From Lachnospiraceae bacterium (GTDB lineage Bacteria > Bacillota > Clostridia > Lachnospirales > Lachnospiraceae): a stretch of DNA of 64,000 bases. The DNA is taken from the NCBI GenBank assembly GCA_022647575.1, contig JALCKY010000004.1, positions 186,001-250,000 of the forward strand. Direction: 5' to 3'. This document shows positions 1 to 64,000 of the stretch, piece by piece (positions within the stretch are counted from its first letter, which is position 1; every line of letters begins with the position of its first letter). Both the position numbers and the translations under genes were made by a program. The notes below the pieces were generated by a model. That model searched no databases. It saw nothing but the letters and a program-made list of their open reading frames with translations, and was not told the origin of the DNA.

Positions 1-672
1 TCCTTTATTCCCAGCAAATACAGTATGTGAAGTATGCACTTCCTTGTAAAACAATCCGCAGGGAAGCTGCCTGTGAATCTTACCCGTAATTCCTGGTATT
101 TGCCTCTCTGCAATCTCAAAAAACTTCTGTGGCTCTTTTTCAAAAAACAATTCTACCCTATGTTCAGGATCTCCATCGTCTTCTGCCTTTCCTTCCGCTG
201 AAGGATAATTATTAAAAAAGCTTCCATTTTGTAAAAACCCCTCAAATTCCTTCACAGCTCTTTTTAGATCTTCAGATAATTCAAACCAATCTTCATCCAA
301 TCCAAATTGTTTATAAAATGTGAGAACCCTATATAGAAATCTTCCATAATGTCCAATTGCAAAATTTCCATTTTTCATAAATACGTTGTCCCAATCAGGT
401 ATCTCACCGTTCACATCAAGCAGAATCTTTGTGTTTCCCGGGACATAACAATGACATGCTAATGCCCACCCCTCAAACGCTGCATCGTCGTTCTGCATAT
501 TACTATAGTTATTTTTACCTTTTACCGCTGCAGCTCTTGCGGACAACCTGATCTGGATATTAGCTCCATCGTCTTTCGTGTCAAAGCATATACCCGAAGG
601 AAGCTCAGTATAATTTACTGCCGCTGAGAAGGCATCGATTAACCACTGATTTGAATTCGTCTGATTTTTCAT
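1..672 (-). CDS. Hypothetical protein, C-terminus beyond left edge
   Basis: Reading leftward from an ATG at 672, 224 codons run to the window edge without a stop. The ATG overlaps the TGA of the upstream MBL-fold gene (ATGA at 672-669), so the two are probably translationally coupled and last in a three-gene operon. The product is soluble: no signal peptide or membrane segment is visible, and it is rich in aromatic and acidic residues. I recognise no family or catalytic motif. Its AT-rich codon use matches the two genes upstream and differs from the genes beyond 6.5 kb. Its position suggests a partner of the nuclease-like and protease-like proteins, but that is inference from context only. 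Confidence 0.75.
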   Translation of the reverse strand, partial: MKNQTNSNQWLIDAFSAAVNYTELPSGICFDTKDDGANIQIRLSARAAAVKGKNNYSNMQNDDAAFEGWALACHCYVPGNTKILLDVNGEIPDWDNVFMKNGNFAIGHYGRFLYRVLTFYKQFGLDEDWFELSEDLKRAVKEFEGFLQNGSFFNNYPSAEGKAEDDGDPEHRVELFFEKEPQKFFEIAERQIPGITGKIHRQLPCGLFYKEVHTSHTVFAGNKG

Positions 673-1979
673 CTGATTTTTATCCTCTTCTTTAAGTCAT
701 CTGAAATACCCAAATTCATAAATCCCTTTGGATTCTCAGTATGTATTGGCACTATTGCCTCTTTCGGATTAATCGTAGTAATAACCTCAGCAATTGTCTC
801 TGGATCTGCATGTCCACTGGTATGAAGATGTTCAATATCAAATTCCCATTTTTCCGCCTGCCTGACAACTGCTATAAGTTCTGGCTTCGCATACTCTTCG
901 TTCTCATCAAGATACCCGTCCCACATGGAGTAAATGAGAACAGGCTTAGGATTACAGTCCTTAAATTTTTCCATAATTTCTCTGTAATACTCGCTGCTAC
1001 CGATCATCATTACGAAACCTTCCTTCAGCATATACTCATACTGAGTCATGTTGAATAGCGGATCAGTCTTTCTTCTAAGCTTTTTATCGAGTGATATTAT
1101 GTATGATCTATGGAACTGAAACCTCCAGTCTCTCTCGTCCTCTCCGACTAACTCAGTGAAAAGCTGAAGCTGCTTTTTTACATAAGAATTACAGTAGAGA
1201 GCTTTCTTTTTATCTGTACTTTGATATGCAGCCCAATAAAATGAAGCTATACTTTCAAGATTGGTTGATGAGCAGATAAGAAAGGAATAAGGATGATTTC
1301 TAAGAATATCGGTAGCGGTTTTCTGCATTTCTTCTTCAGAAAGAACCTTTTGATTTTGTCTGGACATCATCGTTCCTTCTGTAAAAAGAACATCTACAGG
1401 CTTATCAGTAAGATGTTTTTTTATATCCTCTGTGAGATTTTTCCCCAGTCGACCATGTGACCTATAATCACCCGTGTGCACATAGGTCTTTCCGTCAGCC
1501 TCAAACCTGAGCATATATGCATCAAATGCAGAATGATCCACCCTTAGCGCCTTAAATCTAATGTCTTTATAATAATCCTCTTCTCTGTTTTTATAGAATC
1601 TTACATTCTTACCTGACAGCAGCGTTTTTTCTCTTTCCAAGATCTTACGCTCTTCATCTGATAGCGATTCTATATTGAGCAGAGTATCCCTGATATTTTC
1701 CATCAGCAACTGCCCGACTCTCCCGATAAAAATATCCACACCGTCCGGAATATGTGACAAAAGTCCTATGTGGTCGCCATGGATATGTGTGAAGAATACC
1801 GCATCCGGCCTGGTGTCAGCAGCCTGCATCATGGCAATCATCTGATCATCAGATGATTGCTCCTCATCAACGGAGAGTTCCATACCAAAATCCACCCAGA
1901 TCTTTGTGTCGGCATCAGTAGTGATCTGTACTATTGCACCGCCAATCTGGTCCGCTCCTCTTAAAATCTGAAAACCCAT
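669..1979 (-). CDS. MBL-fold / beta-CASP RNase-like hydrolase
   Basis: A 436-residue metallo-beta-lactamase-fold protein of the beta-CASP type, the group that includes RNase J and related RNA-processing nucleases. Visible zinc ligands are His65-x-His67-x-Asp69-His70 (THIHGDH), a later His near 150 in VDHSAF and Asp near 170 in HTGDYR. The C-terminal beta-CASP motifs are HTSGHAD (386-392) and PIHTE (411-415). It lacks the long C-terminal tail of housekeeping RNase J. The ATG at 1979 is preferred over an in-frame upstream extension to 2051, because an AGGAAGGAA-like ribosome site lies just upstream and the core fold begins there. It sits between the AAA+/M41 gene and the unrecognised gene. Its substrate is probably RNA, by family analogy; this is not shown here. 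Confidence 0.85.
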   Translation of the reverse strand: MGFQILRGADQIGGAIVQITTDADTKIWVDFGMELSVDEEQSSDDQMIAMMQAADTRPDAVFFTHIHGDHIGLLSHIPDGVDIFIGRVGQLLMENIRDTLLNIESLSDEERKILEREKTLLSGKNVRFYKNREEDYYKDIRFKALRVDHSAFDAYMLRFEADGKTYVHTGDYRSHGRLGKNLTEDIKKHLTDKPVDVLFTEGTMMSRQNQKVLSEEEMQKTATDILRNHPYSFLICSSTNLESIASFYWAAYQSTDKKKALYCNSYVKKQLQLFTELVGEDERDWRFQFHRSYIISLDKKLRRKTDPLFNMTQYEYMLKEGFVMMIGSSEYYREIMEKFKDCNPKPVLIYSMWDGYLDENEEYAKPELIAVVRQAEKWEFDIEHLHTSGHADPETIAEVITTINPKEAIVPIHTENPKGFMNLGISDDLKKRIKIR

Positions 1980-2113
1980 ATTTTCATTCCTTCCGATGCA
2001 TTTGGGGTATTTTGATAGCACTACGAGATGGTGCGAAAAAATTTCAACCATATCAGCGTCATTATAGCATTTATAACTGCACGGTGCATCGTTTTATCCA
2101 AAATAATGCCAAC

Positions 2114-3385
2114 TCAATTGAAAACATAAGCTTCTCTTATTTCTCTGATATCACATTCTGTAATAGTAACCTTTGTGCACAGAGCATCAGTCGTTGCATC
2201 AAGAAAAGCGCGGTGCTCAGCCAGCATTTTTCTAGCTTTCGCGTAGCTGATATCCAGCAAAGCCGACATTTGCATATTCCTGCGTTCCTTGACCATAGAT
2301 CCTTCACAACTGTCCTGGATCCATTTATCAAACCCGTAAGAGCAATAATTATCAACCATCCTTTCTGCAACATCAAAAGCAACATGAAGATCGCTATTTG
2401 CCCCAGGATCAGATGTTCCGTAAACAATCTCGGTAGCAGCCTTACCTCCAAGCACTCTTAATAATTTCTTCTCATATTCTTCAAAAAAAAACTCTACGCC
2501 TTCTCCCTGATAATTATGAACAAAACCAAGTGTTCCTCTGCTCTCCGAATCAGATCGGATGGATGCAATAGTTGTACTCCCCGGTCTTAGAAGTTCGCCT
2601 ATTACAAGATGTCCTGCTTCATGGCATGCCACCCTTCTGCAAGCATCGGGTGTTTCAGGAAGATTGCCCTCAGCTGAACTGAATATTTCATTGAGAGCAC
2701 TTTCAATAATATCTTCCTCCGCAATTTCTTGGTGGTTAGCAAAAGCAGCAATAATCCCTGCTTCGTTTATTATATTTTCGAGAGCCGCGCAGGACCTTCC
2801 ATTGAGCATTCTTGACATCCAACCCGGATCAACATCTTCAGAAACGTGCTTATCCCTCAGGTAATAGTGTATGATTTCTTCTGCTTCATGCCCTGTAGGA
2901 AATTCAAATTTTAACTGTTTTCCAAGTCTTCCATCTCTTAGTAATGAGTCCGGCAAAACATTCAGAGTATTTGCCGTTGCTATTACAAATACTTCCTCTT
3001 CACCAATGTTATCCATACATGCCTGAACGGCAGCGAATTCTTCAGCATGTTCATCATCCCGTTCTGTATACTTGTCGATATCATCCAGCAAGACTATTGA
3101 GGGAGCATTATTTTTTGCTTCTTCAAACACATCAACCATTTTGTCAATAAAGTCTCCATCTGCCTTCGTTTTACGACACACATAGCTTTTTCTTCCTGAA
3201 AGCTTTATAAAGCAATCAGCCATCGTTGTTTTTCCAGTCCCCGGTTTTCCATAAAGCAAGACACCCTTAGGACTATGAACTCCAAGGCGTTTGTATTTTT
3301 CTGTATTTTTCAGAATATCTGCCAGTCTTGTAAGTTCCTTCTTGATTCCGGAATAACCGATTACAGCATCAAAATCATCTTTCAT
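2114..3385 (-). CDS. Soluble FtsH-like AAA+ ATPase with M41 zinc-protease domain
   Basis: The protein has 423 residues. An AAA+ module comes first: Walker A GKPGTGKT at 46-53, Walker B IVLLDDID at 97-104, sensor-1 ATAN at 136-139, and an arginine-containing RDGRLG at about 150-155. An M41 peptidase domain follows: HEAGH at 255-259, with Asp332 in the GANSDL motif as the likely third zinc ligand. Both activities therefore look intact. Housekeeping FtsH is about 600-650 residues with two N-terminal membrane segments; this protein starts directly at the ATPase and has none, so it should be cytosolic. The first gene of a three-gene leftward operon, with a GGAGG site before the ATG. It may unfold and degrade selected proteins together with the MBL nuclease-like partner; that role is inferred. 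Confidence 0.88.
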   Translation of the reverse strand: MKDDFDAVIGYSGIKKELTRLADILKNTEKYKRLGVHSPKGVLLYGKPGTGKTTMADCFIKLSGRKSYVCRKTKADGDFIDKMVDVFEEAKNNAPSIVLLDDIDKYTERDDEHAEEFAAVQACMDNIGEEEVFVIATANTLNVLPDSLLRDGRLGKQLKFEFPTGHEAEEIIHYYLRDKHVSEDVDPGWMSRMLNGRSCAALENIINEAGIIAAFANHQEIAEEDIIESALNEIFSSAEGNLPETPDACRRVACHEAGHLVIGELLRPGSTTIASIRSDSESRGTLGFVHNYQGEGVEFFFEEYEKKLLRVLGGKAATEIVYGTSDPGANSDLHVAFDVAERMVDNYCSYGFDKWIQDSCEGSMVKERRNMQMSALLDISYAKARKMLAEHRAFLDATTDALCTKVTITECDIREIREAYVFN

Positions 3386-3685
3386 ATCCTGCCTCCATAA
3401 AATTCGGATAAACTATTGTTTCTCTGTCTTTATATGGATGTCACGCGGCAAATTATAGTTCCTACCTACTGCAGTTTTGCCGCAAACTAAATTCGTATAT
3501 TTATTTTTATATCTACTACAGCGTGCCGTGTATGACTGCATGCTTTTTTCGTTGCTGATATTGACCATTCTCATTGATTTCTGTATATTCTTTTCGTAGC
3601 AATAAAAAAAGAGAAAGAACAGCCCCGACCAAAGTTCGTTCCTTCTCTCAACAAAGTCGCTGTGCCAAGTCCGGGATCAAGTCCC
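3386..3685. other. AT-rich intergenic region upstream of the FtsH-like operon
   Basis: No gene is seen. On the minus strand a TATAAT box (3457-3452) lies about 65 nt upstream of the FtsH-like start and may be its -10 element, although I see no convincing -35 at 16-18 bp. The right part holds a leftward terminator and then the IS630 insertion point. Confidence 0.4.
3604..3649 (-). terminator. Intrinsic terminator, leftward
   Basis: On the minus strand a stem formed by 3638-3649 and 3611-3620 (GAGAAAGAAC side) is followed by seven T residues at 3610-3604. No gene now lies directly upstream of it: the IS630 element begins 37 bp to the right. The gene it once served was probably lost or displaced by the insertions. 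Confidence 0.6.
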
Positions 3686-3716
3686 ACTAGTATAAATGTT
3701 TTTAAATAAATGGACT
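3686..3716 (+). repeat. IS630 left terminal inverted repeat
   Basis: Matches the reverse complement of 4951-4981 at 25 of 31 positions. The outer ten bases and an inner AAATGGACT block are identical. Confidence 0.85.
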
Positions 3717-3770
3717 ATATGGTCATTCCATGGTATAATATTCATATCAGATGAAAGGGAGTATTACACT

Positions 3771-4961
3771 ATGGGAAAAAATGCATCCGTTATTAAACTA
3801 AGCAACGATGATCGTATATATCTTGAAACTCAAATACGTGCTAGAACCATACAGGCTCAGACAGTAAATCGAGCAAGAATTTTACTACTCAAAGCAGACG
3901 GGATATCAATTGATGATATCGCAGATAAAGTTGGAATGAACCGCAAAAGTGTCATGCTTTGTGTCAAAAAATATCATGATGGTGGTGTAGAAAATGCATT
4001 ATTTGATGCGCCAGGTCGTGGCCGTAACGCTGAAATAACGGACGACGAAAAAACGTGGATTATAAATATCGCCTGCCAAAAGCCGTTCAATCTTGGTTAT
4101 TCGGCAGAAGTATGGACGCGTGCTCTTCTCACAAAACACATCAATAAATTTGCAGAAGAAGCTGGTCACACACGGTTGTCAACAATCAGTCAGTCTAAAG
4201 TTCGCACAATACTTGAAGAGGCAGATATTAAGCCGAATAAGATAACTTATTATTGTGAAAAACGTGACCCTGAATTCGATCAGAAAATGCACAATGTTTT
4301 ATTAGTATATAAACAATTGTCCTTACAGTTTGATGAAGCTGGTCAACTCATTCCGTATGAAGAAAACGAAGATGTTGTACATGTTCTTTCTTATGATGAA
4401 AAGCCAGGCATTCAAGCAATTGCCAATACGTCAGAAGACTTGCAACCAGATGAAACGCACAAGACCATTAGCCGCGATTATGAATACAAGCGTCTCGGTA
4501 CTATTTCGTTGCTTGCTGGAATTGATTTACAAACAGGAGAAGCAATTCCGCTTGTAAGAGATAAGCACAGCAGCAAAGAGTATATCGAATTCCTTAAATT
4601 ACTTGATGCAAGGTATCCAAAGTTTGATAAAATTCGTTTGGTGTTAGATAACTTGAGGGTACATTCTTCAGAAGAAACACGCAAATACTTGGCATCGAAC
4701 CCAGATAGATTTGAATTTGTATTCACACCAAAGCATGGTTCGTGGCTTAATCTTGTTGAAGGCTTTTTTAGCAAACTCACACGCCAAATGCTCAAAGGCA
4801 TACGTGTAAAAACTAAGGATGAACTTGTGGAACGTATATATAGATACTTCGATGAGGTAAACGAAGATCCAATTGTATATCACTGGAAGTACAAACTTGA
4901 AGAAGTTGATTCCAGTGAAAATGTGGTAGTTGATACGTTGCAAATCAAAAAGTCCATTTAA
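3771..4961 (+). CDS. IS630-family transposase
   Basis: A 396-residue DDE transposase of the IS630/Tc1-mariner type. The N-terminal part is helix-turn-helix (RTIQAQTVNRARILLLKA, then DDIADKVGMNRKSV). The catalytic core shows DEKPGIQA, LVLDNLRVHSS and HGSWLNLVEGFFSKLTRQML, which carry the three acidic residues. The ATG at 3771 is chosen over an upstream in-frame ATG at 3696, because AAAGGGAG precedes it and the upstream start would lie inside the left terminal repeat. The frame is intact, so the element may still be active. Its AT-rich codons resemble the first 6.4 kb rather than the rest of the window. Confidence 0.93.
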   Translation: MGKNASVIKLSNDDRIYLETQIRARTIQAQTVNRARILLLKADGISIDDIADKVGMNRKSVMLCVKKYHDGGVENALFDAPGRGRNAEITDDEKTWIINIACQKPFNLGYSAEVWTRALLTKHINKFAEEAGHTRLSTISQSKVRTILEEADIKPNKITYYCEKRDPEFDQKMHNVLLVYKQLSLQFDEAGQLIPYEENEDVVHVLSYDEKPGIQAIANTSEDLQPDETHKTISRDYEYKRLGTISLLAGIDLQTGEAIPLVRDKHSSKEYIEFLKLLDARYPKFDKIRLVLDNLRVHSSEETRKYLASNPDRFEFVFTPKHGSWLNLVEGFFSKLTRQMLKGIRVKTKDELVERIYRYFDEVNEDPIVYHWKYKLEEVDSSENVVVDTLQIKKSI

Positions 4962-4981
4962 TTACTGACGGTTATACTAGT
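4951..4981 (-). repeat. IS630 right terminal inverted repeat
   Basis: Partner of 3686-3716. It overlaps the last codons of the transposase gene, as is common in compact insertion sequences. Confidence 0.85.
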
Positions 4982-5080
4982 AAGGCGTCATGCGCAACCA
5001 CTGTTATGATAAGAAAAAACTCACTTTTTTGCAAGTTAATTCGTATAAAAATTTCATCAAAGTCCATTTTTAATGCATTC

Positions 5081-5638
5081 ATGGATCAATTCATACCTCA
5101 ACTTGAACCCTGTCCGGTCTGTGAAGCGAAGGGTACTTGCCATATCCATGACTACTACGGCAGAAATATCATCGACTTTCGCTATGGTCACCTGGTCAAG
5201 GATAACCTCTGCATCATGCGTGTATTCTGTGACAACTGCGAGCATGCACATGCTGTTCTGCCAGACATTATCATTCCTTATTCCAGCTATGGCCTGTTCT
5301 TCGTTCTTCGCGTCCTTGCTGAGTTCTTCGCCCATCTTCATACAGTTGAACAGATCTGTGAACGATATAATATATCTGAAAACCAGCTCCGCAAATGGAT
5401 CTCTCTTTGGAAGCTGCATAAAGAGCAATGGCTTGGGCTTTTAAATGATTCTGAAACCTCTGACCTTGCCTTGCTGAAACGCCTATGTAGCAAGGATAAG
5501 TTCTCCTCATTTTCTCAGGAATTTACTCTCCATATGTCACATACATTTCTTCAGTCGCATCGGAATCCTATCTTAAAGAGACCTGCAAACGCACGATACC
5601 ATCAGCACGCCTTTTCTCCTGATTACGATATCTGGTGA
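5081..5638 (+). CDS. Transposon-associated zinc-finger/HTH protein (DUF6431-like)
   Basis: From the ATG at 5081 the product has about 186 residues. It begins with a zinc-binding CPVC/CDNC pair (PCPVCEAKG near the start, VFCDNCEHAH about 45 residues later), followed by a helical segment with a helix-turn-helix-like stretch (HTVEQICERYNISENQLRKW). Proteins of this kind are found next to DDE transposases in Clostridia, and here a transposase starts 75 bp downstream. I therefore read it as the accessory DNA-binding protein of that element. The start is uncertain: no good ribosome site precedes 5081, and the frame is open from 5006. The family name is recalled, not searched. Confidence 0.6.
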   Translation: MDQFIPQLEPCPVCEAKGTCHIHDYYGRNIIDFRYGHLVKDNLCIMRVFCDNCEHAHAVLPDIIIPYSSYGLFFVLRVLAEFFAHLHTVEQICERYNISENQLRKWISLWKLHKEQWLGLLNDSETSDLALLKRLCSKDKFSSFSQEFTLHMSHTFLQSHRNPILKRPANARYHQHAFSPDYDIW

Positions 5639-5713
5639 CCACACGACTGATGAATGGTGCAATGCACTTTTCCCCCTTATCATGTAGAAAACACTTAAGG
5701 AGGGCTCTGTTTT

Positions 5714-6460
5714 ATGAGTAAAGAAACCGAAACAACAAAAAATGATGCGCTGGTAGCTCAGTTCCGCTTCGCCATGATAGCTCCTGTGATTCAGGGGCTT
5801 TTTCCTGACGTCTCTGCAACGGCTTACTATAAGCGTGTAACCGAACATCCGCTGACTCTTCCTAATGGAACCGTCGTCCAATACAGTTACAAGACTCTTG
5901 AAAAATGGAAGTCTCTGTATCTTCGCGGTGGACTTGATGCACTGATACCAACAACCAGATCTGATAAAGGTATTTCGCGTGCCTTAAATGATGAGGCTAT
6001 TAACGAAATCTATCGTGTCAAACAGGAACATCCTCGTATGAACGCAACTCAAATCCATGATTACCTGATTCGTGAATCATTTCTTTCTGCATCCGTCAGT
6101 GTTGACTCCGTCCAGCGATTCGTTAAGAACAATGATCTGAAATCTGCAAGAGATCCCAACCTTAGAGACCGTAAAGCCTATGAAGAAGACGAATTCGGTA
6201 AGATCTGGCAGGCTGATACCTGCTATCTTCCATACATTACAGAAGATGGCAAAACAAGACGCGTATACTGCATCATGATTATCGATGATCATTCCCGCCT
6301 CTTAGTTGGCGGTGAACTTTTCTACAACGATAATGCCTACAACTTTCAGAAAGTCCTAAAACAGGCCGTTTCCACCTACGGAATTCCAGATAAACTTTAT
6401 GTCGATAACGGCTGTAGTTACAGTAATGAGCAGCTTTCCATGATCTGTGTATCTATGGCA
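5714..6460 (+). pseudogene. IS481/IS3-like DDE transposase, 3' end lost
   Basis: A good AAGGAGGG site precedes the ATG at 5714. The first ~248 residues read as a DDE transposase. They include an N-terminal HTH region, then an rve-type core with WQADTCYLPY (first Asp), IMIIDDHSRLLVGG, and KLYVDNGCSYSNEQL (second Asp). The third catalytic residue, normally a Glu in a KGKIER-like motif, is missing. After about NEQLSMIC (near 6450) the frame runs into the antisense of a sugar-binding protein gene, and the remaining codons to 6712 are not transposase. The element is therefore truncated and dead, joined to the lipoprotein gene by insertion plus deletion. The exact junction (6450-6470) cannot be fixed by eye. 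Confidence 0.8.
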
Positions 6461-6989
6461 ATCCGTATACTTTTCCATCCCTTTTGCAGGACGGCAAAAC
6501 GGTTGGTTCTACATCAGACACCCAGGAAGCATCCGAAAAATCATAGAAATTTTCCGTCGGATTATAGGCATCCAGAGCAGTCCCTCCCTGATGCAGAAAA
6601 ATATCCGGGATATCCCCGGTCTGGAATTTCATCTGGCATACCGATTCAAAATTATCGGAATCAATTCCCTGAACGTCAATCGTATTCCCCGTTTTATCCT
6701 CATACAGTTTGATCATATTCTGGTAATATGGACGTTGAACATTGCCTGCATCTCCGTATAAAGTCAGTGTCACACCGCCTTCTGAAGCCGGGGATGACGT
6801 AGCTGCCGCCGTTGAAGTTTCTGCAGCAGCGGCAGATGTAGCCACTGATGCTGCCACAGATGTCTGGGCAGAAGCTGCTGCCGATGTGGCCGCTGCAGGC
6901 GTGTCTGTTGTATTGCCTGAGCCGCATCCCACAAGAAGGGATGCCGCCATAGCTGATGACAATATAATACCGATAACCTTGTTTTTCAT
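6453..6989 (-). pseudogene. Sugar ABC transporter substrate-binding lipoprotein, truncated
   Basis: The start is clear: GGAGGTG before the ATG at 6989, a lipoprotein signal with lipobox LVGC and Cys at about 22, then an Ala/Ser/Thr-rich tether, and the opening of a CUT1 solute-binding domain (VTLTLYGDAGNVQRPYYQNM). The frame ends after 178 residues at DGKVYGLP, where a full protein would have about 400 or more. The break coincides with the truncated transposase arriving from the other side. It is the last gene of the leftward beta-galactosidase/permease/YesMN module, so that transporter has probably lost its binding protein, unless another one serves it. The stump could still be exported. Confidence 0.85.
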
Positions 6990-7165
6990 ACATACACCTC
7001 CGCGGGGGAAACTTTCGATTCCCCTTAATGCTTCCCGATAACTGCATTGATACCGATCTGAGGAAGTACCCGGCCGGGCAATTTCTTTCTCATAAGCTTA
7101 CTATAGCGAATACCGAAGATGCATAGAATGAAACGGAGTCAGATAAAACATGGATTATTTTCACA

Positions 7166-7957
7166 TCATTGCTTCTGGAACTGCGACGGGGAAAGTCCGG
7201 TGCTGTTTCGGAATACCCTGCTGAAATACAGTGCATCTTCGTAACCGACTGCAGATGCCACATCTTTCAACATCATTTCATGATCGTTCCGAAGAAGTTT
7301 CTTGGCAAGCGTAATACGACAGTCCGTCACATACTTACTTGGTGTCACCCCATAGGCATCTTTGAATACGGAACTGAGATACTTTACGTTATATCCAAAG
7401 ACACGATCCAGTTCACCGAATGCAATATCTTCCGTAAAGTGCTGGTTCAGGTATTTCCTGAATTTTTCCGGAAGTTTTGCAATCTGTTCTTCTTCAATAT
7501 CCCCGGATGCGCCGAATATATTCTTCTCTACATCATAGAAATCACTGACACTTTTAATCAGCTGTTCCTGCCGTTCACGGCGGATCAGTGTCTTAAGTCC
7601 TGTCACACAATCCGTCAGTTTTTCAATGCTGATCGGCTTAAGCAGATAATCATTAACACCCATGGAGACCGCTTTTCGGGCATAGTCAAATCGTTCATAC
7701 CCGGTGATGAGAACAAAATGTGACCGTAAATTCTCTTTTCTGGCCTGTTCGATCATGTCGAGTCCGTCCATGACAGGCATTTTTACATCGGTGAAAACAA
7801 TATCCGGATCATACAGAAGAATCTTTTCAAATGCTTCCTTTCCGTCCATAGCAGTTGCCACGACATGAAGGTCAGCATCGGTATCCTGAATCAATCTGCA
7901 GGTACTTCTGAGAATGACAGGTTCATCTTCCGCCACAACGACGGTAATTTCATCCAT
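7166..7957 (-). CDS. YesN-like response regulator (REC plus AraC-type HTH)
   Basis: The 263-residue product has a receiver domain (about 1-120) with the acidic pocket AEDEP, the phospho-acceptor Asp in DIVFTDVKMPVMDG (near residue 56) and the conserved LKPIS lysine. The C-terminal AraC-type DNA-binding domain (about 165-260) ends in KDVASAVGYEDALYFSRVFR and TGLSPSQF. It is shorter than most YesN proteins because the linker is small. The start overlaps the 3' end of the sensor kinase gene by 8 bp, a cognate pair. By family knowledge such pairs switch on neighbouring sugar-transport genes, here the two permeases, the (now broken) binding protein and perhaps the GH42 enzyme. Confidence 0.92.
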   Translation of the reverse strand: MDEITVVVAEDEPVILRSTCRLIQDTDADLHVVATAMDGKEAFEKILLYDPDIVFTDVKMPVMDGLDMIEQARKENLRSHFVLITGYERFDYARKAVSMGVNDYLLKPISIEKLTDCVTGLKTLIRRERQEQLIKSVSDFYDVEKNIFGASGDIEEEQIAKLPEKFRKYLNQHFTEDIAFGELDRVFGYNVKYLSSVFKDAYGVTPSKYVTDCRITLAKKLLRNDHEMMLKDVASAVGYEDALYFSRVFRNSTGLSPSQFQKQ

Positions 7958-9734
7958 GGATCGGCCCTCCCACTGTTACAGTCACATAATCTTCTTCATT
8001 CCGGATATCCCAGTACATTGCATCCCCATACAGCATATAGAGACGTTCCAGCGTGCTTTCGAGCCCCAGCCGTTTCTGTTCATGTTCATTGTCTGAACGC
8101 ATGCCGCTGGAGGCAAACCGGGTAACATTATCCTGCAGTTCCGTAATTACTTCTTCAGAAAATACATTTCCGCTGTCGCGCACTTCAAACAGCCATCTGC
8201 CGTCGATCCGGCGAGTTGATATTTGAAGGTTCCATACCGGCTTTACACCTTCAAATCCATGTTTAAAACAATTCTCGACCAACGGCTGCAGAATAAGTTT
8301 GGGGATCATCACGTCATCCAGTGAGGGATCCAGTTCCCACCGGACATTCAATCCGTTTTCATATCTCCATTTCATGATGGATATGTACTGCTGTATATTT
8401 TTGATTTCATTCCGGAATTCCACGAGTCTGTTTTCATAGCGGATAGAATATCGAAGTAATTCAGCCAGCGTCCCGCACATATTGTAAACTTTCATACTTC
8501 CGTCTTCTGCGCCGGTGGCACCGATAACCGCCAGCGTATTATAAAGAAAATGCGGATTAATCTGTGATTCCAGCATATCCAGATGAGCCTTGATGCTGTT
8601 TCTCTTGGCTTCTTCCAGAAAATAATCCTTCCTGCGTATTTCACGAACAAGATTTTCAATGGAAATGGTCAGCGATGTAACTTCATTTTCAGTTGCTGCC
8701 GATTCTTCTCCGTCGATCTGCTCTTCAGAAGAAATCCGCAGCAGCTTCTCTTTGAGCTCACGAAGAGGTTTAACAAGACTGCTTGTAAAGGCGTACAGAA
8801 AAAACACGATCAGGACAAGTGCGAGCACATAACTGACAATGATGATTATACGCATATTCATAAGCCGCTGATCAAGAGTATGTGCCGACAGGCGCATGAC
8901 AAAAGTCATTCCCAGTTCATCCGAATCACTCGAAATCCATAAATTCCGGGATGAGCCATCTGATATCAGCGTTCCGAAATCCGTCTTGCCGCGTGCTGAA
9001 TATTCGGCTTCTGCTTTCTGGAGATCCCGCTCTCTGTTTTCGTATACTGTTTTTCCTCTGTCAACGATAAAAATCCGGTAATCATCCATTCCTTCCAGCG
9101 TCGACAATCGGTCCAGCACGGAAACGTCCTGATCAATCTCTATTACTCCGTATGTCTGGTAATTATCACGGATCGGCCGGATCACGGAAAAAACCGAATG
9201 ATCCGTATCTGTCCATATATCCATATGCGGCCCGGAAACATACTGATACTCTTTTCCTGCAGTTTCCATCAAAGCAGCACTGCTTTTTTCTGCTTCCTGC
9301 AGTGTGAATTTATGCTCACTGTACGGATACAGGTTCATAAACGTGCTGCTGTATTCTCCGCCGCTGCTCACATAATGGAGACTGGTGCTGACATCTTCAC
9401 CGATGATTGATTCAAGAAACAGGGAATTCAGCTTCTGTCTTGCTTTAGTATTTTTAATAAAGTACTTGCCCTGTTCAGGCCGGACACTCGTAACAATTTC
9501 CATCATAACTGAGGAGGCATGCAGCCGCCTGACTATATCAGACATGGTTCCATACTGATCCTCGACCCGCGCTCTTACAACATCCAGCGACTGCTCGGCA
9601 TTCGCAGTAAAGTTTTCCTGCATCAATCCGCTGCTGTAATGATAGAAAGCACCGCCGGAAATCAGCATGACACATATAATAATCAGCAGAACCATCAGGT
9701 AAAGTTTTATCTGAAATGACAGCTTCTTCAACAT
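7950..9734 (-). CDS. YesM-like sensor histidine kinase
   Basis: A membrane sensor kinase of the LytS/YesM class. An N-terminal membrane segment (LYLMVLLIIICVMLISGG) is followed by an extracellular sensing region of about 250 residues, a second membrane segment (IIIIVSYVLALVLIVFFLYAF), a HAMP-like linker, and the His_kinase signature QINPHFLYNTLAVIG with the phospho-accepting His. An ATPase domain with a PLVENCFKHGF N-box ends the protein. It overlaps the response regulator. The start is uncertain: ATG 9734 (595 residues) begins at a typical MLKKLSFQIKLYL, but the frame is open to a GTG at 9782, 10 nt after the permease stop. The signal is probably an extracellular oligosaccharide or loaded binding protein; this is inferred. 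Confidence 0.9.
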   Translation of the reverse strand: MLKKLSFQIKLYLMVLLIIICVMLISGGAFYHYSSGLMQENFTANAEQSLDVVRARVEDQYGTMSDIVRRLHASSVMMEIVTSVRPEQGKYFIKNTKARQKLNSLFLESIIGEDVSTSLHYVSSGGEYSSTFMNLYPYSEHKFTLQEAEKSSAALMETAGKEYQYVSGPHMDIWTDTDHSVFSVIRPIRDNYQTYGVIEIDQDVSVLDRLSTLEGMDDYRIFIVDRGKTVYENRERDLQKAEAEYSARGKTDFGTLISDGSSRNLWISSDSDELGMTFVMRLSAHTLDQRLMNMRIIIIVSYVLALVLIVFFLYAFTSSLVKPLRELKEKLLRISSEEQIDGEESAATENEVTSLTISIENLVREIRRKDYFLEEAKRNSIKAHLDMLESQINPHFLYNTLAVIGATGAEDGSMKVYNMCGTLAELLRYSIRYENRLVEFRNEIKNIQQYISIMKWRYENGLNVRWELDPSLDDVMIPKLILQPLVENCFKHGFEGVKPVWNLQISTRRIDGRWLFEVRDSGNVFSEEVITELQDNVTRFASSGMRSDNEHEQKRLGLESTLERLYMLYGDAMYWDIRNEEDYVTVTVGGPIHG

Positions 9735-9791
9735 ATCCTGTTTTATCCCATCTGTCTGGCCCGGAGGACACGCAGACGGCACCGTTTTGCG

Positions 9792-10649
9792 CTATCCTTT
9801 GACGGCGCCTGCAGTCATTCCGGAAATAATGTATTTCTGTGCAAAAATGTATACGGCGATGATCGGAATCGAAACCAGAACCATATCCGCACATACAAGA
9901 TTCCAGTTTCTACTATATTGTCCGTAAAAATTATACACCGACAAAGGCAGCGTCCACTTTGAAGATGAATTCAGAAAGTACAGGGGATATTGAAAATCAT
10001 TCCAGATCCACATGAATGTCAGGATGCCGGTAGTTGCCGTAACCGGCCGGAGCAGTGGGAAAATAATGCCGTAAAACAGCCGGAAACTCACCGCGCCGTC
10101 CATGACGGCAGCTTCATCCAGTTCTCTCGGTATGCCTTTGATGAAGCTGGAATACAGCATCACCGAAAACGGCAGATAGATCGCCGAATACATCAGAATA
10201 AGGGAAGTACGCGAACCATAAAGTCCTAATGCGCGAAACAGCTGTACCGTCGGAAGAATGGCAACAGGAGCAATAATGCCGAATGTCAGCATTGTGCTCA
10301 GTCTGCCGCAGATCCGGTCAGCTCTTCGAACAAGTACATAGCTTGTAACGGAAGAAAACACCAGTATAAGCAGGACAGATGCCGCCGTAATGATCAGACT
10401 GTTTACCAGTGCCTGTGAAACATTGCCCTGTTCCCAAACCTTGCGGTAATTATCAAAATGCCATTCCGTCGGCAGACTCACGCTGAGATAATTTGCCTCC
10501 TTTTTGGACTTAAATGATGTAATAAGAACCATAAGGATCGGATACAGGATCGTAATGCTGAATGCCCAGAGAATGATTTCAATAACAATATTTTCCACCG
10601 TCTCTCTTCTCTTCCTGCTCTTTCTTCTGTCTGTTCCATTTGGCTTCAT
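9792..10649 (-). CDS. CUT1 sugar ABC permease, second subunit (MalG/AraQ type)
   Basis: About 285 residues with six predicted membrane helices and the MalG-type EAA loop (ELDEAAVMDGAVSFRLFYGIIFPLLRP) that contacts the ATPase. The C-terminus FAQKYIISGMTAGAVKG is typical of this subunit. The ATG at 10649 forms ATGA with the stop of the upstream permease, indicating coupling; an in-frame ATG at 10664 is the alternative. No ATPase gene lies in the module, so a shared MsmX/UgpC-type ATPase encoded elsewhere must energise it, as is usual for CUT1 systems in Firmicutes. Confidence 0.93.
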   Translation of the reverse strand: MKPNGTDRRKSRKRRETVENIVIEIILWAFSITILYPILMVLITSFKSKKEANYLSVSLPTEWHFDNYRKVWEQGNVSQALVNSLIITAASVLLILVFSSVTSYVLVRRADRICGRLSTMLTFGIIAPVAILPTVQLFRALGLYGSRTSLILMYSAIYLPFSVMLYSSFIKGIPRELDEAAVMDGAVSFRLFYGIIFPLLRPVTATTGILTFMWIWNDFQYPLYFLNSSSKWTLPLSVYNFYGQYSRNWNLVCADMVLVSIPIIAVYIFAQKYIISGMTAGAVKG

Positions 10650-11518
10650 TCCACATTCTCCCATCTCGAACTCACTTTCTGATACAGAACCGCCACGATG
10701 ACCAGAATAATGGTAAAGATCAGATTGATAGCCACCGACTGCGCATACCTTCCGCGGGACATTTCATTCACCATCAGCGTTCCGAATGTCTCTGTGTCAT
10801 GCCCCGGACCGCCTCCTGTCATCACATATACCAGATCGAACATCTTCAGTCCGTAGATCAGGCTGAAAAGGATGTTTACATTGACGATCGGCATGATCAG
10901 CGGCAGCGTGATATTTTTAAAAGGCTGAAAGCCACCGGCACCATCCACACGGGCCGCCTCAAGGTAGTCGGAGTTGACCGATTGCAGGCCTGCCAGAGTA
11001 ATAACGACGGCATATCCGACATTTCTCCATACTTCCGCAAGAGAAATAGTAAAAACACCCGGCCACCGGCTTCCCAGCCATTGAAAGATCAGGTTATCAA
11101 GTCCAAGACCTGTCAGAATTGCATTGACCGTTCCATGCCTGCTGTCAAAGAGAGCATTGAAAATCAGGCCGACAACCAGAGTGGAAAGAACGGCCGGCAG
11201 ATAATAGACCGTTCTCAGTGCATTGGTTGTATGAAGTTTCCGGTTCAGAGGAATGGCAAAAACAAACCCCAGAAAAGTTACCACCACTGTTTTTACACCG
11301 GCGAAAATCAGCGTATTTTCAAAGGCTGTGAGCAGTGATTTGTTTTGTATGATTTCGATAAAATTCTTCAGACCGACAAATGATACATTTTCCACATATG
11401 AACTCCAGTCCGTAAAGGCATACAGAAACCCTACGGTAGCTGGCAGCACAAAGAAAATAATAAAAAATGTCAGTGGAAGAATAATCATGGAAAACGGATA
11501 GATTTTTTTTCTGTTCAT
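10646..11518 (-). CDS. CUT1 sugar ABC permease, first subunit (MalF/UgpA type)
   Basis: About 290 residues with six predicted membrane helices, starting with a strongly hydrophobic helix (SMIILPLTFFIIFFVLPATVGF). The EAA loop is seen as DYLEAARVDGAGGFQPFKNITLPLIMP. The ATG at 11518 is preferred to 11530 because GGAG stands six bases before it. It pairs with the downstream MalG-like permease. A long hairpin with a T run ends only about 25 nt upstream of the start, so expression of the transporter may be uncoupled from, or attenuated relative to, the GH42 gene upstream. Confidence 0.93.
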   Translation of the reverse strand: MNRKKIYPFSMIILPLTFFIIFFVLPATVGFLYAFTDWSSYVENVSFVGLKNFIEIIQNKSLLTAFENTLIFAGVKTVVVTFLGFVFAIPLNRKLHTTNALRTVYYLPAVLSTLVVGLIFNALFDSRHGTVNAILTGLGLDNLIFQWLGSRWPGVFTISLAEVWRNVGYAVVITLAGLQSVNSDYLEAARVDGAGGFQPFKNITLPLIMPIVNVNILFSLIYGLKMFDLVYVMTGGGPGHDTETFGTLMVNEMSRGRYAQSVAINLIFTIILVIVAVLYQKVSSRWENVE

Positions 11519-11543
11519 AGAAATCTCCATTCATGCAGCCGTC

Positions 11544-11591
11544 AAAAATGCCCGGATCGTTATATCTACAGAATAACGTTCCGGGCATTTT
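11544..11591 (-). terminator. Long hairpin between GH42 and permease genes
   Basis: The arms 11544-11563 and 11572-11591 pair almost perfectly (about 18 bp around TGCCCGGA/TCCGGGCA). On the minus strand the stem is followed by five T residues, and AAAA precedes it, so it could work both ways. It stands about 150 nt after the GH42 stop and about 25 nt before the permease start. It could be a plain terminator for GH42 or an attenuator in the permease leader. Confidence 0.75.
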
Positions 11592-11741
11592 CGAAAAATA
11601 AACACCACACAGGAGATATATGGACAAAAGTCAGATCATTACCACACCTTTATCCGGTTCCTCCGTACCAGTAAACTCCCAATTCACCAGGTTTCACAGA
11701 CCAGAGCCATTACTGCAACAAGTTTAAGAAGATTGCCGGAT

Positions 11742-13820
11742 TCATCCTGTGACCGACTGGTTTTCGAATATCTGCGTTTCGAAACCTTCCAGGGTGCCGG
11801 CTGTTTTGCCGCGGATCATGCGGAATCCGGCAGGCACCTCGAAGTGCCGTGTTTCCGCCGCATGATTGATGGCAAAGATCCAGCGGCCGGTCCTGTTTTC
11901 CTTCGCTGTCAGTTCGACCTCAGGATCCGATTTTCCGAGCGAATGAACGCCGGATCGGCTCACAAAACGGCCGGTCAGGTCCGCCAGCAGTTCTTCCGAC
12001 GGTTCGGTTCCGACATACCAGCACATTCCCTTCCCACACGGATTTTCCGTAATGCATGGCGTACCGGCGTAAAACTCACTGGCATACGAAGCAAGCACAG
12101 TAAGGCCGGCTGCAGTTTTCGTGCCGTCAGCATCCACGCATGTATCGCCGGCCGGCGCCGCCTGAGAAGCCTCGACGATCGCTGCCGCCGGATTCTTCAC
12201 GGTGATCATATCCGCCCACTTTTCAGCCTTATATTTCTTTCCCTCATAGGTCACGCAAACATCGGCCTGCAGCAGGCAGTCATAATCGAGAACATCGATG
12301 CCTGCGAGTCCGCCCAGCCGTCCGGGCAGTTCCCAGTCGGTCATGCAGATATTGTGCTCATCCTTGACACCCGTGCGCATCGTGAGGACCAGATGGCCGC
12401 CATTCTGCACATAGGAAAAATAACGCTCTTCAAGTTCCGGTGTCATCAGGTACTGGAGCGGTGCGATCAGAAGCTTATATTTTGAAAAATCGCCGGTATC
12501 CGGGACAAAATCGACCGGAATATTCCTTTCATACAGTGCCTCATAGTACTTCAGGAGCTGTCCGACATAGCTCAGCTCCGGGTTCTGCGGCTGGATCCGG
12601 AAAGCATACAGCTGCGCAAAAGAGAAAACGATCGCCGTTTCCGCGACGGGCACCGCGCCCTGCATCGCATCCATGAGCGGGGCCATGCTGTGCACGGTCT
12701 CCTTCAGTTCCGCATACCGGCGTCCCGGAATGCCGCTGTGCGGCAGGATGCCGTGCCAGTACTGTTCCGTTCCGAGCGCGCAGACGCGCCAGCGGAAATA
12801 GACAACGGCATCGGCGCCGTGCGCGATGGACTGCAAGGTCCAGGCCGTCAGCTGTCCCGGCTGCGGCGCTCTTCCCATGACCTGCCAGCCGGTGATGCCG
12901 GACTGCTGTTCCATGATCCAGTAGCTTTGATTCTTATAACTGCGCACCACATCCAGCGTGGCTGCAAGACTGGCATTCTTATCATGCGGCTGCGGACCGA
13001 AAAAGCCGCCCGGATACTGGTCATGACTCACGAAGTCCAGCTGTTTTGCCAGATCGTAATAATTGACCGTGTCCGCAAAACCCATAAAATTGTGCGTAAT
13101 GAACTGGTGCGGACAGTGCTCCCGCAGAATATCGGCCTGCATCTTCATAAAATCGACAATGAGGTCGGAGTGAAATTTCTTCCAGTCGAGCAGCTGCGAG
13201 GGATTCTCTCCCGTGACCGTAAGCGCTGGTGTGAAGACCTCCTCGAAACTGTTGTATTCCTGGCTCCAGAAAGCCGCTCCCCAGGCCTTGTTCAGCTCAT
13301 CTACCGTACCGTATTTCCGGCGCAGCCAGTTCTGGAAATTTTCCCGGCAATACCGGCAGTGGCACAGGTCGTCATGGCTGTTGCCGAGCTCATTGTCCGG
13401 CTGCCAGCCGATCACATACGGATTGTCCGTATAATGCTCCGCCATGGCCGTGACGATTTTACGGATATAGTCCCGGTAAACGGGGTTCGACTGACAGTCG
13501 TGATGGCGCCCGCCGAAGCCGCGCACCCGTCCGTCATGGTCCGTCGGCAGAATATCCGGATGCCTGCGGATCATCCATGCGGGCGGCGCCGCGCTGGGCG
13601 TGCCGAGGATAGTGCGGACGCCATGGCCGCCGAGAAGCGCGACCGCTTTATCCAGCCAGGCAAAATCGTATTTTCCTTCTTCTGGTTCCAGCTTATGCCA
13701 TGAAAATTCGGCCATGCGGACGACCTGAATTCCCATCTCCTGCATGAGTTCCGCATCCACCGGCCATCTTTCCTCCGGCCAGTGCTCCGGGTAGTAATCC
13801 GCTCCGAAATGAATATTCAT
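11742..13820 (-). CDS. GH42 beta-galactosidase
   Basis: The 692-residue product matches glycoside hydrolase family 42 along its length. A TIM-barrel opens with IHFGADYYPEHWP. The acid/base Glu144 is in WQPDNELG and the nucleophile Glu304 in WIMEQQSG. Zinc-site cysteines are Cys109, Cys153, Cys155 and Cys158, and middle (trimerisation) and C-terminal beta domains follow. It hydrolyses terminal beta-galactosides, probably short plant or host oligosaccharides taken up by the neighbouring transporter, since no signal peptide is present and action should be cytoplasmic. The start at 13820 follows GGAGGA and overlaps the TGA of the GGDEF gene (ATGA), so the two are translationally coupled. That pairing is unusual. 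Confidence 0.95.
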   Translation of the reverse strand: MNIHFGADYYPEHWPEERWPVDAELMQEMGIQVVRMAEFSWHKLEPEEGKYDFAWLDKAVALLGGHGVRTILGTPSAAPPAWMIRRHPDILPTDHDGRVRGFGGRHHDCQSNPVYRDYIRKIVTAMAEHYTDNPYVIGWQPDNELGNSHDDLCHCRYCRENFQNWLRRKYGTVDELNKAWGAAFWSQEYNSFEEVFTPALTVTGENPSQLLDWKKFHSDLIVDFMKMQADILREHCPHQFITHNFMGFADTVNYYDLAKQLDFVSHDQYPGGFFGPQPHDKNASLAATLDVVRSYKNQSYWIMEQQSGITGWQVMGRAPQPGQLTAWTLQSIAHGADAVVYFRWRVCALGTEQYWHGILPHSGIPGRRYAELKETVHSMAPLMDAMQGAVPVAETAIVFSFAQLYAFRIQPQNPELSYVGQLLKYYEALYERNIPVDFVPDTGDFSKYKLLIAPLQYLMTPELEERYFSYVQNGGHLVLTMRTGVKDEHNICMTDWELPGRLGGLAGIDVLDYDCLLQADVCVTYEGKKYKAEKWADMITVKNPAAAIVEASQAAPAGDTCVDADGTKTAAGLTVLASYASEFYAGTPCITENPCGKGMCWYVGTEPSEELLADLTGRFVSRSGVHSLGKSDPEVELTAKENRTGRWIFAINHAAETRHFEVPAGFRMIRGKTAGTLEGFETQIFENQSVTG

Positions 13821-14896
13821 ACGTTTCCTCCGATCATACATGCTTCCGAACCGTTCCGGCCATTCTGTTTTACGCGGTACAGGCACTGATCCGCCTGCCG
13901 GACGATATCGCCGATCTCTGCAGGCTGTTTTCCGTCATAGGCACAGACCCCGACGCTGACGGTGATATGGATGGTCCGGTTCTCCAGAGCGATTCCGGTA
14001 TCGCGGATGGCGGAGCAGAGATCCCTGCCGAGCTGGTCCGCACCCTCGCAGGTATGCAGAAGAATTGCGAATTCCTCCCCGCCCCAGCGACACACCTCGC
14101 CCCGGCTGCCGACACAGTTCCGCAGGCGGTCCGCAACCTCTTTCAGAACCACATCCCCGTTCGGATGTCCATATTGATCATTCACGTCCTTAAAGCGGTC
14201 GATGTCCACGATCAGCATCGCGATACCGTTCTGCGCACAGTCGGAAAAAGCGCGGTCGACCAGCTCATTGAAACCGTACCGGTTGTAGAGGCCGGTCAGC
14301 GCATCGTGTGCGTACAGATAGCGGTACTCGTCCTGCGTTTTGTTCAGCTTCTGCTGCGTCAGCACTCGCACGGTCTCCATGAACAGGGAAATCAGGTAAA
14401 ACGATACGTAGATCATCGGAAAGCGCAGCCGGAAAGAGTCCGTGTAGCGGTACTGCAGGAAACTCACGCCGAGCGGCGTATCGAAGAAAAAGATCACGAC
14501 ACCGAGCATGACCGCACTCATGACAGTTCCTTTGGTCCTTCCAAACAGCAGAATCCCGAACGTGGGAAGCATGCAGATCCACAGCGCGCTGAACCCTTCC
14601 GGCGTACCCGACACGATGAAAAAGATCAGCAGCGCGTAGAATTCAATGACAAACAGGACTGCGGAAATACGGAGGCACCGCTCGTTCCGGCTGGCGAGGA
14701 AAGCATTGATCCCGCAGAGTATGAAAAATATAAAAGTGGACCAGCCGAGCAGCCGCTTATCCGTAAGGATATTGACGATTGTCATTCCGAAGGCCACCGC
14801 CATAAAAAGGCGGAACATCCATATAAACTGCAGTCTGCGCCGCAGACGGTCGTCCGCAACGGAAGCATCAAGTTCGGCAAGTAGTTTTTTGATCAT
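13817..14896 (-). CDS. Membrane diguanylate cyclase (GGDEF domain)
   Basis: The 359-residue protein has about six membrane helices in its first ~190 residues, then a GGDEF domain with DALTGLYNRYGF, DIDRFKDVNDQYGH and the active-site variant RWGGEEF, which is a functional form. It should make cyclic di-GMP from two GTP at the membrane. The RxxD inhibitory site expected just before the signature is absent (the stretch reads SRGEVCRW), so product inhibition may be weak. The last codon overlaps the GH42 start, which couples second-messenger synthesis to a sugar hydrolase. The stimulus sensed by the membrane part is unknown. Confidence 0.92.
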   Translation of the reverse strand: MIKKLLAELDASVADDRLRRRLQFIWMFRLFMAVAFGMTIVNILTDKRLLGWSTFIFFILCGINAFLASRNERCLRISAVLFVIEFYALLIFFIVSGTPEGFSALWICMLPTFGILLFGRTKGTVMSAVMLGVVIFFFDTPLGVSFLQYRYTDSFRLRFPMIYVSFYLISLFMETVRVLTQQKLNKTQDEYRYLYAHDALTGLYNRYGFNELVDRAFSDCAQNGIAMLIVDIDRFKDVNDQYGHPNGDVVLKEVADRLRNCVGSRGEVCRWGGEEFAILLHTCEGADQLGRDLCSAIRDTGIALENRTIHITVSVGVCAYDGKQPAEIGDIVRQADQCLYRVKQNGRNGSEACMIGGNV

Positions 14897-15312
14897 TATT
14901 CTGTGTTGTTCTCCGTATCCGGTGTAACCGGTTATTCTTTCCTGCTGTCAATCCAGACATTTCAGGCAGGCTGTTTCTTTTAGATTATCGCTTTTCTCAT
15001 CAGATTACGATGCCTTATTTTGACATAATCCGGGTAAAATTCCGGCAAAGGCAAAACAGCCTCCAAGGACACGCTTTTTTCACATCCTTTTCACCGAATG
15101 TTCGGCGTTTTCAGGCCTCCGGACGCTTACGAACAGCTGAAATGCATGTTACTATTTTATCTGTACTTCAACGAACCGGCCGTATGCTGCCGGACACACA
15201 ATTCCGGCCGCCGCAGGACAGACAATGCAGAGCATGCAGCGCAAAACACGTACAGCAAAACATGCAGTGTAAAGCATGGCTGCGGGCAGGCCCAATATGA
15301 GGGGAAAACATC
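14897..15312. other. Divergent intergenic region
   Basis: It lies between the leftward GGDEF gene and the rightward DUF4405 gene and must hold promoters for both. No strong -35/-10 pair stands out. One copy of the recurring GGCAAAACAG decamer is at 15050-15059. A short direct-repeat stretch around CATGCAG/GCAAAACA lies at about 15225-15275. AGGGGA at about 15300 is the ribosome site of the next gene. Confidence 0.45.
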
Positions 15313-16245
15313 ATGAAAAAAAACTGGTTCAAATGGATACTCGATCTCGCCATGGTCATTGTCATCGTGCTGCTGTTCAATAAGAACGCAACCGGTGAAA
15401 ATCTGCATGAAATCATCGGGCTGGCACTGTTTGCCGCATTCGCCCTGCACCTGATCCTGAATGCAAAATGGATCGGCGGAATCACAAAAAAGTTCTTCGG
15501 AAAAATGCCCGCAAAGACGCGCGTCATCTATATCGTCGATTTTCTGCTGGTCGTCAGCTGGGCGGTGTGCGCCGTTACGGCTGTCATGATCTCCAAGTCG
15601 GTGTTCTCATTCCATGCCGGCGGTCAGATGGGCGAAAGCATTCATAAATTTGCGGCCGCCTGCGGTCTGCTGCTCTTCGGCGTTCACATCGGCCTGCACC
15701 GCGGATTCTTCGGCGGTATGTTTACAAAGCTCGTAAAGATCCCGAAGAAAGCAGGTATGGCCATCGGTGCGGTACTGACAGTCATTCTTCTGGTCTTCGG
15801 CTGCTACAGCCTGACGACCACGCAGTATCTTTCCTGGCTCCGCGGGCCTTTCATGACATCTTCGATGGAAGGCGGCGAAATGGGCGGCTACGGAAAGATG
15901 GAAGGCTTCCAGCCGGATGCGCAAAACAGCAGCGCAGCAGGCAGTGCTTCCGCAGCGACGGCAGTCTCCGGTTCTGATGCTTCCGCCGCAACCGCAGTCT
16001 CCGGTGCTGATACTTCTGCCGCGACCGCAGTCTCCGGGGCTGATGCTTCTGCCACGACCGCTGCTTCGGGTGTCTCCGCAGCGCAGGGAAATATGCCGCA
16101 GGGCATGGGTGGAATGCATGGCGAAGGCGGACAGGGCGGTTCCTTCTCAGCCGTTCTGCTCACAATCGCACGTTTCTTCTCCATCGCCTATATCTTTGCC
16201 TTTATCGCCGGCCTGATCGACTTTATCCTTGGCCGCCGGAAATAA
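15313..16245 (+). CDS. DUF4405-type membrane protein, possible cytochrome b-like
   Basis: The 310-residue protein has four membrane helices in its first ~170 residues with histidines placed as heme ligands would be: HEIIGL and HLILNAKW in the second helix region, HKFAAACG and HIGLHRG in a later one. This is the pattern of DUF4405, a family linked in the literature to extracellular electron-transfer and flavinylation gene sets; heme binding here is inferred. A 60-residue external loop is a four-fold 11-residue Ala/Ser/Thr/Gly repeat, followed by a Gly/Met-rich stretch and a final membrane helix with an RRK end. It starts at 15313 after AGGGGA and ends with its own terminator; no partner genes sit beside it. 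Confidence 0.75.
   Translation: MKKNWFKWILDLAMVIVIVLLFNKNATGENLHEIIGLALFAAFALHLILNAKWIGGITKKFFGKMPAKTRVIYIVDFLLVVSWAVCAVTAVMISKSVFSFHAGGQMGESIHKFAAACGLLLFGVHIGLHRGFFGGMFTKLVKIPKKAGMAIGAVLTVILLVFGCYSLTTTQYLSWLRGPFMTSSMEGGEMGGYGKMEGFQPDAQNSSAAGSASAATAVSGSDASAATAVSGADTSAATAVSGADASATTAASGVSAAQGNMPQGMGGMHGEGGQGGSFSAVLLTIARFFSIAYIFAFIAGLIDFILGRRK
15946..16071 (+). repeat. In-frame 33-bp tandem repeat, about 3.8 copies
   Basis: Copies begin at 15946, 15979, 16012 and 16045 and encode the 11-residue unit ASAATAVSGAD with small changes. They lie inside the external loop of the DUF4405-type protein. Confidence 0.85.
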
Positions 16246-16253
16246 AATAATAT

Positions 16254-16300
16254 AAAAACGGCTGTCCCGGAGAACATCATTGCCGGGACAGCCGTTTTTT
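16254..16300 (+). terminator. Bidirectional intrinsic terminator
   Basis: The stem pairs ACGGCTGTCCCGG with CCGGGACAGCCGT and is followed by TTTTTT. AAAA flanks the other side, so it can serve both the rightward DUF4405 gene and the convergent GH95 gene. Confidence 0.92.
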
Positions 16301-16327
16301 AATTTGTATCATTCATTTCATTCCGCT

Positions 16328-19045
16328 TCAGATTATGTCCTGAAGATCCAGCGTCTCGCCTTTCCGGAATGTCCTACGGACTGTTTTGCCGCGGTAGCAG
16401 AATGTATGCGTGCCGCCGTTCAGGGCACATGCCTGCGCTTCCTGCAGCTCACCGTTCTCCCAGCGCATGGACAGAACGATGCCGCCTCTTGCGCGAATGC
16501 CCTGCACCCTGCCGCTGCCCCATTCCTGCGGCAGGGCCGGCAGCAGCCGGATCAGCACAGGATCCTGTGGCTCCGTATTCCGCTCCGCCGGCTCATGGCT
16601 CTGCACCAGCATTTCCGTAATGCCTGCGCAGAGTCCGGTGTTGCCGTCAAGTTCATAAACATGGTCAAATGCGCCCGCGCCTCTGGTCGGCGGATGATAG
16701 ACCATCCCGTTGGGCTCCAGCAGGCCTTCCGAAAGCCTGCGAACATGGCGCAGCGCTTCTTCCGCGTGCCCCAGACGCGCTTCGTACAGCAGCAGCATCG
16801 AACGTGCCCAGCCGGTATCTTCCCAGCCTTCCTCCGGTGTCAGCTTGCGCTGAATGGTCTTTTCGACCGCCTCCGCCAGCTCCGGCGTCGATCCGGGCGT
16901 GATCTGCGCAAACGGAAAAACGCCCAGCAGGTGGCTTGTGTGGCGGTGCTGCCGGTCAGGAACCGTGACATCCGCGGCATATTCTGCAATCGTACCATCC
17001 TCCAGGATCCGATACGGAAGCAGTCTTTCCTTCTGCGCTTTCACACGGTCATACAGAGCTTTATCCGCATCCGTCAGGGACATCCGGCCGGCCGCGCATA
17101 CATCGGATGACACGTCATGCGGCGAGGCTGTTTTGCCGTCGTCCTGGCGGTCTTCCTTTCCTGCGCCGCACAGCGTTTCGCAGGCACTGCAGTAGATGGA
17201 AAACAGTTCCCGGATCATGAGGATTTCATAGGTACAGCCGTTGCTGAGCTGGTATTTCACCGTGTTCTCCGTATTGCTGTTCTCCGTAGAACTGATTTCC
17301 GTATGACTGGTTTCCGTATGACTGTTCTCCGTAAAGCTGTTTTCCGGGGAAATAGACGGACCGCAGGTCAGGTATCCGTTTTCTTCAAAAACATAGTCGG
17401 TGAAAAACTCCGCGGCTTCGCGGATCAGCGGAAACGCCTCGTCGCGGAGGAACTGCAGATCGCCGGTGTAACGGTAATGCTCCCACATCTGTGTGAGCGC
17501 CCAGAAGCCGCTCGTGGGGCAGGGCGAAAGCGGGACTGCCCAGTACGGCGCGGCATAGCCCCATGGATTTGAAACGAGTTCTCCAACCCAGCCGCGGAGT
17601 CCGTAGGCGCCGCGCGCCGTTTTCCGGCCTTCCGTTGCCAGGACGTCCTTCATCCAGCGGAAGAGCGGCTGCAGGTCGCCGGTCATCCCGGTCATATCCG
17701 CGATCCAGTAGTTCATCTGGGTATTGATATCAAGATGCATGTCGCAGGTCCAGCCGATCCGGCAGGCCACATTGTCATTGAACACACCCTGAAGATGCGC
17801 GGGGAGACGGCTGTTTTGCCGTGAGGAAGCGTGGAGAAGATAGCGGCCGTAAGCATAGAGAAAGCCGATCTCCGGGTGTCCGTCGATCTGCAGTGCCGTA
17901 TCGCCGAGGTCTTCCCGGCTGTCCTCCAGATGAGCTGCCAGAATTGGTTCATAGCCTTTCCGCACAAGCGCGTCCATGCGGCCGCGCAATGTTTCCGCAT
18001 AGCACCCGCGCATCCGGGCAAAACGGTCTTTCGCCGAAAGGGATGCGGCCGCAGCGCGCCAGGACGAATCCTGCAACAGTTTCTCATAGTCTGTTTCCGC
18101 AATGATGAACAGCTGGCAGCGGCGCATGCTTTCGACGCATATGCCGGGGATGCCTGTGCTCCTGCTGCAGGTGCCGTCTGCGCCTGTGCTCTCCGTGCCT
18201 GCGCTGTCTGTGCCTGTGCTATCCGTGCCCGTGCTGTCCGTTCCTGTGCTCTCTGTTACCATGCCGTCCGTAATCACATTCAGTGCACCGATCAGGGAAA
18301 CGCCGCATCGTTTATCGCAGTGCATAGTCTCATAGGCATGCGCCTGAAAAAGCACTGTCGCATTGTCTGCTGCCTGCACCATAGAATCGTCCGGTGCCGC
18401 GGTCATGCCCGGTACTCCAACAAAATTTCCTGATACCTCGGTCATGCCTGGCATTACAAGAAAATCCCCCGGGTCTTCGGTCATACCTGTCATTCCGACC
18501 GCAAGCGTCACGGGCCGGCTGCTTTCAATCCGGATGCACAGCACATTATCGGGCCAGGACGCAAAATACTCTTCGCGGATCCGGGTGGCCGGCGCTCCTT
18601 CTTCCTGCTGCATAAAACTGAATTCCCGCGTCACTATTCCGGTACGGATATCGAGCGAACGGCGGTAATCCGCTGACGGAGTCGCATCACGCTGCGGCAC
18701 TGCTGCAGGATCCGGATTCTCATACTGCAGATGCAGTTTTGCCGCCGGCAGATTGGTGCCGTAGCTGTTGCGAATACCGATAAAGTTCTCCGCTTCGGCA
18801 TGCAGCCGGGCATAATCGCCTGCAGATGCGGCTTTCCGCATTTTCCCGAAGGCTTCTGCCGCACCGTCTCTCAGGTTATTCTCATTCTTTTCACCGCTGA
18901 AAAATGTATTTTCCGAAAGAACGATTTCATTGTCCGGACAGGCCCCGTAGATCATGGCCCCAAGGTGCCCGTTGCCGATCGGATAGGCTTCGCCGAACCG
19001 CACTGCGCCTTTATGGTCTTCAAGAATATGATCATTCAATATCAT
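16328..19045 (-). CDS. GH95 alpha-L-fucosidase-like enzyme with repeat insertions
   Basis: From the ATG at 19045 (GGAGG seven bases before it) the product has 905 residues. It follows GH95: an N-terminal domain (FGEAYPIGNGHLGAMIYG), a helical (alpha/alpha)6 catalytic region with HLDINTQMNYW and ENGYLTCGPSISPENS, and a C-terminal beta domain. The family removes alpha-L-fucose, or L-galactose, from glycans with inversion. In the characterised enzyme AfcA two Asn in an N-I-N motif position the base; here the first is Asp (D-I-N). No signal peptide is seen, so it is probably intracellular. Three unrelated tandem repeats interrupt the fold in presumed surface loops. It stands alone, with a terminator downstream and the palindrome array upstream. 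Confidence 0.88.
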   Translation of the reverse strand: MILNDHILEDHKGAVRFGEAYPIGNGHLGAMIYGACPDNEIVLSENTFFSGEKNENNLRDGAAEAFGKMRKAASAGDYARLHAEAENFIGIRNSYGTNLPAAKLHLQYENPDPAAVPQRDATPSADYRRSLDIRTGIVTREFSFMQQEEGAPATRIREEYFASWPDNVLCIRIESSRPVTLAVGMTGMTEDPGDFLVMPGMTEVSGNFVGVPGMTAAPDDSMVQAADNATVLFQAHAYETMHCDKRCGVSLIGALNVITDGMVTESTGTDSTGTDSTGTDSAGTESTGADGTCSRSTGIPGICVESMRRCQLFIIAETDYEKLLQDSSWRAAAASLSAKDRFARMRGCYAETLRGRMDALVRKGYEPILAAHLEDSREDLGDTALQIDGHPEIGFLYAYGRYLLHASSRQNSRLPAHLQGVFNDNVACRIGWTCDMHLDINTQMNYWIADMTGMTGDLQPLFRWMKDVLATEGRKTARGAYGLRGWVGELVSNPWGYAAPYWAVPLSPCPTSGFWALTQMWEHYRYTGDLQFLRDEAFPLIREAAEFFTDYVFEENGYLTCGPSISPENSFTENSHTETSHTEISSTENSNTENTVKYQLSNGCTYEILMIRELFSIYCSACETLCGAGKEDRQDDGKTASPHDVSSDVCAAGRMSLTDADKALYDRVKAQKERLLPYRILEDGTIAEYAADVTVPDRQHRHTSHLLGVFPFAQITPGSTPELAEAVEKTIQRKLTPEEGWEDTGWARSMLLLYEARLGHAEEALRHVRRLSEGLLEPNGMVYHPPTRGAGAFDHVYELDGNTGLCAGITEMLVQSHEPAERNTEPQDPVLIRLLPALPQEWGSGRVQGIRARGGIVLSMRWENGELQEAQACALNGGTHTFCYRGKTVRRTFRKGETLDLQDII
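17266..17340 (-). repeat. In-frame 15-bp repeat, five copies, in GH95 gene
   Basis: Five consecutive 15-bp units (starts 17266, 17281, 17296, 17311, 17326), each with a TCCGTA-type core. They encode five-residue units such as TENSH and TETSH beside the catalytic region. Confidence 0.85.
18183..18257 (-). repeat. In-frame 15-bp repeat, five copies, in GH95 gene
   Basis: Five consecutive 15-bp units (starts 18183, 18198, 18213, 18228, 18243), variants of CCTGTGCTGTCCGTG. They encode TGTDS-type five-residue units. Confidence 0.88.
18401..18497 (-). repeat. In-frame 39-bp repeat, about 2.5 copies, in GH95 gene
   Basis: GGTCATGCC-type starts recur at 18401, 18440 and 18479. They encode 13-residue units beginning MTE and ending near VPG. 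Confidence 0.75.
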
Positions 19046-19224
19046 GGAGTTCCTCCGTTTCCGGCCTGCCTCATCTGATTCTTCAGCTCCGGAATACTCA
19101 TATTGCCGGCCCCGCGGCAGAAATTCGCACACTTCCCGCAGGATGCCATCCGGCACCCTTGCATCATACAATATTTCCGGATATGGAAAAAGAGAGAAAA
19201 GGCAGAAGACAGAAGTTCAACAAG

Positions 19225-19560
19225 CCTGAAAGCCCGGCTTGAAAGATTTGGCTTGAAAGCTGCAAACTACTGCCTGAATGATTCAAACTGCGGATTTCGG
19301 CAGTAGTTTTTCCGGAAGAAATGAGATTTGCACCGCTTCAAATATAGAATCTACCGCCTAAGTAATGCTATATGCTTATTCAGGCAGTAGTTTTCACAGG
19401 AAAATCAGGAAATTCTCTGTCCCAAAGAAATAAACTACTGCCTAAATAATGCAATGCATGTATTCAGGCAGTAGTTTATATGGCAAAAGTTAAAAAGCTA
19501 TCGTATCAGGAATCAAAATTACTGCCTAAAGATCAGCAAAATTAATATTAGGCAGTATCA
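19225..19560 (+). repeat. Left arm: array of four palindromes
   Basis: Units lie at 19264-19311, 19351-19394, 19432-19477 and 19518-19558, starting every 81-87 bp. Each has arms of the type AAACTACTGCCT and AGGCAGTAGTTT around a loop of about 18-24 bp. Spacers of about 38-40 bp differ from one another but match, inverted, those of the right arm. The array is 3' of the TPM gene and about 180 bp upstream of the GH95 start. Confidence 0.92.
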
Positions 19561-19683
19561 AGCTCACAAACGGCAGCTTCCTGATCAACGTCTTGCCAGG
19601 ATCGGAGCAAACGCTGCACCCGCGGAGCGCGGCTGGCACTACTGCTACGCGCCGGGCTCATCGTCCTGCCACGGAAGGTTCCA

Positions 19684-20553
19684 TCAGAACCCGTGGCCAC
19701 CGCCGCCGGTACCTCCTCCGCCACCGCCGCCAAAGCTCCCGCCACCGCCGGAGCCTCCGCCGCCACCGGAAGAATGCGTAACACGGTATGTTCGGATAAT
19801 GTCATTCAGGACCGCGCCTGCTGCTATGATCGAACTGCCGACCAGCATTCCCTGTACGGCGGTCACCTTTGTCTTTTTTGAATAGGTTGCTACGATGATA
19901 TAGTTGATGACGATCGCCAGGAACAGCGCAAGCAGGAAACTGCTGACAAACCGCATCGGCTGGGCAATGTGCCGGCCCTGATAAACCTGCAGGATCTCGG
20001 TGAAGCCCTCTTCCGCACACTTTGCATAGTTTCCGTCCGAGGCATAGCTGTAGGTATTGTCCGTAATGCTCGTGCAGTAGGAATCGGTAATAACTTTCCT
20101 TACGGCACCGCTGGTGATGATCTGAATATTGCGGGTATCCATGTCGATCAGAAACACAATGCTGTCGCTGCCTTCTCCGAAAAGATCGTACAGCCGTGCC
20201 GTTCCATATTCCTGTGCCACACCGTACTCGTTATAATCCGTGCTGCAGAAAGCAACGTTGCAGTAATCCGTTACGGGCTGCATGAAACCGGAAAGTTCCT
20301 GCTTTTCAGCGTCCGTCATAAGTCCGGCATTATCTTCAATGACCATCTCAAAGGAAGCTGCCTGGGCATCCGCACCCTGCGTACCGGATGCCTGCGTATC
20401 CGCTGTCTGTGCTTCCGTTGTCTGTGCTTCCGTCGTCTGCGTTCCTTCCGCCCGGACCGGCAGCTGTGCAGCAAAAGTCAGGATAAGAATGGAAAACATG
20501 ACACATGACAGCGTCCGGAACAAGGATTTCCAAAATGGTTTACGCACGGTCAT
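19684..20553 (-). CDS. TPM-domain secreted/membrane protein with Gly-rich tail
   Basis: The 289-residue product starts at 20553, overlapping the end of the zinc-ribbon gene by 14 bp, so the two are co-translated. A signal peptide (LSCVMFSILILTFAAQLPVRAEG) is followed by a five-fold TTEAQ-type linker. A TPM domain comes next (about 75-215: VIEDNAGLMTDAEKQELSGFM, DSIVFLIDMDTRNIQIITSG), then a membrane region and a tail of glycines ending GGGGHGF, a hallmark of TPM proteins. TPM domains are found in thylakoid and bacterial envelope proteins; some have phosphatase activity or act in membrane-protein quality control. The precise role here is unknown. An in-frame upstream extension to 20703 overlaps the neighbour and is rejected. 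Confidence 0.85.
   Translation of the reverse strand: MTVRKPFWKSLFRTLSCVMFSILILTFAAQLPVRAEGTQTTEAQTTEAQTADTQASGTQGADAQAASFEMVIEDNAGLMTDAEKQELSGFMQPVTDYCNVAFCSTDYNEYGVAQEYGTARLYDLFGEGSDSIVFLIDMDTRNIQIITSGAVRKVITDSYCTSITDNTYSYASDGNYAKCAEEGFTEILQVYQGRHIAQPMRFVSSFLLALFLAIVINYIIVATYSKKTKVTAVQGMLVGSSIIAAGAVLNDIIRTYRVTHSSGGGGGSGGGGSFGGGGGGGTGGGGHGF
20363..20437 (-). repeat. In-frame 15-bp repeat, five copies, in TPM gene
   Basis: Five 15-bp units (starts 20363, 20378, 20393, 20408, 20423), variants of TGTGCTTCCGTTGTC. They encode QTTEA-like units in the linker after the signal peptide. The unit resembles the one at 18183-18257. Confidence 0.85.
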
Positions 20554-22060
20554 CGCCTCCCTTCCTTGCAAACTGCGGCATCTTATGCGTTGACAGAATG
20601 TTGAACCGGCGAATCGTGGAAACAGCCGCCAGGACAGCGGAAACGATGGCAAATGTGGAAGGAAGATAGTACCAGAGATCGTTGGCCGGATGGTAGTAAG
20701 CAATGACTGTGATCACTGCATCCGCCGCCAGCATCAGCAGATACTCCATCCAGGAGCCCTTTGCCTCTTCCGGTTTTTTCCCAAGTGCCTTGACCAGGAT
20801 GAATATGAAGACCACGATTCCGAGCATCACCGTGTATTCTGGACTCTGCACCTTCGAACCATTCTGAAGAAGACTGATGAAGACAAAGCCGAAAAAGACT
20901 CCCGCGATCAGCGAGCCGATGACGCCCGGCTTTCTTTCGCTCTTTTCAGCCTTGAGTCCGTTCCCTTTCTTTGCAGGCTCTGCATCATTGATGATATTTG
21001 CATTGGTGTGCCGTAGCGCATTGGTGAATGTTGCGGCTGCAGCGGCAAGCGCCAGAGATGAGAGCGTCATCGTCGCCAGCGGCGTAATAGTGAACAGAGA
21101 CAGAATGATAAACAGGATCAGCGTAATGAAAGCGGTCCCGATCATAAATTTCTTCGGATCGACGGGAATGTCCACTGCGATCTCGCCCGTCTGACCGTTC
21201 ACGGCGGAATAGGCGACGCGGTTTCCGTTTTTGTAGGACATGAACCAGACCGGCATCAGGACACGTTCCTGGTCGACTGCTTCATCGGTTTTCGTAAACT
21301 GCAGGTTCGTACAGTTCCCGGGGAAAAATTTTCTGGCTGCATCATCCCTGACCTTGCCTTCCGCAGCCTGTACGGCATCGGGCAGATAGAAATCGGCAGG
21401 AACATCCTCCGCATCCGTGTAGAATCCCATAATGTATCCCATCCGGAACGGCAGCGCTTTTTCATGATGATAAGGCTCGACCGCCCGGCTTACAGAATCG
21501 CTGTAGGCGGTTGAAGAGTCATAGAGAAAACCGGAGTAATGTGCTTTGACATCACAGGAATTTCTGTAATTGGTAACCAGATCAAAAGAGCCCTGGTTGT
21601 CAGTCTTCTGGGACTCTCCCGTCACCTTGCCGGCCACATCGATATTGTACTGCCAGTATGGCATGTAAATACCGCGGAAGCTGTCAATGTACTTTTCATT
21701 CTTCATGTCATCCGGCGCGTAAATGGCATGCTTCAGTTTTTCAAGATAGGCCTTTTTACAGTCTTCCTTTGTTTTCTGAAAAGGGATGATCTTCTCAGGA
21801 CGGCGGGCTGCAGAGAGCCGTTTCCCGAACGTCGTAGTTTCTCCGCAGTACGGACAGAAACCTGCCGCTTCCTCCGATGACGACTCGATCTCTCCGCCGC
21901 AGTTCGGACAGGTGAAAATATTCGTTTCGTACGTTGTGTCGGCCGTCTTTCCTTCCTCGTCCGGCGGTACTTCAGACGTGGTTCCGCAGTATTCACATTT
22001 CATCATCTGGGTTGCGATGTCGAACCGCTGTTCAGCACCGCAGCTGGGACACTTGATCAT
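20540..22060 (-). CDS. Zinc-ribbon membrane protein
   Basis: The 506-residue product starts at 22060 after GGAG and opens with two zinc ribbons: CPSC/CEYC (residues 4-24) and CPNC/CPYC about 25 residues later. A soluble domain of about 200 residues follows, with aromatic-rich repeats (GIYMPYWQYNIDVAGKVTG). Then come membrane helices (MIGTAFITLILFIILSLFTI and more), a short loop and further hydrophobic segments. This arrangement is known from Firmicute proteins of the TFIIB-zinc-finger type that sit beside TPM proteins; their function is not established. It overlaps the TPM gene. The pair is enclosed by the inverted palindrome arrays and may act in envelope quality control (inference). Confidence 0.8.
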   Translation of the reverse strand: MIKCPSCGAEQRFDIATQMMKCEYCGTTSEVPPDEEGKTADTTYETNIFTCPNCGGEIESSSEEAAGFCPYCGETTTFGKRLSAARRPEKIIPFQKTKEDCKKAYLEKLKHAIYAPDDMKNEKYIDSFRGIYMPYWQYNIDVAGKVTGESQKTDNQGSFDLVTNYRNSCDVKAHYSGFLYDSSTAYSDSVSRAVEPYHHEKALPFRMGYIMGFYTDAEDVPADFYLPDAVQAAEGKVRDDAARKFFPGNCTNLQFTKTDEAVDQERVLMPVWFMSYKNGNRVAYSAVNGQTGEIAVDIPVDPKKFMIGTAFITLILFIILSLFTITPLATMTLSSLALAAAAATFTNALRHTNANIINDAEPAKKGNGLKAEKSERKPGVIGSLIAGVFFGFVFISLLQNGSKVQSPEYTVMLGIVVFIFILVKALGKKPEEAKGSWMEYLLMLAADAVITVIAYYHPANDLWYYLPSTFAIVSAVLAAVSTIRRFNILSTHKMPQFARKGGDDRA

Positions 22061-22287
22061 GGCACTCCTCCGTAGACAGTATGGTTTGGCGGGGCAGGGT
22101 CCTGTATCAGGATTCCGATCAGGTGCCCGAAATACAGCTTCCCCGTAATTCAGTATAGCATCCGGAAGGAATGGATACATCTCGAATTATTACTCACAGA
22201 TCAAGGCCCGCAAAAACAGATCTGACGCTTATCGCAGCATTTGTCCCGATCATAAAAACCTTGATCATGAAGCAGCCTTTACGCGCC

Positions 22288-22622
22288 GGTTACTGCCTAA
22301 TACTTATTTTGCTAAACTTTAGGCAGTAATTTTGATTTTTGATATGATAGTATTTTCTCATTTTTTGTATAAACTACTGCCTGAATATATGCATTACATC
22401 ATTTAGGCAGTAATTAATTTCTTTGGTACAGTGAATTCTTTAATTTTCCTTTGAAAACTACTGCCTAAATATATGTAAAGCATCATCCGGGCGGTAGTTT
22501 TTCGTTTTCGAGGCAATGCAGTCCTCATTTTCTCGGAATAGCTACTGCCGAAACCCGCATATTAAATCGTTTAGGCAGTAGTCTGCGTCTTTCAAGACAA
22601 ATCCTTCAATCCGGGATTTCAT
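22288..22622 (-). repeat. Right arm: array of four palindromes, inverted copy of left arm
   Basis: Units lie at 22290-22333, 22371-22415, 22455-22502 and 22540-22582. The first equals the inverse of the fourth left unit, and so on in order. Where the arm sequence changes (TTACTGCC in the first unit) the partner arm changes with it (GGCAGTAA), a compensating pair. The outer flank continues to match (CTTTCAAG and CCGGG blocks) up to about 22622. The array lies upstream of the zinc-ribbon gene, about 230 bp from its start. Confidence 0.92.
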
Positions 22623-22646
22623 TTCCGACTTTTTGAATAAAGTAAA

Positions 22647-22677
22647 GTGCTCCCCATAGCAAAGACACGGGGAGCAC
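22647..22677 (-). terminator. Terminator of the hybrid kinase operon
   Basis: The perfect arms GTGCTCCCC (22647-22655) and GGGGAGCAC (22669-22677) are followed on the minus strand by a T-rich stretch (TTTACTTTATT). It lies about 90 nt after the kinase stop. Confidence 0.75.
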
Positions 22678-22682
22678 TGCAG

Positions 22683-22774
22683 ATTTCCTGCGCTTATTTC
22701 CTACCGCTTATTTCCTGACACTTACTTTCTTCCGTTTGTTTCCTTCCGCTTAATTTCCCCTCGTTTACTTCCTT
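22683..22774 (-). repeat. 14-bp degenerate tandem repeat at the 3' end of the kinase gene
   Basis: About six units of the type TTTCCTACCGCTTA run from the last codons of the kinase gene into its 3' untranslated region. The stop codon itself lies inside one unit, so expansion could move the protein end. Confidence 0.7.
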
Positions 22775-25461
22775 CCGATGATCCCGCTGATCGTCCGGTA
22801 CAGCGTCTCCGGATCGATGGGCTTCGCAAGATGGCCGTTCATGCCGGCGTCGAGACTCGCGCGGACATCGTCATCAAACGCATCGGCAGACATCGCAATG
22901 ATCGGTACATTGGCATCGCTCCGGTCCATCTGACGGATCGCTTCGGTCGCTTCGCGGCCGTTCATGACCGGCATCCGGATATCCATAAGAATGACGCCGA
23001 AATGACCGGGTTCCGACGCCGCAAACAGATCGCAGGCAATCTTTCCGTTTTCGGCACACGTGACCTTCATGTCACGCATTTCGAGCACAGTCTTTGCGAT
23101 CTCGATATTCATTTCGTTATCGTCGACCAGAAGCACGTTCAGATCCTTCAGGCCGTCCCAGGAATTTTCCGCTCCGCTGCTTTCATCCGGCAGATCATCG
23201 ACACGTTCCAGATCAAGATAGACAGTAAACGCCGTGCCTTTGCCCAGCTCGCTCTGCACCTCGATCGTGCCGCCCATCAGCTCGACCAGCTTTTTGACAA
23301 TAGACAGGCCGAGGCCGGAACCGCCGATATTTTTGGTTGTCTCCTGCCGCTCCTGTGAGAAAGGCTTAAAAGCCTTCGGAAGAAATGCGGAGCTCATGCC
23401 GCAGCCCGTATCTTTGATAATGACGCGGTCGTGCACGCAGTTCTTTTCCAGCTTCACACATTCCACGACCATCGTAATGGTCCCGTTCTCCGGTGTAAAT
23501 TTGACGGCATTGGAAAGCAGGTTGATAAAGATCTCCTGGAGGCGCAGCGCATCGACATTGATCGTCGCCATGACCGCCCGGCTGTTGTCCAGTACCAGCT
23601 TCTGGTGCTTCTCGTCCATGGCCGGTTTTATGGCGGCGACGACTTTCCGGATAACTTCTCCGCAGCTGATCGGCGCCGGTTTCAGCGTGACGACACCCGT
23701 CTCGATCTTGGAAAGATCCAGCGTATCGTTCACAAGGGAAAGCAGGATCTTCCCGGCCTTCTCCGTTTTCTCCAGATACGAGCGGACCGCCTCCAGATCC
23801 TGCGACTTTTCCGCCAGCCCTATGTAACCGAGCACGGCGTTCAGCGGTGTCCGCATATCGTGGCTGACATTGGAAAGAAATTCCGTCTTCATGGCATTGG
23901 CATGCCGCGATTCCTGCAGTGCCTTCTCCAGATTCTCTGTCCGTTCCATCTCGTTCCGGATTTCCTGGGTGATATCATTCCGCAGGAACAGGATCTCCTC
24001 CCTGTCATCGTCCAGATAGCGGACGGCGATCTTTTTATGGAGCGTTTCTCCGGAGGGACCCTTGCAGTTGTAGAAGAAGCTGTACTCCTCCTGTTTTCCG
24101 AGGGCTTCGATCACGGTGTCAAAACAGATCCTTGCGTACTGTTTTTCCGCTTCTTCCGGTTCGAACAGGCCGGCCATTTTTTCACGCATGGCCTCGTCAT
24201 AGTCATCCGTTACGATATGGAACGGCGCCACGGCGCGGTTGGAGGAATACTGATAATGGAATTTCCGGCTTTCCACGCTGACGAGCGCAATGTAATCGAA
24301 TTCCCGGTTGGTAATGGCGGAAATAACCCGTTCCTCCTTTTCCTGACGGTCGACATCGGTGGAATAGAGAATGGCCTCGACATCGCCGCTGTCGGGGTTC
24401 TTCAGCATACCGATGCTGGTCCGGACCATATGGGATTCGCCGTTTTCCATGACACGGTGATAGCGGCAGGCTCTTCTCGCGATGTTTCCGCTGAAATCCT
24501 TCAGAAGCTGCTCGCGCGAAAAGATCATTCCGAACCGATCGGCTTCCCGGGCGTCCTTGATAAAACGCCGGATGCCTTCAAACAGTTCGTCCGCCGTATC
24601 TCCTACGGCCGCTGGATCGAAATCCGCCGATGAGATATGTTCATCCCGCCGTGTATTCTGGGTCAGATTGACATGGGAATAGAAAAGAGCGTCGGCACTG
24701 GTGGAAAGCAGATCCTCCAGTGATTTTTCATAGGTCCTGTAAGCATCCTGGTATTTGGCCCTCTCGACGGCATACCGCTCCGATATCCGCTGCTGAACCG
24801 CAAGGTAGACGATGAGCATGGCGATCGCCTCCGAGACACCCATCACGGACATATCGAACATCAGATACTGCATGATGGGACCGAGCAGCGGGAACACGAA
24901 AAAGAGAAAGAAAAGCAGGAAATCCTTTTTGCCGGCCTTTCCGTTTTTCATCAGTGCAGCCACGGCGGTCACAATGATCACGACGACCATGCTGAGATAA
25001 CACAAAAAGATAAAGAACGTAAAATACTGTCCCCGGGCATAGACACCTTCCGGCGAGACGGAATAGACACCGTTGTTGAAGATACCGGCGATCAGGAGTG
25101 CAAAATCAACGGCCGGCCCGGCGGCAAAACAGATATAGAGCTTTTTCCTCGGAAGCGCGCCGTTGAACCAGTAGTAGGAATACAGCGTCCACAGCACGGA
25201 GATTACAAGCAGCAGGGAGAAGAACACAAACTGCACGATCCGGTATACGAGAACCGACGTACCGGAAGTTCTGCCTTCCAGCAGCACCTGCAGGATCTCG
25301 ATGATCAGGATGCCCGCACAGACCTGCAGCATCAGCATATAGATCTTCCGGCTGTGGTCGTTGACCGGTTCGACGGCAACGGCGGCAAGCAGGGCGGTCA
25401 GAATGCAGAGCCCGATGGCAGGAACGATCAGATTAATATGCAGTAAATAGGCAGCGTCCAT
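22765..25461 (-). CDS. Hybrid histidine kinase with 7-TM sensor and receiver domain
   Basis: The 898-residue protein has seven membrane helices in its first ~225 residues (7TM/MASE-like sensor), a PAS-like region (about 240-510), and a HisKA dimerisation domain with the phospho-His in FLSNVSHDMRTPLNA (near 530). An ATPase domain follows with GGSGLGLSIVKKLVELMGG. The C-terminal receiver (about 775-895) has the acceptor Asp in VILMDIRMPVMNG. No HPt or DNA-binding output is fused, so a separate phosphotransfer partner is needed. The start follows GGGAG. It is third in an operon after the NhaC-type antiporter and a 4-TM protein (17 nt gap), which suggests it senses ions, pH or the proton-motive state; this is inference. 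Confidence 0.92.
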   Translation of the reverse strand: MDAAYLLHINLIVPAIGLCILTALLAAVAVEPVNDHSRKIYMLMLQVCAGILIIEILQVLLEGRTSGTSVLVYRIVQFVFFSLLLVISVLWTLYSYYWFNGALPRKKLYICFAAGPAVDFALLIAGIFNNGVYSVSPEGVYARGQYFTFFIFLCYLSMVVVIIVTAVAALMKNGKAGKKDFLLFFLFFVFPLLGPIMQYLMFDMSVMGVSEAIAMLIVYLAVQQRISERYAVERAKYQDAYRTYEKSLEDLLSTSADALFYSHVNLTQNTRRDEHISSADFDPAAVGDTADELFEGIRRFIKDAREADRFGMIFSREQLLKDFSGNIARRACRYHRVMENGESHMVRTSIGMLKNPDSGDVEAILYSTDVDRQEKEERVISAITNREFDYIALVSVESRKFHYQYSSNRAVAPFHIVTDDYDEAMREKMAGLFEPEEAEKQYARICFDTVIEALGKQEEYSFFYNCKGPSGETLHKKIAVRYLDDDREEILFLRNDITQEIRNEMERTENLEKALQESRHANAMKTEFLSNVSHDMRTPLNAVLGYIGLAEKSQDLEAVRSYLEKTEKAGKILLSLVNDTLDLSKIETGVVTLKPAPISCGEVIRKVVAAIKPAMDEKHQKLVLDNSRAVMATINVDALRLQEIFINLLSNAVKFTPENGTITMVVECVKLEKNCVHDRVIIKDTGCGMSSAFLPKAFKPFSQERQETTKNIGGSGLGLSIVKKLVELMGGTIEVQSELGKGTAFTVYLDLERVDDLPDESSGAENSWDGLKDLNVLLVDDNEMNIEIAKTVLEMRDMKVTCAENGKIACDLFAASEPGHFGVILMDIRMPVMNGREATEAIRQMDRSDANVPIIAMSADAFDDDVRASLDAGMNGHLAKPIDPETLYRTISGIIGRK

Positions 25462-25478
25462 AGATTACTCCCATCGCA

Positions 25479-26219
25479 TCAGTTTTTCTTCCGTTTTAAA
25501 ACAGCCGCCAGCCCGGGAATGCGGCCGTTCGTTCTTTTCCAGAGAACTTCCCATAAAACACAGGCAGCTGCCGCAAAAAGCAGCGCCAGGACCGGGGCGG
25601 CTGTCAGACGGAAAATTCTGCTGCCGTTCAGCGCCGCATTGAGTTTTGAAACAAAAATATGAAAATAGATCAGGTCCCCTGCCAGCATCGCCGGAAGCAG
25701 AAATCCGTCGTATCTTTTTCCGAGAAGATACAGGACGATGGAAACGAGTCCGGCAAGAACAGTTGCAGCCAGCAGCCCGCGGAGCAGGTTCATGGAAGAA
25801 TTCAGCCCGCTGATCGCCTTCTCCCCGTCGCTCCGGAACAGACCGATCAGCGACTGGAAGATCCCGGACCCTGCATATTTTCCGAGGATCCCGTGCAGGG
25901 AAAGCAGTTCGCCGGGCGTCAGCCTTCCGTCTTTAAGTATAATACGGATCCGGTTCAGATTCCCAAGCATTTCTTCCGTTTTGCCATTGTCCGGATTGTC
26001 ACCGGTCAGTACCTCGAACCCTTCTTTCAGGAGACTGAGTCCGCTGCCGCTGTTCAGCTCATCGATCGCCGTCTGGATCTCCGTTCCGATGTCCGCGATT
26101 TTCTTCTCCGCCGCGCGGTCGCCGGGCCGGATCCAGCCGGCCAGAAGCATGAGCATTGCCGCGATGACAAGGACATACACCGCTCCCTTGATAATCCAGT
26201 TGATCCTGTCTTCGTTCAT
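25479..26219 (-). CDS. Uncharacterised 4-TM membrane protein
   Basis: The 246-residue product has one N-terminal membrane helix (VYVLVIAAMLMLLAGWI) and an external or cytoplasmic helical domain of about 110 residues rich in Gly/Asn/Leu (EIQTAIDELNSGSGLSLLKEG). Three C-terminal helices follow, with a basic end (LKRKKN). The start at 26219 follows AGGAT. I do not recognise a family. It lies between, and in the same operon as, an antiporter and a hybrid kinase, so it may relay or modulate signals between them. Confidence 0.75.
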   Translation of the reverse strand: MNEDRINWIIKGAVYVLVIAAMLMLLAGWIRPGDRAAEKKIADIGTEIQTAIDELNSGSGLSLLKEGFEVLTGDNPDNGKTEEMLGNLNRIRIILKDGRLTPGELLSLHGILGKYAGSGIFQSLIGLFRSDGEKAISGLNSSMNLLRGLLAATVLAGLVSIVLYLLGKRYDGFLLPAMLAGDLIYFHIFVSKLNAALNGSRIFRLTAAPVLALLFAAAACVLWEVLWKRTNGRIPGLAAVLKRKKN

Positions 26220-26229
26220 ACAAATATCC

Positions 26230-27780
26230 TCAGTCCTCCGGAAGAATCCCCGGATCTTCCGCATGTTTTCCCGTATACTTCTTGATCTGCAGCAGGACGA
26301 ATGAAAGGATCGCCAGGCAGATCAGCAGTGTAAGCCACCAGTTTCTCGTAAAGCCGGCAATGAGATAGCCGAAGATGCAGACGATGACGACGACGGCCGC
26401 ATACTGCATCTGGGTCTGGACATGATTCAGATGGTTGCTCTGTGCGCCGGCGCTGGACATGATCGTGGTGTCGGAGATCGGTGAAACATGATCCCCGCAG
26501 ACCGAACCGGCGAGGACTGCCGAGACGGCAATGATCATCATCTGCGGATCGATCTTCGAAAACATGGATACGACGATCGGGACAAGAATGGCAAAGGTGC
26601 CCCAGGATGTGCCGGTCGAGAAGGACAGGAAAACAGCGATGAGGAACATGATGACGGGCATGAATGTGGAGAAGCTGCCGGTCATGTTGACGGAATTGTT
26701 GATGAAATCCGCAATGCCGAGGTTGTCTCCCATCCCCTTCAGCGTCCAGGCAAAGGTCAGGATCAGCATGGCAGGCATCATCATGCTGCCGCCCTCCGGC
26801 AGCGCATTCATGAAGTCCTTGTAGGTAATGACTTTCCGGGGCAGGTAGAGAATGCCCATGAAGATCACCGTGACGACCGTGGCAAAGATCAGGCTCATTT
26901 CCGCGTCGCAGTTGGCAAAAGCGTTGACCGCATTCGTTGCGCCGCCGAGGAAACCGGTGTAGATCATGCCGAAAACAGCCATGGCGATCATAACGACCAT
27001 GGGAAGGACCAGATCGATCACGTGGCCTTTTTTCTCGGACGCGCTCTTCTTCTCGTCTTCCGCCATTTTCTTGAATTCTTCGCCGCCGGAGGTGAAAAGA
27101 TCGCCCTTTCTCGCGTTGTCTTCATGCTTCTTCATCAGGCCGAAATCAATGTCGAAGGCAGTGATGAAGAATACCATGAAAATCGTGAGCAGCGCGTACA
27201 GGTTATAGGGGATCGTGTCGAGAAACAGCTGGAATCCGGTGATGCTGCCGTCCTTCGGCACATAGGAATTGACCGCTGCCGCCCAGGAGGAGATCGGCGC
27301 GATGATACAGACGGGCGCGGCAGTCGCATCGATGATATAGGCGAGCTTTGCGCGCGAGATCTTGTATTTGTCGGTAACAGGCCGCATGACCGAACCTACG
27401 GTCAGGCAGTTAAAATAGTCATCCACGAAAATGAGGACGCCGAGGCCCGCCGTTGCAAACAGCGCCGCCTTTCTCGACTTCAGCTTCTTCGAAGCCCAGT
27501 CCCCGTAGGCGGCCGTGCCGCCGCACTTTGACATCAGCACGATGATCATGCCGAGAATAACATCGAAAATGATGATCTTGAGATCGATGCTGCCCACCAT
27601 GGTATTGAACAGCGTATCGAACGTTCCCCACGGCGCAAAATTGGCATTGAGCATGGCGCCGAAGAGAACGCCGCAGAACAGTGAAAAATAGACTTCCTTC
27701 GTGATGAGCGCCAGTGCAATGGCCAGGATCGGCGGCAGAACGGACCACCATGTCCCGTAAAACATGCTGACAGTTTCCAT
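26230..27780 (-). CDS. NhaC-family Na+/H+ antiporter
   Basis: The 516-residue protein has about 11-12 membrane helices and NhaC-family signatures: FVDDYFNCLTVGSVMRPVTDKY, APVCIIAPISSWAA, GTSWGTFAILVPIV and GDHVSPISDTTIMSSAGA, with acidic residues in membrane segments. It should exchange external H+ for internal Na+, or carry a related organic ion, across the plasma membrane. GAGGGGG precedes the ATG at 27780. It heads an operon with a 4-TM protein and a hybrid kinase. Members of this superfamily also transport malate/lactate or amino acids, so the ion is not certain. Confidence 0.9.
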   Translation of the reverse strand: METVSMFYGTWWSVLPPILAIALALITKEVYFSLFCGVLFGAMLNANFAPWGTFDTLFNTMVGSIDLKIIIFDVILGMIIVLMSKCGGTAAYGDWASKKLKSRKAALFATAGLGVLIFVDDYFNCLTVGSVMRPVTDKYKISRAKLAYIIDATAAPVCIIAPISSWAAAVNSYVPKDGSITGFQLFLDTIPYNLYALLTIFMVFFITAFDIDFGLMKKHEDNARKGDLFTSGGEEFKKMAEDEKKSASEKKGHVIDLVLPMVVMIAMAVFGMIYTGFLGGATNAVNAFANCDAEMSLIFATVVTVIFMGILYLPRKVITYKDFMNALPEGGSMMMPAMLILTFAWTLKGMGDNLGIADFINNSVNMTGSFSTFMPVIMFLIAVFLSFSTGTSWGTFAILVPIVVSMFSKIDPQMMIIAVSAVLAGSVCGDHVSPISDTTIMSSAGAQSNHLNHVQTQMQYAAVVVIVCIFGYLIAGFTRNWWLTLLICLAILSFVLLQIKKYTGKHAEDPGILPED

Positions 27781-27888
27781 AAAAGTTCCCCCTCGCGGCC
27801 GCCAGTTCCGCGGCCTTTATAAGGGAATTTTATACTGCATCACGTTAAATTGGAAGAGGAAGTTTCAGGGTCTGAAAACGCCGGTAAA

Positions 27889-29340
27889 TCAGGCTGTTTC
27901 TGTCGACAGTTTCTCCTTCTGCACCCCGTCTGCAGACGGCATTTCCAGACGGCGGGTGACCTTCCGGAGTACATAGTCGGAAAAGATGAAGGTGACGATG
28001 TCTGAGACCGCCATGAAATAAAGGATACCGTCCAGTCCGAAGAACACCGGCAGCAGGATCGGCAGCCCTACGCCGCAGACAATCTCCCGCAGCATGGAAA
28101 GCAGGCTGGATTCCTTCGCTCTGCCCAGCGCCTGCAGAAAGATCATGATTCCCTTATTGAGACAGGCCAGTGCGATCATGCTGAGGAAGATCCGGATACA
28201 GCGCACGCCGAAGTCCGTATAATAGGCGCTTTCATTGCCGGCACCGAAAATGGCGATCAGCTGCCCCGGGAACAGTTCGAAAACGGCAAAGGCCACGATG
28301 CCTGTCAGTGTCTCCGTGAGCAGCAGAATCCGCAGGATCTCACGGACCCGGTCACTGCGCCCCGCACCCGCATTGTAGCCGGTAATGGGGATGCAGCCTG
28401 CAGCGAGGCCGATGGCGATCGAAATGACGATCTGGAAAAACTTCATGACAATGCCGACAACGGCCGTCGGGATCTGTGCATAGGCATCCTGTCCGTATAC
28501 CGGGTCCAGCGCGCCGTATTTACGGATCATATTGAGGACCGCCGCCATGGACAGTACCATCGAGATCTGTGCCAGAAAGCTGGTAATGCCGAGCGGCAGG
28601 AACCGCTTCAGCAGATCAAAGCGGAAACGGAAGCTCTGTTTTGCAAGGCGGATCGTCTTCATATGGAAAAGATAGGCCAGCGCCAGAACCGCACCGACTA
28701 CCTGTCCGAGCACGGTCGCCACGGCTGCGCCCATCATGCCCCAGTGGAGCGGGAAAATAAAGATCGGGTCCAGAATGCAGTTCAGGACAGAGCCTGCCAG
28801 CAGAGAAAACATGGCGTACCGCGGGCTGCCGTCCGAGCGGATGATGGGATTCATCGCCTGGCCGAACATGTAAAACGGAATGCCGATGGAAATGTAGAAG
28901 AAATACTCTTTTGCCAGGGCAAAGGTCTCTTCGTTCACGCGGGCGCCGAACATGGTCAGGATCGGATCCTGAAACAGCAGATAGACCGCGGTGATCACGA
29001 GGCTGGATGCCAGCGTCACGAGGATCGCGCTGCCGACGCTGCTGTCCGCGTCTTCCTTCTTTCCGGCGCCGAGACTCAGGCTGACAAAAGCGCAGCAGCC
29101 GTCACCGACCATGACCGCCACCGCAAGCGCAATGACCGTCAGCGGAAAAACGACCGTATTGGCCGCATTGCCGAATGATCCAAGGTAGGAAGCATTGGCT
29201 ATGAAGATCTGATCGACAATATTGTAAAGGGCGCCTACCAGCAGAGAAATGATACAGGGGATCGAATACCGCCGTATCAGAATGCTGACTTTCTCCGATG
29301 CCAGCTCCGTATTTTCATTTTTCAGTTCCTGAAGTTCCAT
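27889..29340 (-). CDS. MATE-family multidrug/metabolite exporter
   Basis: From the ATG at 29340 (AAGGAG seven bases before) the product has 483 residues and 12 predicted membrane helices in two homologous halves. Its motifs are RRYSIPCIISLLVGALYNIVDQIFI and GFNPIIRSDG-like NPIIRSDGSPRYAMF, characteristic of DinF/MepA-type MATE proteins. It should export cationic compounds using Na+ or H+. An in-frame extension to 29475 is rejected because it would translate the hairpin-rich leader. That leader has a terminator and tandem hairpins and probably controls expression. Confidence 0.92.
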   Translation of the reverse strand: MELQELKNENTELASEKVSILIRRYSIPCIISLLVGALYNIVDQIFIANASYLGSFGNAANTVVFPLTVIALAVAVMVGDGCCAFVSLSLGAGKKEDADSSVGSAILVTLASSLVITAVYLLFQDPILTMFGARVNEETFALAKEYFFYISIGIPFYMFGQAMNPIIRSDGSPRYAMFSLLAGSVLNCILDPIFIFPLHWGMMGAAVATVLGQVVGAVLALAYLFHMKTIRLAKQSFRFRFDLLKRFLPLGITSFLAQISMVLSMAAVLNMIRKYGALDPVYGQDAYAQIPTAVVGIVMKFFQIVISIAIGLAAGCIPITGYNAGAGRSDRVREILRILLLTETLTGIVAFAVFELFPGQLIAIFGAGNESAYYTDFGVRCIRIFLSMIALACLNKGIMIFLQALGRAKESSLLSMLREIVCGVGLPILLPVFFGLDGILYFMAVSDIVTFIFSDYVLRKVTRRLEMPSADGVQKEKLSTETA

Positions 29341-29357
29341 TACCGATCTCCTTCTTG

Positions 29358-29442
29358 ACGGGGTTCTCCCGTTCGCAGACATAATGACGGGGCTCTCCCG
29401 TTCGCAGATACACTGACGGGTCTTCCCGTTTGCAGATACAAT
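29358..29442 (-). repeat. Three tandem hairpins in the MATE leader
   Basis: The palindromes ACGGG-N5-CCCGT (29358-29372), ACGGG-N5-CCCGT (29387-29401) and ACGGG-N4-CCCGT (29416-29429) recur every 29 bp with conserved flanks. They stand between the leader terminator and the ribosome site of the MATE gene. Confidence 0.85.
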
Positions 29443-29450
29443 CCGCACAT

Positions 29451-29510
29451 AAAAAAAAGCGAGCCTTCCTGACAACCGGTCTTACGCCGTCAGGCAGCTC
29501 GTTACGCTGC
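29451..29510 (-). promoter_or_regulatory. Attenuator-like leader terminator of the MATE gene
   Basis: On the minus strand a stem of 29489-29502 with 29459-29473 (GCCTGAC/GTCAGG core) is followed by eight T residues (29458-29451), about 110 nt before the MATE start. An alternative stem, GCAGC-N7-GCTGC (29494-29510), uses the same left arm and would block the terminator. Mutually exclusive stems ahead of an exporter gene suggest a ligand-sensing RNA or attenuator. MATE genes are known targets of guanidine-IV (mepA) riboswitches, but I cannot confirm that class by eye. Confidence 0.6.
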
Positions 29511-29687
29511 TATACTATCACCTGCTGCAGAAAAAATTCAAATGATTTTTTTGTGTTTTCGTCCGCTGATGATCGTAATCTTCGTGAAGATGTCCTTTTT
29601 CACCGGTTCAAAATTCGACCGCGACCGTTTATACTATAAAATATAAACGGTATCCTGAAAAACCACGAGAAAGGCAGTAAAAGGCGA

Positions 29688-31697
29688 ATGGATACGAAAA
29701 GCGGATCGAATGATTCATACCGGCAGGAAATGGACAACCTGCGCCATGGCGCGAATGACGGTCTCGTCAGCAAATTTCACGGAGATCTTACGGCAGGCAG
29801 AATTCTCGAGTATGAGAATGCAGGAAAAATGCCGTTTGCCATAGAACCGGAGATGAATTATGACGATGTGTTTTCCGCTTTTCTGGAGCACTATGCCCCG
29901 GTGCCGGAGCAGCGGCAGATTCTCAGCCGCCTGCAGAGGGAAAGCCTTCTGTCCGATTATGAGAAGGGTGAAACCCGTTTCACGGTAAAATACAGCCTGC
30001 AGCCGGTGAATCAGCTCCCGATTTTTCTTTCCAGTACAGTCAGTCTTTTTCTTTCTCCCGAAACAGGTCACATCGAGTGTTTTACTTACACCTTTGATAT
30101 TACGGACAAGACGCTGGAGGAACAGGTATTCTCACATCTTCCCATGCTGGGATTTGATGTGGTTGGCATTCTCTATGTACAGACACATGTCTGCCGTTAC
30201 TTCCGCATCAAGAAAATGCGCCCGGAATCCATCTATGAGCATCAGGAAGATTATTATTCCTCCATCGGTGGCGATATTGAGAAAATCGTTCTGCCGGAAC
30301 AGCGGGAAGATGTCCGGAAGGGACTGCGGATCGAGACCATACAGGCTGTCCTGGAAAAGGAGGAGACCTACCCTTTTACTTATTCCATGTTCGGTCCGAA
30401 AGGGAATATCCTGCAGAAGCTGATCCAGTTCTCCTATCTGGACGCATCGCACGCCACCATCTTCTTCTGCAAAAGCGATATCACAAAGCAGACGGATGAC
30501 GAGCACCGGCAGATCGAAGAACTGGCAGCTGCCAAACTGGAAGCGGACAAGGCCAGCGAAGCCAAATCCATGTTCCTGTCCAGTGTCAGCCACGATCTGC
30601 GGACACCGCTCAACGGTGTCATCGGTTTTACCGATCTGGCCCTGCGGACGGATGACGAGGCAAAACGGCTGGAATATCTGGAAAAGATCCGTACCTCCGG
30701 GGAGCTTCTTCTTGCCCTTGTCAACGATACGCTGGATCTGTCACGTATCGAGAGCGGAAAATATGTCATGGAGCCGGAGGCTCTGGACTGCCCGGAACTG
30801 CTGCGCAATGTCGTAACAGCCCTGCAGCCCCAGGCGGAAAGCCGCCATATCAGCCTGCGGATCTCCATCGGTCCCACACCGTCCGAATATGTCTGGGTCG
30901 ACCGGCTGAAGCTGCAGAAGCTGTTTCTCAACCTGCTTTCCAATGCTGTCAAATACACCCTTGACGGCGGCACCGTGACCGTTACGAGCGGCTGCCTCTC
31001 TCCTGTTTCCGACGGCTGCAATTACCGGATCTCCATTCAGGATAACGGCGTCGGTATCAGCGCGGAATTTCTGCCGCATATCTTTGAACCGTTCGCCCAG
31101 GAGCACCGGAAGGAAACTTCGCATGTCGTCGGCACAGGCCTCGGTCTTTCCATCGTAAAGCGGACCGTAGATCTCATGCACGGCAATATCCGGGTGGACA
31201 GCGAGCCCGGGAAGGGGAGCTGTTTTACCGTGGATCTTCCGCTCATGGCGGCCGATCCGTCCGCTGCCGAAAAGAAAGAGAACAGCTCCTCGTCCGCGGT
31301 ACTGGACGGAAAGCATGTTCTCCTCTGTGAAGACAACTACCTCAATGCGGAAATCGCTTCCACGCTCCTGCGGGAACGCGGGATCCTTGTAGACTGTGCC
31401 GCCGACGGGAAGGAAGGTCTGGAGAAATTTTCCGCTTCCGCCCCGTACTATTACGATGCGGTCCTGATGGATATCCGTATGCCGGTCATGGATGGATGCG
31501 AAGCGGCAAAAGCGATCCATCTGCTGAAACGCCCGGATGCCGTCGGCATCCCGATCATAGCCATGACTGCAGATGCGCTCGATGACGATTCGGAACGCAG
31601 GCGGGCAGCGGGTATGTCAGTCCGTGTAACGAAGCCCGTCAATCCTCCCGAGCTGTTCCGTGTGCTGGAAAAAGCAGTTGCGGAACGCCTTCCGTAA
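29688..31697 (+). CDS. Cytosolic hybrid histidine kinase
   Basis: The 669-residue protein has no membrane segment. Its N-terminal ~270 residues form one or two PAS-like sensor modules. HisKA follows with the phospho-His in FLSSVSHDLRTPLNG (near 302), then the ATPase domain (NLLSNAVKYT, DNGVGIS, GTGLGLSIVKRTVDL). The C-terminal receiver (about 540-665) has the acceptor Asp in AVLMDIRMPVMDG and the KPVN lysine. There is no HPt or DNA-binding domain. It is transcribed divergently from the MATE gene and converges with another hybrid kinase. Domain order matches the other hybrid kinases in the window, so they are probably paralogues with different sensors. Confidence 0.9.
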   Translation: MDTKSGSNDSYRQEMDNLRHGANDGLVSKFHGDLTAGRILEYENAGKMPFAIEPEMNYDDVFSAFLEHYAPVPEQRQILSRLQRESLLSDYEKGETRFTVKYSLQPVNQLPIFLSSTVSLFLSPETGHIECFTYTFDITDKTLEEQVFSHLPMLGFDVVGILYVQTHVCRYFRIKKMRPESIYEHQEDYYSSIGGDIEKIVLPEQREDVRKGLRIETIQAVLEKEETYPFTYSMFGPKGNILQKLIQFSYLDASHATIFFCKSDITKQTDDEHRQIEELAAAKLEADKASEAKSMFLSSVSHDLRTPLNGVIGFTDLALRTDDEAKRLEYLEKIRTSGELLLALVNDTLDLSRIESGKYVMEPEALDCPELLRNVVTALQPQAESRHISLRISIGPTPSEYVWVDRLKLQKLFLNLLSNAVKYTLDGGTVTVTSGCLSPVSDGCNYRISIQDNGVGISAEFLPHIFEPFAQEHRKETSHVVGTGLGLSIVKRTVDLMHGNIRVDSEPGKGSCFTVDLPLMAADPSAAEKKENSSSSAVLDGKHVLLCEDNYLNAEIASTLLRERGILVDCAADGKEGLEKFSASAPYYYDAVLMDIRMPVMDGCEAAKAIHLLKRPDAVGIPIIAMTADALDDDSERRRAAGMSVRVTKPVNPPELFRVLEKAVAERLP

Positions 31698-31765
31698 AAG
31701 GGATCATGCGCGGATCATACGTGAAGACAGCATCCGGCGCGGATCATTCGTAAATCATTCATATA
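31698..31765. repeat. Degenerate GCGCGGATCA repeats between convergent kinase genes
   Basis: GCGCGGATCA recurs three times between about 31709 and 31778 with related ATCAT blocks between. It fills the gap between two convergent genes, with the last copy inside the end of the leftward one. No clear terminator is seen. Confidence 0.55.
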
Positions 31766-34612
31766 TCATGCGCGGATCAGGCGCCGGAGCGTCGCATAAA
31801 GCTGCTGCGTATCGATCGGTTTGGTCAGGTAGGCATTCATGCCGGACGATCCGGAACGTTCCTTTGTTTCCGTGATCGCATCCGCCGTCAGCGCAATGAT
31901 CGGAACGGTGCGGGCGGAAGGATGATCCAGAGCGCGTATTTTCTCTGTTGCTTCGAAGCCGTTCATGACCGGCATCCGCAGGTCCATGAGAATACAGCAG
32001 TATTCCCCCGGTCCGGAATTCCGGAATTTCTCCACGGCTTCTTTTCCGTTCGGCACGCTGTCGGTCCTGAGGCCGGTCTCTTCCAGCAGCCGGACGATAA
32101 TCTCCGTATTGATCGCATTGTCTTCCGCCAGAAGCACGGTACCGCTGAGCGGCTCCTTCTCCTGCTGCGGAAGCACGGTTCCGCTGAGCGGCTCTTTATT
32201 CTGCGCCGCATCCGATGCCGCCGGCAGCGCCGTGTCCGGTACGGCCGGACGGCTTCCGGAAGACTCCGGGAACATCAGGTGAACCGTCACGCACGTGCCT
32301 TCCCCGATCCGGCTCTTTACCTCGAGCGTTCCTCCCATCAGATCGATCAGGCGGCGCACGATGGAAAGACCGAGCCCGGTCCCGCCTGCCAGCTTCACCC
32401 GCTCCGGATTCTCATCATCCTGGGTGAACGGCTCAAACATGATCTTCTGAAATCCTTCGCTCATGCCGATTCCCGAATCACGCACCTCAAAACCGCCGGC
32501 ATCCATGCCGTTGTCCTGCCGGGTGCACCAGAAATGCACCTGTACACTTCCTCCGGCAGGCGTATATTTGACTGCATTGGAAATGATGTTCAGCACGATC
32601 TGGTTGATCCGGATCCTGTCCGCACAGGGGACGGCGTCGGACTCATCCGATGTCACTTCAAACCGGATCTTCTTCTCCCGGCAGACCGGTTCGAACACAT
32701 CGACGATGCTCTGCACGCATTCCCGGTAGACATACGGCTCGGGATGCAGTTCGATCTGTCCGCTGTCGATCTTGGAAATATCGAGAATATCGTTGATCAG
32801 ACTGAGCAGGAATCCGTTCGATGTCCGGATCTTCATGAGATCATCCCGCAGTTTTTCCGTATTTCCGATGTCCGCCAGCGCAAATTCGGTCATGCTGGTG
32901 ATGGCGCTGATCGGCGTCCGGATGTCATGGCTGATCCTTGAAACAAAGTCCGTTTTGGCGCGGCTGGCATCTTCCGCATGCCGCAGCGCTTCCTGCAGCT
33001 GCCGCATCCGCTCCTGCTCCTCTTCATAGGATTTCGTGATATCGGTCTGCACAAAAATGATCTTGTCTTCCGTCTCTCCGAGCCAGCCGATCTGCAGCTG
33101 TTTCTTCTGCTGTTTTCCTTCCGTCCGCTCAAGGGTATACGTACAGCTGAACTGTCCCTCCGAAGACAGACGGCGCCGCAGGCTGTCCATCGCGAGATCG
33201 CGGATGAACCGTTCCTTTTCGGCAGCCGCAACGTACTTCCGGGCAAAGGCGGTCATGGTCTCCTGATAGTCGTTTTTCCGGCGGTCGCTGACGCCCTTCA
33301 TCTCCCAGATCCCCTGGCGCAGGCTGAGGAGCCCCGTGTCAGTCTCGACGATCCCGATGAAATCGTGGCTGTCACAGGTTATGCGGCGGATGATCTGCTC
33401 ATTTTCCTTCTGGTCGGTGATGTCCACGGCGCTGACCATGGCTTCGATGTCACCCGTTTCCGGGTTCCGGACCATATGCACCACGCCCCGGAGCCAGCAG
33501 TACGCACCTTCCGGCGTGCGGATCGGATATTCCAGTTCCACGTTGCTCTTTCCCGCATGAAAAGAAGACAGCAGATGATTCCGGCTGAAGATCTCCTGAA
33601 ATGTGCGATGGCAGCCGTCATCGATAATGCTTCCGGCCGATGCGGCAAAAAAGCCGTCCGCCGTTCCGGCATTCTGCAGCGTCAGATAAAACGGAAATTT
33701 ACTCTGTCCGCCGCCGCACCAGTTCGTCGTGAGGTTCATTCTGAAAAAGCATACGGAATCCGGATTGGCTTCCGCCATCTGGCGGTACCATCTCCGGTAG
33801 TTCTGCTCTTCGTTTCTGCGCGCGGTGATGTCCTGGCCGATGCCGCAGGCATAGACCGGCTTACCGTTTTCGTCGTACACCATCGTATAGGTGACACGCT
33901 CGCAGCGGGCGTTTCCGTAGATATCCGGCTTATACCAGTATTCGCAGGATGCCTTTTTTACTCCGCGGTCCAGCGCCCGGTACATGCTGCAGTATCGTTC
34001 GTAATCTTCCTCGGCGATCCATTTTTTCTCGCATTCCGGAACGTTTTCCAGCGTCTGCGGAATGCGGTACCGCTGGCAGAGGATCCGGGTCGCCGGATTG
34101 TCCGACATCAGGACCGTATGCGTGACGATGTCATAGTTCCATACGCAGAGCCCGGCCATTTCCGCCGATACTTCGTACATCTTCCGGCTTCGCGTAAGGT
34201 CTGCTTCCATCCGCTTCTCCTGCGTGATATCCGTCAGGGCAGAGTAAACTGTAAATGTGCCGGACGGCCCTTCCACGGAACGGACATAGGAGGAATACCA
34301 CCGCATGCTGCCGCCGTCCGGAAAATAACGGAAAGAATAGCGTATATCCCGGCCTGAGCTGACCATGCCCCTGTGCAGGGAAACGGCTTTTTCCAGATCG
34401 TCCGGGTGGATCTTCGACCGAATAATCCGGTATTCATCCTCCAGGCTGCAGTCCGGGGCAATTCCCAGAAGACTGCGGAACTGCGGGCTTTCGCTGTGAG
34501 ACAGGATCTTTCCGTCCCGGATCACGCTGGTGCTGACGCCGACCGGCAGATTGCGGAGAACTTCCCCGACATCCATCCCGCTGTATATTTCTTCTTTTTC
34601 ATGTTCAGCCAT
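31766..34612 (-). CDS. Multi-PAS hybrid histidine kinase
   Basis: From the ATG at 34612 the product is about 948 residues, cytosolic, with three or four PAS/PAC modules in the first ~530 residues (for example RYFPDGGSMRWYSSYVRSVEG, EYPIRTPEGAYCWLRGVVHM). HisKA has the phospho-His in FVSRISHDIRTPISA (near 560), followed by an ATPase domain with GGTGLGLSIVRRLIDLMGG. After a linker repeating a KEPLSGTVLP unit twice comes the receiver, with Asp in CILMDLRMPVMNG. The start is awkward: a hairpin with a T run ends at the ATG. The alternative is a TTG at 34723 (985 residues), which would read through the hairpin. Confidence 0.88.
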   Translation of the reverse strand: MAEHEKEEIYSGMDVGEVLRNLPVGVSTSVIRDGKILSHSESPQFRSLLGIAPDCSLEDEYRIIRSKIHPDDLEKAVSLHRGMVSSGRDIRYSFRYFPDGGSMRWYSSYVRSVEGPSGTFTVYSALTDITQEKRMEADLTRSRKMYEVSAEMAGLCVWNYDIVTHTVLMSDNPATRILCQRYRIPQTLENVPECEKKWIAEEDYERYCSMYRALDRGVKKASCEYWYKPDIYGNARCERVTYTMVYDENGKPVYACGIGQDITARRNEEQNYRRWYRQMAEANPDSVCFFRMNLTTNWCGGGQSKFPFYLTLQNAGTADGFFAASAGSIIDDGCHRTFQEIFSRNHLLSSFHAGKSNVELEYPIRTPEGAYCWLRGVVHMVRNPETGDIEAMVSAVDITDQKENEQIIRRITCDSHDFIGIVETDTGLLSLRQGIWEMKGVSDRRKNDYQETMTAFARKYVAAAEKERFIRDLAMDSLRRRLSSEGQFSCTYTLERTEGKQQKKQLQIGWLGETEDKIIFVQTDITKSYEEEQERMRQLQEALRHAEDASRAKTDFVSRISHDIRTPISAITSMTEFALADIGNTEKLRDDLMKIRTSNGFLLSLINDILDISKIDSGQIELHPEPYVYRECVQSIVDVFEPVCREKKIRFEVTSDESDAVPCADRIRINQIVLNIISNAVKYTPAGGSVQVHFWCTRQDNGMDAGGFEVRDSGIGMSEGFQKIMFEPFTQDDENPERVKLAGGTGLGLSIVRRLIDLMGGTLEVKSRIGEGTCVTVHLMFPESSGSRPAVPDTALPAASDAAQNKEPLSGTVLPQQEKEPLSGTVLLAEDNAINTEIIVRLLEETGLRTDSVPNGKEAVEKFRNSGPGEYCCILMDLRMPVMNGFEATEKIRALDHPSARTVPIIALTADAITETKERSGSSGMNAYLTKPIDTQQLYATLRRLIRA

Positions 34613-34660
34613 AAAAAAGGATCCCCTCCGCTGCATCCGGAGAACGGGATCCCTTTTCTG
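34612..34660 (-). other. Hairpin at the start of the multi-PAS kinase gene
   Basis: GGGATCC arms flanked by AAAA and TTTT form a terminator-like stem-loop whose T run touches the ATG at 34612. The ribosome site GGAGGGG lies within the hairpin's 3' side, so folding could mask translation start or end transcription. Confidence 0.5.
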
Positions 34661-34785
34661 ACGGTCCCCGGTCTCTGGCGGATGTTTTATTTCATTCTCT
34701 GTCAGAGAGGAGTCTTCCGTCAATTACTATTTTTACATTCTGTCCAATACGCGCCAATCGGTTTTTCCAGCCGCGCCAACAGCGG

Positions 34786-35574
34786 TTACGGCCACATGAC
34801 AAGCGCTCCGTTCAGAAGTACGCCGTAGATCCCCTGCGCATTCAGCATCTGCTTTGATACGGAAGACATGACGATCGTGAGCGGCACATTGACCGGATGA
34901 ACAACGGTCATACCGATGAAGGTCATACCGCCGTAGTTGATGGGGTTGGTAAAGATGACCGGATAGGCAATGCCGTTCGCATCGACGACCGTAAACTGCG
35001 CCAGCGGTATGCCCGCGCGGTAAAAGCTTGTGATGCGCTTCGTTGCATCCAGGACGGCGATCCCTTTCTGCCCGTCGGATGTGGGTACGAATTCAAAGCC
35101 GTACGGGAACTGCTGCTGGACCTGCGCCATGTACTGCGCCTGCAGATCTGCCGCGGAAGGCTGCGACGGCTGGCTCGGTTGCGGCGCCGGTGTCGGATTG
35201 TCCTTTGCCTTCAGATGGACGGTCAGCACATCGTCCTGTCCCGTGCCGTCCTCGATATGGAATGTAAAGTGAAGATCCCGGACCGGTTCATTGCTGTCGA
35301 TGTAGATGACCGCATAGCCGCTGCCCTCCTGTCCGTATGTCCCGACACAGGATGAGTCGTCAAAAATGTCGTACGCCCAGTTTGTTGAAACCCGGACCGT
35401 GGCCTTCTGTCCCTGCACGATCGTGACTTCCTGGGGGTCGACGTAGATGAATTCCGGCTGGTGCTCGTCATCCGAGCCGTCATCATCTTCAGCGAACGCC
35501 GCCATTCCCGTCAGCATGGTCATCATCAGCGTCAGGGCTAAAAATATGGAAACGTACCTTTTTCTTCTTTTCAT
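34786..35574 (-). CDS. Secreted Ig-like protein of unknown function
   Basis: The 262-residue product starts at 35574 after AAGGAGG with a typical signal peptide ending near AAFAEDD. An acidic linker leads to a beta-rich domain (about 35-115: EVTIVQGQKATVRVSTNWAY) resembling a bacterial Ig-like fold. A Pro/Ser/Gln linker (TPAPQPSQPSQPS) and a C-terminal domain of about 115 residues (GIAVLDATKRITSFYRAGIP, ending GALVMWP) follow. No enzymatic motif or wall anchor is seen. It is transcribed in the same direction as the multi-PAS kinase 173 nt downstream. I do not recognise the C-terminal domain. Confidence 0.75.
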   Translation of the reverse strand: MKRRKRYVSIFLALTLMMTMLTGMAAFAEDDDGSDDEHQPEFIYVDPQEVTIVQGQKATVRVSTNWAYDIFDDSSCVGTYGQEGSGYAVIYIDSNEPVRDLHFTFHIEDGTGQDDVLTVHLKAKDNPTPAPQPSQPSQPSAADLQAQYMAQVQQQFPYGFEFVPTSDGQKGIAVLDATKRITSFYRAGIPLAQFTVVDANGIAYPVIFTNPINYGGMTFIGMTVVHPVNVPLTIVMSSVSKQMLNAQGIYGVLLNGALVMWP

Positions 35575-35847
35575 ATCCGTCCTCCTTGTTGATTCCGTGG
35601 TCTGCTGTTTTCGGTTCCTCTCTCCCATTGTTTTCCGCTTTTTTTGCTGTATTCCTGCTGTCTTCTGCTGTTTTCCCGTTCTCCTTTCCTGATGTCAGAA
35701 TATTTATTATTTCTCCTTTTTATAATATAGCATATTCTTTTTCCCTACACTACGGAAAAGGCACGGCATTTCTGCCGTACCTCTTCCGGTAATATACCGT
35801 TATCCCTGACTTCGGATCTGTTCCGGCAAACCCGTTTTCCGTTCTGC
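35575..35847. other. Intergenic region with leftward hairpin
   Basis: It holds the ribosome site and probable promoter of the secreted-protein gene; a TATATTATAA-like box on the minus strand near 35730 is a -10 candidate. A long stem-loop at 35754-35788 lies on the CoA-disulfide-reductase side. The stretch at 35590-35695 is T/C-rich with recurring CTGTTTTC and holds no gene. Confidence 0.45.
35754..35788 (-). terminator. Probable terminator of the CoA-disulfide-reductase fusion gene
   Basis: The arms GGAAAAGGCACGGCA and TGCCGTACCTCTTCC pair with three mismatches around a short loop, about 60 nt after the gene's stop. The T run is weak. Confidence 0.55.
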
Positions 35848-38433
35848 TCAGATAAACAGGTTCACATTGGATTCCTCGGCGTCGCCCAGATAGGTTCCGA
35901 CCCCGCCCAGTTCCACGCCGTCGATCAGTTCTTCCTTTTTGATTCCCATGACATCCATGCTCATCGTGCAGGCGATGATCTTTACCCCGGCATGGATGGC
36001 TTTTTCGATCAGCGTCTCCAGCGAATCCACATTCTTATCCTGCATGATCTGTTTCATCATGGCTGTCCCGATGCCGCCCATATTCATGCGTGACAGCTTC
36101 AGTTTCCGGCTTCCGCGCGGCAGCATGCCGCCGAACATGGATTCAACGAACGTTTTCCTGACCGGCTGTTTTTCCGATCTGCGCAGTACGGTCAGCCCCC
36201 AGAAGGTGAAGAACATGGTGACCTTCCTGCCCATGGCCGCCGCGCCGTTGGCTATGATGAAGCTGGCCAGCACCTTGTCGAGATCTCCCGAAAATACGAT
36301 GATCGTTTTTCCTTCCGGTGTGTCGCGAACCACCGGCGCGCCCGAAGCGCCGGCCTGCAGCATACTGCCGGACGGCATGCCGCCTGACTGCAGGCAGCCG
36401 GACTGTGACGCACAGCCGGCGGGAGCCGCACTCCCGCTGCCTTTTCTGACCACCGCCGTATACTCCTTTCCGCGCTGACCCGAAGAAAGCAGGGTGTTGC
36501 CGGTCCTGCGGCACCAGGACTCGATATCGCGCGTAAATCCGGGATCGGACGCGGACACTTCCATGACATCCCCGTCCTGCATGGTCTGAATGGTCTCAAA
36601 TACTTTCATCAGCGGACCCGGGCACTGCAGTCCGCTGCAGTCTACGTGAATGCTGACCTTCGGTGCCTCCGCAGCCGCCGTATGCTGTTCCATGCCGCTG
36701 TCGGACACCGCTGCCGCCGCGCTCCTGCCGGCGCCGGAAGTCCCTGCGGGACCGGCATTCTGCTCCGCCGTCTCCTCGCTGCTGTGCACGGCCTGATAGA
36801 ACCGCGTGCCGCCCGGATAGACCGAAACATTTTCAAAACCGTTCTGCATCAGGATCCGCGCCGCATTGTAGGAACGTACGCCGATCGCGCAGAATGTGAT
36901 GACTGCCTTCGACCTGTCCAGCTCCCCGATGCGGTCGCGCAGCTGTCCCAGCGGAATATGCACCGCGTTCGGCAGGGAGAAAGCCAGCAGCTCCGCATCC
37001 TCCCGCACATCCAGCAGCACCGTGTCCGGCTGTTTTTCCACCGCGTCCGGAGCGGCGAAGCGCACGATACCGCGCAGCACGTTCTGTGCGGTAAAGCCGG
37101 CCATGTTGACCGGATCCTTGGCTGATGAATACGGCGGCGCATAGGCAAATTCCATCTGTGCGAGGTCATCGATGCCGCCGCCCATGCGCAGTACGGCTGC
37201 AATCGTATCGATCCGCTTGTCGACGCCGTCCACGCCGACGATCTGCGCCCCGAAGATCTTTTTCCCGTCCATGGAAAACAGCAGCTTCAGAGTCAGCGGA
37301 ACCGCGCCCGGATAATAGGACGCGTGCGAGTTCTGTGTGATGATGATGCTTTCATAGTCTTTCCCGCGGATCAGGCCCCGCTTCTGCAGCGTCTTCTCAT
37401 TGCTGCCGGTGGATGCCGCCGAGAGATCGAACACTTTTGCCACGGCCGTTCCCTGGCTGCCGCGGTAGGATGAATCCAGCCCCGCAATATTGTCGGCCGC
37501 GATCCTGCCCTGCCGGTTGGCGGGGCCTGCGAGCGGCACCATGGCGGGCTCGCCGGAGATAAGGTCCGTGACTTCGGTCACGTCGCCCACGGCATAGACG
37601 GACCGATCCGAGGTGCGCTGATGTTCATCCGTTACAATGCCGCCGCGTGCGCCGAGAGCCAGTCCCGCGTCTTTTGCAAGAGCGCTGTTCGGCCGCACGC
37701 CGACCGCCAGGATCACCAGGTCTGCGCGGATCCGCTTTCCGCTCTTCAGTACGACTTCCATGCCGTCCGCATGATCTTCAAACGCGGCAGCGCCGTCGGA
37801 AAGATACAGTTTCACGCCGTTTCTGCGGATTCCTTCATGAAGCATCTGCGCCATTTCGAAATCCAGCGGGACCATGACCTGATCCAGCATTTCTACGAGT
37901 GAGGTCTCCACGCCCGCCTGCACCAGATTTTCGGCCGCTTCGAGCCCGATGAAACCGCCGCCGATCACGATGGCCCGTTTTGCATTGCGCTCCGTAACCT
38001 CTTCCCGGATGGCATCGGCGTCCGGCACGGTCCAGAGGGTACGCACACGCGGGGATTCGATTCCCGGGATGGGCGGCCGTACCGGCGAGGAACCCGTGGA
38101 CAGCACCAGCTCGTCATACGGCTGCAGATAGGTCCCGCCGTCCGCCTTTTTTACGGTTACCGTCTTTGCCGCCGTATCGATGGACGTGACCTCATTTTCC
38201 GTACGGACATCGATGCGGAATTTCTTCTTCATAGCCTCGGGTGTCTGCACCAGCAGCGAAGTCCTGGAACGGATGGTCCCGCCGATATAATACGGCAGAC
38301 CGCAGTTGGCGTAGGATATGTATTTTCCCCGCTCCATCAGTATGATCTCCGCGTTTTCATCCAGTCTTCTGAGACGGGCGGCACAGCTCGCTCCGCCTGC
38401 CACACCGCCGACAATGACTACTGTTTTTCCCAT
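35848..38433 (-). CDS. CoA-disulfide reductase-like / rhodanese / TusA / DsrE fusion protein
   Basis: From the ATG at 38433 (GGAGGTG before it) the protein has 861 residues in four parts. First comes an FAD/NAD-dependent oxidoreductase (1-450) with VVIVGGVAGGASCAARLR and the redox Cys44 in YANCGLPYYIGG, as in CoA-disulfide reductases and NADH oxidases. A rhodanese domain follows (about 460-560) with Cys in ITFCAIGVRS. A TusA/SirA domain (about 595-680) has CSGLQCPGP. Last is a DsrE-like domain (about 705-861) with IIACTMSMDVMG and GVGTYLGDAEES. The set implies reduction of disulfides or persulfides and sulfane-sulfur relay in the cytosol. Such fusions exist in anaerobes; the physiological substrate is not known. 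A Gly/Ser/Cys-rich linker (near 690) looks disordered. Confidence 0.92.
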   Translation of the reverse strand: MGKTVVIVGGVAGGASCAARLRRLDENAEIILMERGKYISYANCGLPYYIGGTIRSRTSLLVQTPEAMKKKFRIDVRTENEVTSIDTAAKTVTVKKADGGTYLQPYDELVLSTGSSPVRPPIPGIESPRVRTLWTVPDADAIREEVTERNAKRAIVIGGGFIGLEAAENLVQAGVETSLVEMLDQVMVPLDFEMAQMLHEGIRRNGVKLYLSDGAAAFEDHADGMEVVLKSGKRIRADLVILAVGVRPNSALAKDAGLALGARGGIVTDEHQRTSDRSVYAVGDVTEVTDLISGEPAMVPLAGPANRQGRIAADNIAGLDSSYRGSQGTAVAKVFDLSAASTGSNEKTLQKRGLIRGKDYESIIITQNSHASYYPGAVPLTLKLLFSMDGKKIFGAQIVGVDGVDKRIDTIAAVLRMGGGIDDLAQMEFAYAPPYSSAKDPVNMAGFTAQNVLRGIVRFAAPDAVEKQPDTVLLDVREDAELLAFSLPNAVHIPLGQLRDRIGELDRSKAVITFCAIGVRSYNAARILMQNGFENVSVYPGGTRFYQAVHSSEETAEQNAGPAGTSGAGRSAAAAVSDSGMEQHTAAAEAPKVSIHVDCSGLQCPGPLMKVFETIQTMQDGDVMEVSASDPGFTRDIESWCRRTGNTLLSSGQRGKEYTAVVRKGSGSAAPAGCASQSGCLQSGGMPSGSMLQAGASGAPVVRDTPEGKTIIVFSGDLDKVLASFIIANGAAAMGRKVTMFFTFWGLTVLRRSEKQPVRKTFVESMFGGMLPRGSRKLKLSRMNMGGIGTAMMKQIMQDKNVDSLETLIEKAIHAGVKIIACTMSMDVMGIKKEELIDGVELGGVGTYLGDAEESNVNLFI

Positions 38434-38657
38434 TTGCACACCTCCGGATTCAAGTCCGATTCTGCTGACAGTTTTATGGATCGGAGTTATTATTACAGAA
38501 GAGCTGGCCGGACACCGTGACAATGTCACGTATCCGGTCCGGAACGGACGGGGATCCCGGCTTTTTTACTGTTTTGTCCATGCATTGTTTATTTCTGTCC
38601 ATGGAATCGTGCCGTCCGCGCATGCTAAAGTAAGTTCAATGTCCGGCACCGGCTGCA

Positions 38658-38688
38658 ACACCGGCAAAAAATACTGCCGGTGTATAAT
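38658..38688 (+). promoter_or_regulatory. Palindromic operator candidate and -10 box of the rhamnosidase gene
   Basis: ACACCGGCA (38658-38666), eight bases, then TGCCGGTGT (38675-38683): a perfect 9+9 dyad. Its last base begins TATAAT (38683-38688). A repressor bound here would cover the -35/-10 region. No regulator gene lies adjacent. Confidence 0.6.
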
Positions 38689-38690
38689 TC

Positions 38691-38710
38691 GGAGAACCTG
38701 AAGGTTCTCC
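38691..38710 (+). other. Perfect hairpin in the rhamnosidase leader
   Basis: GGAGAACC-TGAA-GGTTCTCC stands five bases before the GGAGG ribosome site (38715-38719). It could stabilise the 5' end of the message or tune translation. Confidence 0.6.
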
Positions 38711-38725
38711 TCATGGAGGTATAAA

Positions 38726-41515
38726 ATGCAGATCAGGGAAGTCAGGTTCAATCACATTGTAAAGCCGCTCGGTTTCCATATGGACCGGGTCGATGTGTCG
38801 TGGAAAACAGACGATGCCGCGGGCAGAAAACAGACTGCCGCAAGGATCGTCATCGCCGCGGATCCGAAGATGCAGGACGTCCTGTCCGACACCGGTTTCT
38901 CGGCGGATGTATCCTCGCTCGGAACGGTCGTGCCGCTGGAGCTCCGCCCCCGCACACGTTACTACTGCCAGGTCGCGGTGCGCTCCGATGCCGGCGAAGA
39001 AGCGGCTTCCAATATCGAATGGTTTGAAACGGGCAAGATGGACGAGCCCTGGACGGCAAAATGGATCGGCTGCGACAGCACCGAACCCCGCCATCCGTAT
39101 TTTGAAAAGGACATAAAGCCTGCGAAGGCCGTGAGATCGGCCCGTCTGTACATCACCGGGCTCGGCCTGTACGAGGCATATTACAACGGCGAAAAGATCG
39201 GCTGTGAATATCTTGCACCGTTCTCCAACAATTACAACGCGTGGGTGCAGGTGCAGACCTACGATGTAACGGAAGCTCTGCAGAAGCAGGGAAAGCTCTC
39301 CGTGCTTCTCGGCAACGGCTGGTATAAGGCGCGTTTCGGATTCACCGCCCTGGAGAATATCGGCTATTACGGCAACGAATGGAAGCTGCTCTGCGAACTG
39401 CATCTCACCTATGCGGACGGCACTGAGGATGTGATCGGGACCGACGAAAGCTGGACGGTCCGCCGCAGCAACATCATCTTCTCCAATCTGTATGACGGCG
39501 AGCAGGTCGATGACACGCTCGCTCCTCTGCCCGAGGTTCCCTGCACACTTGTCGAAGCGCCCAAAGGCACCCTGCAGGACCGCCTGAGCACCTGCCTCAC
39601 CGTCCATGAGACGATGAAGCCTGCTGCCCTCATCCATACGCCTGCCGGCGAACAGGTTCTCGATATGGGCCAGGAGATCACCGGCGTCTTCGAACTGAAG
39701 GTACATGAACCGAAGGGAACGAAGATCCATATTCAGACCGGCGAGATCCTGCAGAAGGGCTGTTTTTACAATGAAAATCTGCGCAGTGCAAAATCGGAAT
39801 ACATCTACATTTCCGACGGCACTGAAAAAGTGCTGCACCCGCTCTTTACCTACTACGGCTACCGTTTCGTCAAGGTGGAAGGCGTTCCGGATCTGAAGAA
39901 AGAGGACTTTACCGGCCTGTGCATCTACAGCGATGTGGAGCAGCGTTCGGATATGAAGACCGGGCACGAGCTCGTCAACAAGCTGCTGTCCAATGTACGC
40001 TGGGGCCTCAAGGACAATTTCCTCGATGTGCCGACCGACTGCCCGCAGCGGGACGAACGGATGGGCTGGACCGCGGATACGCAGGTCTTCACGGCGACCG
40101 CTTCCTACCTCTCCGATTCCTATGCTTTCTATGCAAAATTCCTGCATGATATGGAGACCGAGCAGGCCGAGCATGACGGAATGGTCCCGGATGTCATTCC
40201 TTCCGCCGGCGTGCATTCCACCTCTTCCGTCTGGGGCGATGCCTCCTGCATCATTCCCTGGACACTGTATGAATTCTACGGGGACAAGGCGATCCTGGAG
40301 GATCAGTTTGACAGCATGAAAGCCTGGGTCGACTGGATCCGCCGGTATGACGGTAAGGACCACGCCTGGAGAAAGCACTTCAGCTACGGCGACTGGCTGG
40401 CACTCGATGCCATGGGCGATGATCCGGAACACGCCATGGGCGGCACGGACGAAGGATTCATTTCCAACATTTACTATGCAGCCAGCGCAGACCTTGTAAG
40501 CCGTGCGGCACATGTCCTCGGAAAACAGGAAGAGGAAAAAGAATATCGCCGGCTGTCGGAAGAACAGTTCGACGCCGTAAAGGAAGAATACTATTCACCG
40601 ACCGGCCGCTGCTGCATCCGTACGCAGACAGCCATGATCCTGACGCTGAAGTATCATCTTTCGAGCAATGAACAGGTCATCAAAGATACGCTGCGCGATC
40701 TTTTCAACGAATCCGACCACAAGCTCCGCACCGGCTTCACCGGCACGCCGCTGCTCGGCAATGTCCTGACGGAGAACGGCTTCCCGGATCTGGCCTTCGA
40801 GCTGCTGCTGAACGAAGAATTCCCCGGCTGGCTGAACGAGATCAAACTGGGCGCGACGACCGTCTGGGAACGCTGGAACAGTATCCTCGCCGACGGCACG
40901 ATCTCCGGGACTTCCATGAATTCCATGAACCATTATTCCTACGGTTCCATCGTGGAATGGATGTACCGGCATGTGGCGGGCATCAATGACGCGGCCGGCG
41001 ACGCCGGTTTCCGCCACGCGCTGCTGGAACCTCTGTATAACTGGGATCTGAAGGAAGTGCATGCGGAATACGATTCCGCGGCAGGTCTTTACAAGAGCGC
41101 CTGGAAGATCCTCGATGAAAACCACGTGCATGTTTCCGTCACCGTGCCGTTCAACTGCACGGCAGACCTGAAACTGGAAAAAGCGGAACCGGATGTATTC
41201 ACCGACCGGAGCAATCCCATGTTTGCGGACGTGGAGAACGGCATCTGCCATCTGCAGGCCGGGACCTATGAAGTCACCTACAAAACAGACCGTCCTCTGA
41301 AGAACGGCTGGAATGTCGACCTTCCGTGCCTGCGTATCATCAGGAATCCGGAGATGGCGAAATATATGTACTCTTTCTCAGACTTCCGGACTCTGCCGGT
41401 CGAGATGCGGGGCAAGTCCTTCCGGGATTTCCTGAATAAGAACAAGCCGGGCCTTACGGAGAAGGATATCATCGAGATCAACCGGAAACTCACCGAAATC
41501 GCGGAGCGCAGCTGA
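38726..41515 (+). CDS. GH78 alpha-L-rhamnosidase
   Basis: The 929-residue product follows the GH78 layout. An N-terminal fibronectin-like region leads to the rhamnosidase N domain (ARLYITGLGLYEAYYNGEKIG), then further beta domains and an (alpha/alpha)6 catalytic domain with the conserved acidic motif DVPTDCPQRDERMGWTADTQ (about 434-453). A C-terminal beta domain follows. After it comes an unusual ~75-residue C-terminal extension (ENGWNVDLP onward to KDIIEINRKLTEIAERS) that is not typical of the family. No signal peptide is seen, so it probably acts on imported rhamnosides such as pectin fragments or plant glycosides. The start has GGAGG seven bases before it. It is monocistronic with a shared terminator downstream. 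Confidence 0.93.
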   Translation: MQIREVRFNHIVKPLGFHMDRVDVSWKTDDAAGRKQTAARIVIAADPKMQDVLSDTGFSADVSSLGTVVPLELRPRTRYYCQVAVRSDAGEEAASNIEWFETGKMDEPWTAKWIGCDSTEPRHPYFEKDIKPAKAVRSARLYITGLGLYEAYYNGEKIGCEYLAPFSNNYNAWVQVQTYDVTEALQKQGKLSVLLGNGWYKARFGFTALENIGYYGNEWKLLCELHLTYADGTEDVIGTDESWTVRRSNIIFSNLYDGEQVDDTLAPLPEVPCTLVEAPKGTLQDRLSTCLTVHETMKPAALIHTPAGEQVLDMGQEITGVFELKVHEPKGTKIHIQTGEILQKGCFYNENLRSAKSEYIYISDGTEKVLHPLFTYYGYRFVKVEGVPDLKKEDFTGLCIYSDVEQRSDMKTGHELVNKLLSNVRWGLKDNFLDVPTDCPQRDERMGWTADTQVFTATASYLSDSYAFYAKFLHDMETEQAEHDGMVPDVIPSAGVHSTSSVWGDASCIIPWTLYEFYGDKAILEDQFDSMKAWVDWIRRYDGKDHAWRKHFSYGDWLALDAMGDDPEHAMGGTDEGFISNIYYAASADLVSRAAHVLGKQEEEKEYRRLSEEQFDAVKEEYYSPTGRCCIRTQTAMILTLKYHLSSNEQVIKDTLRDLFNESDHKLRTGFTGTPLLGNVLTENGFPDLAFELLLNEEFPGWLNEIKLGATTVWERWNSILADGTISGTSMNSMNHYSYGSIVEWMYRHVAGINDAAGDAGFRHALLEPLYNWDLKEVHAEYDSAAGLYKSAWKILDENHVHVSVTVPFNCTADLKLEKAEPDVFTDRSNPMFADVENGICHLQAGTYEVTYKTDRPLKNGWNVDLPCLRIIRNPEMAKYMYSFSDFRTLPVEMRGKSFRDFLNKNKPGLTEKDIIEINRKLTEIAERS

Positions 41516-41573
41516 GATATCGGCTGCAGCAGCGGTTATGGTATCGGCTGAAATATTGTCTGCGTCAAAAGGA

Positions 41574-41610
41574 AGCGGCCCGGATCACTGAAGATCCGGG
41601 CCGCTGTTTT
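41574..41610. terminator. Bidirectional terminator between convergent genes
   Basis: The perfect 13-bp arms AGCGGCCCGGATC and GATCCGGGCCGCT enclose a 6-base loop. TTTT follows on the plus strand and CCTTTT on the minus strand. It serves both the rhamnosidase gene and the convergent hybrid kinase gene, whose last codons abut it. Confidence 0.9.
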
Positions 41611-44435
41611 CAACTGTTTTCCCATGCTTTCAGCAGCACTGCCTTCAGCTGCTCCGGGTCGACCGGCTTCGTGATGTAATCATCCATGCCGGCCTGCCGG
41701 CAGCGCTCCATGGCCGCCGAAAACGCATCTGCCGTCATGGCGATGATGGGAATGGTCCGTGCGTCGGGACGGTCCAGTGCGCGGATCCTCTCGGCCGCTT
41801 CATACCCGTCCATCAGCGGCATCTGGAGATCCATCAGAATGGCCTTATAGCGGCCGGGCGCCGACTCCCGGAAAAGTTCCAGGGCGCGTCTGCCGTTTTC
41901 CGCGGTATCCAGGGTGATGCCGATGCTCTCCAGCAGCCGTGCCGCGATCTCCGCATTAATCTCATTGTCTTCCGCCAGCAGCACGTGCCCCTGCAGTACC
42001 GGGCCGGACTGGTTTTCCTCCTGCCGGACCGCCGCAGTCGCTGCCCCGTATGCCGCGCCCTCCGGGGCTGTGAAGCAGACTGCAATATCCGTGCCTTTTC
42101 CAAGTTCGCTTTTTACCGTAATCGTACCGTCCAGCAGATCCACAATGCGTTTTACGATGGACAGGCCGAGTCCCGTTCCGGTATTGCCGCCGATATGCTG
42201 CGGATTATCGTATTCCTGCGTAAACGGCTGGAACATCCTGCTCTGGAATTCCTCACTCATGCCGATCCCCGTATCGCAGACTTCAATCCGGCAGTCCAGC
42301 CTGCCATCCTCCCTCTGCCGGCTTCCTGAGCGGAATGTAATGGTTCCCCCTGCCGGCGTATATTTGACGGCATTGGAGATCAGGTTCAGGGTGATCTGGT
42401 TCAGTCTTGTATGATCGACCAGGATGCAGGCATCCGCCCCATCCTCCTCAATGTGCAGCGTCAGGCCCTTCTGTTCGCAGAACGGCTGGAACATGTTCCG
42501 GATATTGGAAATATAGTCGTCATACAGATACGGTTCCGGTTTCAGCTCGATCATGCCGCTGTCGATCTTCGAAATATCCAGCACATCGTTGATCAGACTG
42601 AGAAGAAAAGTATCCGCCGAATCGATCTTTTTCAGATCTTCACGCAGCTTTTCCGCGTTTTCCGCGTCTTCCATGGCAAAATTCGTCATATTCCGGATGA
42701 TCCCGATCGGTGTCCGGATATCGTGACTGATCCGTGAGATGAATTCCGTTTTTGCCCGGTTCGCCTTCTCGGCGTCGTCGACAGCCTTTCGCAGCGCGGC
42801 ATTGCTACTTTCTTCCACCGCCTGCTTCCTGTGCTGGAAACCGATCTCCAGGAAAGCGATCATCAGAATAAACAGAATGCTCACCAGCAGTGCGATCAGG
42901 AGCGGATGATCATAAAAGATCCCGATGAGGGTCTGCTGCCGGTAGGTATTGACCGTGTAGGGCGCACTGATATCGGCGACATTCTGATCCGATATGGAAT
43001 CCGCCGCCTTTTCCAGGACCGAAGCCAGAAGATAATCCGCCCGGCGGTTCACCGCAATGGAAAAACGGATCTGCCGGCTCGGCAGCGTCACACAGCCAAG
43101 CTGATTGGCCGGATCATCATATACGGCTGCCTGGGCCGTATTGGTCAGCAGGTAGCCCGTATCCACGACACCGCTTTTGACGGCGCTGACGCATTCCTGC
43201 ACACTGCCGCAGCTGACGGTATTCAGCCCGTTCAGCAGGTCCGGCAGCTCCTCCTGGATCTCCTCTCCTTTTACAACGCCTGCCGTCCGCGGATTTCCGG
43301 TGAAGGAATTCCGGTAGATCCGCGCCACCGACGCCGTATAGTAAGGCAGCGTAAGAACATAGCCGTCGTTCTCCGCATGGGAGGCATTGGAGCAGAAATA
43401 GCAGCAGATATCGGCGGCTCCGCTTTTTTTCAAAGACAGGTATTCCGTGCGGTCCTTCGGTTCCTGAATACGAATCTGCAGTCCCGTCCTGCGGAATATT
43501 TCCTGACAGAGGTCGGACAGGATCCCCTTGGCCTGCCCTTTTTCGAACCAGCTGTAGGGCTTTTCGTCCGGATTGATGATGGCTGTAAATACCTGTTTTT
43601 CAGAGGTACACCGGTCTATGAACTGCTGTTCCTTTTCCGTGTAGGCGATCTCCGACCCGCTGTCCGGCGAATAATAACGGCGGAACAGCTCTTCCTGCAG
43701 ATCCGGCGAAACCGTATTGATCTGCGAAATGGCATAATTGACTTCCTCCAGCAGCCCGGCATTGCCTTTTTTCACAATGACATAGAACGGTTTGGGATCA
43801 AACTGGGCAAGCACCCATTCATTGCGGACCTGCCGCAGATTGCTCGTGACGATGGCATCGATGGAGCCGTCGGCCAGTGCTTCGGTCAGTTCCTGTACAG
43901 ATTCAAAATAGTCCGATTTATAACTGAAACCGTTCTGCAGCGCAAATTCGGCAAAACTGGCATTGCGGCTGTTGTTGCGCAGCAGTCCGACATGCATGCC
44001 GTCCCAGCCGGCAATGTTGCCGGACTGGTATCGGGTATCGCCCGCCCTGACCGTCAGGATCGTGGAACTGGTCCCGATCGGTTCGTCGGAATAATCGAAC
44101 CTTGCTTCTCTCTCCTCCGTTTTCGAAGCAGATGTAAGAAGGTCGATCTCCCCGCGGTCGAGCATATCCAGCATGTCGCTCCAGCTTTTATTTTCGCTGT
44201 AGCCGACATAGGTATACTGGAAATCCGTATAGGGCAGCATAGCCTGCAGGTACGCGTATCCGTACCCGCTGCGTGTGCCGTCCGCATTCACCATGTGGTA
44301 GCCGTCAAAGGGAAAATAGCCGACGCGTACCGTTCTCCGCGCTGCGGAAGAACCGGCAGCCGAAACCGGCAGGCTCCCTGCCAGGCACAGAAACAGAACC
44401 AGCAGCAGCGCACATATGCCGCGTCTTCGTCTCAT
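41610..44435 (-). CDS. Hybrid histidine kinase with two solute-binding sensor domains
   Basis: About 941 residues in the style of EvgS/BvgS. A signal peptide (ICALLLVLFLCLAGSLPVSAAG) is followed by two periplasmic-binding-protein-like domains of the SBP_bac_3 type (about 35-250, VRVGYFPFDGYHMVNADGTR; and 270-500, FTAIINPDEKPYSWFEKGQ). A membrane helix (LLIALLVSILFILMIAFLEIG) leads to HisKA with His in FISRISHDIRTPIG, an ATPase domain (GGNTGTGLGLSIVKRIVDL) and a receiver with Asp in AILMDLQMPLMDG. SBP_bac_3 domains usually bind amino acids, so this is probably an amino-acid or peptide sensor. GGGAG lies six bases before the second ATG (44435), preferred over 44441. It starts 17 nt after the protease gene, suggesting one operon. 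Confidence 0.92.
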   Translation of the reverse strand: MRRRRGICALLLVLFLCLAGSLPVSAAGSSAARRTVRVGYFPFDGYHMVNADGTRSGYGYAYLQAMLPYTDFQYTYVGYSENKSWSDMLDMLDRGEIDLLTSASKTEEREARFDYSDEPIGTSSTILTVRAGDTRYQSGNIAGWDGMHVGLLRNNSRNASFAEFALQNGFSYKSDYFESVQELTEALADGSIDAIVTSNLRQVRNEWVLAQFDPKPFYVIVKKGNAGLLEEVNYAISQINTVSPDLQEELFRRYYSPDSGSEIAYTEKEQQFIDRCTSEKQVFTAIINPDEKPYSWFEKGQAKGILSDLCQEIFRRTGLQIRIQEPKDRTEYLSLKKSGAADICCYFCSNASHAENDGYVLTLPYYTASVARIYRNSFTGNPRTAGVVKGEEIQEELPDLLNGLNTVSCGSVQECVSAVKSGVVDTGYLLTNTAQAAVYDDPANQLGCVTLPSRQIRFSIAVNRRADYLLASVLEKAADSISDQNVADISAPYTVNTYRQQTLIGIFYDHPLLIALLVSILFILMIAFLEIGFQHRKQAVEESSNAALRKAVDDAEKANRAKTEFISRISHDIRTPIGIIRNMTNFAMEDAENAEKLREDLKKIDSADTFLLSLINDVLDISKIDSGMIELKPEPYLYDDYISNIRNMFQPFCEQKGLTLHIEEDGADACILVDHTRLNQITLNLISNAVKYTPAGGTITFRSGSRQREDGRLDCRIEVCDTGIGMSEEFQSRMFQPFTQEYDNPQHIGGNTGTGLGLSIVKRIVDLLDGTITVKSELGKGTDIAVCFTAPEGAAYGAATAAVRQEENQSGPVLQGHVLLAEDNEINAEIAARLLESIGITLDTAENGRRALELFRESAPGRYKAILMDLQMPLMDGYEAAERIRALDRPDARTIPIIAMTADAFSAAMERCRQAGMDDYITKPVDPEQLKAVLLKAWENS

Positions 44436-44452
44436 AAGCATCTCCCTGTAAC

Positions 44453-47400
44453 TCAGGACCTCTGCAATTCATATACATATGTATATTTCGCCGTCTCGTT
44501 GATCATCATGGCTGCATAGCCGTAACGGTCCGTCTGCAGCGTCGTAAACAGAACGTTTTTCCCGTCGCGTTCGATATAGACCGATACATAGCTTTCCGGA
44601 ACGCAGCCGGGAAGCCTGGTGACCAGGATCGCTGCCGTTCCGAACATGGCTTTTTTCCGGAAATTCAGCGTCTTTGTAACAAATCCGTCGGACTTTCCAT
44701 AGGACTGGTCATTGATTACATTGAGGCCGGTAAAGCCTTTATTATCCGCCGCGCTCAGGAACGTCAGCGCCGTATCGCCGGGCAGCAGCAGCTGCAGTGC
44801 CTTTGCCGTGCCATTCCGTGACAGTGCATCGACTGCTTCCTTCGGCACATCGCCGTTCGTCAGCTGGGCATTTCTTACCTGCAGCACCGTTATGCCGGAT
44901 ACGATACCGGACTTCGGCACATCCGTCGGCTGCAGCGTGTTTTCCGCCCCGATGATCGCCGGCCAGGTGTTGAGCAGCGTTTTATAATTCACCGTCTGCA
45001 GTTTTACGCCGGAGGGCAGAGAACCGCCGGCCGACGGCGTATCGGATGAAGAGGAGGTCGTTCCGCCTGCACCCGTGCTGTCCTGCGGTGAAGGAGCTGT
45101 TTTCTTCGTGACGTTGACCGTGCAGATATCAAAAAAGTGTCCGCAGAGCACATAGACTGCCGTCGTTCCTTCTCCCACGGCGGTGATCACACCATTCTGG
45201 TCCACGCGGGCTGTTTTCGTATCGAACGATCCCCATTGCAGTGTCCGGCTTTCCGTCGTATTCTCCGGGTCGAACTGCACGGAAAGCGTTGCCGTGCTTT
45301 CGGCCGGGGCAGCGCCGCTGCCGATACAGAGACTTACTGCAGTACTGCTCAGGTGTATATCGTTCAGAGGGATCGTCCCCTCACTGTTATTTACCGTGAC
45401 CGTGCAGGCCGCCCGGATCCCGCCGCCGGTTCCGGCCGCTGCGGTAATAACGGCTGTGCCTGCCTTTCTGGCCGTAACCTCTCCGGCTGCATCCACCGAC
45501 GCCACATTCGGATTGTCCGAGGTCCAGGTGACCCGCTTATCCGTGGCATTCTCCGGTGCGACGGTCGCTGTCAGCGTTTTCGTTCCTCCGACCGTCAGCG
45601 TCGCCGCAGCATCAGACAGCGTAAGTCCGGTGACCGGCACAATCTGACTGCTGTCCGTGACCGTAACAGCACAGGTAGCGCTCAGGCTTCCGCATTCAGC
45701 TGTAATGGTTGCCGACCCGGCAGCGATCGCCGTGACGAAACCGTCTTCCGATACGGCTGCAACATCCGTGTTACCGGATGTCCATGTGACCTTTCCCGCA
45801 GCGCCTTCCGGCTGCAGTGACGCGGTCAGCTGCTGTGTGCTGTCTGTTTTCGTCGTACCGGTGCCGATGACCAGGCCGAGATTATCATGATCCAGACTGA
45901 TCGCCGTGGGAGCAGGGCTCCCGTCATCGTTCGTAAACGCCTTGATCCGGATATTGCTGGAATAGGAGCCTTCCGGCTGGATTGCCCCGAAGTCCGTCCA
46001 GTTCGTTCCTCCGTCGGTACTGATGTAGCTTTGTCCGGCAGATGCGCTGCAGAGCAGTGTATCTCCGTTATCTCCGGTCGCCTGCTCCGAGGCAAAACTG
46101 ACATCGCCGCCCTCTTTCTTCAGCTTTACAACCACAGAGAAGGGCACGTCCTCCTGCAGGGGGACCGCTGTGTCCAGTGAGACCGTATAACAGCCGCTCG
46201 CCGTGATCGTTCCCGTCTGTTCGGTCTGCTTCGTACCTGCCGTCGGGTCATTCTCCTCGGCTATTTCATTGCCGGTATAGATCTGAATCGTATAGTCTGC
46301 ATTGCTGGTACCATAGGTCTGGAAAGAGACCGCTTTCAGACTTTCCGCACCATTCTTGTTGCCATGCGCCTTAAAGACATTGGCAGCCGCCACCTCGGGG
46401 CGGGATGTCGCCGTGTCCCCGCCGTAGATCTGGTCGTCATACCATGCTGCGCGCGTATAGAATTCATTGCTTCCGTCATATTGATAATTGTGGTCATACG
46501 TTCCGGCCGGTGAACTAACGACAGCATACGCATTCTGCCGCAGTCCGTGGGTGAAATAGGACATCCAGAAATAGCCTTCATGAGAATAGCCCTGTCCGCC
46601 GTAACTGTTCCGCACGAGCCATGCGCCGTTATGAGCTGGCACTACCTTGCTATCGCTTACATCAAAATCTTCCAATGGTTTCGTGTCATCCCAGCCGACG
46701 ATCGCTACGGCGTGTCCGCTGGTCTCCTCTCCATCATAGAAGAACGCATTTTTATCGTTGTTATAGTACTTATCCCCTGCTTCATAATAGCCGATACCGA
46801 CGGCGCCGCAATCGCGGATATACTGCTTGATCACACTGACTTCATCGGTATAGCATTGATTATCTTCATCATATACATCGCCATCTTCAAATCTCGGCAT
46901 CTTCATCTGGTAGACATCCTGCAGATGCAGATCTGCCAGAGAAAACTGCAAGTCATCCGGAGGATAGGTCCCGTTAATGTCATACCCGTTATCGGCAAGT
47001 GTCAGTTCTGCATCGCTGTATTTCATATCCTCTTCATCAGCGCTTCCGCACCAGTTCAGCAGCGTCTGCAGTCCTCTGTCAAACACATTGCCGGCATCCA
47101 GATAACTGGCGCTGTTGTTATTCTCCGGATTGTACTGTGTCTGGTCCCCTTCCATTCCTCCCAGAGGATCCTGATCTCCCGACCGGTTCATATACTTGGC
47201 AAAATAGGACAGATGGAGTTCCGAGAGATCAACATCCGTCCCTTTCTGCTGCTGTTTGATCGCGCTCTCTTCCGTAAGAAAAATCGTTGAAAAAGCCCAG
47301 CAGTCACCGTAACCTCCCTGGTCCCGCAAAGGCGGCATCGAACTCAGGTCCGGTGAGTACACCGGATCTAAATTGGAGTTGGAAGCAGGCAATGACACGG

Positions 47401-47839
47401 GCTCTGCTGCCGGCTTGCTGTAAGCCTCGGCAAGACCATTGGCATCCGCTCCCAGAATAGAAACGGTCACGGTCGGACAGTCGATAAATGTACCATCCTC
47501 TTTTTTATCAAGTACATAAGCCGTCGTATCAAAAACCGGTGTGAAAACAAACTCCCCTTCCTGATTGGGAGCATAAGTGCTGCATGTCCAGCTGCTGACG
47601 GTAACGTCCGTAAGCGTACTGCTGCTGTCCAGATATACCTGCAGGCTCTTCGGCATCTCGCCGTCCAGTTCTTTCTTATCTGGCGGATCAGCATAAAGCA
47701 GATTCGAATACTCATCTCCCAGCGTCGCAAAACCCGTGATCGTCTTCGGCGTCCCCTCCGCCTGCACGGCCGTTCCGTTCAGTGCCAAAGACAGAAGCAT
47801 CATGATGCTCAGCAGTACTGCGTAAAATCTCTTTTTCAT
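44453..47839 (-). CDS. Secreted papain-like (C1A) cysteine protease with Big2 domains
   Basis: The 1128-residue protein begins with a signal peptide cut near AVQAEG and has an N-terminal region of about 160 residues. The C1 peptidase domain follows: Gln174 and Cys180 in RDQGGYGDCWAFS, the catalytic His near 376 in SGHAVAIVGWDD, and Asn near 410 in VRNSYGGQGYSHEGYFWMSY. A lectin-like/beta domain comes next, then about three Big2 Ig-like repeats (650-920; TWTSGNTDVAAVSEDGFVTA, TWTSDNPNVASVDAAGEVTA). A Ser/Gly/Pro linker and a C-terminal beta region (about 960-1128) end the protein. No sortase motif is seen. It should digest proteins outside the cell. The kinase gene with amino-acid-type sensor domains follows directly. 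Confidence 0.92.
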   Translation of the reverse strand: MKKRFYAVLLSIMMLLSLALNGTAVQAEGTPKTITGFATLGDEYSNLLYADPPDKKELDGEMPKSLQVYLDSSSTLTDVTVSSWTCSTYAPNQEGEFVFTPVFDTTAYVLDKKEDGTFIDCPTVTVSILGADANGLAEAYSKPAAEPVSLPASNSNLDPVYSPDLSSMPPLRDQGGYGDCWAFSTIFLTEESAIKQQQKGTDVDLSELHLSYFAKYMNRSGDQDPLGGMEGDQTQYNPENNNSASYLDAGNVFDRGLQTLLNWCGSADEEDMKYSDAELTLADNGYDINGTYPPDDLQFSLADLHLQDVYQMKMPRFEDGDVYDEDNQCYTDEVSVIKQYIRDCGAVGIGYYEAGDKYYNNDKNAFFYDGEETSGHAVAIVGWDDTKPLEDFDVSDSKVVPAHNGAWLVRNSYGGQGYSHEGYFWMSYFTHGLRQNAYAVVSSPAGTYDHNYQYDGSNEFYTRAAWYDDQIYGGDTATSRPEVAAANVFKAHGNKNGAESLKAVSFQTYGTSNADYTIQIYTGNEIAEENDPTAGTKQTEQTGTITASGCYTVSLDTAVPLQEDVPFSVVVKLKKEGGDVSFASEQATGDNGDTLLCSASAGQSYISTDGGTNWTDFGAIQPEGSYSSNIRIKAFTNDDGSPAPTAISLDHDNLGLVIGTGTTKTDSTQQLTASLQPEGAAGKVTWTSGNTDVAAVSEDGFVTAIAAGSATITAECGSLSATCAVTVTDSSQIVPVTGLTLSDAAATLTVGGTKTLTATVAPENATDKRVTWTSDNPNVASVDAAGEVTARKAGTAVITAAAGTGGGIRAACTVTVNNSEGTIPLNDIHLSSTAVSLCIGSGAAPAESTATLSVQFDPENTTESRTLQWGSFDTKTARVDQNGVITAVGEGTTAVYVLCGHFFDICTVNVTKKTAPSPQDSTGAGGTTSSSSDTPSAGGSLPSGVKLQTVNYKTLLNTWPAIIGAENTLQPTDVPKSGIVSGITVLQVRNAQLTNGDVPKEAVDALSRNGTAKALQLLLPGDTALTFLSAADNKGFTGLNVINDQSYGKSDGFVTKTLNFRKKAMFGTAAILVTRLPGCVPESYVSVYIERDGKNVLFTTLQTDRYGYAAMMINETAKYTYVYELQRS

Positions 47840-47966
47840 ATTCTCCGTTCCTTCTGTTCTTCATCCGCTGCAAAGCCGGGACTGCAGCAAATTTCAGATA
47901 AATTATACGACGAAACGGATGCGGGACACAATGGTGCCGTATACAGCGGCAGAGCCGTTTTCCGGT

Positions 47967-48005
47967 AAAAAAAAAGCCCGCCGGGGGATAACCCGTCAGC
48001 GGACG
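47967..48005 (-). terminator. Terminator after the serine dehydratase genes
   Basis: A GC-rich stem (GTCCGC with GCGGGC, inner CGG/CCG) overlaps the stop codon of the alpha-subunit gene and is followed by nine T residues on the minus strand (47975-47967). Confidence 0.8.
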
Positions 48006-48895
48006 TTTTCTGTGTCGGAAGTTTTCTTTGTCCGGATCCCTTCCCGGATCCTGCCGGCGGTCGGTGTAACGGCCAGCCCTCCTTTTCCGGTCTCCCGGTA
48101 GCAGGACGGCATTTCGCGCCCGATCTCCCCCATGGCGCTGATGACCTCATCCGCCGGGATCGCCGACCGGATGCCGGCCATGACCATATCCGAAGAAGTC
48201 ACGGCATTGACAGCGCCGATGACGTTGCGCTTTACGCAGGGCACTTCCACCAGGCCGGCGACCGGATCGCAGGTCAGTCCCATCAGCCCCTTGATGGCAA
48301 TGGCAGCAGCCATACAGATTTCTTCCGCACTGCCGTGCCGCAGCTGTACGAGAGCACCCGCCGCAATGGCACTGGCCGTCCCGATCTCAGCCTGACAGCC
48401 TCCGGATGCACCGGCAATGGAGGCATTCTGCGCAATGATCTGTCCGATGCCCGCTGCCGTAAACAGCGCTTCCACGATCTCATCTTCCGAAAAGCCTTTT
48501 TCTTTCTCACAGGTGATCAGGACTGCCGGCAGTACGCCGCAGGACCCGGCCGTCGGAGCGGCTACGATCCTGCCCATGCAGGCATTGGTCTCTCCCATTT
48601 TCAGGGCGCGTTCCATTACGGCGCCGATGAAATCCCCGGAGAAATTGGCGCGGCCGGCAACCGCTTTTTCCATGCGCGCGCCGTCTCCGCCGATGATCCC
48701 GCTCCTTGACCTGCGGCTTCCGTCATAGGTCTCGTCCGCGAGCCGCATCGCCCGGTACATGGACCGCATCTTTTCAAAAGAGTCCTCCGGACTGATCTGG
48801 AATTCCCTGCAGTTGTCCTCCCGGACGACTTCCCAGAAATCCATTTTCCGTTCAGAGGAAATTCTGCATATATCCGCAAGTGTCTTATAGACCAT
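47996..48895 (-). CDS. sdaAA: L-serine dehydratase, iron-sulfur, alpha subunit
   Basis: The 299-residue subunit of the Fe-S L-serine ammonia-lyase converts L-serine to pyruvate and ammonia in the cytosol. Family motifs are GETNACMGRIVAAPTAGSCGV, GASGGCQAEIGTASAIAAGA, GLTCDPVAGLVEVPCVKRN and MPSCYRETGKGGLAVTPTA, which contain the conserved cysteines of the [4Fe-4S] cluster. Length is normal for alpha subunits (about 290-300). Its start lies within the 3' end of the beta-subunit gene (11-bp overlap), giving equal production. It is the last gene of the cluster that begins with the PLP enzyme at 54932. Confidence 0.96.
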   Translation of the reverse strand: MVYKTLADICRISSERKMDFWEVVREDNCREFQISPEDSFEKMRSMYRAMRLADETYDGSRRSRSGIIGGDGARMEKAVAGRANFSGDFIGAVMERALKMGETNACMGRIVAAPTAGSCGVLPAVLITCEKEKGFSEDEIVEALFTAAGIGQIIAQNASIAGASGGCQAEIGTASAIAAGALVQLRHGSAEEICMAAAIAIKGLMGLTCDPVAGLVEVPCVKRNVIGAVNAVTSSDMVMAGIRSAIPADEVISAMGEIGREMPSCYRETGKGGLAVTPTAGRIREGIRTKKTSDTENVR

Positions 48896-49541
48896 AATAG
48901 ATTACCGCCAGAACGCCTTTCAGCTGTTCCACCTGTTTTACGACCCTGTCCGGTATCTCCGCATCACATTCCACCGTCATCACGGCCTGCCCGCCGCGCA
49001 TGTCCCGGTAGACCTGCATTTCGGCGATATTCACGAGTGCGGAATCCAGCAGCTTCGTTACCGCTGCGACCAGTCCGTGCTCATCCTGGTTCCTGACGAT
49101 CAGCGTGGGATATTCCGCGCTGAACCGCATTTCGATCCCGTCCATGCTGTCGATGCTGATTCTTCCGCCGCCCGGAGAAGATGCCTGTATTTCCAGCTTT
49201 TTTCCGCTCTTTCCCGTCATCTTCAGGACCGCGGTATTCGGGTGTGCGTTCTGCAGATCGGCTTTTCCGAACGAGATCCGTATCCCGCGCGCAGCAGCCT
49301 CTTCCAGGCTGTGAATAATCCCGGGATCGTCCGGTTTCATTCCCAGCAGTCCTGCCGCGATCGCCCGGTCCGTACCATGTCCGCTGCCGGTCGCCAGGAA
49401 GCTTCCATACAGAAGAATTTCCGCCTGCTGCAGCGGCTCGCCGAGAAGCCTTCCGGCAACATAGCCGATCTTGACCGCACCCGCCGTATGCGAACTGGAA
49501 GGTCCGACCATGACCGGTCCAATGATTTCAAAGATATCCAT
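48885..49541 (-). CDS. sdaAB: L-serine dehydratase, iron-sulfur, beta subunit
   Basis: The 218-residue beta subunit has the N-terminal domain signature IIGPVMVGPSSSHTAGAVKIG, conserved in Fe-S serine dehydratases. Its C-terminal ACT domain (about 148-218; DEHGLVAAVTKLLDSALVNI) may give serine or product regulation. It overlaps the alpha gene and lies 15 nt after the GntR-type regulator gene, so it is probably in the same transcript. Confidence 0.95.
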   Translation of the reverse strand: MDIFEIIGPVMVGPSSSHTAGAVKIGYVAGRLLGEPLQQAEILLYGSFLATGSGHGTDRAIAAGLLGMKPDDPGIIHSLEEAAARGIRISFGKADLQNAHPNTAVLKMTGKSGKKLEIQASSPGGGRISIDSMDGIEMRFSAEYPTLIVRNQDEHGLVAAVTKLLDSALVNIAEMQVYRDMRGGQAVMTVECDAEIPDRVVKQVEQLKGVLAVIYYGL

Positions 49542-49556
49542 CGTCGTATGCTTTCG

Positions 49557-50225
49557 TTACATTTCCGACAGTTCCAGGCCCTGCTTGTCGATTTCGTTGA
49601 TCCGGTTATAGGCGATCCTGGCCCGTCCGACATTGTGCATTTTCATAGCCTCATACAGATCCCGGTGGTACGGGATCGTCTGAAGCCACAGTTTTTCGAT
49701 CCCGACGGCGTTCTTGCCGTAGGCGTCCAGCCGCATGATCAGGCTGTCAAGAAGCTGCACCATGGTCTGGTTATGATACAGGTGGCGGAGACGCGTATGA
49801 AAAACATTATCATCGGCGATCGAGAAAACGCCTTCGTTAAAATCGCTTTCCAGCTTCCGCAGCGGCTCCTCCAGGGAACGCAGCTCCGGCTCCGTAATCG
49901 TCGTGCAGAGTTCTTCGATGATATGAAATTCCAGTACCATTTTCACGTCCAGAAGCTCGGTATAGTCCACCTTCCAGAGAGCGATATTATAACGGTCGGC
50001 GGAGGAATCCTCCCGCAGGAACATACCGCGGCCGACCTCCGTTTCAATGATCCCCTGATTCTGCAGGATCCGGACAGCTTCCCGGACCGATGAGCGGCTC
50101 GAGGAAAACAGTGTGGCCAGCTCGCGTTCCGCGGGGAGACGGTCCCCGGCCTTCAGTTCATTCTTCCGGATATACTGCAGGATCCGGTCCGCCAGATTCG
50201 TATATAAATACCCGTTTTGCACCAT
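49557..50225 (-). CDS. GntR/FadR-type transcriptional regulator
   Basis: About 222 residues. A winged helix-turn-helix sits at the N-terminus (RLPAERELATLFSSSRSSVREAVRILQNQGIIETEVGRGMFL), followed by an all-helical FCD ligand-binding domain (about 90-220) with the metal-ligand pattern expected from D/H residues (FHTRLRHLYHNQT, IPYHRDLYEAM). FCD regulators commonly repress catabolic operons and release DNA on binding an organic acid. Two FadR-type operators (TGGTCTGACC) stand before the PLP gene at the head of this cluster, the likely target. The start is uncertain between ATG 50225 and TTG 50234. It lies between the transporter and sdaAB genes. Confidence 0.9.
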   Translation of the reverse strand: MVQNGYLYTNLADRILQYIRKNELKAGDRLPAERELATLFSSSRSSVREAVRILQNQGIIETEVGRGMFLREDSSADRYNIALWKVDYTELLDVKMVLEFHIIEELCTTITEPELRSLEEPLRKLESDFNEGVFSIADDNVFHTRLRHLYHNQTMVQLLDSLIMRLDAYGKNAVGIEKLWLQTIPYHRDLYEAMKMHNVGRARIAYNRINEIDKQGLELSEM

Positions 50226-50267
50226 GCCTTTCAACCATCCGATCCATAATGTTATATTTCATTTATT

Positions 50268-51110
50268 CTATCCCTTTACGGCACCGGAAGTCAGCCCTTC
50301 AACGATATATTTCTGTACGAAAATGAACATCACGACCGTAGGCAGCAGTGCAAGACAGCCGCCGGCCATCATGGTTCCCCAGTCGACATTGTATTTCCCG
50401 ATCAGCGATTTCAATCCGACCGGAATGGTCCAGTTGGTCTGCGAGTTCAGGAAAATGACAGCCCCGATCAGTTCGTTCCATGCGCCGATGAATGCGAAAA
50501 CAAAATCGGCGACGATGCCGGGAAACATGACCGGAAGGACGATTTTCCACAGGGTCTGTCCCCGTGTGCAGCCGTCCACAAACGCCGCTTCCTCCAGCGC
50601 GTACGGTATTCTCTCAAAGAAGCTCCGCATGGTAATGACGCAGAACGGCAGGTTCGTGACCGTGTAAAACAGGAAAAGTCCGAACAGCGTATCGACCAGA
50701 TGCAGCTTTGTATAGACGACATAGATCGGGATGATCACCAGGATGGCCGGGATCATCTGCGTGATCAGGAAAAACACGAGGGCGACCCCTTTTCCGCGGA
50801 ACGTGAACCGCGCAAGGGCATAGCCGCCGTAGATCGACATCACCGTAATGACAATGGCGACGGTCACGGCGAGGATCACGCTGTTCTTCAGATATGTGCC
50901 GTAATGCATGGTACTGAACAGGTTGTTGTAGTTTTCGAGTGTAAACAGTTCCGGCCAGTAGGTAATGTGCTGTGTATTGACGATCTCATTGCTGGTCTTG
51001 AAGGAAGTAATGATCATCCAGTAGATCGGCAGCGCAACAAGAAGGAAGTAAAACAGCAGGACTATAAACCTGAGGATCCCGGATACGATTTTTCTGCTTC
51101 GTCTGCTCAT
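50268..51110 (-). CDS. CUT1 sugar ABC permease, MalG type
   Basis: The 280-residue protein has six predicted helices and the EAA loop YALEEAAFVDGCTRGQTLWKIVLPVMFPG. The C-terminal VQKYIVEGLTSGAVKG matches the MalG/AraQ group. Its ATG (51110) overlaps the TGA of the upstream permease (ATGA), so its translation depends on the upstream reading frame, which carries a frameshift. The ATPase must come from elsewhere in the genome. Confidence 0.93.
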   Translation of the reverse strand: MSRRSRKIVSGILRFIVLLFYFLLVALPIYWMIITSFKTSNEIVNTQHITYWPELFTLENYNNLFSTMHYGTYLKNSVILAVTVAIVITVMSIYGGYALARFTFRGKGVALVFFLITQMIPAILVIIPIYVVYTKLHLVDTLFGLFLFYTVTNLPFCVITMRSFFERIPYALEEAAFVDGCTRGQTLWKIVLPVMFPGIVADFVFAFIGAWNELIGAVIFLNSQTNWTIPVGLKSLIGKYNVDWGTMMAGGCLALLPTVVMFIFVQKYIVEGLTSGAVKG

Positions 51111-52046
51111 CAGAAATCACCTGCCTTATCATATTTGGTCAGCTTGAGGAAGATCACCGCATAGAGCGTCAGGATCGTGATCATCAGTACGCCGAAGGCT
51201 CCTGCCAGACCGAAGTCGTAACTGGAGAACGCTTTGGTGTAGATATAGGACGGCAGCGTCTGTGAATAGTTGGCCGGGCCGCCTTCCGTTACGATGACGA
51301 CCAGATCGAAGGAGTTGAAGATCCAGATGAACCGGAGCAGCACCGTCATGATGATGGTCGGCTTGATATAAGGCAGCGTCAGCGAAAAGAACCGGTGAAC
51401 AACGCCGCAGCCGTCCATTTCAGCGGCTTCGTACAATTCCTCCGGCACAGACTGCAGCGCCGCAAGAATCATGATGCCGAAGAAACGGTATGCCGATCCA
51501 GATCATGGCAAGAATAACGACGACGAGCGAAAGCCCGGGTGTTCCCAGCCAGGAGATCCCGTTCTTGATGATCCCCATTTTTTCCAGCAGATCGTTGACA
51601 ACGCCGTATTCGCCGTTGAAGCTCCAGCGGAACAGAAGGCCTACGACAAAAGCCGAAAAAGCCCACGGCAGAAATACGATCGACTGGTATATGCCGCGCC
51701 CTTTGAATTTGGTGTTCAGGGCAAGAGCAAGCCCCAGCCCCAGCAGAAACTGGAAGACGACGGAAACGACGACATAAATCAAAGAGTTTTTCAGCAGCAG
51801 CAGAAAGCTGCTGTCGGTAAACATCTTGATGTAGTTTTCAAAATTATTCCAGGATACGCGGTTCAGATGCGTCAGCTTATAATCCTGGAAGGACATGACG
51901 ATACTCTCGATCAGCGGATAGCCATACATCAGGAGCAGTACAATCAATACCGGTGCCAGATAGAGGTAGGGCGTGAGTTCCTTTTTCCCTATGATTCCTG
52001 TTCTGCCTGCAGGCAAGGCAGTTTTCTTTTTGTTTTTTCGGATCAT
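51110..52046 (-). pseudogene. CUT1 sugar ABC permease, MalF type, with one-base frameshift
   Basis: The first ~188 codons from ATG 52046 (AAAGGAG before it) encode the MalF-type N-terminal helices, up to MIWIGIPF. Frame then shifts at a TTT run (plus-strand AAA 51483-51485). The correct continuation, GIMILAALQSVPEELYEAAEMDGCG to KYDKAGDF, is in another frame to the stop at 51110, and includes the EAA loop. Removing one T restores an about 312-residue protein of normal length. Both halves are otherwise well conserved, so this is a very recent mutation, a programmed or phase-variable slip, or a sequencing error. Confidence 0.85.
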
Positions 52047-52123
52047 GCCATGCTCCTTTCCAATACCAGTGAATACTTAAAGTGAATACTAAAATGGAAA
52101 AATGCGCCTCAGGCGCCTATAGA

Positions 52124-52163
52124 AAATGCTCCTGCCGCTCTCCTCGGGAAAGACGGCAGGAGC
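52124..52163 (-). terminator. Hairpin between binding-protein and permease genes
   Basis: GCTCCTGCCG (52128-52137) and CGGCAGGAGC (52154-52163) pair perfectly and ATTTTC follows on the minus strand. A partial terminator here would let the binding protein be made in excess of the permeases, a common arrangement. Confidence 0.8.
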
Positions 52164-52176
52164 TGTTCAGATCAGC

Positions 52177-53643
52177 TTATTGCATTGTAAGTGCGGTTTC
52201 CACCTGGGAATCCGGGTTGTCTTTTCTGTACTGGTCTTCTCTTTCCTGCAGTGCATCGCAGATATTCTTCAATGCCGTTGCAGCGTCTTCATCGCCCAGC
52301 AGATAACTCTGGATCTCTTCATGGAAGAGGTTCTGGTGCAGATCCGTATAGTCAAATGCGCCGTAGGTAGCCGGAACAGCCAGCGTAGGATCGTTCATTT
52401 CCTGAATGAATACGCCGTAATGTCCGTCTGCGCCGTAATCCGCGATATTGGAAGCATCCTTCTTGATCGGGATCTCGCCGGTCTTCTGGCAGTAGTCCGC
52501 CTGTTTGTCGGAGCTGGTCATATAGCTCATCAGTTCCCATGCAGCTTCCTTGTTCTTGGAGGTTGCGGACATGGAATAGGAATACGGTGCATTGATCGTG
52601 TTGTAGATCTTGCCGTCCTTCTCGGAAGTGGGCATCGGCATGACCATCCACTGTGAATCGTCCATCTTTGCGATCAGCGTAGCCGCCACTTCGGAGTCAT
52701 TGATCAGCGTGCCGGTCAGGCCGCCGACGAAGTTATCGACCATTTCCGTGAAGCCCCAGTTGATGGCATCCTTGGGAGCATAGCCGTTCTTGTAGATATC
52801 GGTCCATTTGGTAAATGCCTTCAGGCAGTCATCGGAATCCATGAGGATCTTGCCGTCCTGATCATAGGTCGCGCCGCCGGTATACCCCTGCATGTAGACC
52901 CAGAGCGGATCCAGGGCTCCTCTGGCTCCTCTGTAGGAAGCGCCGTAATGATTCTGGCTCGCATCCGTCAGTTTTGCCACCAGGTCAAAATAGTCGTCAT
53001 ACGTCCAGGCCTTGGTCGGATCCAGCTTGATGCCTGCTGCCTCACACCAGTCCTTACGGACATAGATGCCCTTGACCATCAGGCCGTCGGGAAGCGTATA
53101 GATGTTGCCATAGCGTGTTTTCTCACTTGCCCAGATCAGTTTGGAAACAGCATCCGTATAATCGCTGGTGGAATCCCCGATGTAATCGGTCAGCGGTTCG
53201 ACCCAGCCGGCTTCCGTGTACTGTCCCAGCCAGCCGGACCATACAGTCATGACATCCGGAAGACTGCCGGAAGATCCCAGCACGGTCATCTTGTTGGCGG
53301 CATCATCCCACGGTACGCTCTGATATTCGACTTCGATGCCGGTATCCTTCTGAAAATCCTTAAACAGCTGCTGGAAATAGGCGGTCCGGACATCGCCGGG
53401 CGCTACATCCATGAATGTAAGCTTGGTTCCCTTGTAAGCCTGGCTCCAGGAACCGTCTGCATTCTGCACCGCGCCGGCGGCTGCAGAAGCTGCCGTACCG
53501 GCAGAGGTCTGTGCTGCAGCAGCGCCTGCCGCGGCCGATGTTGCCGCTGTTCCCGTACTCTGCGAAGCGCCGCCTCCGCAGCCGGTCAGACACGTACCGA
53601 GCATCGTGACTGCCAGTAACGATGTAACCAGTTTCTTTTTCAT
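52177..53643 (-). CDS. CUT1 sugar ABC substrate-binding lipoprotein
   Basis: The 488-residue product starts after AAAGGAGG with a lipoprotein signal and lipobox LTGC (Cys22), then an Ala/Ser/Thr/Gln-rich tether of about 40 residues. The solute-binding domain is of the extracellular family 1 type (KLTFMDVAPGDVRTAYFQQLFKDFQKDTGIEVEYQ, APYSYSMSATSKNKEAAWELM). It captures a carbohydrate or conjugate at the cell surface for the two permeases downstream. It lies 60 nt after the PLP enzyme gene. The ligand cannot be told from sequence; the company of a PLP enzyme and serine dehydratase hints at an amino-acid-bearing compound. Confidence 0.94.
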   Translation of the reverse strand: MKKKLVTSLLAVTMLGTCLTGCGGGASQSTGTAATSAAAGAAAAQTSAGTAASAAAGAVQNADGSWSQAYKGTKLTFMDVAPGDVRTAYFQQLFKDFQKDTGIEVEYQSVPWDDAANKMTVLGSSGSLPDVMTVWSGWLGQYTEAGWVEPLTDYIGDSTSDYTDAVSKLIWASEKTRYGNIYTLPDGLMVKGIYVRKDWCEAAGIKLDPTKAWTYDDYFDLVAKLTDASQNHYGASYRGARGALDPLWVYMQGYTGGATYDQDGKILMDSDDCLKAFTKWTDIYKNGYAPKDAINWGFTEMVDNFVGGLTGTLINDSEVAATLIAKMDDSQWMVMPMPTSEKDGKIYNTINAPYSYSMSATSKNKEAAWELMSYMTSSDKQADYCQKTGEIPIKKDASNIADYGADGHYGVFIQEMNDPTLAVPATYGAFDYTDLHQNLFHEEIQSYLLGDEDAATALKNICDALQEREDQYRKDNPDSQVETALTMQ

Positions 53644-53702
53644 CTTTCATCCTCCTTTACTACCATAAGCTTTGCTATTATCGTGTCCTGCATTTTCTGC
53701 AG

Positions 53703-54932
53703 TTATAGCTGTTTCAGTGCCTGATCCAGATCAGCGATCAGATTGTCGGAACCTTCGAGGCCGCAGTAGATCCGGATGAGGCTTCTGTCCATGCCGATCA
53801 GATCGCATGCTTCCTGCGATTCCTTGTACAGAGGACAGAGTGCCAGGCTTTCAAAACCGCCCCAGGAACAGCCCTTTCCGAACAGATGCAGATGGTCGAT
53901 CAGCCGGACCGCCGTCTCCGGGTCCTTCGTATCCAGAGAAAAGCTCATCAGACTGCTGTGTCCTGACTGCTGTCTCCGGATAATTTCTGCCTGCGGGTGC
54001 GAAGCGAGACCGGTATAGTACACTTTTGCAACGCGGTCATTCTGTTCCAGATATTCGGCGACAGCCATGCCAATCCGCTGAAATTCATGCATACGGACGT
54101 CCAGCGTACGGAGTCCGCGGATCGTAAGCCATGCTTCCATGGGACCCAGGATCCCGCCGTACAGTTCTCTCGCCTGTGACATGATCCTGCGCATCAGTTC
54201 CTCGTCCTTGCCCGCCAGGACACCGCCGATGATATCGCTGTGTCCGCCGAAATATTTGGACATGGTATGCATGGTAATATCGATACCCAGATCGAGCGGC
54301 TTCTGGAAGATCGGTGTCAGACAGGTGTTATCAATATAGGTATAGAAATGTTTCCGGTGCGCTATCTCCGCAATGGCACGGAGGTCGACCACACGGAACA
54401 CAAACGTCGCGGGACTTTCAAGGATCATCAGCGAGGTCTGCTCGCACGCGGCATCCTCGATCTCCTGCAGATCGTTGCCGGAAACGAACGTCACACGCAT
54501 GCCGAATTTTTCGACACAGATCTGCTGCAGATAGCGTTTCACCGGCATATAGACATCTTTCATGCAGATGATGTGGCTTCCCGCTTTGCAGGTAGTCATG
54601 ACCGCTGCGCTGAAGGCAGCCATGCCGGATGCAAAACAGACAGCCCGGGATGCATGTTCGATCGCGGCGATCTTCTTCTCCAGAATGGTGACGGTCGGAT
54701 TGGAATCTCTGCCGTATACAAAGCTGTCTTCCCGGAAGACATCAACATTGCAGTAGTCTTCGAAGGTATCATACAGATGCAGTGAATTCAGAAATACCGG
54801 CGGAACGACCGCATTGAGATATTTTCCATAGTCATCCCCCGTATGTTCGAGCGACAGACGGTCCCGATCCAGCTGATCTTCTTCCGCCGCCGTATTCTTC
54901 GCCGCCATATCCTTGTTCATTCCGGTTTCCAT
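53703..54932 (-). CDS. Cys/Met-metabolism PLP-dependent enzyme (gamma family)
   Basis: The 409-residue protein of the cystathionine gamma-synthase/methionine gamma-lyase fold shows YGRDSNPT (73-80), ASGMAAFSAA (101-110), Asp201 in IDNT, and the PLP lysine Lys226 in MHTMSKYFGGHSD, which has the family signature. It could add to, or eliminate, a beta or gamma substituent of an amino acid. The position at the head of a sugar-transport and serine-degradation cluster is unusual for biosynthesis and favours a catabolic lyase (inference). GGGAGG precedes the ATG. FadR-type operators lie 16-63 nt upstream. Confidence 0.92.
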   Translation of the reverse strand: METGMNKDMAAKNTAAEEDQLDRDRLSLEHTGDDYGKYLNAVVPPVFLNSLHLYDTFEDYCNVDVFREDSFVYGRDSNPTVTILEKKIAAIEHASRAVCFASGMAAFSAAVMTTCKAGSHIICMKDVYMPVKRYLQQICVEKFGMRVTFVSGNDLQEIEDAACEQTSLMILESPATFVFRVVDLRAIAEIAHRKHFYTYIDNTCLTPIFQKPLDLGIDITMHTMSKYFGGHSDIIGGVLAGKDEELMRRIMSQARELYGGILGPMEAWLTIRGLRTLDVRMHEFQRIGMAVAEYLEQNDRVAKVYYTGLASHPQAEIIRRQQSGHSSLMSFSLDTKDPETAVRLIDHLHLFGKGCSWGGFESLALCPLYKESQEACDLIGMDRSLIRIYCGLEGSDNLIADLDQALKQL

Positions 54933-55336
54933 TTTTCCTCCCCTATAAATTGGTCTGACCGATTTGGCAATTCTTTTCTTTGGTCTGACCAGTTCTGCAC
55001 ACCTGAAACACTCTCAAACGTGCTGAAACCGTACTGTTCTGCTCTTTTTACATCCTGTAAATATCGATAAAAGCCTTAAATATTACGTTTTTATTTGATT
55101 TCATACTATTCTTTATCGTTATTACTGTCAATAATCGGCGCATATTTTACTATTTTTTGTAACTTGTGCACATATCCGGTTTTTCTTTTTGTGATTATTT
55201 GCTGTTGTGCGGAGGGGAGCAAATGGCATATCCTCAGTATAAATAATGCAGATAATCTGTCATTATGCACAATGGAGTGCCGGTACCGGCTGCCCGGCCG
55301 GATACCGTAAAATCCAGCAGAAAGGTGTACATACCT
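54933..55336. promoter_or_regulatory. Divergent control region of the PLP cluster and GHL6-like gene
   Basis: AT-rich region with no gene. It holds the two operators at 54948-54995. The half nearer the rightward gene (55070-55250) is T-rich and should hold its promoter. AAAGGTG at about 55321 is the ribosome site for the gene at 55337. No unambiguous -35/-10 pair could be assigned. Confidence 0.6.
54948..54995 (-). promoter_or_regulatory. Two FadR/GntR-type operators 30 bp apart
   Basis: TGGTCTGACC occurs at 54951-54960 and 54981-54990, exactly 30 bp apart, each inside a longer imperfect palindrome. The second reads TGGTCTGACCA, which fits the known FadR-subfamily consensus TNGTNNNACNA in full; the first differs at the last base. 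Three helical turns of spacing would put two dimers on one DNA face. The GntR/FadR gene at 49557-50225 is the obvious candidate binder. Confidence 0.8.
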
Positions 55337-57427
55337 ATGAGCGATGCCTATAAGTCCACAAGACGCTGCTATCTGATCGATCATCATTCGCCGCAGCCCC
55401 CGATCGTCCCGCTTGGCCATATGAATATCGAAGAGTACCGCGAGTTCTTCAAAACGGCACATATCGATTCTCTGATGGTCTACTGCAAGGATCACTGGGG
55501 CGTGACCTATTACGATTCCAAAACAGCCGGAGCGCAGAAGCACGCCGGCGTAGAGGGCGACTGGATCCGGACCGTACGGGATTCTGCAAAAGAGATGGGA
55601 ATCGAATTCGTGGCGTACTACTGCATCGAATATGATGAAGGTGCCGCACGCCGTTTCCCGGAATGGCGGATCCGCAAACCGGACGGCTCGCCTCTCATCC
55701 GGAACGACCGTTATGCAAAATGGAGCCTGATGTGCTATCAGACCGGCTACCGGGAATATGCTCTGTCGCAGCTTTCCGAAATCGTTGAAAACTATCATCC
55801 GGACTCATTGTTCCTCGATATTTTCGGTGCTTCTCTCTGCTACTGCCCTGCCTGCCGCAGGCTGTTTGCAGACCGTTTCGGCTATCCCCTTCCGGAGACC
55901 CGGGAGGATATCCTGCTGCATCTGGCGGATGTGCAGGCGCATCTCGAAAGCAAGAGCCTCGATTTTTATAAGGAGCTTCGGGAACGTCTGAAGAAGATCG
56001 ATCCGACCCTGGCCATCACCATTAACTTTGCCTGCCACTATCCGAAGGAACTCCGCGATCTTCTGGATTATCAGTACAGCGAACCGCTGCTGCATGACAA
56101 CTGGTTTTCCGCAGCCTATGCAAGAGATACGGCTGTCGGGCAGTATCCGATGCTCGCTCCCGGAGAGGCCAGCCAGGTCTACAATTACGACCACCGGAAC
56201 AAGTATCTCTACGATCTTTCCTGCATTGCCGCACAGGGCTGCCGCGTCGGAATGTACAGCGGTTCCCAGCACGTTGACGGCACGCTGGAGCATGAAGAGT
56301 CGAGGCGGCTGGGCTACGCCTATGCAGAGCTCGAAAAAATGGAGCCGTACCTCTCCGTTCCGCGCCGGCCCGTCAGGTGCATCGGCATCATCCAGAGCGA
56401 TGTTTCCAAAAAAATCACCAGCGAACTTCCGGATCCCGACGCCATTCTGCGTATGAAGAAAACACCGCCGCACACAAAGGCGATCCTCGGTGCGATGATG
56501 TGCTGCGAACACGCCAAGATACCATACAGTATTCTTCCGGAGGACAGCCTGACCGCCTGTCTGCTGGCAGAATACCAGCTGATCGTTCTCCCGGAAGTGT
56601 ACGTCGTTTCGCCGCATCTTCGTGAACTGCTGACGGATTACGTAAACGGCGGAGGCCGGATCATCGTCAGCGGACAGACCGGGCTGTATGACAGCAGCCT
56701 GCAGTTTACCGGCCGCCCGGCACTGTCCGGACTGCTCGGGATGGATTTTGTCAGTGTCCACAGAGAATATGCACAGAATGACTGGAGCGCCTATCTGAAA
56801 GCCCGGATGCCTTCCCTGTTCAAGGGTCTGCTGTCCGTAACGACGCCTCCCGTCAGTGATTTCTTTCTGGAAGTGAAACCGGTGTCCGGTCAGACCGCTG
56901 TTCTGGCCGATTTTGCGAAACCGACGGTTGCCTGTTCAATGACTGAATGGGTCAACTGGTGGAGCCCGCCGGCATCAGCGGACGATCCGGAGAAAAACGG
57001 ACTGCCGGCCATCCTGCTGCACCCGTCGGAAAAAGGAGAAGCCCTCTACCTCGCCTTCGATTTCTTCACGATGGCGCAGACGGAAACCTTCCGGGACAGC
57101 TCCGACTGTTTTGCCGATCTTCTGCGGATCATGAATTTCGTTCCTGTCATGCAGAATGAAACCACGACCCCCGGCCTGATCCGGACCGCCTTCTTTGAAA
57201 CGGAGGATGGCTTCCAGATCCATCAGATCTCCACGATTCCGGGGCGGAACGCAGGAGAGACTGTTCCGGTCAACGGTGGAATATTGAAAACCGTTTCCCC
57301 GATCGCCGGGGCGGAAACCGTCTACCCGGAACATAAGGAGCTGCCTGTGCGCCGGGAAGGGTCCTGCTACTGCGTCGACCTGCCCTCATTCTCAATGGAA
57401 CAGATCATTCTCTGCAGAAAGCCGTAA
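55337..57427 (+). CDS. GHL6-like glycosyl hydrolase with GH42-type middle domain
   Basis: From ATG 55337 the product is about 696 residues. The N-terminal ~340 residues look like a TIM-barrel of the hypothetical glycosyl hydrolase GHL6 type (DSLMVYCKDHWGVTYYDSK, DSLFLDIFGASLCYCPACRR), with a CYCPAC cysteine cluster. A domain like the beta-galactosidase trimerisation (GH42 middle) domain follows (about 375-560: IVLPEVYVVSPHLRELLTDYVNGGGRIIVSG), then a C-terminal beta domain. No signal peptide. The substrate is unknown. It is divergent from the PLP/transporter cluster, shares its control region, and probably cleaves the imported compound. Confidence 0.8.
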   Translation: MSDAYKSTRRCYLIDHHSPQPPIVPLGHMNIEEYREFFKTAHIDSLMVYCKDHWGVTYYDSKTAGAQKHAGVEGDWIRTVRDSAKEMGIEFVAYYCIEYDEGAARRFPEWRIRKPDGSPLIRNDRYAKWSLMCYQTGYREYALSQLSEIVENYHPDSLFLDIFGASLCYCPACRRLFADRFGYPLPETREDILLHLADVQAHLESKSLDFYKELRERLKKIDPTLAITINFACHYPKELRDLLDYQYSEPLLHDNWFSAAYARDTAVGQYPMLAPGEASQVYNYDHRNKYLYDLSCIAAQGCRVGMYSGSQHVDGTLEHEESRRLGYAYAELEKMEPYLSVPRRPVRCIGIIQSDVSKKITSELPDPDAILRMKKTPPHTKAILGAMMCCEHAKIPYSILPEDSLTACLLAEYQLIVLPEVYVVSPHLRELLTDYVNGGGRIIVSGQTGLYDSSLQFTGRPALSGLLGMDFVSVHREYAQNDWSAYLKARMPSLFKGLLSVTTPPVSDFFLEVKPVSGQTAVLADFAKPTVACSMTEWVNWWSPPASADDPEKNGLPAILLHPSEKGEALYLAFDFFTMAQTETFRDSSDCFADLLRIMNFVPVMQNETTTPGLIRTAFFETEDGFQIHQISTIPGRNAGETVPVNGGILKTVSPIAGAETVYPEHKELPVRREGSCYCVDLPSFSMEQIILCRKP

Positions 57428-57440
57428 AAAAAGCACAGAA

Positions 57441-57488
57441 AAACAGGCATGGATCACCGTTTCCTCCGCGGTCCATGCCTGTTTTTTT
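57441..57488 (+). terminator. Intrinsic terminator of the GHL6-like gene
   Basis: The arms ACAGGCATGGA (57443-57453) and TCCATGCCTGT (57472-57482) pair perfectly and seven T residues follow. The A run on the other side allows it to end the convergent gene as well. Confidence 0.92.
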
Positions 57489-57515
57489 ATGCCGTTATTC
57501 CTTTACTGTAAAAAA

Positions 57516-58202
57516 TCAGATATCCGACAGGATCGTGCAGATCTGTCCGATATGCTCGCCCTTTTCCGCAAAATCCAGCATGGCAGCCGCCAGATCTCCG
57601 TACGTCACATAGCTGACGCCTTTGGAATTGTACAGCAGGTTTTCATCGGTGCCGACCCTGTATTTCCCGACCGGCTCTGCGTCGCGGTCAAAGTTTTTCG
57701 ATGGACAGACCACGGTCCAGCATACATTGCGGCTGGCCTTGAAATCTTCCATGCCTTTCAATGCTTCCGCCGAGATCCCGCGCAGGAAATCCGGATGGTC
57801 GGGCGCTTCATATACGCGGCTCTCGTGTTTTTCCGTCTCATACAGACTGCCGGAGCCGATGATGTGCAGAACATGGATCCCGGACCCCTGTGTCAGTTCG
57901 ATCAGCTTATCACAGGCTTTGCGGTTGACGGAAGGATCGCAGTCAAAGCCGCTCCCGAAACAGCTGATGACAGCTTCGCAGCCCTGCAGATCGGATCTGT
58001 CCAGGTCAAACAGGCTTTTGGAAACCGTATGGAGACCGGCCGGCGTTTCCACATCGCCGATCACGTAGCCAAATTCAAATGCCTCATGCCAGTGCCACGG
58101 AACATTTGTCTGCGAGTAATCCGTTACATGCAGCACATACGGAAACTCCGTATACATGCCTTCGATCTCTTCCTGCTGGTTTTCCTTAAGCCTGATCTTC
58201 AT
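57516..58202 (-). CDS. Chimeric protein: cupin N-terminus joined to headless NAD(P)-binding domain
   Basis: The 228-residue frame joins two unlike parts. Residues 1 to about 46 (EGMYTEFPYVLHVTDYSQTN, PWHWHEAFEFGYV) are the opening of an AraC-type regulator cupin domain. From about 49 on (GDVETPAGL, LQGCEAVISCFGSG, VSYVTYGDLAAAMLDFAE) it reads as an NAD(P)H-binding, SDR-like oxidoreductase, but its first ~45 residues with the dinucleotide-binding GxxGxxG loop are missing. The junction is near 58050-58070 and is in frame. Neither part can work in the usual way, so it is probably a deletion fusion, although the frame is still open and ends after DILSDI. No good ribosome site was noted. Confidence 0.75.
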   Translation of the reverse strand: MKIRLKENQQEEIEGMYTEFPYVLHVTDYSQTNVPWHWHEAFEFGYVIGDVETPAGLHTVSKSLFDLDRSDLQGCEAVISCFGSGFDCDPSVNRKACDKLIELTQGSGIHVLHIIGSGSLYETEKHESRVYEAPDHPDFLRGISAEALKGMEDFKASRNVCWTVVCPSKNFDRDAEPVGKYRVGTDENLLYNSKGVSYVTYGDLAAAMLDFAEKGEHIGQICTILSDI

Positions 58203-58400
58203 AATCTGCTGTTTTCACCTCATATCTGTCATTATTATTATGCTTTTAGTCCTTAAATTTATTTTTATAAGTCTATTTAAGCACTATTATTATGTCATCA
58301 CAAGGGAAAAGCAAAAGGAAAGCAGGAATCTCAATACGAACCGGTCATCGATCAAAGACTGAAAAAATAATAATACGTGAGTTTAAGAAAGGAGAACAAC
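58203..58400. other. AT-rich gap upstream of the small membrane peptide
   Basis: Strongly AT-rich, no gene seen. It holds AAAGGAG (58388-58394) as ribosome site for the following small frame and possibly its promoter. This may be the remains of sequence lost when the neighbouring chimera formed. Confidence 0.4.
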
Positions 58401-58481
58401 ATGGGTACTTCCGTAATGCAGTTTGTATTTATTCTGTTATCTCTGGCAGGTCTGTGTGTATTTGAAAACAGTTTACAGTAA
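58401..58481 (+). CDS. Small hydrophobic 26-residue peptide
   Basis: ATG at 58401 follows a near-perfect AAAGGAGA site at ideal spacing, and the frame closes with TAA at 58481. The peptide is one membrane helix (VMQFVFILLSLAGLCVF) with a short polar end (ENSLQ). It is followed 15 bp later by a stem-loop shared with the convergent tRNA. Strong initiation signals in a non-coding gap make it a real gene candidate. It could be a small membrane regulator or a type I toxin-like peptide; no antisense RNA is evident by eye. Confidence 0.6.
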   Translation: MGTSVMQFVFILLSLAGLCVFENSLQ

Positions 58482-58496
58482 CGGACTGAACTGAAA

Positions 58497-58534
58497 AGAT
58501 CCTGCAGGCCCTGATTACCGGACCTGCAGGATCT
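58497..58534 (-). terminator. Terminator of tRNA-Ala
   Basis: The perfect 12-bp arms AGATCCTGCAGG and CCTGCAGGATCT are followed on the minus strand by TTTTC. It lies 7 nt after the tRNA and probably also stabilises the convergent small-peptide message. Confidence 0.85.
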
Positions 58535-58541
58535 CTGCGAA

Positions 58542-58614
58542 TGGAGATAGCGCGATTCGAACGCGTGACCTCTTCCATGCCATGGAAGCGCTCTCCCAAC
58601 TGAGCTATACCCCC
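58542..58614 (-). tRNA. tRNA-Ala (anticodon GGC)
   Basis: The 73-nt cloverleaf starts GGGGGTATAGCTCAG. The D arm is GCTC/GAGC, the anticodon stem CTTCC/GGAAG carries loop ATGGCAT with anticodon GGC at 58581-58579, and the T arm has loop TTCGAAT. The acceptor stem closes with TATCTCC and discriminator A. CCA is not encoded. The outermost T-stem pair is A-C, a mismatch. Confidence 0.93.
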
Positions 58615-58674
58615 GGAAACTTCAATCGGATCCGTCCTTGCGGACGGGTCCGATTCTGTCGATATTGGATTGCA

Positions 58675-60276
58675 TTATTCTGTTACCGATTCATAAGCTT
58701 TCTCCGCAGCATCGATGACATCCTGCAGACCGGCTTTTTTCAACTTCTGATACTCTGTATTATACTGCTCTTTTGTAATTTTGCCCATAATATATTCATC
58801 CCGGAGTGAAGTTTGTTTATCGACGAGATCCGAGTGGTCCGCATAGGCATCCGTCGTGAATGCCGGCGGCTTCTGGTAGAAGTACGGATCGTTGATATTC
58901 AGGCCGTCCACAAAGCTTTTTCCTTCCGCCGGCAGGTCATCATAGGTCTTTCCCTGCATCAGATACTGCATATAGGCATCACGGGTAAAACAGAAGGGAA
59001 GGATCGCCGGGATCAGGCCTTCCTTCCGGGCAGTGCTGAATCCCTGGTTGTAAGTATCATTCACCACCGGTTTTCCATCCTTCATGTCGTACGTTGTGCC
59101 TTCGATCCCGTAATTGGTAAGGGTAACGCCATCATCACTGTACAGATAGTCCAGCGCCTGCAGGATCCTGTCGATCCGGCCGTCCTTCAGTGCATTGACA
59201 GTAACGTAGGTGTTCTCCGCGATCCGGTCACGGGCGGGAATACTCTGATCACCGTTCGGGCCGGCAATGGGGACAACACACTGGAACAGGGCATTTTTGC
59301 TGCTTTCCTGCGAAGCAATGGAATAGTTTTTGGCCTGCTCCGCCCAGGAGATCGTGGAGCCGAGCGTATCATTCGACCCGATGGTATTGAGCTGGCTGTC
59401 ATCACAGGTGATGTATTCCTGATACAGGATGCCCTTCGCATAAAGTTCACGCATCGCATCCAGGAAATCGCCATATGCCGGATTTTCAGGATCATACACA
59501 TATTTTCCGTCGACCACGGAAAAGTGGCCGTTGCTTTTGATGCCGAAGGCATTTTCCAGGAAATAGAAATTATTGTAGATGATGGCAAGCGGGATCTCGT
59601 CATTCGGATCGCCGTTGCCGTTGGCATCCTTTTCCTTGAACGCCGTCCAGACTTTCACCCAGTCATCCCAGGTCTCCGGTTCCTGCAGTCCGACATTCTG
59701 CAGCCAGTCCTTCCGGACCATGGTGGACATGGCCGCGGGAATATCCATGATAAGCCCGACCCCGTAGATCTTCCCGTCGTCCGGATTCGTGATATAGGCC
59801 TTTTCACTGTCACTGATATGGCTGAGGAAATTCGGCATATCCTTTTCTAGGTAATCATCCAGCGGAACGAGCACTCCCTGCTTGATCAGGCCTGCCGCAT
59901 TGACATTGTCCATTTTAATGACGTCCGGCAGCTTTTTGCTGGCGACAATAGCTGCCAGCTGTGTATCATAGCTGTCCGTCTGCGCCCATTGAAAATGGAT
60001 CTTCGTATTCGTATTTTTCTGCCAGGCATCCAGTATGATGGAATCTTCGGTATAGGGATCCCAGATCGGCCCGAAGTACGAAAATTCGACCGGGCTTCCC
60101 GCGGCATCCGCCGCGCTCCCTGCAGCATTCGATGCGGCCGCTGTTCCGGAAGCCGCGGCTCCGGCAGATCCGGCATTCCCGGACGATCCGGATTTTCCGC
60201 CGCAGCCCGTCAGCGCAGACAGAGAGAGCGCGCCGGCAAGAACGAGGGTCGTAACTTTTTTTACCGTACTGAACAT
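58675..60276 (-). CDS. ABC substrate-binding lipoprotein (LplA/YtcQ type)
   Basis: From ATG 60276 (GGAGG before it) the product is about 533 residues. It has a lipoprotein signal with lipobox LTGC, an Ala/Gly/Ser tether, and a large binding domain with features of the LplA/YtcQ group: VEFSYFGPIWDPYTEDSIILDAW, DANGNGDPNDEIPLA, and a C-terminal YIMGKITKEQYNTEYQKLKKAGLQ. Such proteins bind oligo-galacturonides, rhamnogalacturonan fragments or mannans in relatives. It is last in the operon after its permeases. Confidence 0.94.
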   Translation of the reverse strand: MFSTVKKVTTLVLAGALSLSALTGCGGKSGSSGNAGSAGAAASGTAAASNAAGSAADAAGSPVEFSYFGPIWDPYTEDSIILDAWQKNTNTKIHFQWAQTDSYDTQLAAIVASKKLPDVIKMDNVNAAGLIKQGVLVPLDDYLEKDMPNFLSHISDSEKAYITNPDDGKIYGVGLIMDIPAAMSTMVRKDWLQNVGLQEPETWDDWVKVWTAFKEKDANGNGDPNDEIPLAIIYNNFYFLENAFGIKSNGHFSVVDGKYVYDPENPAYGDFLDAMRELYAKGILYQEYITCDDSQLNTIGSNDTLGSTISWAEQAKNYSIASQESSKNALFQCVVPIAGPNGDQSIPARDRIAENTYVTVNALKDGRIDRILQALDYLYSDDGVTLTNYGIEGTTYDMKDGKPVVNDTYNQGFSTARKEGLIPAILPFCFTRDAYMQYLMQGKTYDDLPAEGKSFVDGLNINDPYFYQKPPAFTTDAYADHSDLVDKQTSLRDEYIMGKITKEQYNTEYQKLKKAGLQDVIDAAEKAYESVTE

Positions 60277-60353
60277 ATCTATTACCTCCGTATGCGAGAT
60301 CTTACACCGGTATCTCTTTTCATGTTTTCCGTACCGGATCTCCGGCCCCGGCA

Positions 60354-61235
60354 CTATTCCTTCACGGCGCCCAGAGTCACACCGCTGACAAAATACTTCT
60401 GGATAAACGGGTACAGGATCATCATGGGGATCATGGAAACAATGAGCACCGCATTTTTCAGCTGATCCGCCAGCGCCGCGCCGGCTATGGAATTTCCGGC
60501 CGCGCTGCCGAGTTCATACTTCGTTGCGTTGGCCGATACGACAATGTCGCGCAGCACCTGCTGCAGCGTAAATTTATCAAAATCCGTGATATAAAGCAAT
60601 GGCTGCATATAGGCGTTCCAGTGCAGCGCAATGATCCAGAGGGCAATGGTCGCAAGGGACGGTTTGGCGAGAGGCGCCGCAATGGACCAGAGGATCCTGA
60701 ATTCACCCGCACCGTCCATGCGGGCAGACTCGATGAGGGACATCGGCAGTCCTTTCAGGAAACTGACAAGGATCAGCAGATTGAACGGCAGGATCAGGTT
60801 GCTGAGGATCAGCGACCAGTAGCTGTTGATGAGGCCCAGCGTTGAAATGCACATATACGAAGGGATCATGCCGCTGGAAAACCACATCGGCAGAAGGACA
60901 AAGATCGTGTATGCCTTCTTCCCCGGGAACTCGCAGAAGGCGATCGGATAAGCCGCAATGAGCGTGGCGGTAAGTCCGAGAACACAGCCGGTGACCGCTA
61001 TGAACAGGGAATTTCCGAAAGAACGGAGGATCCTTTCATTGGAAAAGACCGCCTTGTAGGCTGCAATGGTCAGTCCTTTCGGATAGAAGGTGACATCGCC
61101 CCGCAGGACATGGGCATCGCTGCTGAGAGAAACAGCAAGGACATTCAGGATCGGATACAGCACAACGACACAGACCGCCGCAAAAAAGACGATCAGGAGA
61201 AGCTGTGAAGTTTGTATTTTCCGTCTGTGTCTCAT
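60354..61235 (-). CDS. ABC permease, LplC/YtcP type
   Basis: The 293-residue protein has six predicted helices. The opening VVLYPILNVLAVSLSSDAHVLRGDVTFYPKGLT is typical of LplC/YtcP permeases. The EAA loop reads SLIESARMDGAGEFRILWSIAAPLAKPSLAT, and the end IQKYFVSGVTLGAVKE is characteristic. It partners with the LplB-like permease upstream (82-nt gap) and the lipoprotein downstream. Confidence 0.94.
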   Translation of the reverse strand: MRHRRKIQTSQLLLIVFFAAVCVVVLYPILNVLAVSLSSDAHVLRGDVTFYPKGLTIAAYKAVFSNERILRSFGNSLFIAVTGCVLGLTATLIAAYPIAFCEFPGKKAYTIFVLLPMWFSSGMIPSYMCISTLGLINSYWSLILSNLILPFNLLILVSFLKGLPMSLIESARMDGAGEFRILWSIAAPLAKPSLATIALWIIALHWNAYMQPLLYITDFDKFTLQQVLRDIVVSANATKYELGSAAGNSIAGAALADQLKNAVLIVSMIPMMILYPFIQKYFVSGVTLGAVKE

Positions 61236-61317
61236 GTCTTTATCCCTGCCGTGCGGTTCCTTTTATATGTCTGTGCGTTTTGATCCTGCTGTTTTACCCT
61301 GCTCTCCCGCCCCGGTA

Positions 61318-62265
61318 CTACCAGAGGCTGGTATCCGTAAACCGGCGGCTCACCCGGTTGGAAACGGCCACGAGCACCAGGCTGATCAGCGAATTGAAGA
61401 GGCCTGCGGCCGTCGCCAGGGAATAGTCATACCGGATCAGTCCCCGTTTGTAGACCCAGGTCTGGATCATTTCGGAAACATCGAGGTTTGCGGAGTTCTG
61501 CAGCAGATACACCTTTTCAAAATCGATGCTCATCATCGTACCGATCTTGAGTATGAGCATGATGATTATCGTCGTACAGATACAGGGAACCGTGATGTGC
61601 AGAAGGCGCTGGAAGCGGTCCGCTCCGTCCATCATGGCGGCCTCATAGAGGTCCGGATCGATGGCGGTCATAGCCGACAGGTAGACGATCGATGCCCAGC
61701 CGGTCTCCTGCCAGATACCGGAGATCACGCAGATCGCGCGGAAATATTTCGCGTGTCCCAGGTAATATACGGCGTTTCCCCCGAAGGCGGTCACGATGTG
61801 CGCGAGGATGCCGGTGGAAGGGGACAGGATGGCTGAGATCAGGCCGACAAAGGCGACCATGGAAATAAAATGCGGCAGATAGGAGACCGCCTGCACCGCC
61901 TTCCGGAAATGCTTCATGCGCAGCTCGTTCAGAAGCAGGGCAAACAGGATCGGTGCGGGAAAACAGAAAATAAGCGAATATGTATTCAGGACCAGGACAT
62001 TCCGGATCAGTTTCCAGAAATCCATATCCGTCACAAATCTCCGGAAGTTCTCCAGTCCGACGAATGTGCTGCCGGAAAAGCCCCGGTAGAGACTGAAATC
62101 ATAAAATGCCATCCGGAGCCAGTACAGCGGCCAGTAGTAAAAGATCAGGAAGTAGATGATGACCGGAAGGATCATAATATAGACCGGTCGCGCTTTTCGC
62201 AGGCGCCTGCGCAGTTCCGGCCTGTTTTCAGTATATTTCTTTGTCTTTGCACCCTCGGTTGACAT
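61318..62265 (-). CDS. ABC permease, LplB/YteP type
   Basis: The 315-residue protein has six predicted helices and the LplB/YteP signature opening (IMILPVIIYFLIFYYWPLYW, DFSLYRGFSGSTFVGLENF). Its EAA loop is DLYEAAMMDGADRFQRLLHITVPCI, and the end VLVAVSNRVSRRFTDTSLW is typical. It heads the LplB-LplC-LplA operon. The ATPase is not in the window; shared ATPases are usual for this family. No dedicated regulator pair is adjacent; the nearest kinase is at 62717. Confidence 0.94.
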   Translation of the reverse strand: MSTEGAKTKKYTENRPELRRRLRKARPVYIMILPVIIYFLIFYYWPLYWLRMAFYDFSLYRGFSGSTFVGLENFRRFVTDMDFWKLIRNVLVLNTYSLIFCFPAPILFALLLNELRMKHFRKAVQAVSYLPHFISMVAFVGLISAILSPSTGILAHIVTAFGGNAVYYLGHAKYFRAICVISGIWQETGWASIVYLSAMTAIDPDLYEAAMMDGADRFQRLLHITVPCICTTIIIMLILKIGTMMSIDFEKVYLLQNSANLDVSEMIQTWVYKRGLIRYDYSLATAAGLFNSLISLVLVAVSNRVSRRFTDTSLW

Positions 62266-62402
62266 TTGTTTTTTTCCGTCCTATTATGCTGTTAATATCA
62301 CAGTACAGACAAGGATGTCAATCCGTCTTGCGGGCTGGCATTTTTTTATCGCTGTAACAGAGAATACACAACAGAAAATATTCGTGTAAAGAAGGCATAT
62401 AT

Positions 62403-62660
62403 ATGTATCAGGAATACTCCAAAACCTATGTTCTGAAAACCGGTGAGGCCGTGCAGGCCTATATCAAACTTGCCAAGTCCTTTGACGGGGATATCGACCT
62501 CGTCAGCGGGACCTGCATTATCGACGGGAAATCGCTTCTGGGCGTCCTGTCGCTCCGGCTGCAGGATGGCGTCCGCGTCATCGTCCGCACCGACAGCCCG
62601 GAAAAAGCGGAACGGTTCTTTAATGAACTGGCGCAGATCCGGGACGCACAGATCGCGTAG
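62403..62660 (+). CDS. HPr-like protein lacking the catalytic histidine
   Basis: The 85-residue protein has the HPr fold pattern. The Ser46 region is conserved (DGKSLLGVLSLRL, compare KSIMGVMSL in HPr), and AKSFDGDIDLV aligns with the SKYDADVNLEY strand. The active-site loop is not conserved: the position of His15 is Thr and that of Arg17 is Glu, so it cannot carry phosphate in the sugar phosphotransferase chain. This recalls Crh of Bacillus, which keeps Ser46 and loses His15 and works only in CcpA-dependent catabolite control. GAAGG precedes the ATG. It is divergent from the LplB operon and converges on a hybrid kinase. Confidence 0.82.
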   Translation: MYQEYSKTYVLKTGEAVQAYIKLAKSFDGDIDLVSGTCIIDGKSLLGVLSLRLQDGVRVIVRTDSPEKAERFFNELAQIRDAQIA

Positions 62661-62716
62661 CCGTTCCGTGCAGACTCTCCCAAAGGCGCGCTGCAGAAAA
62701 CAGCCCGCCGCAGGGA

Positions 62717-64000
62717 CTACAGCTGCGAAGCGATTACCCGGTACAGATTATCCGCATTGATCGGCTTGGCTACATGGGCAGCCATTCCTGCCTGCAGACA
62801 TCTCTGCACATCATCCGGAAAAGCATCCGCCGTCATGGCGATAACAGGAATCGTTCCGGCATCCGCTCTGTTCAGTGCGCGGATTTTTTTTGTTGCCTCA
62901 AACCCGTCCATGACCGGCATCCGGATATCCATGAGAATGACGGAATATGTGCCCACAGGGCTCTTTTGAAAAGCATCTAAGCCCGCCAGGCCGTCTTCCG
63001 CTGCCGTAACCATCATACCTTTTTCCTGCAGCAGCGTACTTTCGATCTCGCGGTTCATTTCATTGTCCTCACACAGAAGGACCGACTTTCCCTTCAAAGC
63101 AGAAACATCAAAAGCGGGTACCGCCGCTTCACCGGACTGTACGGTTTTTTCGTCTGCTTCGGCAAAATGAAAACGCACCGTAAACAGGGTGCCTTCATTC
63201 TTTTTGCTCCGGCACTGTATGGTTCCGCCCATCAGCCTGACCAGCTCGCTTACGATGGACAGACCGAGCCCTGTCCCGCTGCCGCCGTATCCGGTCCTGC
63301 CTTCCTGGGAGAAGGGTTCGAACATATGCTTCTGGAATTCTTCTTCCATGCCGATCCCGTCATCCCGCACGATAAAAACGGAATCCGGATCCGCCGCACC
63401 TTCCGGTACATTCAGAAACGACAGGGAAACATGACCGCCCTCCGGTGTATATTTCACGGCATTGGAAAGCAGGTTGAGAAGGACCTTCTGCATGTTCAGC
63501 GAATCAGCCATGATCACTCTGCGGCGGGCACGCGAGCGGTCGACGGTGAAGGTGATGTTCTTCCGCTTCGCAGCCTCCTGGATCGGCGTGATCACCATAT
63601 CGAAAAGCGCAAAGGAATCGACCGGCTTAAGGTGCAGCTCCAGTTTTCCGTTGCCGATCTTGGACAGCAGCAGTGTATCGTTGATCAGCTGCAGGAGCAG
63701 TTTTCCGGATGTGCTGATCTTCTCGTTCTCCGCCTGGATCTTTGTCAGATCCGTTTCGTTCCGGATCAGGTCCGAAAACCCGAGTATGGCGGTCAGCGGT
63801 GTACGCATGTCATGACTGACATCCGAAAAGAACTGGTTCCTTGCCGCCGTGCTTCTGGCAATGGCTTCCAGCTGCAGCTGTTTTCTTTCGTTATCCGCCT
63901 TTGCGGCATTGATGAGAATAGTTTCCTTCTGGTGGCGGACCAGCGAGACCAGCGCCATGACAAGGATCAGTATGATGAATATGAACACGGCGGCGATCCC
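62717..64000 (-). CDS. Hybrid histidine kinase, N-terminus beyond right edge
   Basis: The frame is open to the last base of the window, so the start lies outside; at least 427 residues are present. A membrane helix (VFIFIILILVMALVSLV) at the visible start is followed by HisKA with His in FFSDVSHDMRTPLTA, an ATPase domain (NLLSNAVKYT, YGGSGTGLGLSIVSELVRL), and a receiver with Asp in VILMDIRMPVMDG and lysine in AKPIN. There is no output domain. It belongs with the other four hybrid kinases. The missing N-terminus should hold the external sensor. Confidence 0.9.
   Translation of the reverse strand, partial: GIAAVFIFIILILVMALVSLVRHQKETILINAAKADNERKQLQLEAIARSTAARNQFFSDVSHDMRTPLTAILGFSDLIRNETDLTKIQAENEKISTSGKLLLQLINDTLLLSKIGNGKLELHLKPVDSFALFDMVITPIQEAAKRKNITFTVDRSRARRRVIMADSLNMQKVLLNLLSNAVKYTPEGGHVSLSFLNVPEGAADPDSVFIVRDDGIGMEEEFQKHMFEPFSQEGRTGYGGSGTGLGLSIVSELVRLMGGTIQCRSKKNEGTLFTVRFHFAEADEKTVQSGEAAVPAFDVSALKGKSVLLCEDNEMNREIESTLLQEKGMMVTAAEDGLAGLDAFQKSPVGTYSVILMDIRMPVMDGFEATKKIRALNRADAGTIPVIAMTADAFPDDVQRCLQAGMAAHVAKPINADNLYRVIASQL

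Follow-up and report, generated by a model that had tools for sequence, protein, structure and literature searches.

What is an ordinary pair of genes doing between two mirror-image arrays of hairpins, and what are these arrays? The question is raised by a 64,000-nucleotide stretch of a Lachnospiraceae genome (referred to as the window), in which an earlier note described two genes enclosed by 335-bp inverted repeats built from palindromes. We believe, with a probability of roughly 0.55, that this is an extragenic hairpin-array element, working in a REP/BIME-like manner and having a foldback layout, which was mirror-copied around an ordinary two-gene unit. The features concerned are as follows.

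19227..19617, plus strand: left arm (outer flank, four hairpins, inner flank), ungapped to 19570, then gapped
19264..19309: hairpin L1, partner R4
19348..19393: hairpin L2, partner R3; both L2 and R3 have the core variant TACCGCC (as read on the left arm's strand)
19432..19477: hairpin L3, partner R2
19516..19561: hairpin L4, partner R1
19684..20553, minus strand: TPM-domain membrane protein gene (PF04536, 53.9 bits), start codon chosen by eye
20540..22060, minus strand: zinc-ribbon membrane protein gene, 506 aa, start codon chosen by eye
22234..22621, minus strand: right arm, inverted copy of the left arm, ungapped in 22278-22621
22287..22332: hairpin R1, partner L4
22371..22416: hairpin R2, partner L3
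22455..22500: hairpin R3, partner L2
22539..22584: hairpin R4, partner L1
22646..22678, minus strand: probable intrinsic terminator (consensus match only) belonging to the hybrid histidine kinase gene upstream, shortly beyond the outer end of the right arm

The inverted repeat is real. Positions 19227-19570 and 22278-22621 are inverted copies with 76.2% identity over 344 nt, ungapped and with no net indel; since a weaker, gapped homology extends them inward, to about 19617 on the left and about 22234 on the right, their length is about 390 bp rather than 335 bp. When the left region is locally aligned with the reverse-complemented right one, the best score is 344; none of 200 block shuffles gives more than 32. 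Four palindromes lie in 19264-19561 and four in 22287-22584, and the arms match position by position, in units, spacers, loops and flanks alike, just as the earlier note had it; the period that it put at about 84 bp is exactly 84 bp at all steps. Each unit can be folded as a hairpin or a cruciform. The arms are AT-rich (G+C 39.9% and 36.6%) compared with 51.7-58.2% in the four genes (the enclosed pair, the kinase gene and the GH95 gene, the last being taken to 19068). An entire array of four hairpins, flanks included, was duplicated as a mirror image; the odd core TACCGCC is found in the partners L2 and R3, and therefore the array was copied as a block.

After the copying, the 7-bp cores remained unchanged while the loops and spacers drifted. 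The stem cores TACTGCC/GGCAGTA differ between the arms at 0 of 56 positions (14 in each of the four unit pairs) versus 82 of 288 elsewhere (Fisher p 6.6e-8), a comparison biased by the fact that the core was chosen from these same units; outside the cores, the differences amount to 33 of 128 positions in the rest of the hairpins and 49 of 160 in the spacers and flanks. If the pattern of core positions is shifted by five or more places, it always meets at least seven differences. The claim that stem changes are partly compensated finds no support: 1 of 13 pairs changed on both sides, the shuffle mean being 1.2. The covariation is thus no higher than in shuffles, and therefore the constraint shows as sequence; it may act on pairing as well. 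None of the three earlier suggestions (a cargo-carrying non-autonomous unit, a paired RNA structure, a protein-bound boundary) is proven; the unchanged cores and the lack of covariation favour recognition of the sequence. A strand preference was considered and dropped: there are 10 G-U versus 5 A-C cells in the window, but the picture is mixed by eye in the genome G568 discussed below.

A stem-blind array finder returned exactly the two known arrays in the 64-kb window, only the window locus again (in L006 and L040) in 716 kb of loci not chosen by motif (some of them overlap one another, and 400 kb were sampled from the window's own genome), and no array in 400 kb of shuffled sequence. Its sensitivity on known arrays is limited (it recovers 7 of the 9 loci of G568, the array of G232 and 1 of the 13 Bifidobacterium loci, and misses G142 and L158), and for this reason the rarity of tandem hairpin arrays is only provisional.

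Both arrays sit in the intergenic spaces on either side of the zinc-ribbon/TPM pair, each downstream of a gene; on the minus strand the order is kinase, terminator, right array, zinc-ribbon gene, TPM gene, left array, GH95, the hybrid histidine kinase (right side) and the GH95 gene (left side) being on the same strand as the enclosed pair. The zinc-ribbon protein has no Pfam or NCBIfam family above the cut-off. It has matches in 70 of 99 genomes (own included), the best full-length relative having 37% identity; its matches in 11 plasmid records and 8 phage records are all below 60% identity, and one phage-labelled record covers the whole query at 34%. One genome (G069) contains nine zinc-ribbon matches, an apparent expansion. 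The window is also rich in hybrid histidine kinases (22765-25461, 29688-31697, 31766-34723, 41610-44441 and 62717-63988), and the own genome has at least 21 matches to them at E <=1e-60 (best 21 of 91 candidates).

In a domain search, neither enclosed gene proved to be a transposase, and mobile-element domains were absent in domain searches of six and ten proteins (two of the ten had no match at all). The exclusion of a standard IS in the earlier note is borne out by this, and that of CRISPR by units that are self-complementary and only partly alike, with spacers common to both arms. Elsewhere in the window, transposase-type genes DDE_3 and rve are located at 3696-4961 and 5714-6712, about 12.5 kb from the left arm.

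The array is alone in its own genome (3.03 Mb, 94.3% complete), where blastn, pattern and covariance-model searches found no second copy. The covariance-model search proposed earlier did recover the own locus; elsewhere in the genus (3 of 42 genomes with matches, the own one included) it yielded only G019 and G007, with a single weak hairpin in each (E 0.035 and 0.048), both terminator-like by eye. In the family, model R1 matched 13 of 397 genomes at E <=0.01; the other 12 each have a single hairpin place, which by eye mostly resembles a terminator; G232 was in the family pattern-scan sample, though it is not among these matches. Family-level pattern matches are not above the reversed control (14 of 397 genomes vs 18 of 397), and only clusters are informative. 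The pattern scan of the order gave 4 of 392 genomes vs 2 control genomes, with two real arrays (G000, G568), and that of the class 5 of 391 vs 3, again with two (G000, G232). Viral contigs contain 73 stretches with a single palindrome each; among 21 stretches with the three-arm pattern, all but L252, L254 and L261 have one or two, or irregular, hairpins. These three were rejected as arrays: they are 69-bp repeats that look coding, a warning not to rely on the pattern by itself. In L140 (G355), at 1343-1601, GGCAGTA is repeated at 63-bp steps. Eight regions, two of them from the own genome, gave no match to five neighbouring proteins of the window, and a syntenic relative for comparison was not found.

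Arrays with the same core do exist in other genomes (those with a G number are mostly drafts), although the shared core is partly a matter of ascertainment, since they were found by searching for it. In G568, a genome of another family of the same order, nine dispersed loci (L214, L215, L313-L319) have 4-6 hairpins each and no cargo. By the reading of loops, all nine consist of 2-3 hairpins in one direction, a centre step of 41-43 bp and 2-4 hairpins reversed; the other steps are 60-62 bp, and there is one inversion point per locus. Apart from its two genes, the window locus is laid out in this way; the G568 elements stop at the hairpins, whereas the homology between the window arms continues past the hairpins on both sides. 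All nine arrays lie between long ORFs, convergent in five cases, and short ORFs (105-134 aa) overlap five arrays.

In G232, a row of six hairpins at 51-bp steps lies between a desulfoferrodoxin-like gene (named by eye) and a convergent gene, and three of the six show the core exactly on both arms; two of the three hairpins in G142 have the exact core. A scan of a genome collection gave 16 stretches, 13 of them from five Bifidobacterium species and the others being L156, L158 and L159; L158, from an uncultured bacterium, has three hairpins by pattern and, by eye, one degenerate hairpin. The Bifidobacterium arrays have longer stems and steps of about 63 bp, and each stretch contains one to four full hairpins. 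The array-bearing genomes differ from one another in loops, steps and flanks, and no central inversion is seen by eye in the arrays of G232, G142 and Bifidobacterium, the mirror plan being common only to G568 and the window locus. In Bifidobacterium felsineum (L161, 6399-7950), an apparent single gene lies between two hairpin arrays, which by eye have the same orientation.

The distribution bears on the suggestion of a non-autonomous mobile unit, for which the arms of about 390 bp would be terminal inverted repeats with recombinase-binding hairpins, the zinc-ribbon/TPM pair the cargo, and the transposase a factor acting in trans. We regard it as doubtful. It is favoured by the mirror arms, which take in just two genes and lie between the terminator of the kinase and the region upstream of GH95, by the two transposase-type genes some 12.5 kb away, and by the dispersed cargo-free elements of a like, foldback-like layout in G568. 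The homologous genes, too, show no adjoining array on either side in the flanks examined at 13 places (12 relatives and the own paralogue; some flanks are shortened by contig ends), and thus the case of genes with an array on one side only, which would have told against joint gain or loss, was not encountered. However, the window copy is the only one: by blastn, the left arm matches nowhere else in the own genome (the regions of the Y1 transposase and of the 12.5-kb-distant transposases included), nor in 60 relatives, plasmids and phages; no target-site duplication is seen by eye outside 19227 and 22621, and no empty site was found. The gene pair is ordinary, a TPM homologue adjoining the zinc-ribbon homologue in 11 of the 12 relatives and in the own-genome paralogue. 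Any movement must be old because the arms are 24% diverged, and because of this age a target-site duplication may have been lost. Transposases of the own genome may act on the arms in trans.

Two further readings were considered. If the arrays were tandem terminators or operator sites insulating the operon, the mirror layout would have no further meaning; we find this improbable, although both window arrays are downstream of a gene, the G568 array lies between convergent long ORFs at five of nine loci, and the single weak model matches in other genomes are mostly terminator-like by eye. The consensus scan finds a terminator-like site in only one of the eight hairpins (a weak test, since the scan is limited to loops of 3-8), the T tracts are short, and it would be unusual for four similar terminators to follow one another at fixed steps of 84 bp. 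Still less probable, in our opinion, is a structural RNA or DNA device, in which the arms would pair over about 390 bp in a transcript, or form a giant cruciform, and so control the operon. The predicted arm-to-arm pairing (-412.5 kcal/mol on the plus strand and -440.3 on the minus strand) is indeed much stronger than that of the single arms summed (-227.8 and -240.7), but any inverted repeat of this length gives such an energy; covariation is lacking, and a terminator-like site separates the kinase from the right array. A structured RNA family was likewise discarded, as there is no covariation and no curated match above the gathering score (Rfam gave three matches at E <=1, all below their gathering scores).

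We therefore return to the extragenic hairpin-array element and its likeness to REP, BIME and REPIN. The common features are extragenic imperfect palindromes, clustered and in both orientations, and the G568 arrays are also multi-copy. REP-like families are usually abundant, whereas the own genome has eight hairpins at one locus, at exact 84-bp steps. REP palindromes have a GTAG or CGTC tetranucleotide tag at one end (PMC3733652), and the accounts cited here describe bacterial palindrome repeats with this tag or with accompanying RAYT genes (PMC3733652, PMC2817692). A one-sided GTAG/CGTC tag is absent from the eight units as a REP tag: five have CTAC and GTAG at opposite ends of one stem, one has GTAG/CTAC on one side, and two have it on neither. 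The only PF01797 (Y1 transposase) gene of the own genome contains, within its locus and 1.5-kb flanks, no TACTGCC/GGCAGTA and no perfect palindrome with 9-bp arms, and so offers no cognate RAYT. PF01797 matches occur in 8 of 11 genomes searched, array-free relatives included, and there is none in the array-bearing G142 (89% complete) or in two Bifidobacterium genomes. A RAYT-driven REP was rejected on these grounds, and considering that copy number in the own genome, tag and RAYT all speak against it, the element is not filed as REP/BIME.

The locus has terminal inverted repeats, as non-autonomous transposons, MITEs and insertion cassettes do. Mobile insertion cassettes have passenger genes between inverted repeats and no transposase, as at the window locus, and end in sequences that match the ends of an IS; for the ends of the window locus, no further copy is found in the own genome, plasmids and phages. 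Eukaryotic foldback transposons (e.g., Tetris and Galileo) have long inverted repeats composed of tandem subrepeats, and unrelated DNA may or may not lie between the two repeats. The window locus shares this layout and the layout only: it is bacterial and shorter, its subrepeats are hairpins, and there is no sign of this copy moving. The BrickBuilt MITE of Porphyromonas gingivalis is likewise an intergenic element with an internal tandem array; it is described as multi-copy, with 23-bp repeats without spacers and small inverted ends (PMC4596501), and that description, as far as we cite it, mentions neither mirror-image arrays nor cargo genes. A literature search found no description of an array like that of the window locus, a negative result that does not prove the absence of a published one.

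We presume that the core TACTGCC/GGCAGTA would be recognised as sequence by a putative protein, which would spread the arrays in some genomes, e.g., G568, while in the window they would persist as structured boundaries of the zinc-ribbon/TPM operon. The mirror-image arrays may represent what foldback elements are in eukaryotes. It is tempting to go further and to propose a bacterial foldback class, whose members would have mirror-image hairpin arrays at regular spacing and a 7-bp core in common, cargo-free in G568 and with a two-gene cargo in the window, and moved or maintained by a putative protein recognising TACTGCC/GGCAGTA; as a whole, this proposal is rather unlikely. Nevertheless, arrays without tag or RAYT, with fixed spacing and mirror symmetry, which are dispersed in one genome, point to an unrecognised recognition protein and perhaps to an unrecognised mobile class, and the invariant core offers a direct bait for the putative protein.
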